Positions 1 to 64,000 of a stretch of 64,000 nt of DNA are shown here, in pieces (the first letter of the stretch is position 1; every line of letters begins with the position of its first letter). The translations under genes were made by a program, and so were the position numbers. The notes beneath the pieces are model-generated. The model ran no database searches. It had not been told where the DNA came from and saw only the letters and a program-made list of their open reading frames with translations. This stretch comes from Nitrosopumilus cobalaminigenes (GTDB lineage: Archaea > Thermoproteota > Nitrososphaeria > Nitrososphaerales > Nitrosopumilaceae): NCBI RefSeq assembly GCF_013407145.1, contig NZ_CP026993.1, positions 1,386,590 to 1,450,589 on the forward strand, written 5' to 3'.

Positions 1-893
1 GCAATGTTCTTTGTGGGGTAAGTGGAGGAATAGATTCTACAGTAGTAGCATTGTTAATTCACAAAGCAATTGGCGATAGACTAAAGTGTGTTTTTGTAAA
101 TAATGGTCTTTTACGGTATAATGAAGAAAAAGAAGTTGAAGAGATGTTCAAAAATAATTTCAATGTAAATTTTACAGCAGTAAATGCAACAGATACATTT
201 CTTGGAAAACTAAAAGGAATAGAAGATCCTGAAAAGAAAAGAAAAATTGTAGGAGAAGAATTTATTCATGTTTTTACTGAATTTGCTGAAGGGAATGGAC
301 CTTTCAAATGGTTAGCACAAGGCACACTATATCCAGATGTAATTGAAAGTGGAGTATCAAAAGGACCAGCTGCAGTGATTAAATCGCATCACAATGTAGG
401 AGGATTACCAGATTGGTTGAACTTGGAAATTTTAGAACCATTAAGAGATTTGTATAAAGATGAAGTGAGAAAAATTGCTAAAATTCTTCAAGTGCCAGAA
501 AAACTTTTCATGAGGCACCCATTTCCAGGACCTGGTTTATCAGTTAGAATAATCGGAGAAGTAACACCAACTAAATTAGAAATTTGTAAAGTTGCTAGTA
601 AAATTGTGGAAGATGAATTGATGGAAGCTGGTCTGTATGAAAAAGTGTGGCAGGCATATGCAGCAGTAGGAGATGACAGAGCAGTAGGAGTTGTCGGAGA
701 TGAACGAAGATATGGAAATATAGTCATGATTAGAGTTGTAGATTCAATTGATGCAATGACTGCAGATTGGACTAGATTACCACATGGATTACTAGAAAAA
801 ATGAGTAATAGGATAACAAATGAGATTGAAGATGTTACTTGGGTTACCTATACCATTTCAAGTAAACCTCCAGCAACCATAGAACCTCAATAG
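1..893 (+). CDS. guaA: GMP synthase, ATP-pyrophosphatase/dimerisation part (5'-truncated by window)
   Basis: Converts XMP to GMP using ATP and ammonia, the last step of guanine nucleotide synthesis in the cytoplasm. The first complete codon is at position 3 and the frame is open to the window edge, so the gene continues upstream. The first visible residues contain the PP-loop SGGIDST. Further on come KSHHNVGGLP, the HPFPGPGL motif and the usual C-terminus ending KPPATIEPQ, typical of the GMP synthase C-terminal domain. A TTG at 51 is internal and not the start. Whether a glutaminase domain is fused upstream or encoded separately, as in many archaea, cannot be seen. The next gene starts almost at the stop codon. 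Confidence 0.96.
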   Translation, partial: NVLCGVSGGIDSTVVALLIHKAIGDRLKCVFVNNGLLRYNEEKEVEEMFKNNFNVNFTAVNATDTFLGKLKGIEDPEKKRKIVGEEFIHVFTEFAEGNGPFKWLAQGTLYPDVIESGVSKGPAAVIKSHHNVGGLPDWLNLEILEPLRDLYKDEVRKIAKILQVPEKLFMRHPFPGPGLSVRIIGEVTPTKLEICKVASKIVEDELMEAGLYEKVWQAYAAVGDDRAVGVVGDERRYGNIVMIRVVDSIDAMTADWTRLPHGLLEKMSNRITNEIEDVTWVTYTISSKPPATIEPQ

Positions 894-895
894 TG

Positions 896-1258
896 ATGGA
901 ATTGAAATACGAAAAAATTTGTGAGCAGATCTTAGAATGTGACAAAAATATTCGTTATGTAGGAATATACGATTTTGGAGAGCTATATGATAAAATGCGA
1001 CCTGGATTAAAAAGTCACTTATCAAGAGAGGAAACTGAAATGTCCTTATCACAAGCAGTTTATCGATGGTCTACAAGGAAAAAAACTGCCGATAAAATAG
1101 GAAAGCCAATCTATGCATTAGCTAAATATGAAAAAATTTACAGAATAACTATTCCAATTGGTGGTGCAGGATTAATTTTAGCAAGTGTTGAATTAGATGC
1201 AGATGTAAATCAAATTGTTGATAAAATCATATCAATTAAAAATGAGAATTCACCATAG
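896..1258 (+). CDS. Conserved hypothetical protein (120 aa)
   Basis: I do not recognise a function. The protein is small, soluble and mixed alpha/beta, with no signal peptide, no cysteine cluster and no membrane segment. A central stretch (RWSTRKKTADKIGKP) is followed by a hydrophobic glycine-containing strand (PIGGAGLILASVELD) and an amphipathic last helix, a layout like small sensor or roadblock-like folds; it resembles the thaumarchaeal group catalogued, I believe, as DUF6659. The ATG at 896 lies two bases after the guaA stop; a GTG at 893 overlapping that stop is an alternative. It is probably co-transcribed with guaA, but nothing suggests a metabolic link. Confidence 0.6.
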   Translation: MELKYEKICEQILECDKNIRYVGIYDFGELYDKMRPGLKSHLSREETEMSLSQAVYRWSTRKKTADKIGKPIYALAKYEKIYRITIPIGGAGLILASVELDADVNQIVDKIISIKNENSP

Positions 1259-1264
1259 ATAGAT

Positions 1265-1525
1265 ATGGATTTTCATGTTTTTGACTCATATGTAAAAGCA
1301 AAAGATGGACATACAATGCATTTTGATGTTGTAACTGACAATAGTGATGTTGAAAAAGCAATAGGTTTTGCAAAAGAATGGCTAAAATCAATTGGGGAAG
1401 AATCAGCAATAGTCACTACAAAAGAATGTAAGTTTTGTCATACTCAATCAGTTCCAGAAGATATGGAAATTGAAATAATGACAGATGGATATTCTATTTC
1501 AAAAATGGAAGGATGTCCAAATTAA
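1265..1525 (+). CDS. DUF2024-like small protein
   Basis: An 86-residue protein opening with HVFDSYVKAKDGHTMHFDV, followed by KEWLKSIGEE and a CKFCH motif. This matches my memory of the DUF2024 family, which has no established function and occurs scattered in bacteria and archaea. The Cys-x2-Cys-His group with a late Cys near the C-terminus (EGCPN) could bind a metal, but that is inference. It starts six bases after the previous stop, so it may be the last gene of the guaA transcript. It overlaps the convergent secreted-protein gene by four bases. Confidence 0.7.
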   Translation: MDFHVFDSYVKAKDGHTMHFDVVTDNSDVEKAIGFAKEWLKSIGEESAIVTTKECKFCHTQSVPEDMEIEIMTDGYSISKMEGCPN

Positions 1526-2196
1526 TTTGAATTTACGTCTAGAATTCCTTGTGAAATAAGATATTCAATTGCAACTAATAGTTCATTTTCTGAAATAGTT
1601 TCATCTGCATACCAGACAAAAATATCGTGAACCCATACAGGAATTTTAGATTCAGTTTGCTCAGAATTATCAATTTGTAATGATTCTACCTGCGAATTAT
1701 TTTCAGATTCTTCTTCTTGTATTTCAACTGGAATTGGTATTGTTTCAGTCGAATTTTGGATAAATAATTCAGGCATACTTGATTTGATTACAGAAAATGT
1801 AGATGTTTTTTCACTTGTTCCAAATTCTGAAAAAATTCTCATATCATAGTATCCTACAAGAGATTCTTCATCTGCATCAGGTTCAAGATAATGTAAGATT
1901 TGAACAGTAAACAAATCATCATCTACAAATTTTGGAAAAATTTCAGTTGTTTTGATTATTTCACCATCACTTGATCTAATAATTTGCATGAAATGATATC
2001 CATCTTGAGGATTATAGTTTTGTATTTGAATATTAGCTCTAATCATTTGGGAATTTTTATCTAAATCTATCGTGTCTCCTGAAAGAAAATCAATTGTGAC
2101 AATAGGTAATTCTTCATTACCATAAACTGTATTAATTTGTAATAGTAAAATAAATGAAAAAAGTACGAATGAGATTTTTGGGAATAATTTTTTCAT
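1522..2196 (-). CDS. Secreted protein with one C-terminal Trp-rich repeat
   Basis: Function unknown. An N-terminal signal peptide (residues 1-26, ending NTVYG) indicates export. The middle is beta-rich (residues about 30-135), followed by a Glu/Ser/Gln-rich linker, and the last 40 residues form one diverged copy (IPVWVHDIFVWYADE...AIEYLISQGILDV) of the Trp-rich repeat found in pairs in the large secreted proteins at 50.8-58.9 kb. That repeat is typical of thaumarchaeal exported proteins as I know them. The ATG at 2196 places the signal peptide at the very N-terminus. It is convergent with the DUF2024-like gene, and an AT-rich 78-base gap separates it from the ROK kinase gene on the same strand. 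Confidence 0.7.
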   Translation of the reverse strand: MKKLFPKISFVLFSFILLLQINTVYGNEELPIVTIDFLSGDTIDLDKNSQMIRANIQIQNYNPQDGYHFMQIIRSSDGEIIKTTEIFPKFVDDDLFTVQILHYLEPDADEESLVGYYDMRIFSEFGTSEKTSTFSVIKSSMPELFIQNSTETIPIPVEIQEEESENNSQVESLQIDNSEQTESKIPVWVHDIFVWYADETISENELLVAIEYLISQGILDVNSN

Positions 2197-2274
2197 AATA
2201 CTGAATAAATTTAATTAGATATATCTACAATCTACAATTTTTTTGACAAAGAGATTCCAAATTGGAATAATACA

Positions 2275-3138
2275 TCACAACATACAGGCGCCAAAAACAC
2301 CTGCTGAATCACCTAATTGATTTTTCAAAATTGGCGTATCAACTAAATCTGAGAATACTTTACTGTGAACGGATTCTTTTCCTTCAGTATACAAAAAATC
2401 AATATTTGATAATCCACCACCTAAAACAACAGCATCTGGATCTAAAATATCAATTACGTTTGCAAGACCATACCCAAAATTTTCTAAAAATTCATCTTTC
2501 CATTTTTTTCCATTTTCATTATCTAAATCCATAATAATTTCTGGAAGTATTTTTGATTCTCCAGTTAATTTTTTCCATTGATTTTCAAGTGCAGGACCAC
2601 TAATGTAGGTCTCCACACATCCACATTTCCCACAATAGCACGAATTGCCCTCACGATGAAGTGTATGATGCCCCCATTCTCCTCCTATGTTGGTTCTTCC
2701 TGGGTATAGTTTTTTATCAATTACAATTCCACCACCTACACCTGTTCCTAAAATAACACCAAATACTAAATCAAAATCTTTAGCAGCACCCATTGTTGCT
2801 TCAGCCATTGCAAAACAATTTGCATCATTTTCCATAGAAATTTTTTGGTTAAGATTTTGTTCTAAATCTTCTTGGAATGATTTTCCAATCAGACATTGAG
2901 TATTGCTGTTTTTGATCAACCCAGTTTGTTTAGAGATTGCTCCAGGTGTACAAATTCCAATGGAATAGTTTTCTACATTTTTAGATATTTCGTTTACTAA
3001 AGATGTAATTGAATCTAAAATTTTTTGATAATTATTTTGAGGAGTTTGAATTCTTTTTTTATTAATTACTTTTAGATTTTCATCTATCAGAACAGCTTCA
3101 GTTTTTGTACCACCTAAATCTATACCAAGTTTGTACAT
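2275..3138 (-). CDS. ROK-family sugar kinase (glucokinase/N-acetylhexosamine kinase type)
   Basis: Probably phosphorylates a hexose or hexosamine with ATP. The sequence shows the phosphate-binding loop DLGGTKTE at residues 7-14, the catalytic END motif with Asp105, GEWGHH with Glu154 and His157, and the ROK zinc site CYCGKCGC at residues 167-174. The length of 287 residues is normal for a single-domain ROK enzyme without a DNA-binding domain. The sugar cannot be read from sequence; in an autotroph a role in cell-surface sugar or amino-sugar recycling is plausible. An AT-rich AGCTTAAGC box about 25 bp upstream of the ATG suggests its own promoter and a leaderless mRNA. Confidence 0.85.
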   Translation of the reverse strand: MYKLGIDLGGTKTEAVLIDENLKVINKKRIQTPQNNYQKILDSITSLVNEISKNVENYSIGICTPGAISKQTGLIKNSNTQCLIGKSFQEDLEQNLNQKISMENDANCFAMAEATMGAAKDFDLVFGVILGTGVGGGIVIDKKLYPGRTNIGGEWGHHTLHREGNSCYCGKCGCVETYISGPALENQWKKLTGESKILPEIIMDLDNENGKKWKDEFLENFGYGLANVIDILDPDAVVLGGGLSNIDFLYTEGKESVHSKVFSDLVDTPILKNQLGDSAGVFGACML

Positions 3139-3182
3139 CAGTTATTAACAAAAATTAAAACGCTTAAGCTTTATCTAAAATT

Positions 3183-4805
3183 TTAGCCCATTGGAGGCAT
3201 ACCGCCGCCACCTGGAGCTCCAGATATAGCGATAACATCATCGATTCTAAGAACCATACATGCTGCTTCAGTTGCAGATTTGATAATTTGTTCTTTAACT
3301 ACAATTGGTTCGACCACATTGATTCCCATCATATCTGCAATCTTCATATTTTTAGCATCAATTCCAGTCCATTTTTGACCTTGGTTTTGTTTTGCTCTAA
3401 GGTTAGCCATAGTATCAATTGGATCCATTCCAGCATTTTCAGCAATAGTTAGAGGAATTGTTTCTAGTGCTTCTGCATATTTTTTAATTGCAAGTTGTTC
3501 TCTTCCATCAAAATTATCAGCCCAATCTTTGAGTAATGAGGCTGCAAATGCTTCTGGAGCACCGCCACCGGCTACAATTGCTGGTTTTTCAATGACATCT
3601 TTTACGACCATCAAAGAATCATGAATTGAACGGTCAACTTCATCAATTACTCTTTGTGTTCCACCACGAATTAACATGGTAACAGACTGTGGATGTTTGC
3701 ATCCTTCAATGAACACCCATTTATCAGACTCAACTTTCTTTTGGTGAGCTAAATCTGCAAGACCAAGATCATTTTCTGAAAGATCATCAAGATTACTAAT
3801 TACACGTCCGCCAGTAGCTTTTGAAAGTTTAATCATATCACTTTCTTTTACACGACGTACTGCCATAATTCCATATTTTGCAAGATAATGTTGTGAAATA
3901 TCATCAATTCCTTTTTGACAGATTAAGACATTAACTCCTACATCATGTAATTTGTCAACCATAGATTTTAGCATTCTATTTTCTTCTTCTAAGAACATCT
4001 GCATTTGTGTTGGATCAGTAATTCTGATTTCGGAACTTAGTTCAGTTTTTTCAATTTCTAATGCAGAATTTAGTAATGCAATTTTTGCTTTCTCAATTCT
4101 TGTAGGCATTCCACTATGAACAATTTCTTTATCCAAAACAATTCCTTTTACAATTTGTGTATCATCAATTGAGCCGCCTGCTTTCTTTTCAACTTTGATA
4201 TTTTCAAGATCAACAGAATAAGTGTCACCTTTCTTTGTAGCAATACTAAGAATGGCATCAACAATAATTTTTGAAAGGAATGAACTATCTTCAGAAATTA
4301 ATTTTGATTGCATACTAGTTGTGGCAATTTTTAATAGAGATGCTTTATCATCAGGTTGAATTTTCTTTGCCAGTTGAGAGTAAATTTCAAGTGTTTTATC
4401 GGATGCTGCTTGATATCCATCAATAATTGTTGAAGAATGTACATCTTTGTTTAGAAGATCCTCTGCTCTTGCCAATAGTGCACCACCAAAAATTACAGAA
4501 GAGGTTGTACCATCTCCTACTTCATTATCAACAGTTTTGGAAATTTCAACCATCATTTTGGCTGCGGGGTGTTGAACATCAATTTCTTTTAAAATTGTGG
4601 CACCATCATTTGTAATTGTAACGTCACCTAAGGAATCAACTAACATTTTATCAAGGCCTCTAGGTCCAAGACTGCTTCTAACTAATTGTGCAACTAATTT
4701 TGCGGCTGCAATATTGTTTTGTTGAGCATCTTTACCTTTTTGTTGTAAAGCACTCTCTTTGAGTACTAATACAGGTCCATTTGGTCCTTGTTGAATTGAT
4801 GCCAT
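3183..4805 (-). CDS. Thermosome subunit (group II chaperonin)
   Basis: ATP-driven double-ring chaperonin that folds cytoplasmic proteins. Full length at 540 residues. The N-terminal equatorial domain has [14 protein letters not shown] and the catalytic GDGTTS motif, the apical domain lies in the middle, and the C-terminal equatorial half has VAGGGAPE. The tail is the Gly/Met-rich GGGGMPPMG typical of thermosomes. The adenine deaminase gene upstream ends 44 bases before this ATG, so the thermosome probably has its own promoter. Thaumarchaea often carry more than one subunit gene; only one lies here, so I give no alpha/beta label. Confidence 0.97.
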
Positions 4806-4849
4806 TTAGATTCAGCTTCAATCCACTAAATCCCCCTTTTTAACATTAC

Positions 4850-6613
4850 TTACTTGATCGGTGAAATGTAGCTACGTTTTTTCACATCAACAATTCCCCC
4901 AGAAAGTATTCTTACTGAGGGTAAAGCAAGAAAAGGCAAGAATAAAGGAATTAAATGAGGTCGAGAAAATTTTGAACCAGCATCTACAATTGTAGTATTA
5001 ATTTTTTCAAAATTAGATGAGACTTTTTCAAAAGAATCAGTTGAAATAATTCCTCCAAGCTGTAATGGAAGCGAAGCAAGAACTTTTCCAGATTTAACTG
5101 CCACAAGTCCTCCTTGATTTTTGATTAGATGGTTGGATGCTATTGCCATATCAGAATCATTTGAACCTATTACAATCATGTCATTTTCATGAAAACTCCA
5201 TGTTGAAGCAAAAGCTCCTATATCTGCTCCAAAATTTTCAAGAAATCCAATTGAATGTCTATTCGTTCCATGAATTCTATCAAATGCTGCAACTTTCCAT
5301 ATATCAGAATCTAAGGAAGCAGCTACATTGCCATCCTTTGAATGGAGTTCAGTCGAACCCAATTTTGTAATTATTTCAGTTTGCATATAGATAGTATTTG
5401 CAATTACATCTTTCTTTTTGGATTTTATTAGAAAATCATTTTTTGAGAAATTTTTTAATTTTACAGTTTTTTTAATCCAAGGAGAAATTATTTTCTTTTT
5501 GATAGGAGTTACAATTTGCCCATTAGATACTACAAGTTTTCCTCCGACGAATACTTTGTTTGGTTTGAATGATTTCAAGTCATCAAAAATTAGAATATCT
5601 GCTAATTTTCCAGGTGCGATTCCACCAAGATCTTTACCCATATTATAATAATCAAAATTATTCTTTGATGCCATTGTAATTGCATCAATTGGTTTTAGAC
5701 CAAGTTTAATTGATTCACGTATACAATGATCAATATGTCCAAATTTTGAAATATCAAGGGGATCAAGCCCATCTGAACAAAACATCAAACGATTAAGATA
5801 TGTTCCATGGGACAAAACACGTGGAATGATTTCTTTCAAATCACGTCTAATGGAACCTTCTCTAATCATTATCCACATTCCTAAACGTAATCTTTCTAAA
5901 ACTTGATCAAAATTAATTGGTTCGTGACAAGACAACACTCCAGATGAAACATATGCGTTAAGTTTTTTTTCACTTGCCCCAGCAGTATGTCCATTAATTA
6001 TACAATCACATTCCAACATTGCTGAAAGCGATTTCATAGTTTTTGGTTCACGTAAAGTAACTTTAGTCCATGAAAAAACTTCTCCCATTCCAAGAACATG
6101 AGGATGTTTAACTGCAGATTTTTCTTGTTGTAAAGTTAAGGATTTACTATTACTGAATTTTCCATCTACAGGTAAACCGCCTGGAACTACTTGAAAGATT
6201 CGGAGGGGGAGATTTTCACCAAGTTTAAGAAATTCATTAAAACCTCGATTACCGGCAACGCTAACAATATCAATTGGATCAGAAAACAGAGATGTAACGC
6301 CACAAAGTAAAGCCTTTTTTGCAAATTCAGATGGTAATACAAATTGATCAATATGCAAATGAGGATCTGCAAATCCAGGACTTGCATATTTCCCTTTTAC
6401 ATCAATTGTAATAGTCTTGGGACCAACTGTATGTGATGCATCAGGACCAACATATGCAATTCTATCATTTACAATAGCAATCTGAATTTTTGGAATAATT
6501 TCTCTAGTATAGACAGATAACAAATTGCAATTTTTTAAAATGAGATCGGCCTTCTTATCACCCATCGCTACGGAGTTTAGATTAGAGATCGAATTAGCTA
6601 GGCTCGAAGTCAC
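4850..6613 (-). CDS. ade: Adenine deaminase
   Basis: Deaminates adenine to hypoxanthine for purine salvage. The protein is 587 residues, typical for the Ade family. Visible are the metal-binding FADPHLHID motif in the amidohydrolase barrel, the GHTAG segment, and SDGLDP for the later metal-ligand aspartate. The C-terminal third (from about residue 400, including RIHGTNRHSIGF and the last hydrophobic block) fits the adenine deaminase C-terminal domain. The frame opens with GTG at 6613; an ATG at 6565 (MGDKKADLIL) would also keep the domain. It is divergent from rpl44e across a 70-base promoter region. Confidence 0.93.
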   Translation of the reverse strand: MTSSLANSISNLNSVAMGDKKADLILKNCNLLSVYTREIIPKIQIAIVNDRIAYVGPDASHTVGPKTITIDVKGKYASPGFADPHLHIDQFVLPSEFAKKALLCGVTSLFSDPIDIVSVAGNRGFNEFLKLGENLPLRIFQVVPGGLPVDGKFSNSKSLTLQQEKSAVKHPHVLGMGEVFSWTKVTLREPKTMKSLSAMLECDCIINGHTAGASEKKLNAYVSSGVLSCHEPINFDQVLERLRLGMWIMIREGSIRRDLKEIIPRVLSHGTYLNRLMFCSDGLDPLDISKFGHIDHCIRESIKLGLKPIDAITMASKNNFDYYNMGKDLGGIAPGKLADILIFDDLKSFKPNKVFVGGKLVVSNGQIVTPIKKKIISPWIKKTVKLKNFSKNDFLIKSKKKDVIANTIYMQTEIITKLGSTELHSKDGNVAASLDSDIWKVAAFDRIHGTNRHSIGFLENFGADIGAFASTWSFHENDMIVIGSNDSDMAIASNHLIKNQGGLVAVKSGKVLASLPLQLGGIISTDSFEKVSSNFEKINTTIVDAGSKFSRPHLIPLFLPFLALPSVRILSGGIVDVKKRSYISPIK

Positions 6614-6652
6614 GTTTCTTTATTGGATTTTGCGCCTATTATAGATTCAATG

Positions 6653-6660
6653 CTTAAATT
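6653..6660 (+). promoter_or_regulatory. TATA box of rpl44e-rps27e
   Basis: CTTAAATT lies about 27 bases before the rpl44e ATG, the normal archaeal TATA distance when transcription starts at or just before the start codon. A purine-rich GGAGAGG lies 10-17 bases before the ATG and could act as a Shine-Dalgarno sequence if a short leader is made. Confidence 0.5.
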
Positions 6661-6683
6661 ACGGATGGAGAGGTTTTGTTGAT

Positions 6684-6965
6684 ATGAACATCCCTAAGGT
6701 GATCCGAAAGTATTGTGCCAAATGTAAAACACATACTGAACAAAAGGTCTCCATTTACAAGGCTGGAAAAAGACGTGGTTCTGCAAGAGGTGAACGTAGA
6801 CACGCAGAGCGTAAACAGGGATATGGTGGACAGAAATTCCCAAAATTAGCAAAACCAGCCAAAGTTACAAAGAAAGTTACTCCTCTTATGACATGTACAG
6901 TTTGTAAAAAGAAATACAATAAAAAAGGCGTTAGAATTAAGAAGTTTGAGTTGGTAGCAGCATGA
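6684..6965 (+). CDS. rpl44e: 50S ribosomal protein L44e
   Basis: Zinc-binding ribosomal protein of the large subunit, shared by archaea and eukaryotes. The 93-residue protein begins MNIPKVIRKYCAKCKTHTEQ and has a second CxxC (CTVCKK) near the C-terminus; the two pairs form the zinc site. The central GERRHAERKQGYGGQKFP block is the usual rRNA-binding basic region. The length is normal. It overlaps rps27e by four bases, the usual archaeal pairing, so translation of the two is probably coupled. Confidence 0.97.
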   Translation: MNIPKVIRKYCAKCKTHTEQKVSIYKAGKRRGSARGERRHAERKQGYGGQKFPKLAKPAKVTKKVTPLMTCTVCKKKYNKKGVRIKKFELVAA

Positions 6966-7159
6966 AGAAAGATCACGTCGAAATTCCAAAACCTTCAAGT
7001 AAGTTTCAAAAAGTCAATTGTAATGAATGTGGTGAATTGCAAGTAGTTTATTCACATGCATCAACACAAATTGCATGTAATTCTTGTGGCAATACTATTT
7101 CAGAGCCAACAGGATCAAAAGCCCTGATAAATGGTAAAATCTCAGGTAGTGCTGAGTAA
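6962..7159 (+). CDS. rps27e: 30S ribosomal protein S27e
   Basis: Small zinc-ribbon protein of the 30S subunit. At 65 residues it has the family layout: basic N-terminus (IPKPSSKFQKV), NCNECGE followed about 20 residues later by ACNSCGNTISEPTG, giving a four-cysteine zinc ribbon. Its ATG lies within the last codons of rpl44e. The C-terminus converges on cobY, with the two genes overlapping by 18 bases. Confidence 0.97.
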   Translation: MKKDHVEIPKPSSKFQKVNCNECGELQVVYSHASTQIACNSCGNTISEPTGSKALINGKISGSAE

Positions 7160-7726
7160 GTTAAAATCTTCTTTAGAATTTAGATTAAAAGCAATTCTCT
7201 TATCATCAATTATAATATAATTTTCTTTTAAATTATTTAATGATGAAATCTTTTTTGAATTAATCAAAGAAATTCCAGTATAATGACATTTTTGGTTATC
7301 AAAATCAACAGTGTATGTAGATTCCATACCAAGTGAAGTTAAAAATTTGTTAGTAACAAGAATACTAGTCCAAATATTTTTAGGATCAAAATGACTGATA
7401 ATGTTTTGGATAATTTCCATATCTAAAAGCGGTAAATCTCCAGAAGTAACTAAGACTGCATCATCAATAATTTTTAATGCAGAATTAAGATCTTCCACAT
7501 AACCAAGTCCAGAAGTATCAAAGGTTTCAACATTATTTTCTTGGAGTAATTTTTTTGTTTTAGGAGAATTAGAACTTGTTACAGCTAAAATTTTTGAAAA
7601 AGAATTTGAATTCTGTAATGAATCAATTACATGAAGAATTACAGGTTTTTTGTATTGAAGTAATAATTTTTCTCCATCTAATTTCATTCTAGTACCTTTA
7701 CCACCTGCCATTACAAGACCAATCAT
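7142..7726 (-). CDS. cobY: GTP:adenosylcobinamide-phosphate guanylyltransferase CobY
   Basis: Transfers GMP to adenosylcobinamide phosphate, activating it for lower-ligand attachment in B12 synthesis; CobY is the archaeal replacement for bacterial CobU. The 194-residue protein starts with the nucleotidyltransferase signature VMAGGKGTRM and has the expected VTSGDLPLL acidic motif in the middle. It is the last gene of the cobalamin operon, overlapping cobS by four bases. Other small NTP transferases look similar (MobA type), but the operon context makes CobY the best call. Confidence 0.9.
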   Translation of the reverse strand: MIGLVMAGGKGTRMKLDGEKLLLQYKKPVILHVIDSLQNSNSFSKILAVTSSNSPKTKKLLQENNVETFDTSGLGYVEDLNSALKIIDDAVLVTSGDLPLLDMEIIQNIISHFDPKNIWTSILVTNKFLTSLGMESTYTVDFDNQKCHYTGISLINSKKISSLNNLKENYIIIDDKRIAFNLNSKEDFNLLSTT

Positions 7727-8448
7727 ATTGAAACAAACACCATCAAAGAAGCCAATCGCGTAAATTCATTTGTTGCACCAAGTACATCACCAGTGATTCC
7801 ACCAAAACTACGAGTAGATATAGCCAATAAAAATAATGTAAGAATAATAGTTACTCCTAGCATTATCAGTCCTGTGGTTTCACCAATTACTATCACAGGA
7901 ATTATCATGATGAGAAATGCAGCTGAAAGTTTTTTCTTGTCTTTCATGAATACAACAAAGGGGGAATTCGAGCCTAGTGAGGCAGATTTGCCTAAACTGG
8001 CCATCAATACCATCGAAAATTTTGCTAAAATTTCACTAATCAAAATTGCTTTAAACAAATCAAACCCACTAGTAAGTGAAATAGTAATAATTAGTCCAAC
8101 AAAATACAATACAATTGCAACAATTCCTGCAGACCCAGTAGAAAGATCTTTCATAGCCTGAAGTTTTTTTTCTTTAGTGCCCTTTACCATGAGACCATCT
8201 GCAAAATCAGCCAAACCATCTGCATGATGTATGCCAGTTACAATTGCAATAGATGCAACAACCAATAAGCTAACTAACAAGGGTTCTAAGATGAAAGATA
8301 ATCCAAATCCTAAAGAACCAATCAATAAACCGATTACAATTCCAACTATCGGAAAAACAAACATGTATTTTGCAATATTATCTAAAGTAGCATTAGATGA
8401 AGGGAAAATTGTTAAAAATGAAAAAACAGATCCAATTTCTTTAAGCAT
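7723..8448 (-). CDS. cobS: Adenosylcobinamide-GDP ribazoletransferase (cobalamin synthase)
   Basis: Membrane enzyme that joins adenosylcobinamide-GDP to alpha-ribazole (or its phosphate) in the last assembly steps of cobalamin. The protein is hydrophobic with about six to seven membrane segments. The family motif GIHHADGLADFADGLM (residues about 73-88) is intact, as is the C-terminal GGITGDVLGATNE. I chose the ATG at 8448, which gives a start close to SVFSFLTIFP; an upstream TTG at 8463 is possible. It overlaps cbiB by eight bases and cobY by four, so the operon is tightly coupled. Confidence 0.93.
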   Translation of the reverse strand: MLKEIGSVFSFLTIFPSSNATLDNIAKYMFVFPIVGIVIGLLIGSLGFGLSFILEPLLVSLLVVASIAIVTGIHHADGLADFADGLMVKGTKEKKLQAMKDLSTGSAGIVAIVLYFVGLIITISLTSGFDLFKAILISEILAKFSMVLMASLGKSASLGSNSPFVVFMKDKKKLSAAFLIMIIPVIVIGETTGLIMLGVTIILTLFLLAISTRSFGGITGDVLGATNEFTRLASLMVFVSI

Positions 8449-9412
8449 GAATCCACCATCCAATTATTGATAAAATAGTAATTATTGGAATAGTTACAAT
8501 TCCAAAAAACAGGACAGAAGTAAGTTTCATAATGGATATTGCAGAATGCACGTGATCTTTTGTTAGAATTATTTCACCATCACCTAATTTGTAATGATTA
8601 ATTTTTTCAAATTTTGTTTCAAGTGCTCCAGCTAAAGCAGCCATTGGATATCCTGCATTAGGACTTTCTGTATTCTTACCATCTCTGATCATTATTTTAT
8701 AAGATTCTCTCCAATTTTTTTGTAAAATTGCAGCTGAGATGATCATGATTAATCCAGTAAGTCGAGATGGGATATAATTTAAAACGCTATCACAAGATGC
8801 TGCAAACCAACCAATGTTTTTGAAGATATCTGTTTTGTAGCCAATCATCGAATCCGCTGTATTTACTACACGATAGACAAATGCGCCAGGCAATCCCAAT
8901 AAAGCATAATAGAATAATGGACCAGTTATCCCGTCGACAGTATTTTCACTGATACTTTCAAGCACGCTTGAAAGAATGTGATTTTTGTCTAAATTTTTGG
9001 TATTTCTCTTAACAATCATCGAGAGATGAGTTCTGGCCACATCAAGGTTTTGTTCATCAATAGATTCCAAAACAGAAATTGCATGTTTTTCCATTCCACG
9101 AATAGCAATGGTAGTTTTTAGTAAAACACCACCAATAATTACTGAAACAATTAATGAAATAAAATCAACAGTAAGTAAAGAGATTCCAATATCCAATCCA
9201 AAAAGTAACAAGATAACTATTCCAGAAGTAATTCCTACAACACACATACCACCAAATTTTTCTATAATGGGATGATCATTTTTTACAAGAGGCGTTAATT
9301 TAGCAATTAAAGAACCAATCCAAGCGGTTGGGTGATATTTATTTTTAGGATCTCCAAATTTAAAATCTAACAAAATTGCAAACCCCACTACAAGTAAAGA
9401 CTCTATAATCAT
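8441..9412 (-). CDS. cbiB: Adenosylcobinamide-phosphate synthase CbiB (CobD family)
   Basis: Membrane protein that attaches the aminopropanol(-phosphate) arm to adenosylcobyric acid. At 323 residues it has several hydrophobic segments and the family motifs KYHPTAWIG near the N-terminus, SENTVDGITGPLFYY in the middle, NTADSMIGYKT, and SPNAGYPMAALAGAL. Its ATG overlaps the cobQ stop by four bases, so the product enzyme of cobQ and its user are made together. It is full length, in contrast to the short CobQ next door. Confidence 0.95.
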   Translation of the reverse strand: MIIESLLVVGFAILLDFKFGDPKNKYHPTAWIGSLIAKLTPLVKNDHPIIEKFGGMCVVGITSGIVILLLFGLDIGISLLTVDFISLIVSVIIGGVLLKTTIAIRGMEKHAISVLESIDEQNLDVARTHLSMIVKRNTKNLDKNHILSSVLESISENTVDGITGPLFYYALLGLPGAFVYRVVNTADSMIGYKTDIFKNIGWFAASCDSVLNYIPSRLTGLIMIISAAILQKNWRESYKIMIRDGKNTESPNAGYPMAALAGALETKFEKINHYKLGDGEIILTKDHVHSAISIMKLTSVLFFGIVTIPIITILSIIGWWIHA

Positions 9413-10248
9413 TGTAACAATCTCTCAATAGAGTTTATGTCAATGTTGGATTTCACAGTTTTTGCCAATTCATTTAATTCATCATCAATTTTTGAAAGGT
9501 TTTTCTTAGTCCATTGAATTTCTTTGGGATTTGCATGAAGAGAATCTTCTTCTGGTAAATCCAAATTCATTAATGGAATAGTTCCCATAACAGGAATTTT
9601 TGTAATATTTTTGAGTTTTTGAAATCCAGGTTTTAAAACTTCTAAATCTCCTCTGAATTTATTAAATACAAAGCCTTTTACAAGTTTTTGATATTTTTTT
9701 TCAATTAGAGCCATTGTTCCGACAAGGCTAGCAAAAGATCCACCTTTGTCAATATCTGAAACTAATAATACTGAAGCATTTGCCTTTTGAGCAATTTTCA
9801 TATTTGCAATATCATATTTTTGTAAATTGATTTCTGCAGGAGAACCAGCACCTTCTAGAATTACTAAATCATTATTTTTTTGTAATGTTTTTAGAGATTT
9901 TGTTGCAATTTTAATTCCTTCATGATTAACAAATTTTTCATAGTAATCTTTTGCATGCATTTTCTTGTATCGTTTACCATTAAGATAGATAACACTATTG
10001 TAATTACCGACAGGTTTTAGTAAAATTGGATTAAGATCAGGAGTAATTTCACATCTTGAGCCCATAGCCTGAATAGCTTGAGCACGAGATATCTCAAATT
10101 TAGGCGTGACATATGCAAAATTAGACATATTTTGAGACTTGAATGGTGCTACACGATATCCTTTATCAGAAAAAATTCTACATAGTGCAGCCACTATTGT
10201 TGTTTTACCTGCACCAGACGATGTCCCCTGAATCATTAAAGATTTCAT
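9409..10248 (-). CDS. cobQ: Cobyric acid synthase CobQ, ATPase domain only
   Basis: In B12 synthesis CobQ amidates four side chains of adenosylcobyrinic acid a,c-diamide. Here the dethiobiotin-synthetase-like ATPase domain is complete: P-loop GTSSGAGKTT at residues 8-17, KSQNMSNFAY, SRAQAIQA, LEGAGSPAEINL and LVSDIDKGGSFAS. The protein stops at 279 residues, while CobQ proteins I know are about 480-510 and carry a C-terminal glutamine amidotransferase domain with a catalytic Cys. cbiB begins four bases before the stop, so there is no room for that domain. Ammonia may therefore come free or from a separate subunit. No frameshift remnant is visible. Confidence 0.85.
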   Translation of the reverse strand: MKSLMIQGTSSGAGKTTIVAALCRIFSDKGYRVAPFKSQNMSNFAYVTPKFEISRAQAIQAMGSRCEITPDLNPILLKPVGNYNSVIYLNGKRYKKMHAKDYYEKFVNHEGIKIATKSLKTLQKNNDLVILEGAGSPAEINLQKYDIANMKIAQKANASVLLVSDIDKGGSFASLVGTMALIEKKYQKLVKGFVFNKFRGDLEVLKPGFQKLKNITKIPVMGTIPLMNLDLPEEDSLHANPKEIQWTKKNLSKIDDELNELAKTVKSNIDINSIERLLQ

Positions 10249-11327
10249 CTAATCTTCTCCAGAGCTTTTATTAGTTTTAGATTATCTTTATGGGATTTAA
10301 CAGCAATGCGAATATAATGATTGTTTAAACCTCTAAAATTTTTACAATCACGGACTAAAATTTTCTGTCCAAGTAATTTTTTTTGTAAATTTGTTGAATT
10401 GTTTTTGGTTTTAATTAGAATAAAGTTTGTAGATGACTTGTTACAATCAAAACCATTTAATTTACTGATTTTATTTGTCAAATAATTTAATTCTTTTTTA
10501 ATTATTAAATTAGATTTTGTAAGATGTGATTTATCTTTAAGGGCAATGTTAGCTGCATCTTGAGCTAAAGAATTTACGCTCCATGGAATTTTAATTTTTT
10601 GTAATATTTCTATCATATATTTTGAGGATACAGCATATCCAATTCTTATTCCGGGTAACGCAAAAGATTTAGTCAGTGAACGTAAAACAAAAAGATTGTC
10701 ATATTTTTTAACATATGAAATTACAGATTCATTTGATTCTGGAACCATTTCAATAAAACATTCATCAACAAATACAATTGTAGAAAGTTTTTTTGCTTTT
10801 TTAATAATTTGAAGTAATTGATTTTTTTCTAATAGTTTTCCTGTAGGATTATTTGGGTTACAAATAAAAATACATCCATTTTTTGGAATCATTGAAATGA
10901 ATTGATCAAGGTTCTCTGACAGATTCATTGTTTTAAAATATAAGATTTGAGAGTTGTTTAGTTTAGCTGCTGTTTCATATTCTTGAAAAGTTGGAATCGG
11001 AATCAAAATCTTCGTTTTTTTAGATAAAAATGCAAAACAAAAATTATAGATTATTTCAATTGCACCATTTCCAACTAAAATGTTTGATTTTTCTAATTGT
11101 GTGTATTTTTTTAGGCTCAAAATAACTGATGATGAACTATAATCAGGGTAATTTTTGATATTTTCAATATTTTTTTTAAGAATTTTTTTTACTGATGTTG
11201 GAGTTCCTATTGGTGAAATATTTGAGCTAAAATCAATGATGTTAGAATCAGTGCTCTGAATAGTATTTTTTCCACCATGGATTACCGGAATATGTCTAGT
11301 GATGGAGGATTTTGTTCGTATTTTCAC
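10245..11327 (-). CDS. cobD: Threonine-phosphate decarboxylase/histidinol-phosphate aminotransferase-like PLP enzyme
   Basis: A fold-type I PLP enzyme. The visible motifs are CNPNNPTGKLL (residues about 155-165), the Schiff-base lysine in LRSLTKSFALPGIRIGYAV, and NFILIKT near the C-terminus. Sequence alone cannot separate CobD, which makes the aminopropanol phosphate arm from threonine phosphate, from histidinol-phosphate aminotransferase. Its place as first gene of the cobalamin operon, four bases overlapping cobQ, favours CobD. The gene opens with GTG at 11327. A 45-residue N-terminus including HGGKN is typical of the CobD/CobC group. Confidence 0.82.
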   Translation of the reverse strand: MKIRTKSSITRHIPVIHGGKNTIQSTDSNIIDFSSNISPIGTPTSVKKILKKNIENIKNYPDYSSSSVILSLKKYTQLEKSNILVGNGAIEIIYNFCFAFLSKKTKILIPIPTFQEYETAAKLNNSQILYFKTMNLSENLDQFISMIPKNGCIFICNPNNPTGKLLEKNQLLQIIKKAKKLSTIVFVDECFIEMVPESNESVISYVKKYDNLFVLRSLTKSFALPGIRIGYAVSSKYMIEILQKIKIPWSVNSLAQDAANIALKDKSHLTKSNLIIKKELNYLTNKISKLNGFDCNKSSTNFILIKTKNNSTNLQKKLLGQKILVRDCKNFRGLNNHYIRIAVKSHKDNLKLIKALEKIR

Positions 11328-11409
11328 AGTTCCAAATAGAATTTGCCGATTTAGTATGTTGTGGTAATCCAGAAAACGATTATTAATTGAAGGCGATCAT
11401 GATTGAGTT

Positions 11410-12486
11410 ATGGGCAAGAAAAGAGTAGCAATTATCGGAGTTACAGGTTCAGTAGGTCAAGAATTTGTACAGTCATTAAATAACCATCCATGGTTTGAAG
11501 TGACTCAAATTGCTGCATCTGAACGTTCAGCAGGAAAAAACTATCTTGATGCAATAAAAGATGCAAGTGGAATAGTAGCATGGGATGTAGGTGGTGAAAT
11601 TCCAGAATATATCAAAAAAATGACAGTTAAAAAAATTGACGAATTAGATGTTTCTCAATTAGACTTGGTGTTTTCAGCAGTTGAATCAGTAGCTGCTAGA
11701 GACATAGAAACCAAGATGGCAGCAGATTTGCCAGTAATTTCAACTAGTTCAGCCTATAGATATGAAGATGATGTACCAATTCTAATTCCAGGTATTAATG
11801 ACGAACAAACAGAATTACTTGAAACTCAAAAGAAAAACAGAAATTGGAAAGGTTTTGTAGCACCATTACCAAATTGTACCACAACAGGTTTAGCAATTAC
11901 ACTAAAACCATTACTTGAAAAATATGGAGCAAAAAAAGTCATGATGACTTCTATGCAAGCAATCTCAGGAGGTGGTAAATCCGGAGTTTCAGCAATGGGA
12001 ATTACAGATAATATTCTTCCATACATTCCAAAAGAGGAAGGAAAAGTAAGATTAGAAACAAGAAAAATTCTAGGTAAACTAGTAGATGGAAAAATTGAAG
12101 ATGCAGATATTAGAATCAGTTGTACTTGTACTAGAGTTCCAGTAATTGATGGACATACTGAATCAGTTTTTGTTGAGACTACTGAAGAAATTGATCCATC
12201 AAAGGCTAAAGAAACCTATGATCAATGTAACAAAGACATTTCAGTAGCAGGATTACCATCAGCTCCAGAAAAATATTATGCATTTCATGAAGATCCAACT
12301 AGACCTCAACCAAGAATGGAAAGAACTGTTGGTGATGGAATGACTACAACAATTGGAAGAGTTGAGAAAGAGGAATTGTTTGATAATGGTTTGAAATACA
12401 TGTTGTTCTCACACAATAAAAAAATGGGTTCAGCAAAAGGAGCAGTATTGTTAGCAGAGATGTTATACAAAAAAGGCAAGATTTAG
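11410..12486 (+). CDS. asd: Aspartate-semialdehyde dehydrogenase
   Basis: Reduces aspartyl-4-phosphate to the semialdehyde for Thr, Met, Ile and Lys synthesis. The 358-residue protein has the NADP-binding AIIGVTGSVGQ at the N-terminus, the catalytic cysteine in LPNCTTTGLA, and conserved TSMQAISGGGKSG and CTCTRVPVIDGHTESV segments. It belongs to the archaeal/fungal-type branch. Relatives of this branch in Sulfolobales act as malonyl-CoA reductases in carbon fixation, so a dual or altered role is worth keeping in mind, although nothing in the sequence proves it. It is divergent from the cobalamin operon over an 82-base gap. Confidence 0.93.
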   Translation: MGKKRVAIIGVTGSVGQEFVQSLNNHPWFEVTQIAASERSAGKNYLDAIKDASGIVAWDVGGEIPEYIKKMTVKKIDELDVSQLDLVFSAVESVAARDIETKMAADLPVISTSSAYRYEDDVPILIPGINDEQTELLETQKKNRNWKGFVAPLPNCTTTGLAITLKPLLEKYGAKKVMMTSMQAISGGGKSGVSAMGITDNILPYIPKEEGKVRLETRKILGKLVDGKIEDADIRISCTCTRVPVIDGHTESVFVETTEEIDPSKAKETYDQCNKDISVAGLPSAPEKYYAFHEDPTRPQPRMERTVGDGMTTTIGRVEKEELFDNGLKYMLFSHNKKMGSAKGAVLLAEMLYKKGKI

Positions 12487-12515
12487 AGATTTTTTTGCAA
12501 TTTTTTCAATAATAA

Positions 12516-12524
12516 CTTTATAAG
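12516..12524 (+). promoter_or_regulatory. TATA box upstream of the Lrp-like gene
   Basis: CTTTATAAG lies about 26-30 bases before a GTG at 12549. In this genome TATA boxes at that distance usually precede leaderless starts, so the GTG is where translation would be expected. That reading meets TAG at its third codon, which is discussed with the Lrp-like gene. Confidence 0.55.
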
Positions 12525-12557
12525 ATCCAGAAATCTAGAACGACTCAGGTGTTTTAG

Positions 12558-13025
12558 ACGGCAAAAGTTGATGACCTAGATTTACAAATTTTATCAGAAT
12601 TATCCAATGATGCCTCAATTTCTGTTCCTCGTTTATCAAAAAAAATCAATGTTAATTCCTCTGTAGTATATTCAAGAATCAAAAGATTAGTGAAAAGAAA
12701 ACTAATTGAGAGATTTACAATTGTTGTCAATGACGCAGAACTTGGCTATAACGTCAAGGCATTAACTGGAATTAATATGGATACAAAAAAACGAGATCAC
12801 ATTATTGAAGAATTATTCAAGATTGATGGAGTAAGAGAGGTTGCAGAGGTTACAGGTAGATTTGACATTCTAGTAACAATGTATTCTAAATCATTAGATC
12901 AGATGCATAAAATGGTCTCCGAACGAATTGGCAGAATTGAAGGAATTCAATCTTCTGAATCATTTATTGAAATGAAATCACGAATGAAAGCAATGCCATA
13001 TATGCCATCAAAGGATAGTGACTAA
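12558..13025 (+). CDS. Lrp/AsnC-family regulator without a normal start codon
   Basis: An Lrp-type transcription factor: a helix-turn-helix at residues about 5-50 (LQILSELSNDAS, VPRLSKKINV, SVVYSRIKRLVKR) and a RAM ligand-binding domain (GVREVAEVTGRFDILVTM). The whole HTH lies upstream of the first in-frame standard start (GTG 12690), which would delete it. The frame is open only back to TAG at 12555-12557, giving ACG GCA AAA as the first codons. A leaderless GTG at 12549 would reach that TAG at codon 3. The start is therefore ACG, or the gene has an amber mutation or sequence error. The ctaB gene follows two bases later. Confidence 0.75.
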   Translation, partial: TAKVDDLDLQILSELSNDASISVPRLSKKINVNSSVVYSRIKRLVKRKLIERFTIVVNDAELGYNVKALTGINMDTKKRDHIIEELFKIDGVREVAEVTGRFDILVTMYSKSLDQMHKMVSERIGRIEGIQSSESFIEMKSRMKAMPYMPSKDSD

Positions 13026-13027
13026 TA

Positions 13028-13957
13028 TTGCAAAAGCAAAAATCACAATCAAGAGTAGCAGTATATTATGAATTAACAAAGCCAAAAATTTGGTATTTAC
13101 TAGTTTTTACTGCATTTGGTGCTGCGTTAACTGCATCGAATATTTACGATATTGAAATTTCTCCAGCAACATGGCTTTTGATGTTATTTTCAGTTGCAGC
13201 TGGATCTGCTGCTGCAAATACTTTGACAAATTATCATGACAGGGATATCGACGCAATAATGGAGCGAACAAAAGAGAGACCTTTACCATCAAAAAGAATC
13301 TATCCTGCGGTAAAAGCAAGGAATTTTGGATTAGCATTAGCAGGAATATCTTTGATTTTAGCATTTGGAATTTCATTTACTACTACATTAGAACAAGGTG
13401 CATGGGCAACTGCATTCATTGCATTTGGATTAGTTAACAATATTCTAATTTACTCATATGTGTTAAAACGAAATTCAAGAACTAACATAATTTTAGGTGG
13501 ATTATGTGGTGGTTCACCACCAATGATTGGATGGGTAGCAGTCAGTATGTCAGATTTATGGACTATGGGTTTAGCAATGGCAGGATTGGTATTCATTTGG
13601 ATTCCAATGCACATTTGGGCATTAACACTGCATTTCAAAGAAGATTATAACAAAGTCAATGTTCCAATGTTAACTGCAGTTCAATCAGAAAAAACTTCTG
13701 CTAGAGCCATTGCATTATCTACAGTTGTAATGGTAGTATTTTCAATAGCCCCTTTCTTTATCACAACTCAAGATGGTGAAGAAATGGTAGATGCAGTATA
13801 TCTTTGGACAGCAGTTGCATCAGGGGCATTAATGCTCGGATTATCTGTATGGGTAATGATTAAACCTATGGAAAAAGCTGCATGGACATTGTTTAAATTT
13901 TCTAGTCCATATTTGGCAGTACTATTTATTGCACTAATGGTTGATTCTGCGTTATAA
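13028..13957 (+). CDS. ctaB: Protoheme IX farnesyltransferase (heme O synthase)
   Basis: Membrane prenyltransferase that converts heme B to heme O for the terminal oxidase. The family motif NYHDRDIDAIMERTKERPLP (residues about 67-86) with its Asp-rich prenyl diphosphate site is intact, and the protein has about nine hydrophobic segments over 309 residues, a normal length. A second conserved stretch, WIPMHIWALTLHFKEDYNKV, also fits. Translation starts at TTG 13028, two bases after the Lrp-like gene, so the two form one transcript. It overlaps the convergent small gene by six bases. Confidence 0.95.
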   Translation: MQKQKSQSRVAVYYELTKPKIWYLLVFTAFGAALTASNIYDIEISPATWLLMLFSVAAGSAAANTLTNYHDRDIDAIMERTKERPLPSKRIYPAVKARNFGLALAGISLILAFGISFTTTLEQGAWATAFIAFGLVNNILIYSYVLKRNSRTNIILGGLCGGSPPMIGWVAVSMSDLWTMGLAMAGLVFIWIPMHIWALTLHFKEDYNKVNVPMLTAVQSEKTSARAIALSTVVMVVFSIAPFFITTQDGEEMVDAVYLWTAVASGALMLGLSVWVMIKPMEKAAWTLFKFSSPYLAVLFIALMVDSAL

Positions 13958-14185
13958 CATACTGCCTTTATCATCTAAGCTGTTAAGCTCTTTTGTAATT
14001 TCAGAATGATCATCAACTAAAGTTTTAAGTTCATTTTTTAGTTCTTCAGAATTCCATTCAGATGAAATTAGAGCTGTTAATTTTGCAACAATCCCCCATT
14101 GAATATTATTTTGATCGTCAATTAATTTCAAAAACCTTTTTCCTTTCTCATCATCATTCATAATTTTTTGACATATAGGAATCAT
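13952..14185 (-). CDS. Small hypothetical protein (77 aa)
   Basis: Not recognised. The protein is charged and helical, with a conserved-looking core NIQWGIVAKLTALISSEWN and an acidic, Glu/Lys-rich second half, suggesting a short helical bundle or coiled coil. It has no signal peptide or metal motif. ATG codons at 14185 and 14161 are both possible starts; the second gives 69 residues. It converges on ctaB, overlapping by six bases, and is otherwise isolated. It could be a chance frame, but its composition is protein-like. Confidence 0.45.
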   Translation of the reverse strand: MIPICQKIMNDDEKGKRFLKLIDDQNNIQWGIVAKLTALISSEWNSEELKNELKTLVDDHSEITKELNSLDDKGSML

Positions 14186-14236
14186 AAAAAGTTAGCATTG
14201 GTAATTACATAATTTCAAAGTTTTATTAGGAAATAA

Positions 14237-14407
14237 ATGATATTTTTTGTATTGCAATGTAGTATTTCAGAATGTAAAGAAAAAGCTATTCAAACGGTAA
14301 AAATTAGTTTCAGAGAGACTAGAAATCTATGTGATGGGCACTTTAAATTATTCAAAAATAAAGACATAGAGCATTTTCCAAGATTTTCAAAAGCATCTGA
14401 TTATTAA
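14237..14407 (+). CDS. Small Cys/His protein (56 aa), putative zinc-binding
   Basis: A short frame from ATG 14237 to TAA 14407. It encodes QCSISECKEKAIQ, then RNLCDGHFKLFK, so two early Cys residues are followed by a Cys-x2-His about 20 residues later. This CxxxxC...CxxH arrangement resembles small thaumarchaeal zinc-binding proteins I have seen, where the last helix is basic. Function is unknown; RNA, DNA or protein binding are all possible. There is no obvious partner gene: the W-rich phasin-like gene follows 70 bases downstream. Confidence 0.55.
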   Translation: MIFFVLQCSISECKEKAIQTVKISFRETRNLCDGHFKLFKNKDIEHFPRFSKASDY

Positions 14408-14477
14408 TTCAAGCAAAAAGAATATCAAAAAATGAAAATGTTGAAAGATTTAACACCTACTATTTTTAAATTACAAT

Positions 14478-14948
14478 ATGGCAGCCAAGAAAAAAAGTAC
14501 TTCAAAGAAAACAGTGAAAAAAACTGCTTCAAAACCAAAAAAACAAGTTAAAACTTCATCAAAGAAACCAGAATTTGAAAAAGCATGGAAAGATTACAAT
14601 TCTGCTTTGAATGGATGGAAAGAGTCTCTTGCACAATGGCAAAAGGCTACAAATGAGACTTTGATGACATATCATGATGCGTGTCAAAAAGCGTTAGAAT
14701 CAGATGCTGAAATGTTGAAAAAAGTTAGTAACAGTTGGGAAGATACATGGCAAGAAATTGGACCAGAATATATTAAACAACAAACAAAGATGATGGAAAA
14801 TATCTTTAAAGAGACAAATATTGAATCAATAAAAAAATTCAATGTTCAATGGGAGAAATTCCTAAAAACTTCTGGAGATGATTCAATTATAGCATATCAA
14901 GAAGCCATCAAAAAATTCAACCAGGCATGGCAATCAGGTCAAATGTGA
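14478..14948 (+). CDS. Phasin-like Trp-rich helical protein with Lys-rich N-terminus
   Basis: The first 30 residues are a Lys/Ser/Thr-rich tail (KKKSTSKKTVKKTASKPKK), followed by a helical region with regularly spaced Trp residues: FEKAWKDYNSALNGWKESL, QWQKATNE, SWEDTWQEIG, QWEKF, FNQAWQSGQM. This pattern resembles phasins and PhaE-type subunits that coat or prime polyhydroxyalkanoate granules, and thaumarchaea are known to encode PHA synthase genes. The basic tail could instead bind nucleic acid. A related protein lies at 18394-18807 on the other strand. No PHA synthase gene is present in this window, so the assignment rests on composition. Confidence 0.5.
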   Translation: MAAKKKSTSKKTVKKTASKPKKQVKTSSKKPEFEKAWKDYNSALNGWKESLAQWQKATNETLMTYHDACQKALESDAEMLKKVSNSWEDTWQEIGPEYIKQQTKMMENIFKETNIESIKKFNVQWEKFLKTSGDDSIIAYQEAIKKFNQAWQSGQM

Positions 14949-14968
14949 ATAGTTTACAAACCTAAAAT

Positions 14969-16273
14969 TTATTTTTTCATTTTACCTATTCTAAAAACTC
15001 TACAATCACATACTGAACAAAATCCTTTGATTGCAGGTCTTCCATTTTTCATTTTAGTTTCTTCTGGATTTTTTATGATTCTTTTAGTTTTACATCTAAC
15101 ACAATACGCTTCTTGTGAAATTGGATCAGGGATTTTATTTTCATTTATTTCGGAAGAATAAAGTTTATTTTCAATATCATCAAGTTTTTTGTTTTGTTTT
15201 CGTAGAGTTTGAATGATTTCATGTTCAATGTCAACAGCCTCAAGTTTTTGAATTTCTCTTTCTAATTCCTTTACTTTGGAAATTTGTTCAGGGGTAGCTT
15301 CCTCTGGTTCAAGGAATTTTTGTTTGGATAAAGCACTCTCTAAATCATCAATTTGTTGTTGCAATTCATTAACTTGAGTTAATTGTTCAGGGGTAGCTTC
15401 CTCTTCCTCTGATTCGGTAATTGGTTCAAGGAATTTTTGTTTGGATAAAGCACTCTCTAAATCATCAATTTGTTGTTGCAATTCATTAACTTGAGTTAAT
15501 TGTTCAGGGGTAGCTTCCTCTTCCTCTGATTCGGTAATTGGTTCAGGTGCAAGATCTAACTCTTGAGGTAGTTCTTCTGCGGATTCTTTTGGTAATGAAC
15601 CTCTAGGACTGGAAGGTGGTTCTGATTCGGTAATTGGTTCAGGTTGTGATTCTAATTCTTGAATTTGTTTTTCTAATTGTTCTAATCGGGTTAATTGTTC
15701 AGGGGTAGCTTCCTCTTCCTCTGATTCGGTAATTGGTTCAGGTGCAAGATCTAACTCTTGAGGTAGTTCTTCTGCGGATTCTTTTGGTAATGAACCTCTA
15801 GGACTGGAAGGTGGTTCTGATTCGGTAATTGGTTCAGGTGCAAGATCTAACTCTTGAGGTAGTTCTTCTGCGGATTCTTTTGGTAATGAACCTCTAGGAC
15901 TGGAAGGTGGTTCTGATTCGGTAATTGGTTCAGGTTGTGATTCTAATTCTTGAATTGTTATAGATTCTTCAAATTTAGATTCTGGTAAATCTCCCAAATA
16001 ATCTAATTTTGCTTTGTTAGCATCTATTCGAATATAAGGACTTCCTCCAATTGAAAAAGTTTCAAGTTTGTGTCCTTTTTTCCATGAATTGTTTCCACGG
16101 TAGATTGTAATGTAAAATAATCCATTCTTAATATCAGATGCAATTGTTAAACGATCAACTGGTTTACCTTGAGTAATTCCTTTTTCAGTATCTTGATGTC
16201 TTGTAGCTACTAAGATCAAATGTTCAGGATCATAGCTAACTTCAGAAATTAAGTAGTCAGCCCATTTCTTCAT
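14969..16273 (-). CDS. Repeat-rich protein with DUF3892-like N-terminus and DUF5679-like zinc ribbon
   Basis: Three parts are visible in 434 residues. Residues 1-100 (KKWADYLISEVSYDPEH..., FYITIYRGNNSWKKG) resemble a small DUF3892-type domain. Residues about 105-345 are low-complexity, acidic, Pro/Glu-rich repeats: a 32-residue unit starting EPITESEPPSSPRG and a 39-residue coiled-coil unit ending DDLESALSKQKFL, each present in near-identical copies. The last 45 residues, AYCVRCKTKR...CSVCDCRVFRIGK, are a zinc ribbon of the DUF5679 type. The middle probably acts as a variable-length spacer between two binding heads. Partners are unknown; the neighbours are also uncharacterised. Confidence 0.65.
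   Translation of the reverse strand: MKKWADYLISEVSYDPEHLILVATRHQDTEKGITQGKPVDRLTIASDIKNGLFYITIYRGNNSWKKGHKLETFSIGGSPYIRIDANKAKLDYLGDLPESKFEESITIQELESQPEPITESEPPSSPRGSLPKESAEELPQELDLAPEPITESEPPSSPRGSLPKESAEELPQELDLAPEPITESEEEEATPEQLTRLEQLEKQIQELESQPEPITESEPPSSPRGSLPKESAEELPQELDLAPEPITESEEEEATPEQLTQVNELQQQIDDLESALSKQKFLEPITESEEEEATPEQLTQVNELQQQIDDLESALSKQKFLEPEEATPEQISKVKELEREIQKLEAVDIEHEIIQTLRKQNKKLDDIENKLYSSEINENKIPDPISQEAYCVRCKTKRIIKNPEETKMKNGRPAIKGFCSVCDCRVFRIGKMKK
15291..15960 (-). repeat. In-frame tandem repeats of 117 bp and 96 bp
   Basis: Two repeat classes lie inside the gene at 14969-16273. The coiled-coil unit recurs with a 117-bp step (GGGGTAGCTT at 15390 and 15507, and a shorter 99-bp step from 15291). 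The Pro/Glu-rich unit is 96 bp long, with GATTCGGTAA at 15528, 15624, 15723, 15819 and 15915. All steps are multiples of three, so copy number can change without a frameshift. The copies are nearly identical, which points to recent slippage or recombination. Confidence 0.9.
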
Positions 16274-16425
16274 TATAAAAAATAATAATTTGCATCTACT
16301 AATTAAGCGATGATTTTAACAAAACAAGATTACCAAAAATAGAATTTTAAGGTCAAAATCTGATTAAAATTTCTCAAAATAGGCACAAATAGGATTATAA
16401 TTGGTGCAATTTCATTATTAGTTGA

Positions 16426-16800
16426 ATGGAAATTTCTATTGAACCATGGAAAAAATTGATTATTCATGAAGTAATTGAATACAAATTTGAAGATTGGGTA
16501 AAACAAATTGCATTTAGTACACGTTCCTCAGGTGGAGGAATTCCAACTATGCAATGGACAAACGGAGTAGTTTTCTCTCCAGCAAATTTTCCAACAACTA
16601 ATTCAACAGTTGATGAACAATTAAAAGGAACATTACATTGGTCTTCAGTTTCATTTGCAATTAAAGATAAATTTGAAAAACAAATTGTTAAAGAGAATGC
16701 AACAATAAATTTAGTAGATGTAAGTGTCAATGAGATTTTTAAAGAATTAGCAACCAGTTTAAAAGCACAATCAAAATATGCATCTTCAAAATCTGATTAA
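16426..16800 (+). CDS. Conserved hypothetical protein (124 aa)
   Basis: Not recognised. The protein is soluble with no Cys. It contains a glycine-rich turn (RSSGGGIPTMQWTNGVVF) between beta-like segments and a final helix. The segment LKGTLHWSSVSFAIKDKFEK looks like a beta hairpin. It is followed after five bases by another unknown gene, so the two probably form an operon. The ATG at 16426 gives a well-formed N-terminal strand; no obvious Shine-Dalgarno sequence is present. Confidence 0.55.
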   Translation: MEISIEPWKKLIIHEVIEYKFEDWVKQIAFSTRSSGGGIPTMQWTNGVVFSPANFPTTNSTVDEQLKGTLHWSSVSFAIKDKFEKQIVKENATINLVDVSVNEIFKELATSLKAQSKYASSKSD

Positions 16801-16805
16801 TCCTA

Positions 16806-17489
16806 ATGAACATAGAAGAAGAAGTAGAAAAGTGTGAAATTTATCTAAAACAAATCAAACAATATGATCCTGATCCATTTTATGTAAAGCATTTTTTTAA
16901 TCAATTTATTCTTTCGATAGATAATATAATTTCAAGGATTTTTGAAGAAGCAAATACAGATTTCGGGTTATTTGTATCTCAACAAATTTCAGAACAAAGT
17001 TTTAACGAAAAAGCAAAAAAGAAAAACGATGAAAATGCAATTAAATTTTCTACTTGGTTTTCATCAAAATTTACAGAGGAACATGAAAATCCATATCCTA
17101 ATTCAATAAAAAAAATTTGTGATTTTAGAAAAAAATTTGAAAAATTGCCTGAAATAAAAATTATGATTAGGGCTTCTGATAGATACAAAGATGACATTAA
17201 TCAACAAATCAAAGTTAATCTTAATCAAGGAAAAATTCGTTCAAAGGAAGAATTAGAAATTGAAATCAGAAGACAGTTACCAGTATTTTTAGAAATAATT
17301 AATCATAAAAGAAGAGAGAAAAATGAGCCTAAAATAGAAGAAAATCAAGTTACTGCATCAACATTTGTTGAGGTTGGAAATAAGGAGGATATCGAAATTG
17401 CATACGCTTCAGAAATTTACATTCCAGTATTGAAACGCTTAGTTGAAGAATCAAGAGATAAAATTTACGAGTTATCTAAAAAACAATGA
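16806..17489 (+). CDS. Hypothetical helical protein (227 aa)
   Basis: Not recognised. The protein is highly charged and nearly all helical. The N-terminal region (VKHFFNQFILSIDNIISRIFEEANTDF) looks like a four-helix or HEPN-like helical start, and the middle has a short IMIRASDRYKDD segment. There is no catalytic HEPN Rx4-6H motif that I can point to, so I do not claim an RNase. It starts five bases after the 124-residue gene and converges on the gene at 17494, with four bases between stops. Confidence 0.5.
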   Translation: MNIEEEVEKCEIYLKQIKQYDPDPFYVKHFFNQFILSIDNIISRIFEEANTDFGLFVSQQISEQSFNEKAKKKNDENAIKFSTWFSSKFTEEHENPYPNSIKKICDFRKKFEKLPEIKIMIRASDRYKDDINQQIKVNLNQGKIRSKEELEIEIRRQLPVFLEIINHKRREKNEPKIEENQVTASTFVEVGNKEDIEIAYASEIYIPVLKRLVEESRDKIYELSKKQ

Positions 17490-17493
17490 GATA

Positions 17494-18162
17494 TCAATCA
17501 TCTAATCCAAAAATGGAATGTTCAGTTTTAATTTTGATGATAGGTAAATATGAAAAACCGTGATCAAAATTATCTGAAAATTCTGGATCTTGGCCCTGAT
17601 TTCCTTGGTATTTTACAAAATGTTTAGTGGGTTCTGATTCCAACTCAACATAATTGAAATTATAGTATACTTCATCCATTTCTAATGATGTAATGTATCC
17701 CATTATCCAAGAATTTTTGTGAGGTACAGCATAAAGAGTTAGATTTTGTTCATCTGGGAATTCTGGATCATATGTTAATCGAGCTAAACTTCCTAAATCT
17801 TTTACTTTAATGGGATGGAATTGATCTGAGAGTTTTTCAGATTTTGTTTGTAATGAGGAAATCTCTGAATCCATATGAACAATAGGTGCATAATGGGAAT
17901 TGGTTTTTGTGGAATCTACAATATCACAAATTTCTTTTCCAGAGTTAACCTGGTAAGAAACATATCGTCCCAATTTAGGCATTGGAGCATAAAAAATTAG
18001 CAAGGTGTTTGCCAAAATGATACTAGATGAAACAACTCTAGAGCCATCAAGTTCTTGAGAATAGACTCGTTTAGGATATTCTTGTAAAGCACATGCCAAT
18101 CTTGCTAAATCATCAAAGCTGGATAATTCTACAAAGCATTCATTTTGTGTAATAGACATCAA
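17494..18162 (-). CDS. Conserved hypothetical protein (222 aa)
   Basis: Not recognised. The protein is soluble, mixed alpha/beta, with no signal peptide. Notable segments are SSFDDLARLACALQEYPKRV near the N-terminus and a Tyr/Pro-rich second half with ARLTYDPEFPDEQNLTLYAVPH. The repeated DxLxxLARLxxxP theme at residues about 15 and 125 hints at two related halves, but the match is weak. Its nearest upstream same-strand gene encodes a two-segment membrane protein, with a 15-base gap. Confidence 0.5.
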   Translation of the reverse strand: MMSITQNECFVELSSFDDLARLACALQEYPKRVYSQELDGSRVVSSSIILANTLLIFYAPMPKLGRYVSYQVNSGKEICDIVDSTKTNSHYAPIVHMDSEISSLQTKSEKLSDQFHPIKVKDLGSLARLTYDPEFPDEQNLTLYAVPHKNSWIMGYITSLEMDEVYYNFNYVELESEPTKHFVKYQGNQGQDPEFSDNFDHGFSYLPIIKIKTEHSIFGLDD

Positions 18163-18177
18163 AAAATTGTAAGTTGA

Positions 18178-18384
18178 TCATATTTTTATTCTTTCCACAT
18201 TGTATCGATTTTTTCTATCAAAATACTCCATAATAAAATGGAAAATTATTAATTTTCCAAAAACAACTAGTGAAATTAAAGATAGAATGTACTCACCTAG
18301 ATAATACAAATAACCTGTAACTCCTATTGCAGTCATTATTTCAATAGCAGTACAAGAACAAAAAAAGAGAAATTTTTCTCTCAA
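18178..18384 (-). CDS. Small membrane protein (68 aa)
   Basis: Two hydrophobic segments (residues about 5-27 and 30-52) separated by a short turn, then a basic C-terminal tail NRYNVERIKI that should face the cytoplasm. No catalytic motif is visible. It lies 9 bases downstream of the phasin-like gene and 15 bases upstream of the 222-residue gene, so all three may share a transcript. The function is unknown. Confidence 0.5.
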   Translation of the reverse strand: MREKFLFFCSCTAIEIMTAIGVTGYLYYLGEYILSLISLVVFGKLIIFHFIMEYFDRKNRYNVERIKI

Positions 18385-18393
18385 TTCAAAAAC

Positions 18394-18807
18394 TTATTGT
18401 GATTTTGGCCACATTGAAGTCCAAGTTTCAGCAAATTTTTTCATCATTTCACCATATGCATTCATCTGTTCTAATCCAGATGAACTAAGTGCCTTTTGCC
18501 AATTTTCAGTAAATTGTTTGAAGGTAGCAGTATTAGTGTCATTGAGAGCTTTTTGCCAATTCTCACCAAATTCTTTGAATGAATTCATTCCTGCGTCATT
18601 GAGAGCTTTTTGCCAATTCTCACCAAATAATTTCATGGTTTCTGCACTAGATTCGACAGTTGCTTTGTCCCACACACTGTTGAATTTAGATTGCATGTCG
18701 TTACTTGCATTTTGAATTTGCTCAAAAAGAGATTTCCAATTTTCAAGAGATTTTGTATATTCTCCCCATAATGAATCCCATTCATTATTTTTTCCTTGTT
18801 CAGACAT
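18394..18807 (-). CDS. Phasin/PhaE-like protein with GENWQKAL repeats
   Basis: A 137-residue helical protein made of Trp-containing repeats. GENWQKALND occurs twice and TENWQKALSS once, spaced 18-19 residues apart, with further related Trp positions (EWDSLWGEYTKSLENW, KFAETWTSMWP). Regular Trp spacing on amphipathic helices suggests a surface-coating protein, as in phasins or PhaE subunits of PHA granules. It shares style with the protein at 14478-14948 but lacks the basic tail. At DNA level two copies are identical over 34 bases (18538-18571 and 18595-18628), so the repeat expanded recently. Confidence 0.55.
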   Translation of the reverse strand: MSEQGKNNEWDSLWGEYTKSLENWKSLFEQIQNASNDMQSKFNSVWDKATVESSAETMKLFGENWQKALNDAGMNSFKEFGENWQKALNDTNTATFKQFTENWQKALSSSGLEQMNAYGEMMKKFAETWTSMWPKSQ

Positions 18808-18861
18808 TAACTAAAGATATGATTCATTATTCTTAAATGGATCTATGTGAAAAGTGTGGCT

Positions 18862-19347
18862 TTATTTTTGACGATTTTTTAATCGGTTATCCATTCGAAT
18901 TTTACCCTCTTCAAATTTGATTCTGTCATCATCTGTTTTGAGAGATAATTTTGGAACATGTGTAGGTCTTCCATTTTTGTCAAGAGCCACAAATGTAACA
19001 AATGCAGTACCAGTAACAGTTCTAATTCCAGTTACTATATCTTCAGCTTCTGCCTTCACTTCAATTTCCATTGATGAATTATGAACATAGTTGATTCTAG
19101 CATTTAATGTTAGAACATTTCCAACAAAAACAGGTTTCAAAAAATTAACACTATCCATAGATACAGTTACCGCGTTAGATTGAGAATGACGTTGAGCAAC
19201 AATGCCTGCCACCATATCGATATGTTTTAGAATTTCACCACCAAATACATTGCCGGCTGGATTTGCATCAGATGGGAACATTCGAACAATTACTTCTGCA
19301 TGTGACTCTGCAGGACTTTTTTCTCTAGGATGGTTTTCAGATGACAT
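18862..19347 (-). CDS. Acyl-CoA thioesterase, hotdog fold
   Basis: Probably hydrolyses acyl-CoA esters. The motif FPSDANPAGNVFGGEILKHID contains the catalytic Asn/Asp-Gly region of the YciA/BFIT hotdog family, followed by the beta strands around VTVSMDSVNFLKPVFVGN. The length of about 161 residues fits one hotdog domain. I chose the ATG at 19347 (MSSENH) over an upstream TTG at 19371, because the sequence before it is weak and an AT-rich TATA-like stretch lies at 19379-19392. The physiological acyl-CoA is unknown; carbon-fixation intermediates or quinone-path precursors are possible. Confidence 0.88.
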   Translation of the reverse strand: MSSENHPREKSPAESHAEVIVRMFPSDANPAGNVFGGEILKHIDMVAGIVAQRHSQSNAVTVSMDSVNFLKPVFVGNVLTLNARINYVHNSSMEIEVKAEAEDIVTGIRTVTGTAFVTFVALDKNGRPTHVPKLSLKTDDDRIKFEEGKIRMDNRLKNRQK

Positions 19348-19404
19348 TTTTAATCTAATTTTTGTTCCCAATCAGGACAATTTAATTTAATCAGTTGATT
19401 TTGT

Positions 19405-20736
19405 CTATTTGAAATATTTTTCAAGTTTAATCTTGTCAATTTTTGGAATTTTAGCTAATTCAAATCCTTCAGGCCTTTTAGATAGAGATCTAGTTGCATC
19501 TATTCCCATTTTTGCAGTTCGTAATTTTTGTTGATTGCTAGAAGGATCAAGACTAGAACCACGGACATTTTTGATAATTACAAGATCCTTATCAGCTTGG
19601 AATCTGGTTGCCATAGCATATTCTATAGATTCAGCACTATTAACATCAATATCTTCATCAACTACTGTTACTTGTTTCAAAGAACGATGGGATTCAAATG
19701 TTTTCTTGATAATTTTTTGGGGATCAGAGTCATTTTTCTTTTTAATTTGTACCACTGCATGTAACCAATTACATCCACCATCAGAAAGTGAGACCTGTTT
19801 AGTTTGTGAGAAAGATTTTTTCAATTCTCCATTTAATTTTGATTCAATAGGCATTCCCATCAACAACCTATGTTCTGAATATCCGGAAAGAACATCATGA
19901 AAAATAGGATTATTTCTAAAAAACATATTTTCAATCTCAAAAACTGGTTGAGATCTTTTATGATCATATGTCTGTAGCATTTCAACCATCCATTCAGGAT
20001 GAGTTTTGTCTTGAAGGATTTTTCCTTCCATAACAATTTCAGCACCAGATGGAACATTCAATCCAGAAAAGGGTAATTTTGCTAAAGTTAATTTTCCACC
20101 CAAAAGTGAATTTGCAATATCGATTTCATCTTTTCCCCAATCAGCTTGATATGCACCTGCAATAGAAATTGCAGGGTGAACACCGACTGTGATAGCAATT
20201 TTAAGATCCTCGCCATGTTCTTTAGCATCAACAAAGCATCTATGGGTATGACGACCTTCCACCATCCGAATTGAAAGATGGGTTTCATCAATAGGCATCA
20301 TTCTATGAAAAGAGGAATTTTGTTTTCCAGTTTCAGGATTTTTTGCATATGCTACAGATGATGTGATAAATGGACCTGATTCTTTTTCAAAATGAGTTAC
20401 AATAGGCATGGAAAGGATGTTTTTTGACTTGTTTTCCATAAATTTCCCAGAAGAGACAATTTTAGGTTTTTTAGCTTTTTTGATTGCTAAAATTACTTTT
20501 TCATGAATGTTAGATTCATTTCCACCTACGGCAATTCCAAATCGTTTTCTAGTTCCAATTAAATTTGAAATTAATCTAAAATTACTTTCCTTAATTTTTT
20601 CAAACATTACAGCATGTGAACCATCAACCTTAGCTGTGATTCCAGCTATTTCGAATTTCGTGGATACCGGAGTTTTTACAGTTTTGAGTTCATGAATTTT
20701 CTTTATTTGGGAAATGTAACTTCTTAAATCACTCAT
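19405..20736 (-). CDS. UbiD-family decarboxylase
   Basis: A prenylated-FMN-dependent decarboxylase by family. The sequence shows HRMMPIDETHLSIRMVEGRH, ITVGVHPAISIAGAYQ, and the C-terminal RGSSLDPSS that is typical of UbiD. The length is 443 residues. In archaea many UbiD homologues act in the alternative mevalonate pathway as anhydromevalonate-phosphate decarboxylase, which would suit isoprenoid lipid synthesis here; a role in quinone synthesis is the alternative. ATG 20736 overlaps the preceding gene by eight bases. No UbiX flavin prenyltransferase is visible nearby. Confidence 0.88.
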   Translation of the reverse strand: MSDLRSYISQIKKIHELKTVKTPVSTKFEIAGITAKVDGSHAVMFEKIKESNFRLISNLIGTRKRFGIAVGGNESNIHEKVILAIKKAKKPKIVSSGKFMENKSKNILSMPIVTHFEKESGPFITSSVAYAKNPETGKQNSSFHRMMPIDETHLSIRMVEGRHTHRCFVDAKEHGEDLKIAITVGVHPAISIAGAYQADWGKDEIDIANSLLGGKLTLAKLPFSGLNVPSGAEIVMEGKILQDKTHPEWMVEMLQTYDHKRSQPVFEIENMFFRNNPIFHDVLSGYSEHRLLMGMPIESKLNGELKKSFSQTKQVSLSDGGCNWLHAVVQIKKKNDSDPQKIIKKTFESHRSLKQVTVVDEDIDVNSAESIEYAMATRFQADKDLVIIKNVRGSSLDPSSNQQKLRTAKMGIDATRSLSKRPEGFELAKIPKIDKIKLEKYFK

Positions 20737-21073
20737 TCTCAATCATATCCATAATCTCAGACATTAAGGCTTTTGCTGTTTCTGGCTCTAATGGTTTTTG
20801 AATAAAAGTAGATGCCAGAGCAATTCCTCTCATCCTAGTACTAATTCGTTCAGCAATGAGTTTCAGAAAAAGAGCTTCAGATCTAGATGGAATTATAGTT
20901 GTGGTAATTGGAGTTGGTCCAGTTGCTAATGAAACAACCATAGATCCTAATTTGTTAGAACCTTCAGAAACTGAAACAAAATAACCATTTTCAAATTTTT
21001 GAATTTGTAAAGAAAAACTTCGACTCTCCAAATTTACCATTTTCTGGAAAAATCCATTTGGAGAGGTCAACAA
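20729..21073 (-). CDS. Conserved hypothetical protein, possibly proteasome-chaperone-like
   Basis: A 114-residue soluble protein with beta strands (FSLQIQKFENGYFVSVSEGSN turns), then ATGPTPITTTIIPSRSEAL and a helix FLKLIAERISTRMRG. The order strand-strand-strand-helix with a helical start after SRSEA reminded me of PAC3/PAC4-type proteasome assembly chaperones, but the similarity is faint and I hold it loosely. TTG 21073 and ATG 21040 are both possible starts. It overlaps the UbiD-family gene and probably shares a transcript with the zinc protein upstream. Confidence 0.5.
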   Translation of the reverse strand: MLTSPNGFFQKMVNLESRSFSLQIQKFENGYFVSVSEGSNKLGSMVVSLATGPTPITTTIIPSRSEALFLKLIAERISTRMRGIALASTFIQKPLEPETAKALMSEIMDMIENE

Positions 21074-21087
21074 GCTACGAACGAGTC

Positions 21088-21540
21088 TTATGCTTTTATT
21101 GCTATTGATTCACTCTTCTGGGACTCTATAACTTCAGGGTTCTTCTTGCAATTCTTCTCATGTTTATCAGGATAAACGAAGAGTTTTTCACAGTGTTTGC
21201 ACGGAGTTTTCTCTTTAGTTTTAGATTTTGTTGTTTTTGATTTAGCAGTTTTAGCTTTTGATTTAGATTTTGCTTTAACAGTTACTTCTTGAACTTCTGA
21301 TTCAATTTCAGTAGCTGCTGCAGCTTCCATAGAATCAGCCTCAACTCTAGCTCGCAATTTTGCTTTGTATTTCAAATTACGTGGTTTTGTTCTTAATCTA
21401 TATCCACAACATGGACACCAAAGTCCTTCCCATTTGATGAATATTTCACAAATCTGGCATCGACGTTGTCCAGAAGCATATCTTCCAGTGCCAACAGGCT
21501 TTTGAGCCTTATATCTAACACAAATTCCTTTACAAGTCAT
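21088..21540 (-). CDS. Zinc-finger protein with Lys/Ser-rich linker
   Basis: Begins with MTCKGICVRYKAQKPVGTGR and CQICEIFIKWEGLWCPCCG, a Cys-rich zinc module, followed by RLRTKPRN. The middle (residues about 90-115) is a Lys/Ser/Thr repeat (KAKSKSKAKTAKSKTTKSK). A second module, CKHCEKLFVYPDKHEKNC, has a C2HC zinc-finger pattern. Such two-finger proteins are common in thaumarchaea; the role is unknown, with nucleic-acid binding likely from the basic linker. A strong TATA box lies upstream, so it begins a transcript running into the next two genes. Confidence 0.65.
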   Translation of the reverse strand: MTCKGICVRYKAQKPVGTGRYASGQRRCQICEIFIKWEGLWCPCCGYRLRTKPRNLKYKAKLRARVEADSMEAAAATEIESEVQEVTVKAKSKSKAKTAKSKTTKSKTKEKTPCKHCEKLFVYPDKHEKNCKKNPEVIESQKSESIAIKA

Positions 21541-21566
21541 CTTGGTATTATTGTATAGAATTCATA

Positions 21567-21577
21567 GCTATATAAGC
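21567..21577 (-). promoter_or_regulatory. TATA box of the zinc-finger gene
   Basis: Read on the minus strand this is GCTTATATAGC, a near-perfect archaeal TATA box centred about 32 bases before the ATG at 21540. It predicts a transcript with a leader of only a few bases. Confidence 0.6.
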
Positions 21578-21890
21578 ATGGATCGATAAAATTCATACAA
21601 AATAACATTAAACATTGAAAATATTTTATATTTTATACCGATCAAAATTAGTATTTTCAAATAAAAACACGAAATCAACAATAAATATGTATAGCTGATT
21701 TTAAAATCATATTATTTGAAAAAATAGCACATTACAATATAGACGTTTAACAAAAAATTTCGTTTTTTTTCAAAAAACTAATAAAAATTTATGATATTCT
21801 CATACTTTCATCATCATCAAGTCATGAAATAAAGGGTTAATTTTAAAAAATTACATTTTTTCAGATATTTTCAGAGGAATTTTTAATTTT
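21578..21890. other. AT-rich intergenic region, no gene seen
   Basis: About 310 bases between the zinc-finger promoter and the stop of the RuvC-like gene. It is very AT-rich, with T- and A-tracts that could terminate the RuvC-like transcript on the minus strand, and a perfect 14-bp palindrome TGATTTTAAAATCA at 21696-21709. I see no convincing open frame, tRNA or box C/D RNA here. Confidence 0.6.
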
Positions 21891-22547
21891 CTAACCAGTT
21901 ATGGACAATGGAAGAATTGAATATCGATATCCATCCCTTTGAGAAATATATTTTGCAGAAAGCATATCTCGTTTTCCTCGTTGATTAAAATTTTTAATTT
22001 TCAAACTAGTTCTTCTTTCATCTACAAATTCTAAATCAAATGATGAACAAAATTTTAGATTCAACATTGTTACAATTTGTTTTGCAATATTCATATTTCC
22101 ATCTCCAATTTTTAGGATTTTTCTTTTTGCTCTCAGACCACCCAGAATTCCAATGATATGAAAAACTAATTCTTCAATCGAAGTATGAACTGAGCTCTCA
22201 ATTTCTACACCATAATAAAAAATGGACAACCCCATTCTTTGACCAGGATCAATTCCAAGAATTAGGTCTTCTTCTTCATACCCAAGATTTAGTTTTTGCA
22301 TCATCATTCCTCTAATTACAGTAGGATGATGTTCTAGGATGTCTTCATGAAGTAAAATTTTCTTACATTTTTTAGGGGATTCTTTCCTTGTAGTAAATAC
22401 AAAATTGCCTTCAAAATCAGGGATTTCTTCAGGAAGAATAGAATCAAAAGACAGATTAAGATTCTTCAGATAAGTTGAAAATCTATAGTACGGTTTAGCA
22501 TAAGTAGTTGCAAGTCCAATACGAGAATTCTGTAAGGGATCTATAAT
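21891..22547 (-). CDS. RuvC/RNase H-fold-like protein without a standard start codon
   Basis: The second half contains DLILGIDPGQRMGLSIFYYG, a first beta strand with Asp like RuvC and other RNase H-fold proteins, and later DERRTSLK and an RDMLSAKYIS helix. The first ATG (22307) begins just before this motif, but the same frame is open and protein-like for another 80 codons upstream (NSRIGLATTYAKPYYRFS, FEGNFVFTTRKESPKK), as far as TAA at 22548-22550. No ATG, GTG or TTG exists in that stretch; ATT 22547 or ATA 22544 would be the first codons. Catalytic residues beyond the first Asp are unproven. The gene follows ATPase subunit H after 27 bases. Confidence 0.6.
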   Translation of the reverse strand: MIDPLQNSRIGLATTYAKPYYRFSTYLKNLNLSFDSILPEEIPDFEGNFVFTTRKESPKKCKKILLHEDILEHHPTVIRGMMMQKLNLGYEEEDLILGIDPGQRMGLSIFYYGVEIESSVHTSIEELVFHIIGILGGLRAKRKILKIGDGNMNIAKQIVTMLNLKFCSSFDLEFVDERRTSLKIKNFNQRGKRDMLSAKYISQRDGYRYSILPLSITG

Positions 22548-22574
22548 TTATGAAATGAAATATGAGATTTAGGT

Positions 22575-22910
22575 TTATGCCTTCAAAACTGTTGACACTA
22601 CATGTTTGACTGCTTCATCAAAATTAGTATCAATAGTAGATTTAATTTCAGACAATTTTGCATCTCCTTCTTGAGCAATTTTTGTAGATTCAGCACTTGC
22701 TTTTTCTTTTGATGCATTGATAATTACTTCAGCCTCTTTAGTAGCCATTTCTCTAGTTTTTTCTAATAAATTATCAATTTCATTAATAGCCTTTACAGAA
22801 AGTTGTTTTTTCATGTCTCCAACTTTACTAGTTAGAGAATCAAGATCATCCTCTAAGGCATTCAAAGATTTTATAATTCCAGTTACCTTGGATTCAGCCA
22901 TACTGCTCAT
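22575..22910 (-). CDS. A-type ATP synthase subunit H-like coiled-coil protein
   Basis: A 111-residue, almost fully helical protein with heptad-like Lys/Glu/Ala composition (EKTREMATKEAEVIINASKEKASAES is its core) and a C-terminal FDEAVKHVVSTVLKA. This matches subunit H (also called G/E-type stalk subunit) of archaeal ATPases, which forms part of the peripheral stalk. The other ATPase subunits are not in this window. A generic coiled-coil protein is the alternative. ATG codons at 22910 and 22901 are both usable. Confidence 0.7.
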   Translation of the reverse strand: MSSMAESKVTGIIKSLNALEDDLDSLTSKVGDMKKQLSVKAINEIDNLLEKTREMATKEAEVIINASKEKASAESTKIAQEGDAKLSEIKSTIDTNFDEAVKHVVSTVLKA

Positions 22911-22982
22911 TATACTTCAAATCTAACAATTCCATTACTTAAATCATTCATTTTTAGGCACAAAAACAAGAGATTTTGAGTA

Positions 22983-23327
22983 CTATCCTGTAGTTAAGAG
23001 CAAAATAGCTCTTGCAAGATCGCCTTCTGCCTCTTCTAAAGCATTTTTCGCCTTTTCCTCATCAACACCTGCTTGTTGACTAACTAACTGGATATCTTCT
23101 TCTGAGAAAATTGGCACTTCTAATTCTCGTTCTTCATAACTATCTGCAGTTACTGTAAAAATTGAATTATCTTTTGCCTTCATTTCAGTAACTGAAGGTT
23201 TTGCAATAATGATTTCTTTTTTATCAGTTTTAATTATCACCTCTTGGACATTGGATAATTCGTTCATATCAAGACCCATCTTATCCATCATCCTTCGCAT
23301 TTCGCGGTTTCCTCCTCCTCGCATCAT
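22983..23327 (-). CDS. nac: Nascent polypeptide-associated complex protein (archaeal NAC)
   Basis: Ribosome-bound chaperone that shields new chains. The 114-residue protein opens with the Gly/Arg/Met-rich MMRGGGNREMRRMMDKMGL, continues with the NAC barrel (VQEVIIKTDKKEIIIAKPSV, FTVTADSYEERE) and ends with a UBA domain (EEDIQLVSQQAGVDEEKAKN). It is full length. Its start overlaps the stop of the PUA-domain gene by four bases, an arrangement consistent with joint expression of translation-linked proteins. Confidence 0.96.
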   Translation of the reverse strand: MMRGGGNREMRRMMDKMGLDMNELSNVQEVIIKTDKKEIIIAKPSVTEMKAKDNSIFTVTADSYEERELEVPIFSEEDIQLVSQQAGVDEEKAKNALEEAEGDLARAILLLTTG

Positions 23328-23803
23328 GATTTTATTTCCTCATTACGACTTTTTAAACTATCTCTGACTTTGATGGCTACTCCTCTGTCAAAATCAGATA
23401 TCATTTCTGAAGATAGTATTGCTCTTCCAACAGCTATTACTTGATTTTTAAACAAAACTGGAGTATCTGCTGCAATCCGTACATTTTTCCCACATGATAC
23501 TACATGCTTACAAAATACTGATCTACCTTGTTCTACAAAAGGGGCTGCATCTGCATTTATTTCAACACAGTTTTCTTTGAATTTTTTATTCTTCAGTAAT
23601 GTCTGAGCAAAATGGGTGCTAATGGCCAAACTGCCATCAATACGTAAAGTGCATAATAATTTTCCCTTGTGTGAAACTGTTCTTATTCTACCAGTTTTTC
23701 GTGAAAATGTCATTTCAGCATCTTTTGGTAAAGATTTTGATGTTCCATTACCAAACAATGCATCTAGGGTTTGTTGGAGTTTCAGGATATGATCCATGCT
23801 CAT
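23324..23803 (-). CDS. PUA-domain RNA-binding protein
   Basis: A 159-residue protein with a C-terminal PUA domain at about residues 78-150: VEINADAAPFVEQGRSVFCKHV, then VRIAADTPVLFKNQVIAVGRAIL. The N-terminal half is a small alpha/beta domain (PKDAEMTFSRKTGRIRTVSHKG), as in the archaeal PUA proteins related to the MCT-1/Tma20 group. This suggests a role on tRNA, rRNA or the ribosome. It is co-transcribed with nac and divergent from the PhoU-like gene. Confidence 0.8.
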   Translation of the reverse strand: MSMDHILKLQQTLDALFGNGTSKSLPKDAEMTFSRKTGRIRTVSHKGKLLCTLRIDGSLAISTHFAQTLLKNKKFKENCVEINADAAPFVEQGRSVFCKHVVSCGKNVRIAADTPVLFKNQVIAVGRAILSSEMISDFDRGVAIKVRDSLKSRNEEIKS

Positions 23804-23888
23804 AGTAGAATCTATTCTAAATATTAGTTCAATGCAAGTCTATATCATTAGGCTTAAACTATATAGAATGCAATTTTCTCTTTAGATT

Positions 23889-24935
23889 ATGGAAGATGGT
23901 GGAGAAACTAGGAAAATTCAGTTTACTGGAAAATCATCATACATAGTTTCATTGCCAAAACAATGGATTATGGAATTAGGTCTAAAGCAAGGAGATCAAA
24001 TTAGAATGGTCAGAAAAGGTTCATCAACATTAGAGTTGTATCCACCAAAATTTGAATCAAGAACTCAGAAAAAAGAAGATGCAGTTATTGAAATTGAGGG
24101 AGAAGAAGAAGCATCTTCTATTGTTAGAAAATTAATTTCATTGTACTTTTTAGGATTCAAAACAATTAACGTAAAACCAAAAAATGGGAGATTAAATGCT
24201 CATCAAAGAAACACAGTGAAAGAAGCTGTAAAACGAATGCTAATGGGTTCAGAAATAATTGCGGATTCAAGTGGTGGGATCACGGTTCAGGTACTTGTCA
24301 ATTTATTAGAATTATCTGTAGATGGAGCTTTCAAGCGAATGATTCACTTGGCAAAATCAATGTCAAGTGATGCAATTTTGGCAGTTAAAGAAAATAATTT
24401 GGAATTAGCCCAAGAAGTAATCAATACAGATGATGAAGTGGATAGATTTGGATTTTATATAATTCGACAATTAAAAATTGCAATTCAAAATGAACACATG
24501 CTAAAAGAGATGGGTTTTAGAAATGCTAGAAATTGTTTAGGATACAGACTAGTTGTAAAAAACATAGAAAGAACAGGTGACCATGCAGCATTTATTGCCA
24601 AAGATCTGATTGAATTTAAAAAACCAGTAAAAAAAGAGATTCTACAAAAATTACAGGAAATGAATGAATTTTGTTTATCTGTTTTAGATGATTCATGTCT
24701 TGCATTATTCAAAGAAGATTACAACCAGGCTGAAAAGACAATTACAAAAATCGATGAAATATCAAAATATGAGAAAAAAGTTAGAGATGCATCAAAATCG
24801 CTAAAAGATGATGAAGAAATCTATAGGGTTAGAAGAATGACTGAGAATATTCGAAGAGTTGCTGAATATGCTAGTGACATAGCAGAAATAGTTTTGAATA
24901 TGAATATAGAAAAAACACTAAAAAAATCAGATTAA
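23889..24935 (+). CDS. AbrB-PhoU phosphate regulator-like protein
   Basis: The N-terminal 55 residues form a SpoVT/AbrB-type DNA-binding fold (RKIQFTGKSSYIVSLPKQW, KQGDQIRMVRKGS). The rest of the 348 residues holds two PhoU-like helical bundles with the typical DDEVDRFGFYIIRQLK and RVAEYASDIAEIV segments. Archaeal AbrB-PhoU fusions are thought to control phosphate uptake. No pst transport genes are adjacent. ATG at 23889 follows a divergent 85-base promoter gap shared with the PUA gene. Confidence 0.88.
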   Translation: MEDGGETRKIQFTGKSSYIVSLPKQWIMELGLKQGDQIRMVRKGSSTLELYPPKFESRTQKKEDAVIEIEGEEEASSIVRKLISLYFLGFKTINVKPKNGRLNAHQRNTVKEAVKRMLMGSEIIADSSGGITVQVLVNLLELSVDGAFKRMIHLAKSMSSDAILAVKENNLELAQEVINTDDEVDRFGFYIIRQLKIAIQNEHMLKEMGFRNARNCLGYRLVVKNIERTGDHAAFIAKDLIEFKKPVKKEILQKLQEMNEFCLSVLDDSCLALFKEDYNQAEKTITKIDEISKYEKKVRDASKSLKDDEEIYRVRRMTENIRRVAEYASDIAEIVLNMNIEKTLKKSD

Positions 24936-24991
24936 TTTCTAAATAATGTCCAATACAATTATCTTAGATTCAATTAGAAAAATGAATTAGA

Positions 24992-26113
24992 ATGAATTCT
25001 GCAATTTTAATCACATATGATCAAGAAGATGCCATTAATGAGGCCAAAGGACTATGTGATGCTGCAGGATATGAAGTAGTTCACATAATCACGCAAAATT
25101 TTCTGCAGAAGCCAAAATATGGGATTAGTGGAGGAGTACTAGAACAGTTAGAAGAGATTGCGGATAAATTAAGACCAAATGTAATCATTTATGACGAAAT
25201 TCTAAAACCAAGTCAAAATTACAATCTTGCAACGGTACTACATAGAGAAGTATTAGATAGAGAAGCGTTAATTCTTGAAATTTTTGAAAGTAGAGCATCT
25301 AGTGCGGAATCAAAATTACAAGTGAAACTAGCACAGTTGAGATATGAAATGGCAAGAGCTAAAGAGAAAGTTAGACTTGCAAACTTGGGCGAACAACCAG
25401 GATTCATGGGAATAGGAAAATTTGAAGTCGATGTGTATTATAACGATATCAAACATAGAATGCAAACAATAAGATCTAAGCTAGAAAAAGCTGGAAAACA
25501 AAGAGAGCTTCATAGACAAGGAAGAAAGAGAATGGGATTCAAAACCATATCACTTGCAGGATATACTTCTGCAGGAAAGACTACATTGTTTAACAAGACA
25601 ACTGGTGAAACAAGAACTCAAAGCAAAGAATTGTTTACCACTCTAACTACAACTACACGTAGACTAATGATAGATCAAGAACCATTTCTAATTGCAGACA
25701 CAGTTGGTTTTATCAGTAAATTACCAGCCTACATGATTGATGCATTCAAATCAACATTAGAGGAATTAATACATACAGATGTGATTGTTTTAGTAATTGA
25801 CATTAATGATTCAATTGCTGAATTAAAAAAGAAATTTTCTAGTTGTATGAGAACTTTAAGTGAATTAGGAGTAGAACAAGACAAAGTAGTGTATGCTTTA
25901 AACAAATCAGATTTATTAAAAAATGAAGAAATTCAAAGGAAAGTAGAATTTCTTAATTTATCTGAAAATAAAAAATTGGTTTCAGTTTCTGCAAAAACTG
26001 GAAAAAATATTACAGAATTAAAAGGATTGATCAAAGAAATTATTGAAAGTCAGAGTTTCCATAAACCAAAAACTAACGCATGGGAAGGAGTTGAAAAAAC
26101 ATTTGGTAATTGA
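24992..26113 (+). CDS. hflX: GTPase HflX
   Basis: Ribosome-associated GTPase of the Obg-HflX superfamily. The N-terminal domain (residues about 1-150) includes [20 protein letters not shown], a coiled helix follows ([20 protein letters not shown]), and the G domain has the P-loop [24 protein letters not shown] (G3) and NKSD (G4). The length of 373 residues is normal. It is followed by trm56, whose start lies inside the hflX 3' end, and then tfe, suggesting a gene-expression operon. Confidence 0.94.
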
Positions 26114-26636
26114 AGTAGTTAGAATTGGACAACGCCTAGTAAGAGATGACAGGGTAACAACACATGTTGCACTAGTTTCTAGAGGATTTGGTGCAGAGCG
26201 AATTTACATGACAGAGATAAATCCTGAGATCAAAGACACCATTGGGAAAATTAACAATACTTGGGGAGGTAATTTTGAGATAGAGTATATTGAAAAATGG
26301 AAACCAGTTGTAAAAAAGAAAAAAGAGGAAGGATTCAAAATTGTCCATCTTTCAATGTATGGTGAAAATATCAATAATGCACAAGAAAAAATTAGAAATG
26401 AAGAAAATTTGTTAATTGTTGTAGGTGCTGAAAAAGTTCCAAGAGAAATTTATGAATTAGCAGATTATAATGTCGGAGTTGGAAGTCAACCTCATTCAGA
26501 AATTAGTGCTTTGGCAATTCTTTTAGATCGTATCCAAAATGGAAAACAATTTGAAAAAGAGTTTCCCAATGCAAAAAGAAAGATCATTCCTACCAAAAAT
26601 GGGAAAAATGTGCAGGTAAAGGAAACAAGGGATTAA
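26103..26636 (+). CDS. trm56: tRNA (cytidine(56)-2'-O)-methyltransferase
   Basis: Archaeal SPOUT methyltransferase that 2'-O-methylates C56 in the tRNA T-loop using S-adenosylmethionine. The sequence starts [20 protein letters not shown] and contains the SPOUT knot segments [20 protein letters not shown] and [18 protein letters not shown] set the start at TTG 26103, which gives the usual length of about 178 residues; an earlier in-frame ATG at 26043 would add a segment that is only out-of-frame hflX. The gene overlaps hflX by 11 bases. Confidence 0.94.
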
Positions 26637-26662
26637 TAGTAGAAAATCAGGAGTGATTAGAG

Positions 26663-27178
26663 TTGGTAGACAAATACGAAGATCCTTTTGTAAGAATTGC
26701 TTCAATGATTGGAGGAGATGAATATCTCAAAGTAGCAAGATCTCTTCTAAAGGCCGAAGATGCTACAGATGAAGAAATAGCAAGTTCTACAGGTCTTAGA
26801 ATTAACATGGTAAGAAAAGTATTGTATGACCTATTTGGAAAATCACTAATTACTGGAATTAGAGTCAAAGATGAACGAAAAGGATGGTTTGTCTATAGAT
26901 GGAGAACCAGAAGAGAAGAAGTAGAGCATTTTATTGAAAATCAAAAGAAGAAAATTGATGAAAGGTTACAACAAAGATTAGATTATGAAAATGCTTCAGA
27001 TTTCTATCACTGTGGAAACGAAGATTGTCCTAGAGTGACATTTGAAAATGCACTTGATGGAATGTTCAAATGTCCATCATGTCAGAATGTATTAAATCTA
27101 AAAAAGAATGATAAGTCTAAAAAAGCATATCAAAAGAAAATTGATGAGATCAAAAAAGACATGCAACAAACTTTTTGA
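26663..27178 (+). CDS. tfe: Transcription initiation factor TFE (alpha)
   Basis: Assists TBP/TFB in promoter opening by archaeal RNA polymerase. The 171-residue protein has the winged helix (ARSLLKAEDATDEEIASSTG, RKVLYDLFGKSLI, WFVYRWRTRREE) and a C-terminal zinc ribbon with the cysteines of YHCGNEDCPRV and FKCPSCQNVL. It starts at TTG 26663, 26 bases after the trm56 stop. All four zinc cysteines are present, so the factor looks intact. Confidence 0.96.
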   Translation: MVDKYEDPFVRIASMIGGDEYLKVARSLLKAEDATDEEIASSTGLRINMVRKVLYDLFGKSLITGIRVKDERKGWFVYRWRTRREEVEHFIENQKKKIDERLQQRLDYENASDFYHCGNEDCPRVTFENALDGMFKCPSCQNVLNLKKNDKSKKAYQKKIDEIKKDMQQTF

Positions 27179-27257
27179 AAATTTTTGAAATTATATTAAA
27201 TAAAAAAATTGAAAACCAGGTTACTAGAATAAATAGGAGAAAATCGTCGGAATATCC

Positions 27258-28649
27258 TTGAGTCAAATAGCTACAGTAAATCCATCAACAGGAGAAGAAA
27301 TTAAAACATTCTCAGCAATGGACAAAAATCAAGTATTTGATTTAGTGGGAAAAGCAAAAAGAGCATATCCAGAATGGAAAAAAGATTATGAAAAACGTAG
27401 AAGTTACATTTACAATTTAGTAGAATATCTAAAGAAGAATAAAACAAAACTTGCAACCGTAGCTACATCTGAAATGGGAAAACCACTCAAAGAATCAATT
27501 GGAGAGATAGAAAAATGTGCATGGGCTTTAGAATTTTATGCAGATCATGGAGATAGTTTTCTTTCTGATGAAGTATTAAACACGGATGCAAGAAAGAGTT
27601 TTCTAACTTTTGAACCACTTGGTGTAATAGGCTCCATTATGCCATGGAATTTTCCATATTGGCAAGCATTAAGATTTGCAGCTCCATGTTTAATGGCAGG
27701 AAATGTGATTGTGATGAAACCATCTAGAGTCACAATGCAATCAGGTATTGAAATTGAAAAAGCATTTACTGAATCTGGAATGCCTGATGGAATATTTCAA
27801 ACAGTTGTTGGAAGTGTCGAATCTGCAAATCATCTTATAGATTCAGATGTTAATGCTGTAACTTTTACTGGAAGTACTAATGCCGGAGCAAAAGTAGGTG
27901 AAAGAGCTGCAAAGAATTTGAAAAAATGTGTATTAGAATTAGGAGGGAGTGATCCTTTCATTGTATTAGATGATGCAATTATTGAAAAGGCTGCTGAAGG
28001 TGCTGTAAAAGGTAGATTCATCAATTGTGGTCAAAGTTGTGTTGCATCAAAAAGATTTTTTGTTGGAAAAAATATTGCAGATGAATTTATTGAATTATTT
28101 ATTAAAAAAGCATCTCAGCTCAAAGTAGGAGATCCCATGTCAATTGAAACAGATGTTGGGCCATTATCAAGTAAAGACGGTTTGGAAACAATTTCTGGAA
28201 TAGTTGAAGATGCAAAAGAAAAAGATGCTGAAATTCTTTTGGGAGGATCTAAAATTGATGGAAAAGGATTCTTTTACAAACCAACAATTCTTAGAAATAT
28301 TAAATCAGATATGAGAATTGCAAAAGAAGAAACTTTTGGTCCAGTAGCTCCAATTACAATTGTTGAGAATGAAAGTGAGGCAGTCAAACTAGCAAATGAG
28401 AGTGAATTTGGTCTTGGTGCAAGTATTTGGACAAAAGATCTTGCTAAAGCAGATAAGATGTCAAGACGAATAGAATCAGGGATTGTGAGTGTCAATAATG
28501 TTGTAATTTCAGATCCAAGAATTCCATTTGGAGGAATTAAGCATAGTGGATTTGGAAGGGAATTATCAAGATATGGTATGTTAGAATTTGTAAATTTGAA
28601 ATCAGTTAGATTTTATGATAATTTAACTCATCATCACTACGTAGAATAG
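27258..28649 (+). CDS. Aldehyde dehydrogenase family protein, candidate succinyl-CoA/succinate-semialdehyde enzyme
   Basis: An NAD(P)-dependent aldehyde dehydrogenase by family: NPSTGEEI near the N-terminus, PWNFPYWQ, GSTNAGAKVGERA, the catalytic Glu in LELGGSDPF and the nucleophilic Cys in NCGQSCVASKRF, then EETFGPVAPI. It is full length at 463 residues and starts at TTG 27258. A related enzyme of Nitrosopumilus has been reported, as I recall, as the succinyl-CoA reductase of the 3HP/4HB carbon-fixation cycle, so this may be that gene. Ordinary succinate-semialdehyde dehydrogenase activity is the alternative. Confidence 0.88.
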   Translation: MSQIATVNPSTGEEIKTFSAMDKNQVFDLVGKAKRAYPEWKKDYEKRRSYIYNLVEYLKKNKTKLATVATSEMGKPLKESIGEIEKCAWALEFYADHGDSFLSDEVLNTDARKSFLTFEPLGVIGSIMPWNFPYWQALRFAAPCLMAGNVIVMKPSRVTMQSGIEIEKAFTESGMPDGIFQTVVGSVESANHLIDSDVNAVTFTGSTNAGAKVGERAAKNLKKCVLELGGSDPFIVLDDAIIEKAAEGAVKGRFINCGQSCVASKRFFVGKNIADEFIELFIKKASQLKVGDPMSIETDVGPLSSKDGLETISGIVEDAKEKDAEILLGGSKIDGKGFFYKPTILRNIKSDMRIAKEETFGPVAPITIVENESEAVKLANESEFGLGASIWTKDLAKADKMSRRIESGIVSVNNVVISDPRIPFGGIKHSGFGRELSRYGMLEFVNLKSVRFYDNLTHHHYVE

Positions 28650-28667
28650 ATATTTTTAATTTAAAAA

Positions 28668-28976
28668 TTATTCCTCAGAATCTGATTCATCATCAAATTC
28701 TTCATCTTCCTCTAAGTCATCTTCTTCATCATCACATTCTTCTAATTCAACATAAGTTGGATTACCATCTTCTCCAAAGAAAATCTCAATGCAGATATCA
28801 GTATCTAAAGTGGAGACTAGGGTTTCGATTAATTCTTTAGGAAAATTTCCCAGTCGACTTGGATCAGATGAATATCGATATGTTGTTAACTCATTTTCAT
28901 GGTAAAAATCAACTTCAATATCACCAGTGGTAAATTTTCTGACTGTTGTAACTTGACCAAATATACTTGTAGGCAA
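28668..28976 (-). CDS. Small acidic protein (102 aa)
   Basis: Not recognised. The first 75 residues form an alpha/beta unit (VTTVRKFTTGDIEVDFYHENE, ELIETLVSTLDTDICIEIFF) and the last 27 are almost entirely Asp and Glu, ending ESDSEE. The acidic tail could chelate metal or mimic nucleic acid. It starts at TTG 28976, two bases after the hemerythrin-like gene, so the two are co-transcribed; a joint role in metal or redox handling is inference. Confidence 0.6.
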   Translation of the reverse strand: MPTSIFGQVTTVRKFTTGDIEVDFYHENELTTYRYSSDPSRLGNFPKELIETLVSTLDTDICIEIFFGEDGNPTYVELEECDDEEDDLEEDEEFDDESDSEE

Positions 28977-28978
28977 AT

Positions 28979-29536
28979 TTAACTTCCTTGTTCAGAAACA
29001 TCTTTTGTAAGATTTTCAGCTAATTGTTCATAATGTTCTCTTGTTTTACCAAGTTCATCAAGTTTTGATTTTTCAATTTCAGTTAATTCTTTATCAACTT
29101 TTTCAGATACATATTGTAACCTTGCTTCTGCCATCATGAATAATTTGTTATTCTCCTTCCACAAATGTTCAGTAATATGTTCTACATATTGTTGCATATC
29201 ACTAACCAATTTTGTTGAATCACCTGATGCAAGATATTCTTTTGCTGATGCTTCCATTTCAGTGCCAATTTCTCTTGAACGTTGATGATCAATTAACATC
29301 ATTGCAATTGGTCCCATATTGGTAGGTAATCCTGCTTGTTCTAAAGCAGGGAATAATGATTTTTCTTCTTTACTATGATGACAAACATCTGTAAAGTTTT
29401 TTGAAAAATCAATTACAGGTAATAATATTGATTCAGGAATTTGTTTATTATCGTTCAATAATTGAATGGTAGACTCCATTGCTTTGATGACTTTTTCAAT
29501 CAATTCATGATCGCGTCTTAAAGATGCAGTTGACAT
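28979..29536 (-). CDS. Hemerythrin HHE-domain protein
   Basis: A di-iron four-helix-bundle protein by motif. Candidate ligands are His in RDHELIEKV, His-His in VCHHSKEEKSLFP with following Glu, His in LIDHQRSRE, and the pair in YVEHITEHLWKEN. The 185 residues cover the domain plus a C-terminal charged helix. Such proteins bind oxygen or NO or store iron; the substrate cannot be read here. A nearly perfect inverted repeat lies 73 bases upstream of its ATG and could be an operator. Confidence 0.85.
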   Translation of the reverse strand: MSTASLRRDHELIEKVIKAMESTIQLLNDNKQIPESILLPVIDFSKNFTDVCHHSKEEKSLFPALEQAGLPTNMGPIAMMLIDHQRSREIGTEMEASAKEYLASGDSTKLVSDMQQYVEHITEHLWKENNKLFMMAEARLQYVSEKVDKELTEIEKSKLDELGKTREHYEQLAENLTKDVSEQGS

Positions 29537-29608
29537 GTAAATTATAAATTAAATCCAATATCTATACCTTATTCATTTTAAACTAAAATAATTAAAAGAT
29601 AGAAATTA

Positions 29609-29628
29609 GTTAACGAAAATTCGTTAAC
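29609..29628. promoter_or_regulatory. Inverted repeat GTTAACGAA-N2-TTCGTTAAC
   Basis: Two perfect 9-bp arms separated by AA. It lies 73-92 bases upstream of the hemerythrin-like start and just after the stop of the SWIB-like gene. The two-base spacer makes a protein-bound operator more likely than a transcript hairpin. No other copy was noticed in the window. Confidence 0.55.
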
Positions 29629-29636
29629 ATGTGGGT

Positions 29637-29912
29637 TTAACGATTAGAAAGGCTTTTTGATTTTACAAATGCCCAAATCTTTTTAGTCATTTCACTTGGA
29701 GCAATTGGTTTTTTACCAAAGACTTGTTCTACTGTTTCAGAACGTCCTGCAAAACTTATTGCATATCCACCAAATGCTGGTTTCTTAGATTTTGATTTGG
29801 TTGCTTTCTTTTTTGGAGCTGCTTTTCTTTTTGGAGCTGCTTTTCTTTTTGGAGCTGCTTTTCTTTTTGGAGCTGCTTTTCTTTTTGTTGTAGTTTTCTT
29901 TTTTACTGCCAA
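29637..29912 (-). CDS. SWIB-like protein with Lys/Ala-repeat tail
   Basis: Residues 1-45 are a basic repeat of KRKAAP units, like the tail of histone H1 or bacterial HU-like proteins. The C-terminal half contains VEQVFGKKPIAPSEMTKKIW and AFVKSKSLSN, which resembles the first part of a SWIB domain but ends at 91 residues, before the rest of a normal SWIB fold. It probably binds DNA non-specifically through the tail. It starts at TTG 29912. The truncated domain and the pure repeat make this a rapidly changing gene. Confidence 0.65.
   Translation of the reverse strand: MAVKKKTTTKRKAAPKRKAAPKRKAAPKRKAAPKKKATKSKSKKPAFGGYAISFAGRSETVEQVFGKKPIAPSEMTKKIWAFVKSKSLSNR
29815..29886 (-). repeat. Four tandem 18-bp units
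   Basis: GGAGCTGCTTTTCTTTTT is repeated exactly four times (starting at 29815, 29833, 29851 and 29869). Each unit encodes six residues (KRKAAP in rotation) of the basic tail of the SWIB-like protein. Identical third-codon positions point to recent slippage. Confidence 0.92.
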
Positions 29913-29948
29913 TTTCTTGTAATTTTATTTCAAATAAAGTATAATAAC

Positions 29949-30605
29949 TTACACTTTGAGATAATTCAAAACCAGATGATTTTTGAGCCTCTTGATAGAT
30001 TTAAGACGAAGATGGGGAGATTTTGAAATTTTATCAAATCCAATTCCTTGAACAAGAGATATTGTATTATTTCCTCCAATCAGATAAGGTGACAGGGTGA
30101 TTATCATTTCATCAAAAAGATTTTGCTTAATGAATTCCCAGTTTATTGTTCCACCTCCTTCTACCAATAGAGTATTCATATCTTTAGCTGAGAGTTTTTT
30201 CAATAGAGATTTGATGTTAACAGATTTTTCACCTGTTATAATTACCTCTACAGGAAATTTATTCAATTTTTGAAGATTTGATTTTGAAATAGTTTTTGAC
30301 ACAGCTATTATTGTAGGGATTTGTTTTGATGTTTGTAATATTTTTGATTTAGAAGAGATATTACCTTTAGAATCTAAAATTATTCGGACAGGATTTTTTC
30401 CTTTAGTATGTCGTACAGTTAACAAAGGATTATCTTTTATCACTGTATTTTTTCCAACAATAATTCCATCTACTTTACTCCTAAGTTTATGTAATCGAAT
30501 AAAATCTTCAGAGGAAGATAATTTAGAATCCCCTGATCTAGTTGAAATTTTTCCATCAATGGATATTGCAGCACTTAAAATTACATGTGGTTTAGAGTTT
30601 GCCAT
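29949..30605 (-). CDS. arfC: Riboflavin-pathway reductase (2,5-diamino-6-ribosylamino-pyrimidinone phosphate reductase)
   Basis: NADPH-dependent reductase of the archaeal/fungal riboflavin route, related to the RibD reductase domain and to DHFR. The sequence has SAAISIDGKISTRSGDSKLS at the N-terminus, RSKVDGIIVGKNTVIKDNPLLTVR, and the LLVEGGGTINWEFI motif. At 218 residues it is a stand-alone reductase with no deaminase domain. The start overlaps the preceding amidohydrolase gene by 14 bases, and the GTP cyclohydrolase III, ribH and ribB genes lie upstream on the same strand, which supports the assignment strongly. Confidence 0.93.
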   Translation of the reverse strand: MANSKPHVILSAAISIDGKISTRSGDSKLSSSEDFIRLHKLRSKVDGIIVGKNTVIKDNPLLTVRHTKGKNPVRIILDSKGNISSKSKILQTSKQIPTIIAVSKTISKSNLQKLNKFPVEVIITGEKSVNIKSLLKKLSAKDMNTLLVEGGGTINWEFIKQNLFDEMIITLSPYLIGGNNTISLVQGIGFDKISKSPHLRLKSIKRLKNHLVLNYLKV

Positions 30606-31782
30606 GAACTAACTTTCCTCCTATCATTACAGCTTTGATGGTAGATTCAGATGCTCTATGAACAATTGATGCATGTGAATCATGCATTGGTTCTAAATCT
30701 AATGCATGTTTATCTAGAAATATACAATCTGCAATTTTTCCAGATTGAATAACTCCAATTGGTTTATTCAAAATTTTTCCACCATTTACAGTAGCCATTT
30801 TAAGAATTTCTTTTGCATCAATTCTTTTTTTATGAATTCCCATAGTTACTTTCCAAATGAAATCCATTTCTCTAAACATATCAGGAGAATTAATCATCAC
30901 ATTATCCGTGCCTAGAGCTAGCGTACAGCCTGATTTTTGCATTAATTCAATATCAGGAATTCCTTCTGCAAGAGCAGAATTGGCTCTTGGACAAATTACT
31001 ATTCCTCTTGTTTTTTTAGAAGATTTTTGAAGATCAGTTTTTGAAGCATAAGTCATATGAACTAAAAAATCAGGTTTTAGTGTTAATGCTCTAATTGTTT
31101 CGGATTTTCCTGTAACTTTTTTGGATGTACTAGTACTTTGTTTAGTTTCAGCAGAATGAATTGCTTTTAGTTTAGTTATTTTTGAATAGTGATTTAGAAC
31201 TGAAGTACTATTTTCATTTGCACCACTAACACCAATTCCATCACATTTTTTCAATAAATTAAGAAATTCAGTATTTTTTGTGCTTGGAAAAGATATGTTT
31301 TTTTTAATTTCCTTACTATTTTGATAAAATTCCATCCGTCCTAAAATAATTGAACGAATAGGTATTTCTTTTGTAACTTTTTTCAGTAGATTAACGCCAT
31401 CTAATCCCCCTTCTCTAAAATCTACAAAAGTGGTGATTCCCTTTCTAATCATAGAATAACAAGTATTTTTCATGAAATTTCCTAGATTTTCATCAGAAGT
31501 ATTTTTTAGAATTTTTGATTTTGCACCAAATACAGGATGGATTTTTTCATCTACTGTTTTGTTTAATGAAACATCTTTTCCTATTGAATCTCCAATGTGG
31601 GTATGAGCATTTATGAATCCAGGAATCATTAAAAGGCCAGAACAATCTATAGAATCTTCTTTTGTAATTGGTTGAATTTTTGAGCTGATTTTTTTTATTT
31701 TGTTATTAGAGATTCTAACATCAGTTTTTGAAACATAATCTAAGTTATCTCCAAATAGTATGCTGATATTTTTTATTAACAT
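30592..31782 (-). CDS. Amidohydrolase, candidate riboflavin-pathway deaminase
   Basis: A metal-dependent amidohydrolase of the cytosine/guanine/triazine aminohydrolase type. Expected ligands and catalytic residues are all visible: HTH at residues 60-62, IHSAET with His209 and Glu212, His242 in LVHMTYAS, and Asp293 in LGTDN. The HxxE arrangement is characteristic of deaminases. The gene sits between the GTP cyclohydrolase III gene (seven-base overlap) and the reductase gene (14-base overlap). Archaeal riboflavin synthesis needs a pyrimidine deaminase that, to my knowledge, is not assigned, so this is a good candidate. A purine or SAH deaminase is the alternative. Confidence 0.85.
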   Translation of the reverse strand: MLIKNISILFGDNLDYVSKTDVRISNNKIKKISSKIQPITKEDSIDCSGLLMIPGFINAHTHIGDSIGKDVSLNKTVDEKIHPVFGAKSKILKNTSDENLGNFMKNTCYSMIRKGITTFVDFREGGLDGVNLLKKVTKEIPIRSIILGRMEFYQNSKEIKKNISFPSTKNTEFLNLLKKCDGIGVSGANENSTSVLNHYSKITKLKAIHSAETKQSTSTSKKVTGKSETIRALTLKPDFLVHMTYASKTDLQKSSKKTRGIVICPRANSALAEGIPDIELMQKSGCTLALGTDNVMINSPDMFREMDFIWKVTMGIHKKRIDAKEILKMATVNGGKILNKPIGVIQSGKIADCIFLDKHALDLEPMHDSHASIVHRASESTIKAVMIGGKLVHGKL

Positions 31783-32528
31783 GATAATTCATAAACTTCA
31801 GGTTTTTCCTTGCCTGAATCTCGAATTTCTCTTATAGTATCAAGTGATTTTGTGGCTAATTTAACAGCCTCTCGTCCAGATTTTGCATTGCCAATTCCAC
31901 AATTCAAAGAAATTTGATCATTATTTTTTACAATATTGATGAAATCTTGCACAGAATTTTTTGCTTCATTATCTGCTACTACCATGAAATTATCACCACC
32001 CATAAAAAATGTTAGAGAATTTTTTTCTAGAAAATAGTTAGACATCTTAGAATACAATTCAAAAATTATCGATGAAATTTCATAAGGAGAATCTGTTTTC
32101 CTTCTAGATGTAAGATCATCTACATCTAAATGCATTATTGAGACTTCTGAATCAGATGTTTCGTTCACAAATCCAAAAATATTATGTTCTGTGTTTAAAA
32201 TGATTTTATTTTTCTTTCCTTCATATGCTTTCAAATTTGCTTCAAATGGAGTATTTCCAAAACCAATTGAAATTGTCAAACCAACATCAAATGATTTTTC
32301 AAGAATTTTTTGGATTTGAATATGATCCTCCAAAGTAAGACCATTTGAAACAACAAAAAATTCATCAGCCCGATTGAGAAATACAATGCAGTTTTTATCA
32401 GAAAATAATTTTTGAACTTGTTTATAGAGAGATGCTTGAAGCATTTGAAGTTCATGTTCTCTGTCACTGCCCAATGTCAATGTCCATGGACCATATTCTG
32501 TAATTTTTAAGATACTTAGCTGAATCAT
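31776..32528 (-). CDS. arfA: GTP cyclohydrolase III (archaeal, IIa)
   Basis: Opens the imidazole ring of GTP to give the formylated pyrimidine that starts archaeal riboflavin (and F420) synthesis. The N-terminus QLSILKITEYGPWTLTLGSD is the family signature, followed by two related halves, each with a GGDEF-like core: FLNRADEFFVVSNG and FFMGGDNFMVVADN. The length of 250 residues is normal. ATG is at 32528, overlapping ribH by four bases. Because the formyl group must be removed next, an ArfB-type hydrolase should exist elsewhere in the genome. Confidence 0.95.
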   Translation of the reverse strand: MIQLSILKITEYGPWTLTLGSDREHELQMLQASLYKQVQKLFSDKNCIVFLNRADEFFVVSNGLTLEDHIQIQKILEKSFDVGLTISIGFGNTPFEANLKAYEGKKNKIILNTEHNIFGFVNETSDSEVSIMHLDVDDLTSRRKTDSPYEISSIIFELYSKMSNYFLEKNSLTFFMGGDNFMVVADNEAKNSVQDFINIVKNNDQISLNCGIGNAKSGREAVKLATKSLDTIREIRDSGKEKPEVYELSC

Positions 32529-32941
32529 TTTTGAATCCTTTTTAGTTCATCAGAGATTTTTACTACAGCCTCTACTGCACGTTCTGCGACAGGTCTAATT
32601 CTAGCATATGCATGTCTCTCCTGCATTCCTGGTCCTGAAATGCCTAAAGAAACGGGTTTTTTGTATTTTAACGATAGATCAGTTAATGCCTGTGCTGCTG
32701 CATGAGAAATGACTTCATCATGTTTTGTTTGACCCTTAATGATAGCACCCAAAGTGACTACAGCATCAACATCTTTTTTGTTCAATAAAGCATCCACAAT
32801 TATAGGCATATCATAGGCTCCTGGAACCACACAAGTATGAGTAATTTTTAATTTCAATAATTCTGCTTTTTCTTTAGCTATTGCAAGCATCCTAGACGTC
32901 ACTTCCTCATTGAATTCAGAAGATACTATTGCAATATTCAA
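32525..32941 (-). CDS. ribH: 6,7-dimethyl-8-ribityllumazine synthase
   Basis: Condenses 5-amino-6-ribitylaminouracil with dihydroxybutanone phosphate. The 138-residue protein has IVSSEFNEEVTSRML, VPGAYDMPIIVDALL and the active-site region GAIIKGQTKHDEVISHAAA with the catalytic His. It is complete and lies two bases downstream of ribB, four bases overlapping arfA, in a compact operon. Confidence 0.96.
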   Translation of the reverse strand: MNIAIVSSEFNEEVTSRMLAIAKEKAELLKLKITHTCVVPGAYDMPIIVDALLNKKDVDAVVTLGAIIKGQTKHDEVISHAAAQALTDLSLKYKKPVSLGISGPGMQERHAYARIRPVAERAVEAVVKISDELKRIQK

Positions 32942-32943
32942 AA

Positions 32944-33609
32944 CTAATTCACCTTAGCGTATTCTAACAATTCTTTTCCATCAATTAATGGAATTCCATT
33001 TTGTTTTGCAAATTTTTCTGCCTTATCAACAGATAATGCGGTATAAGTTTCAGCATCCATCATTTCACAAATTGCTGTAACAGGAGTCAAACCAGCTACT
33101 TGAGCTAAGTAAACTGACATTTCTGTATGACCTTGACGTGCTGCCAATAATCCTTTTGAGGCGATTAACAACGGAACATGTCCAGGGGTCTTGAATGATG
33201 ATGCAAATTTTTTCTGTTTATTTTCAACATTATGGATTTTAGCCATTTCACTAATTGTCAACGCTCTATCTTTATCGGTGATTCCGGTGTATGTCTGATA
33301 ATGGTTTACAGACAATGAAAAAGTTGGATGATCACCATAAGGCGCTAATCCCATAATCATTTCTTTATTTGAAATGGAGGATTCTGAAAGAATTTCATGC
33401 ATATATTGTAAATCTAAAGAGGTTGCAAAATTATTATCAATTGCAATACACAATAATCCCCCAGCATGTTGACGCATTCTTGCTACATGTTCAGGAGTTA
33501 CAAATTCTGCAGCTACTACCATATCAATTTCATTTTCTCTACCAGCAGAATCAAACAATAAAACAAATTCTCCACGTTTTAATGATTGTAATGCAGATTC
33601 AAGAGTCAT
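32944..33609 (-). CDS. ribB: 3,4-dihydroxy-2-butanone-4-phosphate synthase
   Basis: Makes the four-carbon precursor of riboflavin from ribulose 5-phosphate. The 221-residue protein has the acidic loop DSAGRENEIDMVVAAEFVTP, the AHNVENKQKKFASS-like central segment (KIHNVENKQ) and RQGHTEMSVYLAQVAG, all typical RibB motifs. It is the first gene of the operon ribB-ribH-arfA-amidohydrolase-arfC. A TATA box about 25 bases upstream and a palindrome next to it suggest a leaderless, regulated transcript. Confidence 0.96.
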   Translation of the reverse strand: MTLESALQSLKRGEFVLLFDSAGRENEIDMVVAAEFVTPEHVARMRQHAGGLLCIAIDNNFATSLDLQYMHEILSESSISNKEMIMGLAPYGDHPTFSLSVNHYQTYTGITDKDRALTISEMAKIHNVENKQKKFASSFKTPGHVPLLIASKGLLAARQGHTEMSVYLAQVAGLTPVTAICEMMDAETYTALSVDKAEKFAKQNGIPLIDGKELLEYAKVN

Positions 33610-33630
33610 ATGAAAAAACTTCTTAATCTA

Positions 33631-33664
33631 ATTATAAAGTTTACTAAAAAATTGGTAATTACCA
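33631..33664 (-). promoter_or_regulatory. ribB promoter with palindromic operator
   Basis: On the minus strand CTTTATAAT (33631-33639) is a TATA box about 26 bases before the ribB ATG. A perfect 12-bp palindrome TGGTAATTACCA sits at 33653-33664, 14 bases further upstream. This is a suitable position for a repressor or activator of the riboflavin operon, such as an RbkR-type regulator, but the factor is not encoded in this window. Confidence 0.65.
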
Positions 33665-33686
33665 CTAAAATTGTAAGTAATTGGCT

Positions 33687-34271
33687 TTATTTTAGAATGT
33701 ATTTTCCAAGGATGTCAGTTTCAATATTAACTTTATCGCCTACTTTCTTGGTATGAAAATTAGTAACATCAATCGTATGAGGAATCAATGAAACGGATGC
33801 AAGAGAATTTTTGATATCAGTAACAGTCAAACTAATTCCATCAACTGCAATAGAACCTTTTTTGACTACAAACTTTGATAATTTTTTTGGAACTTCAAAC
33901 CAAACTTGTACTTCTTTAGGTTTTTTTAGAATTTTTTTGATAATTGCCACTCCATCAACATGACCTAAAACAAAATGTCCTTCAAGTCTATCCCCTGCTT
34001 TCAAACTACGTTCAATGTTTACAACTCCACCAACTGTTAAATTTCCAAGATCAGTTTTTTTTGTTGTTTCTTCAATCATTTCAAAAATACAGCTATTTTT
34101 TGAAAGTTTTGTTGCTGTAAGACAAACTCCATTTAGAGCAACGCTCTGTCCAATTTTTAAACCCTTTCCATATTTTCCTAGATTTACAGTCATTTGAATA
34201 GCACTTCGATTTTTTGTATTGCGCGATATTTTTTCTACTTTACCAATTCCTTCAACAATACCTGTAAACAT
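33687..34271 (-). CDS. ribE: Riboflavin synthase, alpha-subunit (bacterial type)
   Basis: Dismutates two lumazines to riboflavin. The 194-residue protein shows two lumazine-binding domains: residues 1-95 start FTGIVEGIGKVEKISRN and contain SVALNGVCLTATKL; residues 96-194 contain EGHFVLGHVDGVA and SIAVDGISLTVTDI. This is the bacterial-type trimeric enzyme rather than the archaeal RibC type. It lies 77 bases upstream of ribB on the same strand, with its own TATA-like ATTTTATAC about 25 bases before the ATG. Confidence 0.95.
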   Translation of the reverse strand: MFTGIVEGIGKVEKISRNTKNRSAIQMTVNLGKYGKGLKIGQSVALNGVCLTATKLSKNSCIFEMIEETTKKTDLGNLTVGGVVNIERSLKAGDRLEGHFVLGHVDGVAIIKKILKKPKEVQVWFEVPKKLSKFVVKKGSIAVDGISLTVTDIKNSLASVSLIPHTIDVTNFHTKKVGDKVNIETDILGKYILK

Positions 34272-34312
34272 TACAAATTCTGAAGTGTTTCTGTATAAAA
34301 TTATTTTGTTAT

Positions 34313-35011
34313 TTAGTTTGATTTTTCAAATTCATCATTACAAAATTGATGAAAAACAGAACATTTGTTTTCTTTAGCCTCATTTTTTATTTTTTCCATG
34401 TCTTTGTTTAAAATTCCCTGTGCGGCTAAAAATGCGTCATCACTCATACCTAATTTTTCAAATAATTTGGATTTTGCAAGAGGTAATTCTTTTAATTTTG
34501 AATCGATCATTTGAGCCTGATCATAATAATGGATGGCATCTTGATAATTTCCAAGATGACTAAGAGAATTAGCTTTATTCATTAATGCCGTAATATCTTT
34601 AGAATCTATTAGAAGAGATGTGTCATAACATTCTAAGGCTTCCTTGTGTCTGTCTAACTCATTTAATGCAATTCCCAGACTGTTTAGAGCCCAAATATCC
34701 TTTGAATCAATCGAAAGAATTTGTTTACAGAATTTTATTACTTGTTCATATTGTTTTAAATTTTCAAGAGCAAATATCTTATTTTTTAGAGCATAAATAT
34801 CAGAATTTTTTATTTCTAAAACTTTATTGCAATAATCAATAGATTCATCAAATTTTTTTAAATAAATCAAAGATAATGAGATATTTTGAAGTGCAAGCAT
34901 ATCATTTGGATTATTTTCAAGTAATTCCTTACAATAATTATACATCTCATCAAATTTTTCAGCATCAAACAACCTAGTAATTACATTTGAAGGATCAAGG
35001 AGATCTATCAT
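34313..35011 (-). CDS. Tetratricopeptide-repeat protein
   Basis: A 232-residue protein of about five 34-residue TPR helix pairs between residues 20 and 190: NNPNDMLALQNISLSLIYLK, NSDIYALKNKIFALENLKQ, DSKDIWALNSLGIALNELD and DSKDITALMNKANSLSHLG are recognisable repeats. No enzymatic domain or signal peptide is present, so it is likely a cytoplasmic scaffold. The partner is unknown; the neighbouring genes (riboflavin synthase, RHH protein) give no clear clue. Confidence 0.8.
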   Translation of the reverse strand: MIDLLDPSNVITRLFDAEKFDEMYNYCKELLENNPNDMLALQNISLSLIYLKKFDESIDYCNKVLEIKNSDIYALKNKIFALENLKQYEQVIKFCKQILSIDSKDIWALNSLGIALNELDRHKEALECYDTSLLIDSKDITALMNKANSLSHLGNYQDAIHYYDQAQMIDSKLKELPLAKSKLFEKLGMSDDAFLAAQGILNKDMEKIKNEAKENKCSVFHQFCNDEFEKSN

Positions 35012-35082
35012 TATATAATAAATTAAAAATACATCATCTTTAATCTATTCTACTTAAAATACAAACTTGTAGAAGGATTTTA

Positions 35083-35226
35083 TTATTTCAAAACTTTACG
35101 AAGCGTTTCATTCAAGACTTTAGAATAGCTGTATGAAGACTGTTCTTGTTGAATTAGTTTGGCTTGACGTAATCTAAGTTTCTTATCAAGATCTTCATCA
35201 ATCATAATTGTTACTCGTTTACTCAT
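35083..35226 (-). CDS. Ribbon-helix-helix DNA-binding protein (47 aa)
   Basis: The sequence SKRVTIMIDEDLDKKLRLRQ followed by a second helix SYSKVLNETLRKVLK is a ribbon-helix-helix fold as in CopG/Arc regulators. I set the start at ATG 35226, giving 47 residues; an in-frame upstream ATG adds a poorly conserved-looking segment. No toxin gene is adjacent, so a simple autoregulator is more likely than an antitoxin. It is upstream of the TPR gene and downstream of the response regulator on the same strand. Confidence 0.75.
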   Translation of the reverse strand: MSKRVTIMIDEDLDKKLRLRQAKLIQQEQSSYSYSKVLNETLRKVLK

Positions 35227-35294
35227 TCTTATCACAGTAATGGTATGAAGTTTTGAATATAACATTATATGAAAAGTTCCAAAAATGGGAAAAA

Positions 35295-35645
35295 TTAGTT
35301 TTTAATGATAGAAATTATTTGATCCATTTTGAATGGTTTTTGAATAAGAGGGATGTTGAGTTTTTCTAATTTTTCTTCAGTCGCAAAACTTCCATCAGCA
35401 GTAACAGCAATAATTCGTGCTTTTGGATTAATGTCTTGAATTTTTTTTATTGCATAAAATCCACTTCCATTAGGCATATTCAAATCGATTAAAACAACAT
35501 CAGGTTTAGTTTCCTTGAATAATTTAACAGCAGTAACACCATCAAATCCATTTCCAATTACGTTGATATCATGTTCTTCAAGAAATTCACTGAATAATCT
35601 AACTGTATCTTCATCATCATCAATTACAATTACTGATTTAGACAT
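35295..35645 (-). CDS. Single-domain response regulator (CheY-like)
   Basis: A 116-residue receiver domain. The acidic pocket is VIVIDDDED at the N-terminus, the phosphoacceptor Asp lies in VVLIDLNMPNGSG, the switch Thr in AVTADG and the conserved Lys in LIQKPFKM. There is no output domain, so it must act through a partner. The divergent gene at 35704 has a winged-helix region and could be that partner. No histidine kinase gene lies in this window. Confidence 0.92.
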   Translation of the reverse strand: MSKSVIVIDDDEDTVRLFSEFLEEHDINVIGNGFDGVTAVKLFKETKPDVVLIDLNMPNGSGFYAIKKIQDINPKARIIAVTADGSFATEEKLEKLNIPLIQKPFKMDQIISIIKN

Positions 35646-35703
35646 GTCTAGTCATAGTACAAAGAGCAGTGCTTTAATATTTTCCATTTTTTACAACTAA
35701 TGT

Positions 35704-36315
35704 ATGGGTGGTATTGACAGGATGATTGCATCTGCATTATCATCTGAAATCAAAAAAGAATTAGATTTAGACATTCTGAAAAAAACTGAACGGGAGTTAT
35801 TTTTGGAGCATGGTATGTCAATCAAGTTATCAATTGAGCATTTTCATAAATTTTCAAGTGTTTTGAGAAAAAATTCATCAATAGATGTTAAAAAATTTGA
35901 AAAAGATTGCATTGGTAAAATTCTCAAGATAAAGAAGAAAGATGATAAATTTTTAGTTACAATAATTAATTCAGATTTAAGAGATTTAATCTTAGAATTA
36001 TTTGGAGAAGTGGAAACTAGAAAAATCATTTCGTCTCTTTTAGAGAATGAATATACTATTCCACAAATTCTTAAAGAATCCAAAGTTCCAAAGACATCAG
36101 GATATAGAAAGATAGAAAATTTAATTCTTCATGGATTAATCATTGAATCAGGGAAAGTACTCAGTGAAAGTAAAAAAATATCTAAATTACAATGTGTTTT
36201 TCAAGAAATGAAATTAGATATCAAGAAAGAAAAAATTGGAGTTATCGGAGTAGTAAATAAAAAAATGTTTGAGAAAAGCACCAGTATGAAAGTAATAATT
36301 GAATCTCTTGAATAA
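35704..36315 (+). CDS. Winged-helix (ArsR-like) regulator
   Basis: A 203-residue protein. The middle contains a winged-helix motif around residues 100-150: ETRKIISSLLENEYTIPQIL, KVPKTSGYRKIENLILHGLI. The N-terminal 90 residues are helical and charged (IDRMIASALSSEIKKELDLD) and the C-terminal 45 are a beta-rich basic segment. It is divergent from the single-domain response regulator over a 58-base gap, so the two may control one another or act together. The signal is unknown. Confidence 0.65.
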   Translation: MGGIDRMIASALSSEIKKELDLDILKKTERELFLEHGMSIKLSIEHFHKFSSVLRKNSSIDVKKFEKDCIGKILKIKKKDDKFLVTIINSDLRDLILELFGEVETRKIISSLLENEYTIPQILKESKVPKTSGYRKIENLILHGLIIESGKVLSESKKISKLQCVFQEMKLDIKKEKIGVIGVVNKKMFEKSTSMKVIIESLE

Positions 36316-36331
36316 AATTAAAACGAAGAAA

Positions 36332-37186
36332 CTATTTTACCAGATCGAGTAAGGCTTTTGCTTGCTTGTAATGAACCTCATCAATCATTTTACCCTCTAC
36401 AGTAGTAGCGCCTTTACCTTTTTTTGTTGATTCAAGGTAAATTTTGCATACTTTTTCAGCCCAAGATATCTCACTTTTGTTTGGATGAAACAATTTGTGG
36501 ACTATGGGAATTTGATCAGGATGTATGATACTTTTTCCTGTGTAACCTAGACTTTTTCCCAATTTACAGTCTTTTTCCAACCCCTTTAGATCTTTTAGAT
36601 CTTGCCAAATAGCATCAATTACTACGACTCCTGCAGCATGAGCATCTACAGATATTTTTCTTCTAGAATATTTTTCACCTTCAGAATTTTTAGTATATTC
36701 AACACCTAAATCATTCAATAAATCAAAAACTCCGAAAACTACTGCAGATACTCTCTTTCCAAAAGATCCAATTTCATACGTGTTCACTACACCCTCAGCA
36801 GATTCAATAGATGGAATAATTTGTATTGGTTTTAGTTTTCGAGTTTTTTCCAAACTAGAAAGAATTTTTTCAATTTTTTTCATTTCTTTGATATTGTTTA
36901 CTTTAGGGATTACAACTCCATCAATTCCTTTTTGTACAATTTCTTTAAGATCAGTTGGAATTTTGCCAGAACTTGGAGAGTTTGTTCTCACAAATATAGA
37001 AGATTTGTATAATTTTCTAGATTTTAATGCAGTTTTGATTAGTTTTCGAGCATTAGATTTTTCATCATCTGGAACAGAGTCTTCTAAATCAAAGCAAACA
37101 ATGTCAGCTTGGAGATCCTTAGCTTTTTCAAGAAACCTTGGGTTGTTACCGGGTACAAAAATGAGACTACGAAAGAGCTGAGTCAT
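36332..37186 (-). CDS. HpcH/HpaI aldolase/citrate lyase beta-like (CitE family) protein
   Basis: A CoA-ester lyase-type TIM barrel. Motifs are LIFVPGNNPRFLEKA at the N-terminus, the metal-binding FDLEDSVP, VRTNSP, and PSIESAEGVV, with GKSIIHPDQIP near residue 215. The length of 284 residues fits a stand-alone CitE homologue acting on malyl-, citramalyl- or similar CoA esters. Its gene lies eight bases downstream of the MDR reductase gene, so an acyl-CoA role for the pair is plausible. The actual substrate cannot be told from sequence. Confidence 0.88.
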   Translation of the reverse strand: MTQLFRSLIFVPGNNPRFLEKAKDLQADIVCFDLEDSVPDDEKSNARKLIKTALKSRKLYKSSIFVRTNSPSSGKIPTDLKEIVQKGIDGVVIPKVNNIKEMKKIEKILSSLEKTRKLKPIQIIPSIESAEGVVNTYEIGSFGKRVSAVVFGVFDLLNDLGVEYTKNSEGEKYSRRKISVDAHAAGVVVIDAIWQDLKDLKGLEKDCKLGKSLGYTGKSIIHPDQIPIVHKLFHPNKSEISWAEKVCKIYLESTKKGKGATTVEGKMIDEVHYKQAKALLDLVK

Positions 37187-37193
37187 TAAATGA

Positions 37194-38273
37194 CTAAGCG
37201 CCTTCAGGCTTCATGATGATTTTACCGAACATACCTTTTCCGGTTAACATCTTTGTGTGAGCCTCTGCTGCTTGCTCAAATGTGTATGTAGAGTCAATTG
37301 CAGCTTTGATCTTGCCTTGGCCCATCCAATATAGACCTTGATCAAGTTCAGCTTTAGTTCCTTGTGTAGAACCCAAGACATTAATTCCTTTGAAGAATAT
37401 GTGTCTAAGATCTATTTGTGCGTCATAACCTGTTGTAGCACCACATGAAACAAGAGATGCACCATACTTTAACAACTGTAATTGTTTGTTGAAGTGGGTT
37501 TGACCAATATGATCAAATGCAACATCAATTCCAGGTGCTTCACCTTTTGTTTTTGCAATTTCTTTTGAAATTTTAAAGACTTCTTTACTCCAACCGTCTT
37601 GTCTATGATCAACTGCATAATCAGCACCTAATTCTTTACATTTGTCTAGTTTGTCAGGACTTGCAGTTGCAATTACGTCACAGTTATACAACTTGGCAAT
37701 TTGAATTCCAAAGCTTCCAACTCCAGAACCACCACCCATAATGAGTACTGTTTGACCTGGTTGAATTTTTGCTCTTCCTACCAGCATGTGCCAGGAAGTA
37801 AGAAGTGTCATGGATGCAGCTGCTGCATCATCATATGAAACTCCTTCAGGAATTTTTGAAACATTAACTTCTGGTAAATGGATTTGTTCAGAATATGCTC
37901 CCCATAGAGGTCCAGTTTGGAAACCCCAAACTTGTCTTTTGACACAATCAAATTCTCGTCCATCAGTACATGCTTTACAAACTCTGCATGAAAGATTTGA
38001 GTGAGATACAACTCTGTCTCCAACTTTGAAATTTGTTACATCTTCACCTACGGCGATTACATCTCCAGCTACATCAGAACCTGAAACGTGTGGAAGAGGA
38101 ACTGCAACTGGTACTCCTCTCATTCCCCAAATATCGTTATAATTTAGGGCAGATGCTTTATTGGTAAAAATTACCTCATCTGATTTTGGTTTTGGTTCAT
38201 CTATATCCTGGACTTTAAGGATCTTAGCATAATTATCATCTGGTGCATATTCATTGTATACAACTGCTTTCAT
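37194..38273 (-). CDS. Zinc-containing MDR-family alcohol dehydrogenase / acryloyl-CoA reductase-like
   Basis: A medium-chain dehydrogenase/reductase of 359 residues. VSGSDVAGDVIAVGEDV, the structural zinc cysteines in CRVCKACTDGREFDC and the NADP-binding GGGSGVGSFGIQIAK are visible, and LKYGASLVSCGATTG follows. Proteins of this group include crotonyl-/acryloyl-CoA reductases, and a thaumarchaeal member has, as I recall, been proposed as the acryloyl-CoA reductase of the 3HP/4HB cycle. It is co-transcribed with the CitE-like gene. An ordinary alcohol dehydrogenase remains possible. Confidence 0.87.
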   Translation of the reverse strand: MKAVVYNEYAPDDNYAKILKVQDIDEPKPKSDEVIFTNKASALNYNDIWGMRGVPVAVPLPHVSGSDVAGDVIAVGEDVTNFKVGDRVVSHSNLSCRVCKACTDGREFDCVKRQVWGFQTGPLWGAYSEQIHLPEVNVSKIPEGVSYDDAAAASMTLLTSWHMLVGRAKIQPGQTVLIMGGGSGVGSFGIQIAKLYNCDVIATASPDKLDKCKELGADYAVDHRQDGWSKEVFKISKEIAKTKGEAPGIDVAFDHIGQTHFNKQLQLLKYGASLVSCGATTGYDAQIDLRHIFFKGINVLGSTQGTKAELDQGLYWMGQGKIKAAIDSTYTFEQAAEAHTKMLTGKGMFGKIIMKPEGA

Positions 38274-38314
38274 GAGTTAACGGAAATTGTTTCTAAATTT
38301 AAATTTTTTCTGAT

Positions 38315-38596
38315 TTATACTCGATTTATCTTAAAATCACGTTTTGGTTGCTGTGTAGAGAGCAAAATTTGCTTTAATTGATCGTCATTGATTTGTCCAG
38401 GTAACTTGCCTTGAGTTGCCATACCGATCAAATATTGTTCAACCATATCAGATAACTCAGGTTTTACCATTTTGATATTATTTAGTCTACTTCTAGCTTC
38501 AGGGGTTAGAACTTGTTTTAGAATTTGTTCTTTTTGAGCAGCTAATTCATGATTAGTGTTATCGATGGGTGGTTCGTTAGAATCCGGAAAATCCAT
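38315..38596 (-). CDS. DNA-binding protein of the PDCD5 family
   Basis: The archaeal homologue of human PDCD5/TFAR19. The 93 residues include EQILKQVLTPEARSRLNNIK, KPELSDMVEQYLIGMATQG and the C-terminal basic DFKINRV. The order of three helices and the Gln/Lys-rich middle helix are typical. The role in archaea is poorly defined, with nucleic-acid binding likely. It lies seven bases downstream of rps19e, an association common in archaea. Confidence 0.95.
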   Translation of the reverse strand: MDFPDSNEPPIDNTNHELAAQKEQILKQVLTPEARSRLNNIKMVKPELSDMVEQYLIGMATQGKLPGQINDDQLKQILLSTQQPKRDFKINRV

Positions 38597-38603
38597 TTTT
38601 AAT

Positions 38604-39056
38604 CTAAGAATATACTTTCAATTGAGGATTCTCAACAATTAGTTCTTTAAGAATTTCTGTTGATAATCTATCGAGTTTTTGCATTCCTTGTTTAGAAACA
38701 ATTCTACCTTTCTTCTCAACTTTTTCAAGATAACCAAGTTTTTCTAATCCTTGAATTGCATTTCTAATAATTGCACCACCAGCATCTTTGTGATGAGCAG
38801 CTCCATATCCTGATGGTTTACCACCACCATAATCATTTCTTAAAGCGTTAATTCCAATAGGGCCATTAAGGTAAATTTTTCTCAAAATTGATGCACATCT
38901 AGTATACCACCATTCTCTATCTTGTGGAGGCTTGTCTGCATGAGCTCCAGTTTTGACAAATGGGATCCATGATGGTGCAGGAATATCTTCATTCTTTAAT
39001 GCGGAAGACAGTCTACCTATCAATACATCTGCTGGTACATCGTATACCTTTGCCAT
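38604..39056 (-). CDS. rps19e: 30S ribosomal protein S19e
   Basis: Archaeal/eukaryotic small-subunit protein. The 150 residues show VYDVPADVLIGRLSSALKNE, PSWIPFVKTGAHADKPPQDR and WWYTRCASILRKIYLNGPIG, the most conserved part, then GAAHHKDAGGAIIRNAIQGL. It is complete, with an ATG start at 39056, and forms an operon with the PDCD5 gene. RNase P component 4 and a tRNA lie just upstream. Confidence 0.97.
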   Translation of the reverse strand: MAKVYDVPADVLIGRLSSALKNEDIPAPSWIPFVKTGAHADKPPQDREWWYTRCASILRKIYLNGPIGINALRNDYGGGKPSGYGAAHHKDAGGAIIRNAIQGLEKLGYLEKVEKKGRIVSKQGMQKLDRLSTEILKELIVENPQLKVYS

Positions 39057-39087
39057 AGAGTCAAAAACTCGATAATCGTCTTATAAA

Positions 39088-39390
39088 TCATTGAGATATA
39101 ATTTTGCGATAAGTATGCCCACACAAGTTGCAAGTAATTCTGATCGACTTGACAGATGTTCTACCTAAACGAATTCGAGAATTTATTCCAGGCGCAATAA
39201 AAGATTTACATTTTTTGCAAAAAACCATTCTGAGATTATATGGCATTCGGATTTTGTGTCTGGTACTTATTCTTCTAGCAATGGATGCTTGTCTCTGAGA
39301 GAGTTCAGGATTTTTCCTTGCATTACAAATTGCATTTTCAATAAGGATTTCCATTCTCTCCATTGCAATTTTTTTTGCTCCAAGTTTCAC
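39088..39390 (-). CDS. rnp4: Ribonuclease P protein component 4 (Rpp21-like)
   Basis: Zinc-binding protein subunit of archaeal RNase P. ERMEILIENAICNARKNPEL is the N-terminal helical region, followed by RRISTRHKIRMPYNLR, and FCKKCKSFIAPG with ITCNLCGHTY supplies the four zinc cysteines. I use GTG 39390 (VKLGAKKIAMERM), giving 100 residues. An upstream in-frame ATG at 39471 would begin inside the tRNA gene and translate the T-arm, so it is not real. The gene thus follows the tRNA-Gly by about 50 bases. Confidence 0.94.
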   Translation of the reverse strand: MKLGAKKIAMERMEILIENAICNARKNPELSQRQASIARRISTRHKIRMPYNLRMVFCKKCKSFIAPGINSRIRLGRTSVKSIRITCNLCGHTYRKIISQ

Positions 39391-39441
39391 AATAATATCA
39401 AAAACTACACCTAAAAATTGGTTCTCATAATAATTGAAAAA

Positions 39442-39515
39442 TGCAGTCAGCGGGATTCGAACCCGCGTCACAGGGTTGGAAACCCCGAATACTAACCAGG
39501 CTATACTATGACTGC
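39442..39515 (-). tRNA. tRNA-Gly (anticodon TCC)
   Basis: A complete 74-base cloverleaf on the minus strand: acceptor GCAGTCA/TGACTGC with A as discriminator, D-arm GTAT/GTAT, anticodon stem CGGGG/CCCTG with loop TTTCCAA, and T-arm GCGGG-TTCGAAT-CCCGC. The loop reads TCC at positions 34-36, so it decodes GGA as glycine. No intron and no encoded CCA are seen. It precedes rnp4 in the same direction. Confidence 0.96.
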
Positions 39516-39537
39516 AATGAAATGCAAATTTTATTTC

Positions 39538-40209
39538 CTACATAAAAATGGTTTTTTCATACTCATAGAGCATTCTAGCAACTACAACATGTCCTTCAAA
39601 TGATTCATTTCCAACAGAATAGAGATCTGTGATTTTGTTTTCAATTGAATCAGAAAAATGTCCCTTTTGGAATCCTCCAACTACGATACAAGTGTCATCA
39701 TCAATCTCTTTGGCAATTTTTTCATATGTGCTAAGAGTGCCATTTGTTGAAAAACCAATTACTTTTGATGGGTTGATCTCCTCAATTAATTCTTGAAATG
39801 TCTTGTCTTTAATTTCTAACAGAACATCATTATCTTTTGTAGTAACTTTTTCTTCTTGATATAATTTTTCTATTACACCTTCAAATCTATGATATGATTT
39901 TGGAATGTGTACATTTTTGCCAAAAGAGATTACTCTACCATCAACTGTATGAACATAAAGTTTCATTTTATTTTTTAGATATAATGGAATAGTTGTAGCT
40001 TCTAATATTGAAAAATGTACAAGATCAGGCCTCCCTCTTTTCATTTCATTATCAATTCCTTTCATAGCTGCAAAATGCCATGAATTATCTAGTAAAATTT
40101 CTGATGGACTTTTTCCAAGTTTTCTTGCATGTGAGACAACTGATGGATGATGTCTTAATTCAGAAGGAATTAGTTCTAATGACGATTCAGATAAGATTAA
40201 TGAAATCAT
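39538..40209 (-). CDS. nep1: 16S rRNA pseudouridine N1-methyltransferase Nep1
   Basis: SPOUT methyltransferase that modifies a pseudouridine in helix 35 of small-subunit rRNA. The 223-residue protein has LHRHP-like HHPSVVSHARKLGKSPSEIL, RGRPDLVHFSILEATTIPLY, VHTVDGRVISFGKNVHIPKS and the SAM-binding GGFQKGHFSDSI. The length is normal. It lies one base after the stop of the membrane-anchored glycosidase-like gene upstream, so they may share a transcript without a functional link. Confidence 0.95.
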   Translation of the reverse strand: MISLILSESSLELIPSELRHHPSVVSHARKLGKSPSEILLDNSWHFAAMKGIDNEMKRGRPDLVHFSILEATTIPLYLKNKMKLYVHTVDGRVISFGKNVHIPKSYHRFEGVIEKLYQEEKVTTKDNDVLLEIKDKTFQELIEEINPSKVIGFSTNGTLSTYEKIAKEIDDDTCIVVGGFQKGHFSDSIENKITDLYSVGNESFEGHVVVARMLYEYEKTIFM

Positions 40210-40210
40210 T

Positions 40211-41329
40211 TTAGTTAATCATTTCAATTTGCTTCTTAAATTCATTCCAACTGGATTTTGGATCTCCATCATTATTTATCAAACCCGCACTGCAAATGTA
40301 ATGACTTAATCTTTCAGCTACATGTTCACTACTTCCAAAACCAGAACCTCCTACTACTAGTTCATCATCACCAATTTTCGGTGCTTCTACTATACAGCTT
40401 CCTTCTGGCCTATCATATTGCCTATACCAAGTAAAAAATTCTATTTCAGATTCATTTTCTGTGTAAAATTCAAAGGATTTCTCCATAAATTCTGTCTGTG
40501 ATAAATCACTTCCACCTACAAAGTCAGATGTACTCCAGCTAATTTCAAAAATTCCAACTTTCTTATCTCCTGCTAAATCAAAGATTTGTTGTAGTTCTTC
40601 TTTTGCTTGGTCTGGAGTTTTAACAATATCATTTAGAGTATCAACAGGAGAATATGAAAAGGCTACAAAATCACCAACAGATAACTCAGTTACAATATAA
40701 CGCAAATTTTTATTCAAAACTTGATCGAGAGCAAATGCGTTTCCAATTTTTACATCAGGGTGTTTTTCTTTGATTTTATCATAAACTCCATTGAATAGTT
40801 CTTTGTATACTGGAATATTTTGCTCATAAAATCGGAATTGTGATTCTGTTTGACCTGCAAGGATTACAGTATCCACAATATCATATCTGGATAGTATTTC
40901 ATCTAATACACTAACTACTCTATCCTCACCAATAGAATTGATGGATGGTTTTCCAATCCAAGTTGGGAAAGGTCCAAGTGTCTCACCATTAATTATAGAA
41001 AAGTACAAAGTAACTTTGAGATTGTTATTTTTGTTAAAGCTCATCAAGGCATCAGATTGACTCCAGTCAAATTCTCCTCGTTCAGGCTCTATTAGATTCC
41101 AAAAAAGATAGACATTACTTCTTCCAATTCCTGATTCAGATGCTTTTGAATATACATCATCTAATTCTTGTAGTGTTACTGATTGATTTGGTGAATTAAT
41201 TACAAGACCAATTTTTTCATTTGTTTGTTGTGGTAAAACGATTTCAGAATTTGGAATGCTCAAAACTAAAATTGATATGCCAATAATTGACGCTATGCCT
41301 AGAATTAAGCCTAGATGTTTTTTCTCCAT
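40211..41329 (-). CDS. Membrane-anchored glycoside-hydrolase-like TIM-barrel protein
   Basis: One N-terminal membrane segment or uncleaved signal (residues 7-27, LGLILGIASIIGISILVLS) precedes an extracellular domain. NVYLFWNLIEPERGEFDWSQ is the typical strand-3 motif of clan GH-A glycosidases, VILAGQTESQFR supplies a Glu in the strand-4 position and FEISWSTSD a Glu in the strand-7 position. Those are the expected acid/base and nucleophile places, but I have not aligned it. The substrate is unknown; possible targets are surface glycans or S-layer sugars. Confidence 0.65.
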   Translation of the reverse strand: MEKKHLGLILGIASIIGISILVLSIPNSEIVLPQQTNEKIGLVINSPNQSVTLQELDDVYSKASESGIGRSNVYLFWNLIEPERGEFDWSQSDALMSFNKNNNLKVTLYFSIINGETLGPFPTWIGKPSINSIGEDRVVSVLDEILSRYDIVDTVILAGQTESQFRFYEQNIPVYKELFNGVYDKIKEKHPDVKIGNAFALDQVLNKNLRYIVTELSVGDFVAFSYSPVDTLNDIVKTPDQAKEELQQIFDLAGDKKVGIFEISWSTSDFVGGSDLSQTEFMEKSFEFYTENESEIEFFTWYRQYDRPEGSCIVEAPKIGDDELVVGGSGFGSSEHVAERLSHYICSAGLINNDGDPKSSWNEFKKQIEMIN

Positions 41330-41375
41330 ACAGGTTGGAAAATAAAAGAAAGTAAAAAAGTTGTGATTCTGTTAT

Positions 41376-44027
41376 TTATCCAGAAGTACAACCACTGTAT
41401 CCACATTCGATACAGGTACTACATCCTTCAACAAAGACAAGAGCATTTTTACATGTTGGACATAGTTTGTCCTCAGGAAGTTCTTCAATCTTTGGAGGTT
41501 CTAGTGTTATTTCTTCGTCATGAACCTTTAATGCAAGTGCAGCATTGACTTGAGATTTGATGTATGGATTTGTAATATTTTTAGTTACAAACTCAGTCAT
41601 GAAATCACTTGGTGTAACCTCAAAGGTCTTTGTTGCATTCTCACTTGTCATATGAAGAACTTGTTTGTGTCTTGAACCATCACGATAAACAGTCATTCCT
41701 TTTAGACCAATTTCATGTGCTAACAAGTATGCAGATTTTACATCCTCTACTGTTACATCATATGGCATGTTGATTGTTTTTGCAATTGCATTGCCAATCC
41801 AATCTTGCCAAACACCTTGAGCCATCAAATGATCAGCCCAATGGATATCCATTGCGGTAACAAAGACATCTTGCATCCATTGTGGAATCTCGTCTATTCC
41901 TTTCAATGAGCCATAGTTATCTGCAATCTTTTCAAGAATTTCATCTGTGTAGAGACCTTCTTCTTTTAGGGCTTCTTCAAGAATTTTGTTTGTGTAGAAG
42001 AATCTTCCAACAGTAACTCTCTTCTCAAACACTAGAGCAAATGCAGGTTCCATTCCGTTTGAACAGTCTGCAATCATAGATAGGGTTCCAGTTGGGGCCA
42101 CTGTGGTTGTTAAGACATTTCTAATACCATATTTCTGGATTTTTTCAATCAATGGATCCCATTCGTAAGAATGAGCATCTTTTGATTTCTCATAATATCC
42201 AGATACTGGAATCTTTCCTTCAGGGAATTCTGTCTTTGCACAGAGTGGGAATTCACCACGAGCGTTAGCAAGTGCGACACTTTCTTCCATAGAATAGTAT
42301 GTTAGGGCTTCAGATAATTTTGATTGTAGTTCGTATCCTTCTTTAGAATTGTATGGGATTTTTAGTCTGTATAACAGATCAGCTACTCCCATTACACCTA
42401 ATCCAATTCTTCTAGATTCTTTAGATGCAGTATTGATTTCTGGTACTGGATAATTATTTACATCGATGATGTTATCCAAGAATCTGGTTGTCTTTCGGAT
42501 AATCTCTTCATATCCTTGCCAATCAAATTCATAAGAACCATCAGCTTGTCTTTTTGCAAGATTTACCAAGTTGATAGAACCCAAGTTGCATGATTCATAT
42601 GGATAGAGACTTTGTTCACCACACGGATTTGTTGCTCTTAGTGGTGCTTTTCTTGCTTTTGCAAATACATTGTATTTGTTAATTTGATCAAAGAAGATCA
42701 AACCAGGTTCTGCACTCTTCCATGCAGATAATGCAATTAGATCAATTAGTTGGTGTGCATTGATTTCTTTAACTGGTTTTTTATCACGTGGACTACGTAA
42801 AACATAGTTACCATCAGTTGTGTTTACAAGTGCATGCCAAAAGTCTTCCCAGATTCCAACACTAATGTTGAAATTCTCTAAAACTCCTGCTTCTGTTTTG
42901 TTTGTGATGAATTTTTCTACATCAGGATGCCATGCTTCGATGATTCCCATGTTTGCACCACGTCTTTTACCACCTTGTTTTACAACTTCAGTGACAGTAT
43001 TGATAATATTCATGAAAGATACTGGACCGGATGCAACACCAGATGTTGATGCTACAATGTCACCTTCTTCACGAAGATCAGAGTAGTTGATTCCAACCCC
43101 ACCGCCAGATTTGAAGATTAATGCAGCATCAGAAGTGGATTTCATAATTTCCTCCATGCCGTCATTCATTCCAAGTACAAAGCATGCTGAAAGTTGTCCT
43201 AGTCTTCCACCTGCATTCATCATTGTTGGTGAATTTGGCAAAAAGTCTTGGGCAGTCATCATTGTAAAGTATTCAGTAATTTTGTCTGAATAACTTTCAA
43301 GTTTTTTTCCTGCTAGAAGTGTCAACAAATCTTTGAAACTTATTTTCATTTGACCTTTGTTGGCTAGGGTTACATAGTGGTTGATTAAAGCCCTAAAGTG
43401 CCATTTATTGAAGAAGTAATCTCCGACTTTGAATTTATAGTCAAAGGCATCTAATTTTTCAAGATAAGAGTTTGCTTGTTCAATGTCTTGTTTATGACTA
43501 CCAGATTTGTCAAATATTTGTGAATCATATAGCATGTCACCAATACCGACTAAAATTGCAACTCTCTCAAACATTTGAGTTGGTGATTCAATAATTTCAC
43601 TTTTTGAATTTCTGAATAGATATCTAGAGGCTAGAACTCTAAGACAATTCAAGTCAAATTTCTTTGAGACTGGATCTAGAGCCTTTAGATTTAAGACCTT
43701 CATTTTTTCGTCTCTTAGTTTTCTTCTCTCATGTCGGTAAACGATGTATGCTTTTGCAATATCGCTATTGCCACTATCGATTAAAGTTGACTCTACAATA
43801 TCTTGAATATCTTCAACTGTAGGTGCTCTAGAACTAGTAAATCCTTGTTCTACTAACTTGTTAACTACATCTTCTGCTAGTTTGTCGGCAACGCCACGAT
43901 CGGCTTTAGAGGTGGCTGCCAATGCCTGGTAAATGGCATTTGAAATTTTATCTTTATTGAAAGCCGTAACTACGCCACTGCGCTTACGGATCTCACTGAT
44001 CGTATTTTCTATTTGTGAATTATCCAT
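41376..44027 (-). CDS. nrdJ: Adenosylcobalamin-dependent (class II) ribonucleotide reductase
   Basis: Reduces ribonucleotides to deoxyribonucleotides using coenzyme B12. I take ATG 44027, giving 883 residues; an ATG at 44129 adds a poor leader. Visible are the ATP-cone (SGVVTAFNKDKISNAIYQAL...), LSACFVLGMNDGM, the ATNPCGEQSLYPYESCNLGS catalytic region, TTTVAPTGTLSMIADCSNGM and a C-terminal zinc ribbon CPTCKNALVF...CIECGYSGC. The cobalamin operon at 7-11 kb makes its cofactor. The gene downstream of a 232-base region is the ATP-cone pseudo-NrdD protein, a likely partner. Confidence 0.96.
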   Translation of the reverse strand: MDNSQIENTISEIRKRSGVVTAFNKDKISNAIYQALAATSKADRGVADKLAEDVVNKLVEQGFTSSRAPTVEDIQDIVESTLIDSGNSDIAKAYIVYRHERRKLRDEKMKVLNLKALDPVSKKFDLNCLRVLASRYLFRNSKSEIIESPTQMFERVAILVGIGDMLYDSQIFDKSGSHKQDIEQANSYLEKLDAFDYKFKVGDYFFNKWHFRALINHYVTLANKGQMKISFKDLLTLLAGKKLESYSDKITEYFTMMTAQDFLPNSPTMMNAGGRLGQLSACFVLGMNDGMEEIMKSTSDAALIFKSGGGVGINYSDLREEGDIVASTSGVASGPVSFMNIINTVTEVVKQGGKRRGANMGIIEAWHPDVEKFITNKTEAGVLENFNISVGIWEDFWHALVNTTDGNYVLRSPRDKKPVKEINAHQLIDLIALSAWKSAEPGLIFFDQINKYNVFAKARKAPLRATNPCGEQSLYPYESCNLGSINLVNLAKRQADGSYEFDWQGYEEIIRKTTRFLDNIIDVNNYPVPEINTASKESRRIGLGVMGVADLLYRLKIPYNSKEGYELQSKLSEALTYYSMEESVALANARGEFPLCAKTEFPEGKIPVSGYYEKSKDAHSYEWDPLIEKIQKYGIRNVLTTTVAPTGTLSMIADCSNGMEPAFALVFEKRVTVGRFFYTNKILEEALKEEGLYTDEILEKIADNYGSLKGIDEIPQWMQDVFVTAMDIHWADHLMAQGVWQDWIGNAIAKTINMPYDVTVEDVKSAYLLAHEIGLKGMTVYRDGSRHKQVLHMTSENATKTFEVTPSDFMTEFVTKNITNPYIKSQVNAALALKVHDEEITLEPPKIEELPEDKLCPTCKNALVFVEGCSTCIECGYSGCTSG

Positions 44028-44037
44028 TATAATCTCC

Positions 44038-44225
44038 CCGACAAGGGTAGAATGAATAGAGGTATAAACTATTTGTCGGTTTTTCCTAAAACTTTGATTC
44101 AATAAAATTGACAACGCTCCAATTTGCATTGGATCGGGTTGAATACATTATGAAGTTCATATTTGTACAGCATTGATAGTAGTTAACAATGATCGCGAGA
44201 TCTGAAACTGATCAAAATATTTTGA
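44038..44225 (-). promoter_or_regulatory. nrdJ upstream region with inverted repeats
   Basis: The 232 bases between the NrdD-like stop and the nrdJ start contain CCGACAA/TTGTCGG arms at 44038-44044 and 44073-44079, and a perfect 14-bp palindrome TCAAAATATTTTGA at 44212-44225. CTGATCAAA at 44209-44217 also appears, on the opposite strand, in the region upstream of the HTH/NrdD-like gene. These could be binding sites for a dNTP-sensing regulator, but AT-richness makes chance palindromes common. Confidence 0.4.
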
Positions 44226-44259
44226 AAAATGATCGGAACTAGTTTTTCATTTACGATTT

Positions 44260-46428
44260 TCAGACAACGTATGGTGACTTACACTTTGGGCACTTGTCAT
44301 CAAACTGCTCATCTTTGAAACCACACTCACCACAAATGGCTGTATGTCTTGTTGGTTTGAAAGCAGGTGTGAGTTCTGATGCTTTCTCAATTGATTTTTT
44401 GATATCCTCAACCTTTGCATCTTTGTCAATATCTAATGTTACAAGTAACCCACCATTGAGTAATTTTGAGAGCTTGTTACATTCGGAGATAGGCTCACTT
44501 TTGTTAGTATAATCAGAAACTTCTGAAGCATTGATGACAATTCCCTGAGAATAGAAATCAGCGTCCATTGAATTTAGAGATGAATTTTTACCATATTTTT
44601 CGCCATCCAGAGTAGCAAAACGGCCAGATCCTTCAGTTTCAGTCATAGAAATAGCCACTGTGTCGCCTAATTCTTTGCCTTTTTTGGCACCTACATCAAC
44701 TGCAGTCTCAATGACTTTATGAAGTATATCTCGTCCTTCTTTGTTATCTTGGAAACCTAGAATATTGAAAACTGCTTCTTTGAGTCCAACCAAGTTTACA
44801 ACGAGAGAAACAGAACTTCTTTGCATGTATTGAGTATTCTTTGCAAGAATTGGATTAAGACCTCTTCTTGTAAGATCAGAGATCTCTTTCTTTCTTAGTG
44901 CCATTGAAGCTAGTGCGGGTTTCATTAGTAATGCAAGTCTTGCTCTAAAGTAAGTTTCATCTTTGTTTGATTCAAATGCCAATCTTGGAAGATTGATTGA
45001 AACAGATTGTAAAGTGATCGAGAGAGGGCCTGATGCTTTAGTAGATCCATTTGTAATTCCATAACTTGATGTTTGACCTTTAGCAAACATTACTTTACCA
45101 CCTATGGAGAGAATTTCTGCTACTGCTTGTGAAACATCAGATACTTTTCCTTTATCAGCATCAATGATTAATCCAATCTTTGGAATTGGTGTAATTGCAA
45201 CATAATTTTTGTATGCATTAATAATTGAGTGAATGATTTTTGTATCAGTTCCCAATTGTAAACGAATTGAAACATTAGTGCTTGTTTTATTATATTTTGA
45301 AGTTGTTGATGCAGTTGCAAATGCATCTGTTAATTTTTGTTCAAGTTCTGGTAATGATTTTGAATGTTTAGTAAACAATGCAACAAAACCATCTAGTACA
45401 ATTTCTTGTGAAGCCTCTTTTGATAGTAAAGCAATAACTACAGATAATGAACTTGTAATTTCATCAAGTTGTTTTGATGCAGGAATTCTTGATACATCAA
45501 GATATTTTCCACCAAGATCAACTCCATCTTCAATTAATTCTTTAATGTTTACAAATATTGTATCAGGAATCATTGACCATACACCAGGGTTAGAAATATG
45601 TAAATCTCCAGAGAGATGAGAATCTGCCACATCCTTTGGTAAAACGTTGGTAAGAAGATGTTCTGCAAAAACTTTTTGTCCAGTATTAAACAAGAGTCCC
45701 TCAGCACCATTATCTACATCATCTAAATTAGAAATCATTTCCTGAACATCATAAACAGGCAAGCCTAGGCGTGCAAGTTTGTTCCTGTATTCCTCATGAC
45801 CGTGCTCAAGCAGAACAGAATTAACCATTTCACGGATTAATGCGCCTGTAAGATAGGTAGTTTGATATTTGTAAATTCTATTTTCAACTTCTTCAGTAAT
45901 TTTCTGTGCTAATTCTAATGGAAGACTTCCTTCTCTAACTAATGATTGAATAATTTTATGCGAATTAAATTCTTCAATTGATTCAGATGATGTTCTGACA
46001 TACATTTTTCCACTTTCAATAATTGATCTTTCTTCAATTTGTCTAGCTAAACTTAGAACAAGTTTTCCAAGATTTGTAATTGTATAACGTCTTTCTGATT
46101 TATTTAATGCAACAAGTGATTGTCTGAGTAATTTTCTCAAGTGGTATGCAAATTTGCCACTTTCTTTTTTTGATTTGAATCCAGCTAGAGATTTTAATTC
46201 TGAATAAGTTAATGGGCCTTTAGAATTTAAAATTCTCAAGATATCTATTCTGTTAGGACTTGCCATAACAGAGAAAATCATTCTCACACGTTTTGAGGTA
46301 GATTGTAAGATTCCACCTCGTTTTGGATCTGAATCATCGTCATCTAGATCTATATCGATTTCAGAATCATCATCTAGATCAGCATCTACATCAAGATCTA
46401 ATTCTAAATCTTCTTCGGTTTGTTTCAC
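44260..46428 (-). CDS. HTH/ATP-cone/pseudo-NrdD fusion, candidate nucleotide-sensing regulator
   Basis: Four parts in 722 residues: an Asp-rich N-terminal tail (1-40), an ArsR-like winged helix (45-130: MASPNRIDILRILNSKGPLT, FAYHLRKLLRQSLV), an ATP-cone (about 142-235, VRTSSESIEEFNSHKIIQSL), and a region similar to anaerobic reductase NrdD (240-690), ending in a zinc ribbon CGECGFKDE...CPKCKSPYVV. There is no cysteine between the ATP-cone and residue 660 apart from the zinc site, and no C-terminal glycyl-radical motif, so it cannot be an active NrdD. It starts at GTG 46428. A role controlling nrdJ, next door, is inference. Confidence 0.8.
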   Translation of the reverse strand: MKQTEEDLELDLDVDADLDDDSEIDIDLDDDDSDPKRGGILQSTSKRVRMIFSVMASPNRIDILRILNSKGPLTYSELKSLAGFKSKKESGKFAYHLRKLLRQSLVALNKSERRYTITNLGKLVLSLARQIEERSIIESGKMYVRTSSESIEEFNSHKIIQSLVREGSLPLELAQKITEEVENRIYKYQTTYLTGALIREMVNSVLLEHGHEEYRNKLARLGLPVYDVQEMISNLDDVDNGAEGLLFNTGQKVFAEHLLTNVLPKDVADSHLSGDLHISNPGVWSMIPDTIFVNIKELIEDGVDLGGKYLDVSRIPASKQLDEITSSLSVVIALLSKEASQEIVLDGFVALFTKHSKSLPELEQKLTDAFATASTTSKYNKTSTNVSIRLQLGTDTKIIHSIINAYKNYVAITPIPKIGLIIDADKGKVSDVSQAVAEILSIGGKVMFAKGQTSSYGITNGSTKASGPLSITLQSVSINLPRLAFESNKDETYFRARLALLMKPALASMALRKKEISDLTRRGLNPILAKNTQYMQRSSVSLVVNLVGLKEAVFNILGFQDNKEGRDILHKVIETAVDVGAKKGKELGDTVAISMTETEGSGRFATLDGEKYGKNSSLNSMDADFYSQGIVINASEVSDYTNKSEPISECNKLSKLLNGGLLVTLDIDKDAKVEDIKKSIEKASELTPAFKPTRHTAICGECGFKDEQFDDKCPKCKSPYVV

Positions 46429-46538
46429 TATTGTTCCTAAATTTAATGCAGTAAATAAGACTTGTGACTAGATTATTTGTGACAGTATTTGATCAGATTC
46501 TCTGAAAAGAGAAAAAGATCTTTAAGATGATCAATTAT

Positions 46539-46700
46539 TTATTTTTCTTGAACATCAAGTGAAAACTCTGATGTTGAAAGTTTCTGTCCACATGATGGAC
46601 ATTTTCCATTTGTTGGATTAAGTACATCTTTTAGAGATTTTAACATCTTCATGTTCGTGATCTTTTCTCCACATTTACCACATGTAATTTCTACTGACAT
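46539..46700 (-). CDS. Small zinc-ribbon protein (53 aa)
   Basis: A short gene from ATG 46700 to TAA 46539. It encodes SVEITCGKCGEKITNMKM and then GKCPSCGQKLSTSEF, a CxxC...CxxC zinc ribbon with a short helix between. Similar mini-ribbons in archaea often bind nucleic acid or act as subunits of larger complexes. It is isolated, between the HTH/NrdD-like start and the OB/zinc protein. Confidence 0.7.
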   Translation of the reverse strand: MSVEITCGKCGEKITNMKMLKSLKDVLNPTNGKCPSCGQKLSTSEFSLDVQEK

Positions 46701-46770
46701 AGAATTGATCACATATCCAAAATAATTAAGAAAAGATTCTGATTTTTTTTAATAATTCAAGCAAATTATT

Positions 46771-47136
46771 TTACTGTTTTTCGATGAGAATTCCGCGTTC
46801 ATCAAATCCAGCAATTTTTGCTTTAATTCCTACAGGGAGATCATCAGGGGTAGCAATATTTGGCATAAATCCTGAAATTCTCAAATCTGTATTATCTACT
46901 TTCATTACAACAAAGGCATATGGGGTGTATTTTTCAAAGCCTGCAGGAGCTACGGTAATTATTGTATAGGTGGCAACTGAGCCTACACCATCCAAAATAG
47001 TATCTTCAAATCCTTTGCTACCACATTTTAGACAATAATATGCTGTGGATAAATGAAGATATCCACATTCAGTACATTTGTGAGTCAGTAGTTTGCCTTC
47101 TTTGGCATATTCAATAAGTTGTTCTTCAATAGTCAT
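46771..47136 (-). CDS. OB-fold/zinc-ribbon partner of thiolase (DUF35-like)
   Basis: A 121-residue protein with the zinc ribbon HKCTECGYLHLSTAYYCLKCG at residues about 20-40, followed by a beta-rich OB fold (GVGSVATYTIITVAPAGFEK, TPYAFVVMKVDNTDLRISGF). These pair with thiolases in archaea and may shield or channel the acetoacetyl-CoA. The ATG at 47136 lies just after the thiolase gene stop on the same strand. A longer reading from 47187 would overlap the thiolase end and is less likely. Confidence 0.87.
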   Translation of the reverse strand: MTIEEQLIEYAKEGKLLTHKCTECGYLHLSTAYYCLKCGSKGFEDTILDGVGSVATYTIITVAPAGFEKYTPYAFVVMKVDNTDLRISGFMPNIATPDDLPVGIKAKIAGFDERGILIEKQ

Positions 47137-47137
47137 G

Positions 47138-48301
47138 TTATACACTTTGGAATACGTGAACTGCGCAACTTGCACCTGTTGCACCAAAGTTATGAGTTAA
47201 ACCAATTTTTGCATCTTTAACAGTTCTATCACCAGCTTTTCCAGTTAGTTGATCAAATACTTCTACTACTTGTCCAACACCTGTTGCACCAATTGGATGT
47301 CCTTTTGATTTGAGACCACCTGATGGATTAATAGAAATGTCAGAATTTAATTTTGTTCTACCTTCACGAACAGCTTGAATACCTTGTCCTTTGTCAAAGA
47401 ATCCCAAGTCTTCAGTGTCAACTACTTCTGCAATTGTAAAACAATCATGTACTTCTGCAAAGTCAATATCTTTTGCAGTAATACCTGCCATCTTATATGC
47501 ATCTGCTGCTGCAAGTTTTGTACTAGGAATTGTAGTCATGTGTTCTCGTCCTTGCAAAGCTGCAGGTGAACCACCTCTACCAGAACCAGTAACTTCAATG
47601 TAATCACCACCATGGGCTTTTGCAAACTTTTCAGAACAAAGGATAACAGAACTTGCACCATCAGAGAATGGACAGCAATCATAAAGTTTTAGTGGACTTG
47701 CAACTACTGCAGAGTTCATTACATCATCAACAGTAATTTTCTTTTGCATGTGTGCTTTAGGATTTAGAACTCCGTTATCATGATTCTTTACTGCAACTGC
47801 TGCAAAGTCTTCTTCAGTTGCATCAAACTCTGTCAAGTAAGCTCTTGCCATTGATGCAAACAAACCTGGAAATGATGCACCGGCTTGGCCTTCATAGAAA
47901 AAGTCAGAACAATATGCAAAGTAAGTTGTTGTCCATTCAGTTCCTGTGTGAGTTACTTTTTCAACACCAGTAACAACTAGACAATCATAAAATCCTGCTG
48001 CAACATTTGCATAGGCTTCTCTAAAAGATACAGAGCCACTTCCACAAGCAGACTCTATGGTTAATGATGGTTTATCTGGAATTCCTAATCGGCTCATCAA
48101 GACTGGACCAATATGGACTTGCTTATCAGCAACTCCAAAAACGTTTGAAATGTAAGATGCTTGGATGTCTTTTGGGGAAATTCCTGCACTTTCTATGGCT
48201 GCAACTGATGCCTGGGTGGTAATATCAGCTATACTTTCACTTAATTTTCCATATTTGGTGCTACCAGCGCCAAGAACACAAACCTTTTCCACAAATGTCA
48301 C
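47138..48301 (-). CDS. Acetyl-CoA C-acetyltransferase (thiolase)
   Basis: Archaeal-type thiolase. The active-site cysteine lies in TIESACGSGSVSFREAYANV, KSKGHPIGATGVGQ supplies the His, and GATGASCAVH the C-terminal Cys. The length of 387 residues is normal, with a GTG start at 48301. With the OB/zinc protein it forms the usual archaeal pair. In thaumarchaea this enzyme would cleave acetoacetyl-CoA, the last step of the 3HP/4HB cycle; mevalonate synthesis needs the reverse reaction, so both roles are possible. Confidence 0.92.
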   Translation of the reverse strand: MTFVEKVCVLGAGSTKYGKLSESIADITTQASVAAIESAGISPKDIQASYISNVFGVADKQVHIGPVLMSRLGIPDKPSLTIESACGSGSVSFREAYANVAAGFYDCLVVTGVEKVTHTGTEWTTTYFAYCSDFFYEGQAGASFPGLFASMARAYLTEFDATEEDFAAVAVKNHDNGVLNPKAHMQKKITVDDVMNSAVVASPLKLYDCCPFSDGASSVILCSEKFAKAHGGDYIEVTGSGRGGSPAALQGREHMTTIPSTKLAAADAYKMAGITAKDIDFAEVHDCFTIAEVVDTEDLGFFDKGQGIQAVREGRTKLNSDISINPSGGLKSKGHPIGATGVGQVVEVFDQLTGKAGDRTVKDAKIGLTHNFGATGASCAVHVFQSV

Positions 48302-48348
48302 TGACCCATTTCCCTATAAAAATTGTTTTAGTAAATTCATCATAGAAA

Positions 48349-48816
48349 ATGCCAAGAAGAAAATCAAGTCTCAAAACAGTTCAGATCAAAAAACCTGTAA
48401 TGAGACATGTAGTCAAAACTACAAAGTCTAGAACTAGTATCTTCAAAAAAGAAATTATTCAGTATTTTGATAGTAATGGGTTTCTTTCTTGGTCATCAAA
48501 GGAAAAAAAATACATTATTCTTGGAACAAATTCTCCTAAAAATGGTCTAGTTCCATGTCCTGAATGTAAACTGGGAGAATTGATGGTGATCAGAAATAAA
48601 GCCACAAGAAAACGATTCATGGGTTGTTCAAACTATTATAGCGGATGCAAAGCATCATCACCACTATTACAAAGAGCAAGAATGAGGGCAACAAAAATGC
48701 CTTGCGAGGTTTGCAAATGGCCAATGATTATTTTCCGATACACTCGAAATCAAAAGTGGACTAAACAGTGTGGAAATTTTAATTGTGAAAGCAGAAAGAC
48801 TAAGCCTTCAAAGTAG
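48349..48816 (+). CDS. Topoisomerase-type zinc-finger protein
   Basis: A 155-residue protein with a basic N-terminus, then VPCPECKLGELMVIRNKATR, FMGCSNYYSGCKASSPL and a second zinc element with PCEVCKWPMIIF and a final NCES. This is the C4 zinc-finger module found at the C-terminus of type IA topoisomerases, here standing alone, so DNA or RNA binding is likely. It is divergent from the thiolase across 47 bases and overlaps the nitrilase gene 3' end by 17 bases. Confidence 0.75.
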   Translation: MPRRKSSLKTVQIKKPVMRHVVKTTKSRTSIFKKEIIQYFDSNGFLSWSSKEKKYIILGTNSPKNGLVPCPECKLGELMVIRNKATRKRFMGCSNYYSGCKASSPLLQRARMRATKMPCEVCKWPMIIFRYTRNQKWTKQCGNFNCESRKTKPSK

Positions 48817-49606
48817 GATAAACATCGGTTCTTCTATTTTTTAGTAATGGTAAAATTTTTCTTGTTTGTTTTACTTTGTTTAAATCAATATTTACAAAAC
48901 TGATTCCTTGTTTCTTTTTCATATCAAGTAAAATTTTTCCATATGGATCAACTACCAAGCTTCGCCCACAGTAAATATTTCCAACTTGATCTGGTGCAAT
49001 AACATAACATCCATTTTCAATTGCACGTGTTTTGTTAATTGTAATCCAGTGTTCTTCTTTCATGTTTCCTTTTACCCAAGCTGATGGTGCTACTAGTACT
49101 TCAGAGCCTGCAGCTGCAAGTGATCTTGACATCTCTGGGAATCTTAAATCATAACAGATCATCATTCCAATTTTTCCAATCGATGTTTTGATTGGCTTTG
49201 AAATTTTTGAGCCTGATTTCATTTTATCTGATTCTCTAAATCCTAGTGCATCATAGAGATGTATTTTACGATAGGTAGAGATGACTTTGCCTGATTTGTC
49301 AATTACAAATGCAGTATCATATACTCTGTCTTTTGTTCTACTTTTCTCATAAAATGAACCTACAACTTGGATTTTATTTTCTTTTGCAGCTTTTGCAATA
49401 GTGCTAACAAATTTTCCATTAATTGTTTCAGATAAATTTGCTAATTGTTTTGAAGTTTGAGATGAATTTGTATAAAACATCATAAATTCTGGGAACGCAC
49501 AAAGTGTTGCATTTTTTGTTGCTGCTTTTGAAATGTATGAAATAATTTTTTTTAAGTTAACTTCCTTGTTAGTTGATGCTTTGAATTGAATAACTGCAAC
49601 TTTCAT
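48800..49606 (-). CDS. Carbon-nitrogen hydrolase (nitrilase superfamily, Nit2-like)
   Basis: Hydrolyses an amide or nitrile. The catalytic triad is visible: Glu in CAFPEFMMF, Lys in TYRKIHLYDA and Cys in GMMICYDLRFPE. The length of 268 residues and the KIHLYDALGFRES motif resemble the deaminated glutathione/omega-amidase group. An element with TGGTACA and TGTACCA arms lies 40-62 bases before its ATG, related to elements in the secretome region, so it may join that regulon. Substrate is unproven. Confidence 0.9.
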   Translation of the reverse strand: MKVAVIQFKASTNKEVNLKKIISYISKAATKNATLCAFPEFMMFYTNSSQTSKQLANLSETINGKFVSTIAKAAKENKIQVVGSFYEKSRTKDRVYDTAFVIDKSGKVISTYRKIHLYDALGFRESDKMKSGSKISKPIKTSIGKIGMMICYDLRFPEMSRSLAAAGSEVLVAPSAWVKGNMKEEHWITINKTRAIENGCYVIAPDQVGNIYCGRSLVVDPYGKILLDMKKKQGISFVNIDLNKVKQTRKILPLLKNRRTDVYPTLKA

Positions 49607-49645
49607 GAAAGTAATTAATCACATCACAATAAAAGGATAAACTAT

Positions 49646-49668
49646 TGGTACAACTTAGAAATGTACCA
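49646..49668. promoter_or_regulatory. GGTACA-type operator upstream of the nitrilase gene
   Basis: TGGTACA and TGTACCA form a perfect inverted repeat of 7-bp arms around a 9-bp spacer. It is the most symmetrical member of a motif seen at several promoters between 49.6 and 61.5 kb. It ends 40 bases before the ATG of the nitrilase gene. Confidence 0.65.
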
Positions 49669-49732
49669 TTTTCTTCTTATGTAAATTTGTACTATACAAT
49701 ACAAACCGATCATAGTGTGTATGTCAACCCTG

Positions 49733-49755
49733 GACTGGAGGGATATTTTCCAGTC
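49733..49755. terminator. Hairpin GACTGGA-N9-TCCAGTC downstream of the tautomerase gene
   Basis: Perfect 7-bp arms with a 9-base loop, about 19 bases after the tautomerase stop on the minus strand and preceded there by an A/T-rich run. It could act as a transcript end for the tautomerase gene or as an operator. Archaeal termination usually depends on T-tracts rather than hairpins, so this is a tentative call. Confidence 0.35.
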
Positions 49756-49773
49756 AAATATTTTTAAAAATAA

Positions 49774-49950
49774 TTAAAGTTGGTTTCCTGCTAAAAACCA
49801 ATTTTCTTTAGGATTGTCTTCAAAAACAACAATAACATGACTTTCTTTTGTTTTTAGAATTTCAACTGCTGATTTTGTGATTGCTTTTGCATATTCGTCT
49901 TTTTGTTCCTGAGTTCTACCAGGATACATTGACACTGTAATCAAAGGCAT
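49774..49950 (-). CDS. 4-oxalocrotonate tautomerase-family protein (58 aa)
   Basis: A short protein with MPLITVSMYPGRTQEQKDEY, a helix, and HVIVVFEDNPKENWFLAGNQ at the end. Pro2 would be the catalytic base after removal of Met, and the strand-helix-strand pattern and length of about 58 fit the 4-OT family of small tautomerases. ATG is at 49950. The substrate is unknown. The rhomboid protease gene lies 33 bases upstream on the same strand. Confidence 0.85.
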   Translation of the reverse strand: MPLITVSMYPGRTQEQKDEYAKAITKSAVEILKTKESHVIVVFEDNPKENWFLAGNQL

Positions 49951-49983
49951 GTGAATTCCAAGTAGATTCAGAGATTTATTCTT

Positions 49984-50751
49984 TCAATAGTCTGGTCTGT
50001 AACCATATCTTGTACCATATGTATAGTCAGAACTGTGCATTTTTTTGTAAAGATAACCAGTTCCTAAACCAACTGCAAATCCACCAATATGTGCAAGATA
50101 TGCTACACCTCCACCTGCAATTCCGAATCCTCCAATGAAGAATGGTAATAGATTTTGAAAGACTAACCAAAATGGTAAGAACCATCGAGCCTGAATATGC
50201 ATCATTCTCCAAAAGAATCCAAGCATCATGAAAGTCTGAATTCTCGCCCTTGGGAAAATCATCAAGTATGCACCAAGAACTCCTGAAATTGCACCAGATG
50301 CTCCAACTGCAGGAATTGCACTAGAAGGATCTCCAAGTATGTGAATTAATCCTGCAGCTATCCCCCACATTAAATAAATTCCAAGATATTTTATTTTGCC
50401 AAACTTTTGTTCAATGTTATCACCAAATATCCACAAGAACCAAATATTTCCACCAAGATGAAGTAAACCACCATGCATGAAAGTAGATGTTAGTAAAGTG
50501 ATTTCTGAAAATGCAGGACACTGCACTATTCCATTTCCTGTATCTACTCCACTGTATGTTCCTGTGACACAAGCGGGAACCGCTCCCCAATTGTAAAACA
50601 TTGTAAACGCGTTTTGATTTGTAAAGTCAAAAAATTGTCCTGTATATGCTACCTCCATAAAAAATACTATAACATTTGCAATAATTAATGCAATCGTAAC
50701 TTTTGGTTTGAATCCTGGAGGATGGGGATTCTCATCTCTTAATGGAAACAT
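49984..50751 (-). CDS. Rhomboid-family intramembrane serine protease
   Basis: A polytopic membrane protease that cleaves within transmembrane segments. The catalytic Ser lies in AVGASGAISGVLGAYLMIFP and the His in VAYLAHIGGFAVGLGTGYLY. LLTSTFMHGGLLHLGGNIWF is the conserved L1-loop/TM2 region. At 255 residues there are about six membrane segments. Substrates are not predictable, but it is close to a run of secreted membrane-associated proteins, so surface processing is possible. It does not share an operon with them in the same spacing style. Confidence 0.93.
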   Translation of the reverse strand: MFPLRDENPHPPGFKPKVTIALIIANVIVFFMEVAYTGQFFDFTNQNAFTMFYNWGAVPACVTGTYSGVDTGNGIVQCPAFSEITLLTSTFMHGGLLHLGGNIWFLWIFGDNIEQKFGKIKYLGIYLMWGIAAGLIHILGDPSSAIPAVGASGAISGVLGAYLMIFPRARIQTFMMLGFFWRMMHIQARWFLPFWLVFQNLLPFFIGGFGIAGGGVAYLAHIGGFAVGLGTGYLYKKMHSSDYTYGTRYGYRPDY

Positions 50752-50791
50752 TAGATGACTTATTTGATTAAAATTTGTATAATAAGATTAT

Positions 50792-52348
50792 TCAGTTTTC
50801 AATTTGTATTATTCCTTCTTTGATTAGAAATTGAATGCCTTGTACGAATGAATCATCATCTAGTGTACCTTCAGACCACCAGCCAGCATTATTTTTAATC
50901 CAAGATGGGATTTCAGATGACATAGATTCTAAATTTTGTGGTGTATTTGGAATTTGTATTATTCCTTCTTTGATTAGAAATTGAATGCCTTGTACGAATG
51001 AATCATCATCTAGTGTACCTTCAGACCACCAGCCAGCATTATTTTTAATCCAAGATGGAATGTTAGAGGATTCAGATTGAGCCTGATTTGATGAATCAAT
51101 TACTATAATGAAATTACCTTTTGATAGCGAATTACCATTAATATTTGAAAAAACTAAATTTGCAGATCCTGATTGTTTATCATCAAAAATTATTTTGTAA
51201 GAGTTAGGATTTGCGGAATTTACATTGCCAATCAGATGTTTTGAATAAATTTCAGAATCTTTTTGCACTATTTTCAAATCATATTCAACAACTTTTTGTG
51301 CTTTATCTGAGAATAATTCTTCAAAACTTACAAAAAATGTTACTTCTTCTGATGTGTGAATAATTTCAGGTTCCCAAGATAGGAATACTTTGTATCTCAA
51401 ATCTGGAGTTGTAAACTCTAGAGGAAATGTCACCTGTTGACTTGGTTTCAACTCAAAATTCATTATCGAATCAGAATCAGCAATAGCATTATTGTGAATT
51501 TCTTTGATTAATTTTTGATTCAAAACTATGTGAATTGTTCTATCCTCAAAGGAATAATCATCTATTGTTACTGCATCAGCAGGTAATTTAATGTCGTTCA
51601 CTAGTGATGTGTATGTTGTAGAAAGAAAACCATCAAAAGTGTTGGGGATTCTAATTTCTTCATGTACAACACTTAGTTGTTCTAGATCTTGATTCCAATC
51701 AAATGGCATTGAAAATTTTATTGTGTTTGATTCAAATGAAAAGTTCTGAATCTGATCAAAATACGAAATCAATTGAATTGTTTGTTCATCATTTATGGTA
51801 AAAGAATTATTTTCAGCAAGACTAATTGCTCCTTCTAATTTTATTTCATCAGTTAACACGTTAGAATCAGAATCAATTGTAAGAATTTTTACCGTATAAT
51901 CATATAATCCTCCAGAAGTAAAGACAGGTCCTCTAACTATTATAGGCTCAAAATCTCTATTCATCCAACCATCTGAAAGAGGTTCTTTATTTCCTTCAAT
52001 TGTTATTTTATCAGAATCATCTGTTATCACTTTGATGTTAAGATATCCAAGTTCGTCATGAAAAATATCTTTAAAGATTTGTTTACCATCTTTTTTTAAT
52101 TCAAACTCATATGTTACATGTTCAATTATTGCAAATGATTCAGAATGATACAGCTTTAATGAGATGTTTGATTCAGATTCATTTTCATCATAAATAGATG
52201 GAGAAATTCCAATGGATAGAGTTGCATCTTTATCTCCAATAGTTACAGGAGGAAGAACTTCCCCTCCCAATCCATGACCAAAAATGTCAGGAACTAAAGT
52301 AATTGAAAAAAATATGCAAAGTGTAATTGCAGTAAGTAGAATTTTCAA
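50792..52348 (-). CDS. Secreted paralog A: HG-leading protein with two Trp-rich repeats
   Basis: A 518-residue exported protein; the signal peptide ends LVPDIFG, so the mature chain probably begins with HGLGGEVLPP. A beta-rich body contains the family motif MPFDWNQDLEQLSVVHEEIR (with His) and DRTIHIVLNQ. The last 100 residues are two near-identical repeats (IPSWIKNNAGWWSEGTLDDD start). Paralogs lie at 55437-56993 and 57235-58941. A mature N-terminal His with conserved internal His would suit copper binding, but function is unproven. It starts at TTG 52348; GGTACC and GGTACA elements lie at 52413 and 52493. Confidence 0.7.
   Translation of the reverse strand: MKILLTAITLCIFFSITLVPDIFGHGLGGEVLPPVTIGDKDATLSIGISPSIYDENESESNISLKLYHSESFAIIEHVTYEFELKKDGKQIFKDIFHDELGYLNIKVITDDSDKITIEGNKEPLSDGWMNRDFEPIIVRGPVFTSGGLYDYTVKILTIDSDSNVLTDEIKLEGAISLAENNSFTINDEQTIQLISYFDQIQNFSFESNTIKFSMPFDWNQDLEQLSVVHEEIRIPNTFDGFLSTTYTSLVNDIKLPADAVTIDDYSFEDRTIHIVLNQKLIKEIHNNAIADSDSIMNFELKPSQQVTFPLEFTTPDLRYKVFLSWEPEIIHTSEEVTFFVSFEELFSDKAQKVVEYDLKIVQKDSEIYSKHLIGNVNSANPNSYKIIFDDKQSGSANLVFSNINGNSLSKGNFIIVIDSSNQAQSESSNIPSWIKNNAGWWSEGTLDDDSFVQGIQFLIKEGIIQIPNTPQNLESMSSEIPSWIKNNAGWWSEGTLDDDSFVQGIQFLIKEGIIQIEN
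50801..51058 (-). repeat. Two identical 108-bp copies in paralog A
   Basis: Bases 50801-50908 and 50951-51058 are identical as read by eye and 150 bp apart. Each encodes a Trp-rich C-terminal repeat. Identity at synonymous sites indicates recent duplication or gene conversion. Confidence 0.9.
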
Positions 52349-52412
52349 GTTTCTATTGCTATGAATATCTATTATTAAAATTTCATTGATTTAAAAAAAT
52401 GAGATGAGAAAC

Positions 52413-52513
52413 GGTACCAAAATGACTCCTTTGTTTCTCACCTAACTATGGCCTGTGTAATTTACTATTGTATAATAGATTAAAACAAAATTGGTACATT
52501 CGAAGAATGAAAA
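52413..52513. promoter_or_regulatory. GGTACC and GGTACA elements upstream of paralog A
   Basis: GGTACC at 52413-52418 and GGTACA at 52493-52498 followed by TTCGAAGAA-TGAAAA. The second copies the GGTACA-N9 spacing of the other elements. Both lie between the CHRD-protein stop and the paralog A start, 65 and 145 bases upstream of the latter. Confidence 0.45.
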
Positions 52514-52540
52514 AATAAAAAGAAAAGAAAATTTTTAGGA

Positions 52541-53203
52541 TTAGTGTTCTTCTTCTATTGGACTTTCAAGTAGACCTTTTTTATCTAATTTTTTACAGAT
52601 TTTTTCGCCGTCACTTGTTGGTTCAATATCACCTTTGAGAACTCCAACACCACCAACACCATGAATCATAGTAAAGAGATCTCCTTCACATAGATTCTTT
52701 AGTTGGGAGGTTAAAGTTTCAGAATTATTGTGACCACCATAAGTTTGGTTTTCATCACCATCATCCCAAATTCCTTTAATGATTCCTTTAGTTGGTTTTA
52801 CAACTAAATTATCATCATCTTCTCCAGGTGCTTTGTAGACGTTAAGAACATGTGCTCCATGATGTGATTCATGAAGATGCAATTTAGTAACATCGTCAGA
52901 TACATCTGAAGTTGCTCCGCCACTAATATCCATATTTTCAATGGTTATTTTGTACTTTAATGCATCACCATCTTTATCCAGCCAAAATTTAGCTGTAGCA
53001 GTACCTTCAAAACCTTCAGGAGTAGAAGGAACTGTACTTAATGTAGCTGTAAAGCTTGGTTTTTTCTTGAAGTTGAGTTTCTTCTCATGATCATCATCAT
53101 GATCTTTATCAGCTACTGCTTGTGGAAGATCTCCCATTGCAACAACAGATAAAGAAAGAATTGCAGCTAGTGAAAATACTAGCAAATTTGTTTTTGTTTG
53201 CAT
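52541..53203 (-). CDS. Secreted CHRD-domain protein
   Basis: Exported protein with an N-terminal signal (residues 1-31, LLVFSLAAILSLSVVAMGD, cut near AVA). The mature part starts with a His/Asp-rich segment (DKDHDDDHEKK), followed by a CHRD domain: PSFTATLSTVPSTPEGFEGT, KFWLDKDGDALKYKITIENM and KLHLHESHHGAHVLNVY. The His-rich loops may bind metal. I use ATG 53203, 24 bases from a TTTTATAAA TATA box, so it is probably leaderless; a TTG at 53212 is less likely. A palindromic GGTACA-type element lies upstream at 53241-53260. Confidence 0.85.
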   Translation of the reverse strand: MQTKTNLLVFSLAAILSLSVVAMGDLPQAVADKDHDDDHEKKLNFKKKPSFTATLSTVPSTPEGFEGTATAKFWLDKDGDALKYKITIENMDISGGATSDVSDDVTKLHLHESHHGAHVLNVYKAPGEDDDNLVVKPTKGIIKGIWDDGDENQTYGGHNNSETLTSQLKNLCEGDLFTMIHGVGGVGVLKGDIEPTSDGEKICKKLDKKGLLESPIEEEH

Positions 53204-53221
53204 TAGAAACAATTTCTAGTT

Positions 53222-53260
53222 TTTTTATAAAACAGATATGGGTTATTCGACGAATGTACC
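53222..53260 (-). promoter_or_regulatory. CHRD-gene promoter with GGTACA-type palindrome
   Basis: A TATA box TTTTATAAA (about 53222-53232, read on the minus strand) precedes the ATG at 53203 by about 24 bases. The 20-bp element at 53241-53260 is an imperfect palindrome whose right half is CGAATGTACC and left half GGTTATTCG around one base. It therefore fuses the GGTACA motif with a symmetrical core. Confidence 0.6.
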
Positions 53261-53262
53261 TG

Positions 53263-54558
53263 TCATATTACAATAATTTTTCTTTTAACTAAATTTTCAA
53301 TAATATTTAGATAATCATCATCTGAAATTTTTTCTTCATACCACCAACCTGTAGGATTTTTTACCCATGAAGGAATATTCCATTGTGATTCGTTAATTAC
53401 ATCTCTCTCAGGAACTGATACTATTTGTTTTTCAAAAAGAAAATCTAGTCCTTCAAGAAATTCTGAATCAGAAATTTGATTTGTTATCCACCAATTGGCA
53501 TTAGTCTTAATCCATTGTGGAATCTTTGGCATTTCAGGAGGTAATCCTTTATCAAAACCTGAAATTTTGAGCGTACCTTGTGATGTAGGACCTACTTGAA
53601 AGGCAACATGCCAAAATCCCATCTCATCTATACTTTGAATGAATTCTATAGGTTCATCATTTAGAGTAACAGAGAATTTTTCATTTCCTGAAATTGGAGG
53701 AAATTCAAAATTAGCATATGTCTCTAACGGATAGCTGTTGTATCCTTTGATACTTAGTATAGTTCCTGTCTCATCAAACTTTGCAGCAGAATACCAAGCT
53801 CCTGAATCATATCTAAAGTCAAAGTCTCCATCATTTTTCTTTGCAGTTACAGGAATTACAGTAGTATCTACTGGTGCAAAGCAGCTATAGTAAAAGACAT
53901 CTTCAGTAATTGCAGGATCAGGATACATTGAAAATGCCAGGATTTCTCCCGGTTCAATTTTTTCAATATATTCAATATTTTGTGTAATATCTAATACGTT
54001 CTCATATCCATGAACTACAGCATAAATTTTAGGATAAAAGATGGTCTGATCTCCTGTGTTTTGGATTCTTCCTGTAATGTGACCATCACTGTGTTTTACC
54101 AAAGTTTTGTCATATAGTATTTCAATGGGAATATCATGTGTAATTGCTTTTTGAAATATAATTTCAGGATTAACTAATACTGGAGTATTAGATAGTAATT
54201 CAGGGAACTTTATCTTAAATGGGATTTCTTTTCCAGGACCTAATGGAACATGATTAATAATTTTTGAAATCGTTTTAGAATCATCAATAACAGAAACTGT
54301 GATTGTAGGAACAATTCCAAAATCATTTGTGTTTTTTACATTTCCAACAACAGTATAGATTCCATTAGAATCAAAATATCCTAGGTATTCATGTAATGGA
54401 ACATAGACATCAGCAAATGCTAATTGAGGAACTAGCAATATTGCAACTAACAATCCCAAAAATAATGGGATTTTTGAGGCTAAAACTCTAGAACGAATTG
54501 ATGATATCTTCGAATCCAGATGTTGGTTTTTCAAGTAAGCTTGGTCTGTAATCTTCAA
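53263..54558 (-). CDS. Secreted protein with two diverged Trp-rich repeats
   Basis: A 431-residue exported protein. The signal-type hydrophobic segment is IPLFLGLLVAILLVPQLAFA, about residue 30-49. The middle holds beta-sandwich-like FSMYPDPAITEDVFYYSCFA and others, and the end has two copies of the Trp-rich repeat (IPQWIKTNANWWITNQ..., IPSWVKNPTGWWYEEK...). It lacks the mature N-terminal His of paralogs A-C. The start is unclear: ATG 54558 or TTG 54534, both overlapping the regulator gene. It is the third gene of a three-gene unit (membrane protein, regulator, this). Confidence 0.65.
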   Translation of the reverse strand: MKITDQAYLKNQHLDSKISSIRSRVLASKIPLFLGLLVAILLVPQLAFADVYVPLHEYLGYFDSNGIYTVVGNVKNTNDFGIVPTITVSVIDDSKTISKIINHVPLGPGKEIPFKIKFPELLSNTPVLVNPEIIFQKAITHDIPIEILYDKTLVKHSDGHITGRIQNTGDQTIFYPKIYAVVHGYENVLDITQNIEYIEKIEPGEILAFSMYPDPAITEDVFYYSCFAPVDTTVIPVTAKKNDGDFDFRYDSGAWYSAAKFDETGTILSIKGYNSYPLETYANFEFPPISGNEKFSVTLNDEPIEFIQSIDEMGFWHVAFQVGPTSQGTLKISGFDKGLPPEMPKIPQWIKTNANWWITNQISDSEFLEGLDFLFEKQIVSVPERDVINESQWNIPSWVKNPTGWWYEEKISDDDYLNIIENLVKRKIIVI

Positions 54559-54988
54559 TTAATTTATCTATTAGATCTCTTGCCTTAATATGATATCTCT
54601 TTTTTAGGTCAACAAGTTTTATTTCTACTAATCCGTCTTCTACAATTTGTGACAAGTATAATGAAACAGTTGATGGTGATTTTTTAACTTCTTTAACTAG
54701 TTGTGAAAATTCTAATCCATCATTTTCAACTAGTGCAAGTAACAAATCACGTGGAGTTTGTTTTCTCAAAGCTTTGATAACAATTGATTCGGCTTCAGTA
54801 ATTTGAGGTGGGTAAAATCTTGATTGACGTGGTCCACGAGTTACTTTGATAATGCCACTTTTTTCTAATTTTCCTAAATAATGACTTAGTACTCCATTTT
54901 TTAATCCAGATGAACGCATAATCTCACGGAATTGAATGCCAGGATTTTGTTCAATTATTTGTTGTAATTGTGTATCTCTATCAGTCAT
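54488..54988 (-). CDS. Winged-helix transcriptional regulator (two HTH units)
   Basis: A 166-residue regulator. The N-terminal half reads IQFREIMRSSGLKNGVLSHY with LGKLEKSGIIKVTRGPRQSR as wing, and the second half LEFSQLVKEVKKSPSTVSLY LSQIVEDG as a second winged helix. Both resemble MarR/ArsR-type units seen in archaeal regulators. Being inside the secretome region and next to promoters with GGTACA elements, it is the best local candidate for their regulator, although direct evidence is lacking. It overlaps the membrane-protein gene by eight bases. Confidence 0.8.
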   Translation of the reverse strand: MTDRDTQLQQIIEQNPGIQFREIMRSSGLKNGVLSHYLGKLEKSGIIKVTRGPRQSRFYPPQITEAESIVIKALRKQTPRDLLLALVENDGLEFSQLVKEVKKSPSTVSLYLSQIVEDGLVEIKLVDLKKRYHIKARDLIDKLIEDYRPSLLEKPTSGFEDIINSF

Positions 54989-55382
54989 TTCTAAACACTC
55001 CTAATGCCAATAAGCCTAATGTAATAAATGTCAATAAATGTCCAATTTCTGGAAGAGTCATATCTCCAATATCAAAGACAGATGGCCAAGTTGCATCAAC
55101 AAGTAACACTACTTCTGCTGCAATGAAATTTGCAAAAGCAGTTGCACTTAGTAAAAGTCGTTTTGTTCTTAATCTATAATATGCAAAAGTTGCAAGTACT
55201 GAAATAAACACTGCAAGTGTAATTCCACCCACATGCAAAAAGATGTGAGCTAAATGATAGCCATGTAAAAGATGAGGAATGATAATTGGTAATGCAAGAA
55301 TTGCTACTACACCAGTAACTACAATTGAGAATAATGCGGATTTTCTTTCAACTATTCTTTCAGGCCTAAACAAAGTGATCAA
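54981..55382 (-). CDS. Four-segment membrane protein (133 aa)
   Basis: Hydrophobic segments at residues about 17-37, 44-68, 76-95 and 106-129 predict four membrane spans with short loops. HLLHGYHLAHIFLHVGG contains several His residues close to the membrane and could bind a metal, as in some heme or copper proteins, but this is speculative. The gene starts at TTG 55382 and precedes the regulator with an eight-base overlap. An element with GGTTCA-N9-TAAG lies 30-50 bases upstream. Confidence 0.65.
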   Translation of the reverse strand: MITLFRPERIVERKSALFSIVVTGVVAILALPIIIPHLLHGYHLAHIFLHVGGITLAVFISVLATFAYYRLRTKRLLLSATAFANFIAAEVVLLVDATWPSVFDIGDMTLPEIGHLLTFITLGLLALGVFRND

Positions 55383-55411
55383 AATTACGGTTTTAGAGAT
55401 TTAAAGCGACT

Positions 55412-55440
55412 GGTTCATTGATCGAATAAGAATCGATCAA
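55412..55440. promoter_or_regulatory. GGTTCA-type element and TTGATCG inverted repeat
   Basis: GGTTCA at 55412-55417 resembles the GGTACA motif and has similar spacing. TTGATCG at 55418-55424 and CGATCAA at 55434-55440 form perfect 7-bp arms with a 9-bp spacer. The region overlaps the stop of paralog B and lies 30-58 bases before the start of the membrane-protein gene, so it could be either an operator or a transcript end. Confidence 0.5.
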
Positions 55441-56993
55441 ACACGAAGAATTCCAGCCTTTATCATAAATTCCAATCCTTGAACAAATGTCTTATCATCG
55501 ATTTGTCCATCAGCCCACCAGGAAGCATTATTTCTAATCCAAGAAGGAATTTCTTTTGACGTCGAAGTTTCTTGTTGAGTTTGTGGAATTGAAATTATTT
55601 TGTTTTTGATCATGTATTCGATACCTTGAATGAATGTATTATCATCGATTTGTTCTTCTGACCACCATGCTGCATTGTTTCTAATCCAATTAGGCAAGAT
55701 AATCTCTTCATTTATCGATATTCTGTCAATTACAATTGGAATTGTTGTCTTTGCAAGACTGTTGTTATCCAAGTTTCTAAAATTTAGATTTACAATGCCT
55801 GATACATCTTCAGGCATAAAGAATTCTGCAATGTTATGTTCATCTTTTGAGTCAGTACTAACACCGCTTTGTTCAAAAATTATTCTATCATCCTGAGTTA
55901 CTGAAAATTCATAATTTGTTGCAACCGGTTTATTTTTTAAGAAAATATCAGTTACATCAAAAAGGATTTTTGTATTTGAATTTGATTTTAAATTTTCTGG
56001 TTCCCAAGATACAAGAATTCTAAACTGTCCATTTTCAGTTACAGAACTTAGATGAGGATAATCACGATTTGGTGTTATAACAAAATCCATTCCATTTTGA
56101 TTTGATTTGCTATCAAAAATATTCTGTAATTCTTTTTGATATATTATAAAATGAACAATTCTACCATCAGCAAAAAAGTCATCAATGTTTACAATATCTT
56201 CAGATAATTCTACTCCATTAACATGCATTGTAAATCCAGATACTAGTAAATCTCCAAATGTTTTGGGAATCACTAGTTCTTCATGAACAACTGATGTTTG
56301 ATTGATGTTGGATTGAGTCCAATCAAAAGGCATGAAAAAGCTAATTTCTTTTGAATTTGAATCATAATTGAAATTTGATATTTCATCATAGTAGGTAATT
56401 ACATGAATATTTTGTTCACCAAAGTTTGGATCAACAAAATCATGTCTAGAGGTTTGGGCAATAGAAATCCCTGCATTGAAAACTAGAGGTTCATCTAATT
56501 TTTGTGAATATCCATCTGCAGTTAATACACTCACATCTAGCTTGTATAGGCCGCCTTCACTAAGTTTAGGACCTTTAACGTGCACCATTCTGCTTTCTAA
56601 TCCCAATAATGAACCAAATAATCCACCTCCATTTTCTTCTTCGAGAATAATTGAATCAGTTTCTTCAGATACAAAATTAAAAACTATGAATCCATTATCG
56701 GCTTTGAATTCTTGCTCAAAAAGAAATTGTTCTCCGCGTTCTGATTTTATTTGAAATGTAACATCTCGTAGAGTTATTTTGGAATTAAAATCAATTAATG
56801 AAATAGAGATTTGTTGATCATCACTTGCTTCAGGATCACTTTTTGATGATGAAACCTCTAAAGTTACTAGTTTCCCATTTAGATCTACAGGAGGAAAAGT
56901 TTCACTACCCACACCGTGACCATATGCATTATCAAATCCTATAACAAATACAAATGAAAATATTAAAACTGCAAATAATGAAAAATTTTTCAA
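55437..56993 (-). CDS. Secreted paralog B: HG-leading protein with two Trp-rich repeats
   Basis: A 518-residue exported protein starting at TTG 56993, directly after the 68-residue gene. The signal peptide ends FDNAYG and the mature chain probably begins HGVGSETFPP. MPFDWTQSNINQTSVVHEEL and RIVHFIIYQ correspond to the conserved His motifs of paralogs A and C. The end has two diverged Trp-rich repeats (IPSWIRNNASWWADGQIDD, LPNWIRNNAAWWSEEQIDD). A longer frame from 57086 exists, but it would run through the coding sequence of the 68-residue protein. Confidence 0.7.
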   Translation of the reverse strand: MKNFSLFAVLIFSFVFVIGFDNAYGHGVGSETFPPVDLNGKLVTLEVSSSKSDPEASDDQQISISLIDFNSKITLRDVTFQIKSERGEQFLFEQEFKADNGFIVFNFVSEETDSIILEEENGGGLFGSLLGLESRMVHVKGPKLSEGGLYKLDVSVLTADGYSQKLDEPLVFNAGISIAQTSRHDFVDPNFGEQNIHVITYYDEISNFNYDSNSKEISFFMPFDWTQSNINQTSVVHEELVIPKTFGDLLVSGFTMHVNGVELSEDIVNIDDFFADGRIVHFIIYQKELQNIFDSKSNQNGMDFVITPNRDYPHLSSVTENGQFRILVSWEPENLKSNSNTKILFDVTDIFLKNKPVATNYEFSVTQDDRIIFEQSGVSTDSKDEHNIAEFFMPEDVSGIVNLNFRNLDNNSLAKTTIPIVIDRISINEEIILPNWIRNNAAWWSEEQIDDNTFIQGIEYMIKNKIISIPQTQQETSTSKEIPSWIRNNASWWADGQIDDKTFVQGLEFMIKAGILRV

Positions 56994-56994
56994 T

Positions 56995-57201
56995 CTAAGT
57001 CCACTTGTCTGGATTTTTCTTTCTAATTTCTTTTCCATCAACTGTAACTTGATCTTCTTCTTCAAAAACTGTATGCCATCTACCATTGTCTGGGAAAATT
57101 TTATTCATTTCTTTAACTTTGTCATTTGTTGGTGCTTTGTTCATCAAAGCTCCCCATCTCATGTTAGGAACTTTTGGCATGATGTCGTTGATATCTTTCA
57201 T
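56995..57201 (-). CDS. Small soluble protein (68 aa)
   Basis: Not recognised. MPKVPNMRWGALMNKAPTND, then MNKIFPDNGRWHTVFEEEDQ and a charged C-terminus ending PDKWT. It is soluble, with several Trp but no Cys. The stop is one base before the TTG start of paralog B, so the two are translated from one transcript. Its role, perhaps as a small partner of the secreted protein, is unknown; it has no signal peptide. Confidence 0.55.
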   Translation of the reverse strand: MKDINDIMPKVPNMRWGALMNKAPTNDKVKEMNKIFPDNGRWHTVFEEEDQVTVDGKEIRKKNPDKWT

Positions 57202-57234
57202 TATAGTATCACTTAACAGAATTTATTTAAAAAC

Positions 57235-58941
57235 CTATGATTGTACTCGCATAATTCCTTCTTTAATCAAGAATTGAATTCCTTGAATGAATGAATCATC
57301 ATCTATTTGTCCTGCTGCCCACCACTCTGCATTGTTTTTAATCCAGGCGGGAATATCATTTGAACCAGAACTAGTTCCTTGTGAAGTTGGAGGAATTTTT
57401 AGAACATCTTCTTTAATCAAATATTGAATGCCTTGAACAAATGAATCATCATCTATTTGTCCTGCTGCCCACCACTCTGCATTGTTTTTAATCCAGCCTG
57501 GAATTGATGCTTTTTCTGGAACAGGAGTAGTTGTTGTAGAACCAGGGCCAATCTCAACTATTGCAGACCCAATACCGGCATAAGTTGGATCATAATCAAA
57601 TCCTGTTCCATAAACTAGAATATCAACTCGAATTTGACCTGCAGATGGAACATAGATTTTTTGCACATCTAATCCTTCAATAGATACAATTCCTGGATTA
57701 GCTGAATCAACACCATCATTTCGGGCTATTTCATTTTCATTCTCATCTAAAACAACATAAGCATATCTTACATCTTTGATTAGTTCTCTATTATCATCAA
57801 AGAAAGTAAATTCAAAAGGAATTTCTTGATTGGCCCCATATTTTCCATCCCATGCTATATTGACTGTAGTTGGGACTTGTTCATAGTTTGTAGTGTCCAC
57901 AAGGTAAAATTCAGTAGAGCTTTTTGATGCTTCATCTAATGGAACTAATTTCAAATCCATTTTCAGATTTCCATGATTTGATGGACCAAGAGTCTCGTTG
58001 ATTCTTTCTAATTCATTTTTAGTAATTAAGAAATGAACGATGTTAGTGTCTTCTGATGAATATGGATCATTTAGTAATGCCCTTTGATCAATTTCAACAC
58101 CATTAACATATCCTTTGAATTGTTTTCCATCGGCATATGGGACAAATGTTTTTGGAACTCTAACTTCCTCATGTACTACCTGAACCAATCTAACATAGTC
58201 AGGATCCCAATCAAATGGCATGTCAAATGATATTGAATTATCGGATTTATCAAAAGCGAAATTATCTACATCATCATAATATGTTTTGATTACAACTGGG
58301 ATTTCTTCTGCATTAGCGGTTTGAAAAGAAAAGTGTTGAACTTGGGCGACACTAACAAATGTTTCATAACTTAGTAAATTAGCTACAATTGATTTGGGAC
58401 TAGTAGCAGCCTCAATGTCAACTCTGATCGTGTACAACCCGCCTTTAACAAATATTGGACCTGTGATTGATGGTCTTGCACAAATATCTAAATTATCATC
58501 AGTACAATCTGCCCCTTGTACAAATAAAGCACCAGGTGCACTGACATGTTGGGAACCACCATATGTTGAGCACTCATGAAGGTTAATTTCATTACAATCA
58601 GCTTTTGGTTTAATTTTGACATCTAATCTTCCATCCATATCATAAAACAAATTTCTAGCCAAAAGTTCACCACTTTGCCAAACCTCTACTCTATATGTCA
58701 CCTTATCAAGATTTTCATCAGTTAATGTATCAAAGAAACGAACTTGCATGTTAGCAGAATCAATGTCACCTACAGTAATATCAGATGGACTCAATTGGGT
58801 ACTAACAGTTACTTCCATACCACCAAATGATATTGGTTCAGCTTGATCTCCTCCAAGCCCATGTCCAAATGCATCAGGTAGAATAGTTGCAATTGAGAAA
58901 ATACCAATTATTGAAACGAATAATGCAATCTTAGTATACAA
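57235..58941 (-). CDS. Secreted paralog C: HG-leading protein with two Trp-rich repeats
   Basis: A 568-residue exported protein starting at TTG 58941. The signal peptide ends LPDAFG, giving a mature [30 protein letters not shown] and [13 protein letters not shown] are the conserved His motifs. Unlike A and B it has four cysteines in [27 protein letters not shown] and nearby, which may form disulfides. The C-terminus has two Trp-rich repeats ([40 protein letters not shown]). TATA at 58964-58971 gives a leaderless start; GGTACA follows four bases upstream. Confidence 0.72.
57290..57496 (-). repeat. Two identical 57-bp blocks in paralog C
   Basis: Bases 57290-57346 and 57440-57496 are identical by eye and 150 bp apart, the same period as in paralog A. 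They encode the Trp-rich repeats. Flanking parts of each copy differ, suggesting partial gene conversion or a selected core. Confidence 0.85.
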
Positions 58942-58963
58942 TACAAAAATTGTGTTAATTCCA

Positions 58964-58980
58964 TATTTAAAGCTGGTACA
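58964..58980 (-). promoter_or_regulatory. Promoter of paralog C with adjacent GGTACA element
   Basis: TTTAAATA (58964-58971, minus strand) is a TATA box 26 bases before the TTG start. GGTACA on the plus strand (58975-58980), i.e. TGTACC on the minus strand, lies four bases upstream of it, where TFB normally contacts DNA. A protein bound here would compete with or assist initiation. It also lies 76 bases upstream of the divergent gene at 59056. Confidence 0.6.
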
Positions 58981-59055
58981 GCATTCCTACGCGTGGCAAT
59001 TTTTTTAATTAGAAAACAGAGTACAACTTTTATTTCCGATTTTTAAAGTCAGAGT

Positions 59056-59874
59056 ATGAAATTTCTACTTGCAGTATTATTCATTCCGTTATTGATTATT
59101 CCTGCATTTGCTGAATCACAGACTTTACCTACAGAAAAAGGAACACTAGATGTAAAATTAACCTACGATACTATAGAACCAAATGTTCAAACAAAAATTA
59201 ATATCGATTTTCTAAATCCTCAAACTCAAAAAGTTCAAGAACATATTGACTATACAATTGCTGTTTCAAAAGATGGTGAAAGAGTATTTGGACCAATTCC
59301 ACTAACTCATACATCAGTAGGTTCTGTAAAAATTCCAATTGAATTCAATCTTGGAGAAGGAATGTATACAATGGACTTTGAAGTTGAAGGAATTTTGTTT
59401 CAACCAATTCCAACTGAAACAGTATCATTTGATATTATAGTAGGCGATGCTCATGCTCAACCAGTACCTAACAATGATGTTCCACCTGTTGAGGAAAATG
59501 GTGGTTGTCTAATAGCTACTGCAGCATATGGTTCAGAAATGGCACCACAAGTTCAACAACTAAGAGAACTTAGAGATAACACTGTTTTATCAACAGAGTC
59601 AGGAACTGCTTTCATGAGTGGATTTAATCAATTCTATTATTCATTTTCACCAAGTGTAGCTGACTTTGAAAGAGAAAATCCAATTTTCAAAGAAATTGTC
59701 AAAGCTGGATTAACTCCAATGTTGTCATCATTATCTTTACTTAATCACGTTGAGATTGATTCAGAGCAAGAAATGTTAGGATATGGTATCTCTCTAATTA
59801 TCCTAAATATTGGAATGTATGTAGGAATTCCTGTATTTGGAATTCTAAAATTGTACCAATTTAGAAAAAACTAG
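59056..59874 (+). CDS. Secreted/membrane protein with CFI-box-type sorting region
   Basis: A 272-residue protein: N-terminal signal (LLAVLFIPLLIIPAFA), a beta-sandwich domain (residues about 20-130), and then GGCLIATAAYGSEMAPQVQQ with LRELRDN. This is the cysteine-containing motif of CFI-box-CTERM proteins. A hydrophobic C-terminal segment (ISLIILNIGMYVGIPVFGIL) and a basic end follow. The domain may be processed or anchored at the cell surface, which is inference from the family name. It is divergent from paralog C. Confidence 0.75.
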   Translation: MKFLLAVLFIPLLIIPAFAESQTLPTEKGTLDVKLTYDTIEPNVQTKINIDFLNPQTQKVQEHIDYTIAVSKDGERVFGPIPLTHTSVGSVKIPIEFNLGEGMYTMDFEVEGILFQPIPTETVSFDIIVGDAHAQPVPNNDVPPVEENGGCLIATAAYGSEMAPQVQQLRELRDNTVLSTESGTAFMSGFNQFYYSFSPSVADFERENPIFKEIVKAGLTPMLSSLSLLNHVEIDSEQEMLGYGISLIILNIGMYVGIPVFGILKLYQFRKN

Positions 59875-59882
59875 TTTTATTT

Positions 59883-59910
59883 CTGGGAATTCCAGTGAAG
59901 TTTTTATGTA
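59883..59910 (+). promoter_or_regulatory. Cupredoxin promoter and small palindrome
   Basis: TTTTTATGTA (59901-59910) is a TATA box about 26 bases before the cupredoxin ATG, consistent with a leaderless mRNA. CTGG-N5-CCAG at 59883-59895, with GGAATTCC at its core, lies immediately upstream and could be an operator. Confidence 0.5.
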
Positions 59911-59931
59911 TCCCACCAAGTAATTCCTTTA

Positions 59932-60813
59932 ATGAAGACTAAAGCAATTAGCTCTTTCTTCGTACTATTTGCTATTGCATCTGTCATTGCTATATCAGCA
60001 CCAGATGCTTTTGCAGATCATTCAGAAGTCACAGTCGAAGCTGCCCAGGGTTCTGGCGCACCAGGTTGTGAAGAAACCGCAGAGGGATGTTACATCCCAA
60101 GCACTGCAACAGTTGATGTTGGTGGAGTTGTTATCTTTTCAAATCCAGATAGCGCAGCACACACTTTCACATCAGGAGATCCAACAATGCCTGAAACAGT
60201 TCAGGTTCTATTCGATTCCGGTCTTGTAATGGCAGGAAGTACATACGAATGGTCTCCAACTGAAACAGGAGAGGTTGATTATTTCTGTATGGTTCATCCT
60301 TGGATGCAAGGAGTGATCATTGTACAAGAAGTAGGAGCTGCTGAAGAAGACGATCATGGTGACGATCATGGTGATGAAATGATGATGCCAACAGGTGCTG
60401 CATCAGCAACAGGAATGTTGTCTGACGGTACTAAGGTTTCAGTTTGGACTACAGCACCAACAAAAGGTGAGATGTTAGAAATCAGTGTTCAATTTGAAGG
60501 TGCAGAACATGTTAATCACGATATGAAAGTTACACAAAATGGTAATACAGTATTAGATGATAAAGCTGCACACCATCACGATGGAAAAGGAGTTCATATG
60601 ACAAAAGCTCTTGGTTCATCAGATCCAGTAAATATCACAATCACTTTCCAGGGTTATGGAGTAGATAATCCAAAAACTGGACCAATTGGTGAAAAAGTAG
60701 TATTCTCAAACGTTGTCCCAGAATTTGGTACAATTGCAATGATGATACTAGCTGTAGCAATCATAAGCATCGTAGCAGTTACTGCAAAATCTAGAGTCGT
60801 TCCAAGATTTTAG
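59932..60813 (+). CDS. Cupredoxin with PEFG-type C-terminal sorting signal
   Basis: A 293-residue exported blue-copper protein. The signal peptide ends DAFA; the plastocyanin-like domain (residues about 30-135) has candidate type 1 copper ligands His77 (SAAHTFTSG) and Cys119, His122, Met125 in YFCMVHPWMQG. A His/Asp/Met-rich linker (DDHGDDHGDEMMMP) and a second beta domain follow. The C-terminus is VPEFGTIAMMILAVAI... with a basic end, the thaumarchaeal PEFG-CTERM sorting pattern. Such proteins may carry electrons in ammonia oxidation, but the partner is not visible. Confidence 0.93.
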   Translation: MKTKAISSFFVLFAIASVIAISAPDAFADHSEVTVEAAQGSGAPGCEETAEGCYIPSTATVDVGGVVIFSNPDSAAHTFTSGDPTMPETVQVLFDSGLVMAGSTYEWSPTETGEVDYFCMVHPWMQGVIIVQEVGAAEEDDHGDDHGDEMMMPTGAASATGMLSDGTKVSVWTTAPTKGEMLEISVQFEGAEHVNHDMKVTQNGNTVLDDKAAHHHDGKGVHMTKALGSSDPVNITITFQGYGVDNPKTGPIGEKVVFSNVVPEFGTIAMMILAVAIISIVAVTAKSRVVPRF

Positions 60814-60827
60814 GAATTCCTCTTTTT

Positions 60828-61463
60828 CTATTTTCTTTTTACTAAAGCAATTATCGCTAAGATTATGGCTGCTGCTGCAATTGATAATCCAAATATTGCA
60901 AAGTCATAAGTTTGACCACCATCAGATGGAACTTTAGTTTCTCCAGAATTTAGTTTCGAAACATCTTGTTGTAATGATGAAATTGCATTCTTTAGTGCTG
61001 CAATGTCAGTATCACCTCCACTACTTGAAGGTGGGAAATCTAAGACTGCAGTAGGCTCAACATCTTCAACAGGTATTTTCACATCTACAGATACGCCCCT
61101 AATTTCACCTTTGAATTCTACTAGATAGCTTCCAGTTTTAGTTGGAATGATTGGTGAATAGTAGTATCCAGGTCTTGGATCAGAATTAATATCAATTTTT
61201 TTGGAAGCACCTCCATACATTACTGTGGCATCAGTACTTTTGAAAACACTAGTCACACCACTACGAGTTCCTTCTGTTTCTCCAGCCTCAGTAATTTTGA
61301 AAACTAGATCATTTCGTATTCCTACAACAGGCGGTTCAATTCCCCATCCTGCTTCAATTTCATATGGACCAACTTCAACAGTTGTATGTGCAAATGAGGG
61401 TGCAATCATGCCTATTGAAAACAATAATGCAATAAAGCCGAAAACTGCTATCTTCACGACCAT
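60828..61463 (-). CDS. Exported membrane-anchored protein beginning with His
   Basis: About 211 residues from ATG 61463. The signal peptide ends MIAPSFA, so the mature chain likely begins HTTVEVGPYE. The domain to about residue 150 is beta-rich, contains GWGIEPPVVGIRNDLVFKI and PGYYYSPIIPTKTGSYLVEF, and resembles a small CopC/YtfJ-like sandwich only in outline. A coiled-coil (ALKNAISSLQQDVSKLN) and a C-terminal membrane segment with KRK end follow. A GGTACA element lies between its TATA-like ACATAAAG and the divergent CopC-CopD TATA box. Metal binding is inference from the N-terminal His. Confidence 0.65.
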   Translation of the reverse strand: MVVKIAVFGFIALLFSIGMIAPSFAHTTVEVGPYEIEAGWGIEPPVVGIRNDLVFKITEAGETEGTRSGVTSVFKSTDATVMYGGASKKIDINSDPRPGYYYSPIIPTKTGSYLVEFKGEIRGVSVDVKIPVEDVEPTAVLDFPPSSSGGDTDIAALKNAISSLQQDVSKLNSGETKVPSDGGQTYDFAIFGLSIAAAAIILAIIALVKRK

Positions 61464-61500
61464 CAATGACAATTCATCAGTTATTATCTTTATGTAAATT

Positions 61501-61536
61501 GGTACAAATTTAGAAAAATGTAAACTCTTTAAATTA
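61501..61536. promoter_or_regulatory. Divergent promoter with GGTACA-N12-TGTAAA
   Basis: GGTACA at 61501-61506 and TGTAAA at 61519-61524 sit just upstream of the CopC-CopD TATA box CTTTAAATTA (61527-61536), which is about 27 bases before that ATG. On the other side lies an ACATAAAG TATA-like box for the minus-strand gene. One element could thus serve both genes. Confidence 0.55.
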
Positions 61537-61558
61537 TCATAAATGATCTTATCAACAA

Positions 61559-64000
61559 ATGAGAAAATTTCTATTTATTTTACTAGTATTATCATTTATT
61601 TCAATTCCATTTGCAACAGCTCATCCATTTACAGAAGAAACAATTCCAAGTCTAGGATCAAATGCGCCTGTAGGAACATCAGAAGTAATTGTATTTTTTT
61701 CAGAACCAGTTGATATCAACTTTAGTGAAATCAAAGTTTTTGACAGTAATGGAAATCAAATTGATAATAAAGATACCAACTATTATGAAGATGGAAGTGA
61801 ATTATCGCTAATTGTCACCACTTCGCCATTAGAGGATGGAGTCTATACTGCAGCAGTTAAAGTTCTATCAAAAGTTGATGGTCATTTAGTTCCAAGCGCA
61901 TTCTTGTTTGGAGTTGGAGATGTCATAGTACATGACGATGATTTATCAAAATCATTAGTAGAATCAGAAATAATATTTTTCCCTGAAGCTGGAGCGAGGT
62001 TTCCTGGAATTTTAGGGCAAACCATAGTTTTAGGTGCAGTAATAGCATCATTACTAATTTGGGGAACACAAAACAAACAACTAATCAAAGAAGAATTAGA
62101 GAAAGTAGAAATTTTTCATCACGGAAAATTCATGTCCATTACGGGCATAGGATTGATGCTAGTATTCATTTCAGATATTTTGATGATTGTAGTTCAAACT
62201 GTAAGATTAGAAACTTCACCAATTGATGTGATAGGGACATATTTTGGAACAGTTTGGCTTGCTAGAACGATTATCACAATTATCTTACTCGGTATTTGGT
62301 TTGGAATGGATAAGAAAAAGACCCTATCAAAGAAAAATCAAATTCCATTGCTTGTTACATCTTTAGTATTAATTTCAACTTCTAGTTTGATTGGTCACGG
62401 TGCAGCTAGTGAACAAATAGGAGCCTTAGCATTAGATTACATTCATAATTTAGTTTCAGCAGTTTGGATTGGTGGAATCATATACTTTGTTTTCACTTTA
62501 CTTCCAACATTTTCACAATTAAAAGAAATTAGTAGAGAGAAAATGAGTCTACTTGCAATACCAAGATTCTCAATAGCTTTTATTATTTCTATAGGAATTG
62601 TGATAATTACTGGACCAACTTTAATGTGGTTCTTAGAAAGTGATGTAGGATTAATTACAGAATCAGTGTTTGGTCAGTTAATTATTCTAAAAATTGCAAT
62701 TGCGGCAATAATAGTTGGATTGGGTGGATTTTTGCAATTTAATATTCAAAATAAAGCTGAAAAGAATTTTTCAACAGGTAAGATAACAGTGCATAAAAAA
62801 TTAAAAAAATCTCTTAGAGTTGAAGCAATTTTAGGAATAATTCTTCTTGGAGTTGTTGCATTACTAACTAATGGAACTTTACCTGCAGGTGAAATCCAAA
62901 AAGTTGATGCACAGGAAATCGTCTATGGATTCAAAACCATGGAATTTTCAGAAAATGCAAAATTTGATATCGATATTTCTCCATTTTCTAGTGGAATAAA
63001 TACAATTCTAGTAAAAGTAAGTGATTTTGAAGGAAACCAACTTTATGATTCAGAACAAATTCATGTGAAAATATCAAATCCATCAAAGAATATTTCCCCA
63101 ATTGAAGTTCCAATAGAAGTAAAGAATCTCTCTGATCCGATTCAATTTCAAGGAGAATTAACATTTGGATTTTCAGGTGAATGGTTAGTAGAGATAGAAG
63201 CTCAAAGAACAGAGAATGCCAATGAATCAATTATGTTAAATTTACTTGTAAAACCTAGACTAGCAAATATTCAAACACAAATTATTGAATATGATTTACC
63301 TGAAAATGCCAAACCATTATTTGCAGTATATGATGGAAAAGATTCTTTGTGGATTAGTGATGCATCTGCTCCTAGATTATGGGAGTTTTCACTTGAAACA
63401 AATGAATTTACTTCGTATTCATTTGATGGTTTAGCTACAACTTTTCTAACACAAGATAACAAAGGAAAAATTTGGTTTACAGACACACCTCGAAACCAAA
63501 TTGGATTTATGGATATTGAAAATAAAGAAATTACAACTAAGACCCTACCGAAACTAGATCCAGTAATTTCAGAAAATACTCCATTATTCCTTAAAGCAGA
63601 CTTTGATGATAACATTTGGATAACAATTGTCAACAAAGACAAAATTTTGAAATATTTACCAGAAGAAGATACATTTGAAGAGATAGGTTTGCCAAACAAA
63701 CAATCTCTTCCATTTGCATTGACATTAGATAGTGATGGGAAGGTTTGGTATTCTACAACAGGTGCAGGTAAAATTGGATTTATAGATCCTCAAAATAATA
63801 AATTAACACAAATTAATACTGAAACAGTTTTGCAGGCACCAGAAGCTCTGATTTTTGATGAAGATGGCAATCTATGGATTGCAGAACATACAGGATTGGC
63901 AATTACAAAATTCAACCCAATTTTAGAGACATTTAGTAAGATATCTGTGCCTAATGAAGAGGCATTACCATTTGGCATGACATTTGACAAATATGGAAAC
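61559..64000 (+). CDS. CopC-CopD fusion with C-terminal virginiamycin-lyase-like propeller (3'-truncated by window)
   Basis: Open from ATG 61559 to the window edge (814 codons visible). A signal peptide ends FATA, so the mature chain begins HPFTEETIPS as in CopC; residues about 22-125 form the CopC sandwich (SEVIVFFSEPVDINFSEIKV, VDGHLVPSAFLFGVGD). Eight or so membrane spans, about residues 155-455, make up CopD (GTVWLARTII, LISTSSLIGHGAAS). After a beta domain come repeated propeller motifs: GKIWFTDTPRNQIGFMD, DNIWITIVN, GKVWYSTTGAGKIGFIDP and NLWIAEHTGLAITKF, as in Vgb/SMP-30-type propellers. The combination suggests copper uptake or sensing at the surface. Confidence 0.85.
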   Translation, partial: MRKFLFILLVLSFISIPFATAHPFTEETIPSLGSNAPVGTSEVIVFFSEPVDINFSEIKVFDSNGNQIDNKDTNYYEDGSELSLIVTTSPLEDGVYTAAVKVLSKVDGHLVPSAFLFGVGDVIVHDDDLSKSLVESEIIFFPEAGARFPGILGQTIVLGAVIASLLIWGTQNKQLIKEELEKVEIFHHGKFMSITGIGLMLVFISDILMIVVQTVRLETSPIDVIGTYFGTVWLARTIITIILLGIWFGMDKKKTLSKKNQIPLLVTSLVLISTSSLIGHGAASEQIGALALDYIHNLVSAVWIGGIIYFVFTLLPTFSQLKEISREKMSLLAIPRFSIAFIISIGIVIITGPTLMWFLESDVGLITESVFGQLIILKIAIAAIIVGLGGFLQFNIQNKAEKNFSTGKITVHKKLKKSLRVEAILGIILLGVVALLTNGTLPAGEIQKVDAQEIVYGFKTMEFSENAKFDIDISPFSSGINTILVKVSDFEGNQLYDSEQIHVKISNPSKNISPIEVPIEVKNLSDPIQFQGELTFGFSGEWLVEIEAQRTENANESIMLNLLVKPRLANIQTQIIEYDLPENAKPLFAVYDGKDSLWISDASAPRLWEFSLETNEFTSYSFDGLATTFLTQDNKGKIWFTDTPRNQIGFMDIENKEITTKTLPKLDPVISENTPLFLKADFDDNIWITIVNKDKILKYLPEEDTFEEIGLPNKQSLPFALTLDSDGKVWYSTTGAGKIGFIDPQNNKLTQINTETVLQAPEALIFDEDGNLWIAEHTGLAITKFNPILETFSKISVPNEEALPFGMTFDKYGN

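Follow-up and report, generated by a model that had tools for sequence, protein, structure and literature searches.

A probable nucleotide-responsive regulator derived from an inactive class III ribonucleotide reductase beside nrdJ of Nitrosopumilus cobalaminigenes

The window analyzed here is a stretch of 64,000 nucleotides from Nitrosopumilus cobalaminigenes (contig NZ_CP026993.1, positions 1,386,590 to 1,450,589), and all of the window features described below lie on the minus strand. An open frame with a GTG start at 44260-46428 encodes a protein of 722 residues, here called NRD (NrdD-derived regulator), in which a winged helix, an ATP-cone, a body derived from the class III ribonucleotide reductase (RNR) NrdD and a zinc ribbon are joined. 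NRD lies immediately upstream of nrdJ (41376-44027), which encodes a class II, B12-dependent RNR with an ATP-cone of its own; the nrdJ start at 44027 is taken from relatives, and the open frame extends to 44129. The nrdJ promoter region thus occupies 44028-44259, and that of NRD itself 46429-46540. Just upstream of NRD is a gene for a small zinc-ribbon protein (46541-46700, beginning MSVEITCGKCGEKI), whose place is conserved in the aligned Nitrosopumilaceae loci.

The NRD chain begins with an acidic tail (residues 1-36, 46321-46428; 19 D/E against 2 K/R) that is modeled with low confidence and varies among relatives. This Asp-rich tail is very variable in length in Nitrosopumilus-like members, with DSDLD repeats in one of them (locus L008), and is short or missing in most other members. 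The winged-helix domain that follows (residues 45-125, 46054-46296) is basic, with 18 K/R against 4 D/E, and its residues 51-125 match the Pfam families DUF7347 and HTH_20 (2.7e-10), with 40.8 bits against a cut-off of 27.6 for the former and 32.8 against 27 for the latter. No ArsR metalloregulator model matched NRD over its cut-off. The ATP-cone (residues 142-214, 45787-46005) was also found over the curated Pfam cut-off (1.6e-8), as was the NRDD family, whose best stretch (residues 467-718, 9.5e-28) falls largely within the barrel body (residues 226-694, 44347-45753); the equivalog NrdD model TIGR02487 scored 92 bits, well under its cut-off of 326. A zinc ribbon of the form C-x2-C...C-x2-C (residues 699-716, 44281-44334) is followed six residues later by the C-terminus. 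An AlphaFold model built from 54 homologues (mean pLDDT 84, pTM 0.71) has the NrdD barrel fold with the ATP-cone and the zinc ribbon, and its best Foldseek matches in the PDB are complete class III RNRs, led by the S. thermophilus enzyme (9dca, E 7.5e-23) and including those of P. copri, T. maritima and phage T4. The Pfam matches and the whole-length fold bear out the original prediction that a winged helix, an ATP-cone and an NrdD-like body are united in one protein, and the domain E-values, the 54 aligned homologues and conserved synteny together exclude chance.

The residues needed for class III chemistry were compared in an alignment of 12 active archaeal NrdDs of the same phylum with 54 members of the NRD family. 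The partner cysteine C182, the thiyl C394, the flap asparagines N128 and N130 and the glycyl G712 are invariant in all 12 active enzymes. NRD has T290 at the position of C182, Y456 at that of C394, and L235 and D237 at those of the Asn-x-Asn pair, which forms the active-site flap of NrdD (PMC12662201). Y456 lies in a much shortened, cysteine-free stretch (residues 450-470, 45019-45081) at the site of the finger loop that carries the cysteine in active NrdDs, and the chain stops right after the zinc ribbon, where active enzymes have the RVxGY loop that includes G712. C182 is lost in all 54 family members, the thiyl cysteine and the glycyl glycine are lost across them save for isolated aligned letters inside degenerate loops, and the full catalytic set is kept in none. 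Locus L041 offers a direct contrast, since it holds both an active NrdD, with RVTGYY, and a neighboring NRD family member, with RISAKY. The specificity site of StNrdD includes Q225 and E293 (PMC12662201), and the equivalents of both look lost in NRD in a profile alignment of moderate alignment confidence. Several features are retained: the zinc-ribbon cysteines in 49-50 of the 54 members, N479 in all 54, and P481 and R482, which complete an NLPR motif.

In 21 family genomes, that of NRD itself among them, no match to the activase NrdG (or NrdG2) exceeded the cut-off, and the genome of NRD holds no second NRDD locus. Judged from its sequence, the NRD body is a catalytically dead NrdD and not an active one, and the alignment confirms the predicted losses of cysteine and glycine, the lack of a glycyl-radical motif included. 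The accompanying claim that no cysteine occurs between the winged helix and residue 660 was correct as to a long cysteine-free span, but the first cysteine is C650; there are five in all, and the last four (699, 702, 713 and 716) form the NrdD-type zinc ribbon. NRD and NrdD (PF13597, TIGR02487) share common ancestry, being alike in whole-length fold, ATP-cone position, zinc ribbon and NLPR motif. They differ in that NRD is without the radical cysteines, finger loop, flap asparagines, glycyl loop and activase, and in that the N-terminal winged helix is a feature of NRD.

ATP-cones sense ATP and dATP in reductases and in the bacterial repressor NrdR. The nucleotide contacts of the NrdR cone are V48, K50, R51, E56, F58 and K62 (PMC9110341), and, matched by spacing, V144, E152, F154 and K158 of NRD correspond to V48, E56, F58 and K62. 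The phosphate-binding pair K50/R51 is replaced by T146/S147, so that ligand specificity and binding mode may differ in NRD; the adjoining R145 is invariant in all 54 family members, and E152, F154, K158, Y214, R215 and R220 are mostly or nearly invariant. Nucleotide sensing is not assured, because the K-R hairpin pair is gone and the equivalents of Q225 and E293 are apparently lost, and we regard sensing of ATP or dATP as plausible.

The likeness to NrdR is one of arrangement. NrdR, like NRD, couples an ATP-cone to a DNA-binding domain and is linked to RNR genes, although DNA binding by NRD is itself predicted. NrdR has about 150 residues, and NRD differs from it in its length of 722, in having a winged helix rather than a zinc ribbon as the DNA-binding part, in carrying a whole dead NrdD body and in the absence of K50/R51. 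The order that defines NrdR, a zinc ribbon and then an ATP-cone matching TIGR00244, is not that of NRD; TIGR00244 found no match in the genome of NRD and exceeded its cut-off in 4 of 101 genomes, all from one other family (f4). The phrase "archaeal analogue of NrdR" is therefore fair as a description of how NRD may work, and misplaces NRD if taken as family membership. A second comparison is with ArsR-like winged-helix regulators (HTH_20, DUF7347), with which NRD shares a domain over the Pfam cut-off and from which it differs by the fusion to an ATP-cone and a dead reductase. A search of the literature, outside which lay the text of the ATP-cone survey of Aravind, Wolf and Koonin from 2000, found no description of the NRD architecture. 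In that survey (cited in PMC11226230), the ATP-cone is said to be a mobile regulatory domain, and related archaeal architectures may have been noted there.

The family is widespread and evidently old. At E 1e-5, relatives match in 210 of the 300 genomes sampled from the phylum, some weak matches perhaps being active NrdDs, and 547 stretches in a species-level genome collection encode relatives; the best 80 of these are nearly all Bathyarchaeota by title, with one record labeled Njordarchaeum that may be misbinned. We read 58 NRD-family loci from about 40 families, with group names that are inferred (f1 as Nitrosopumilaceae, f3 as Nitrososphaeraceae, the deep families as Bathyarchaeia). The fusion to the winged helix, which the original prediction proposed to look for in other archaea, is conserved across archaea. 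In a maximum-likelihood tree, all 54 NRD rows fall on one side of a branch that separates them from active NrdDs (support 100/99), which, the tree being unrooted, is consistent with a single origin and does not prove it.

The proximity to RNR genes is likewise conserved. NRD is directly 5' of nrdJ on the same strand in all eight of the other Nitrososphaeria loci that were read out to nrdJ (L033-L040), so that the adjacency first noted in the window holds in every such case. In a deep-lineage locus (L047) the gene that follows NRD encodes another class II RNR, of the TSCPD type, and in seven loci (L041, L085-L089 and L091) it is an active nrdD, an adjacency that could stem from tandem duplication. 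Many Bathyarchaeia members have no adjoining RNR gene; NRD is instead convergent with the aspartate carbamoyltransferase genes pyrB/pyrI in many of them (among L041-L049 and L095-L123), possibly an old synteny, and elsewhere with a NAC gene, and it is divergent from pyrB in L050, L119 and L120. In Nitrososphaeraceae, a Snf7/CdvB-like gene, recognized by a weak Pfam match, is directly upstream of NRD (L033:9530-10144, with corresponding genes in L034 and L035); this neighbor might tie NRD to cell division genes.

Selection has acted very unevenly along the protein. All 81 residues of the winged helix are the same in 31 further Nitrosopumilaceae genomes, even though 18-41 codons carry silent changes. 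For the three of these genomes that are most distant, identity is 91-97% in the ATP-cone, 73-77% in NrdJ and 54-64% in the NRD body. The Nitrososphaeraceae helix retains 95-96% identity alongside a body at 30-42%, and across the Nitrososphaeria families f2 and f3 the helix ranges from 79 to 96%. An identical helix in the face of silent changes and a diverged body indicates that selection bears chiefly on the predicted DNA-binding head and then on the ATP-cone, and this constraint is the strongest argument that NRD would work on DNA. Identity at 81 residues exceeds what a single operon should need, a hint of further targets or other contacts, and NRD probably acts at more than one DNA site.

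The promoters of both genes are rich in GATC. The nrdJ promoter region holds five copies, and its intergenic part of 130 bases (44130-44259) ranks second in GATC density among the 1423 intergenic regions of the genome; the NRD promoter region, with three copies, ranks sixth. Of all 4-mers counted in 32 Nitrosopumilaceae loci, GATC shows the highest enrichment in both promoters: it occurs 106 times against 33 expected ahead of nrdJ, in every locus, and 119 times against 22 ahead of NRD, in 31 loci. These counts are not independent, because the loci are related. In locus L011, tandem repeat units with three GATC each lie upstream of NRD and bring the number to 10 in 160 bases. Two further elements are conserved. 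One is GCG[TG]TGTCAA....ATTGA (44094-44121), upstream of a TATA-like box of nrdJ in Nitrosopumilaceae and not seen in the f2 and f3 loci; the other is a TATA-like core promoter block of NRD, GTCACAAGTCTTATTTACT (46450-46468), whose placement would fit a leaderless or near-leaderless transcript.

The densest GATC region of the 1423 is the divergent promoter of the replication factor C (RFC) small subunit and GINS23 genes (contig 233478-233660), the latter followed by MCM- and helicase-like genes, of which MCM was recognized by eye. Its layout, GATCAAWTGATC-N22-TTGATCGATC, is fixed in 25 of 30 Nitrosopumilaceae relatives. A common operator beyond GATC was sought with position weight matrices derived from the RFC/GINS block and rejected, as these did not pick out the nrdJ promoter (ranks 267-626 of 1138) or the NRD promoter, so that only the four base pairs of GATC are common to the three promoters. 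When the genome was scanned with the nrdJ block, the nrdJ element itself went undetected because the nrdJ open frame covers it, and the top match (1055621) adjoins a plastocyanin-like gene and was judged to be chance. Of 1647 genes, 36 have at least three GATC within 160 bases of upstream sequence; their number is close to the chance expectation and they are mostly unrelated, and they were set aside as a gene set. A Dam/M.DpnII-like adenine methyltransferase gene (contig 1312227-1313087, plus strand), next to which no restriction partner was recognized by eye, occurs in 40 of 41 genomes of the family and points to methylation of GATC as a core trait among these archaea. The methylase gene adjoins amoA (1313189), also recognized by eye and part of the basis for the inferred group names; PF02461 gave no match anywhere and so is uninformative on amoA.

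The best account of these features is that NRD is a nucleotide-responsive transcription regulator made from a dead class III reductase and controlling nrdJ, which we consider most likely. The basis is the domains, the fold, the catalytic loss, the lack of NrdG and NrdR, the conservation, the RNR synteny and the constraint on the helix; from it we infer DNA binding, a nucleotide response and nrdJ as the target. NRD would have descended from a class III RNR, and its dead body would serve as a dimerizing scaffold and possibly as a nucleotide-binding platform. The ATP-cone would sense the state of ATP/dATP or a related nucleotide, and the winged helix would bind upstream of nrdJ and of the NRD gene and alter nrdJ transcription accordingly, either as a repressor or as an activator. 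Given its place just before a working RNR gene, NRD is probably a switch that matches the output of DNA precursors to demand. The original prediction of a nucleotide-sensing transcription factor evolved from an anaerobic reductase thus gains from the dead body, the conserved fusion, the RNR link, the lack of NrdR and NrdG and the constraint on the head; its nucleotide-sensing part is plausible, with a ligand specificity that may differ given the loss of the K50/R51 pair.

Other roles for the protein are less easily reconciled with these data. That NRD still reduces ribonucleotides through some unrecognized chemistry is extremely improbable: the barrel fold and N479-P481-R482 are retained, but there is no cysteine before 650, no glycyl loop and no NrdG above cut-off, and nrdJ is present for ribonucleotide reduction. 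NRD might instead act at the protein level, as a pseudo-subunit on NrdJ or another RNR, with the winged helix making protein or RNA contacts. The NrdD fold makes a partner role plausible, and adjacency to a class II RNR gene fits a complex as well as it fits regulation; this is nonetheless quite unlikely, since the constraint falls on a basic HTH_20/DUF7347 winged helix and not on the body that would touch NrdJ, which already has an ATP-cone of its own. A transcription factor that is not a nucleotide sensor, with the ATP-cone and body acting only as an oligomerization scaffold or serving another ligand (e.g. zinc, or redox via the ribbon), would fit the loss of the phosphate pair, the apparent loss of the specificity-site residues and a zinc ribbon that 49 of 54 members retain. 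We think this unlikely as well, given the 91-97% conservation of the ATP-cone in the three most distant genomes and its six mostly or nearly invariant residues.

The GATC clusters raise a separate question, that of their reader. They are absent at NRD and nrdJ in the f2 and f3 loci that were read, although the helix there is similar or nearly identical, which speaks against NRD in this role and makes it rather doubtful that NRD reads GATC. The chances are about even that the clusters are read by another factor or through Dam-type methylation in a coupling to replication, an explanation that is compatible with NRD as regulator of nrdJ. The orphan methylase and the fixed layout of the densest cluster, at the RFC/GINS promoter, agree with it; against it, the promoters that bear the clusters include those of NRD itself and of nrdJ, the alternative reader is putative, and Nitrososphaeraceae carry the methylase, yet their nrdJ promoters are not GATC-rich in the three loci read. 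A more ambitious proposal, in which NRD is a master regulator of ammonia-oxidizing archaea that reads the nucleotide pool and uses GATC clusters, open to marking by the orphan methylase, to set dNTP synthesis (nrdJ) together with the core replication genes RFC and GINS-MCM, combining NrdR-like and Dam-like control in one circuit, seems to us a long shot.

For the regulation of RNR genes in archaea without NrdR, NRD, most likely a regulator of nrdJ, provides a concrete and testable candidate in an abundant group of marine and soil organisms. Genes like NRD should not be tallied as anaerobic (class III) reductases. With a conserved GATC promoter code and a core methylase, the control of replication in these organisms can be tested directly. 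The NRD family also shows clearly how a radical enzyme probably became a transcription regulator, one that a large lineage of archaea has retained throughout its history.
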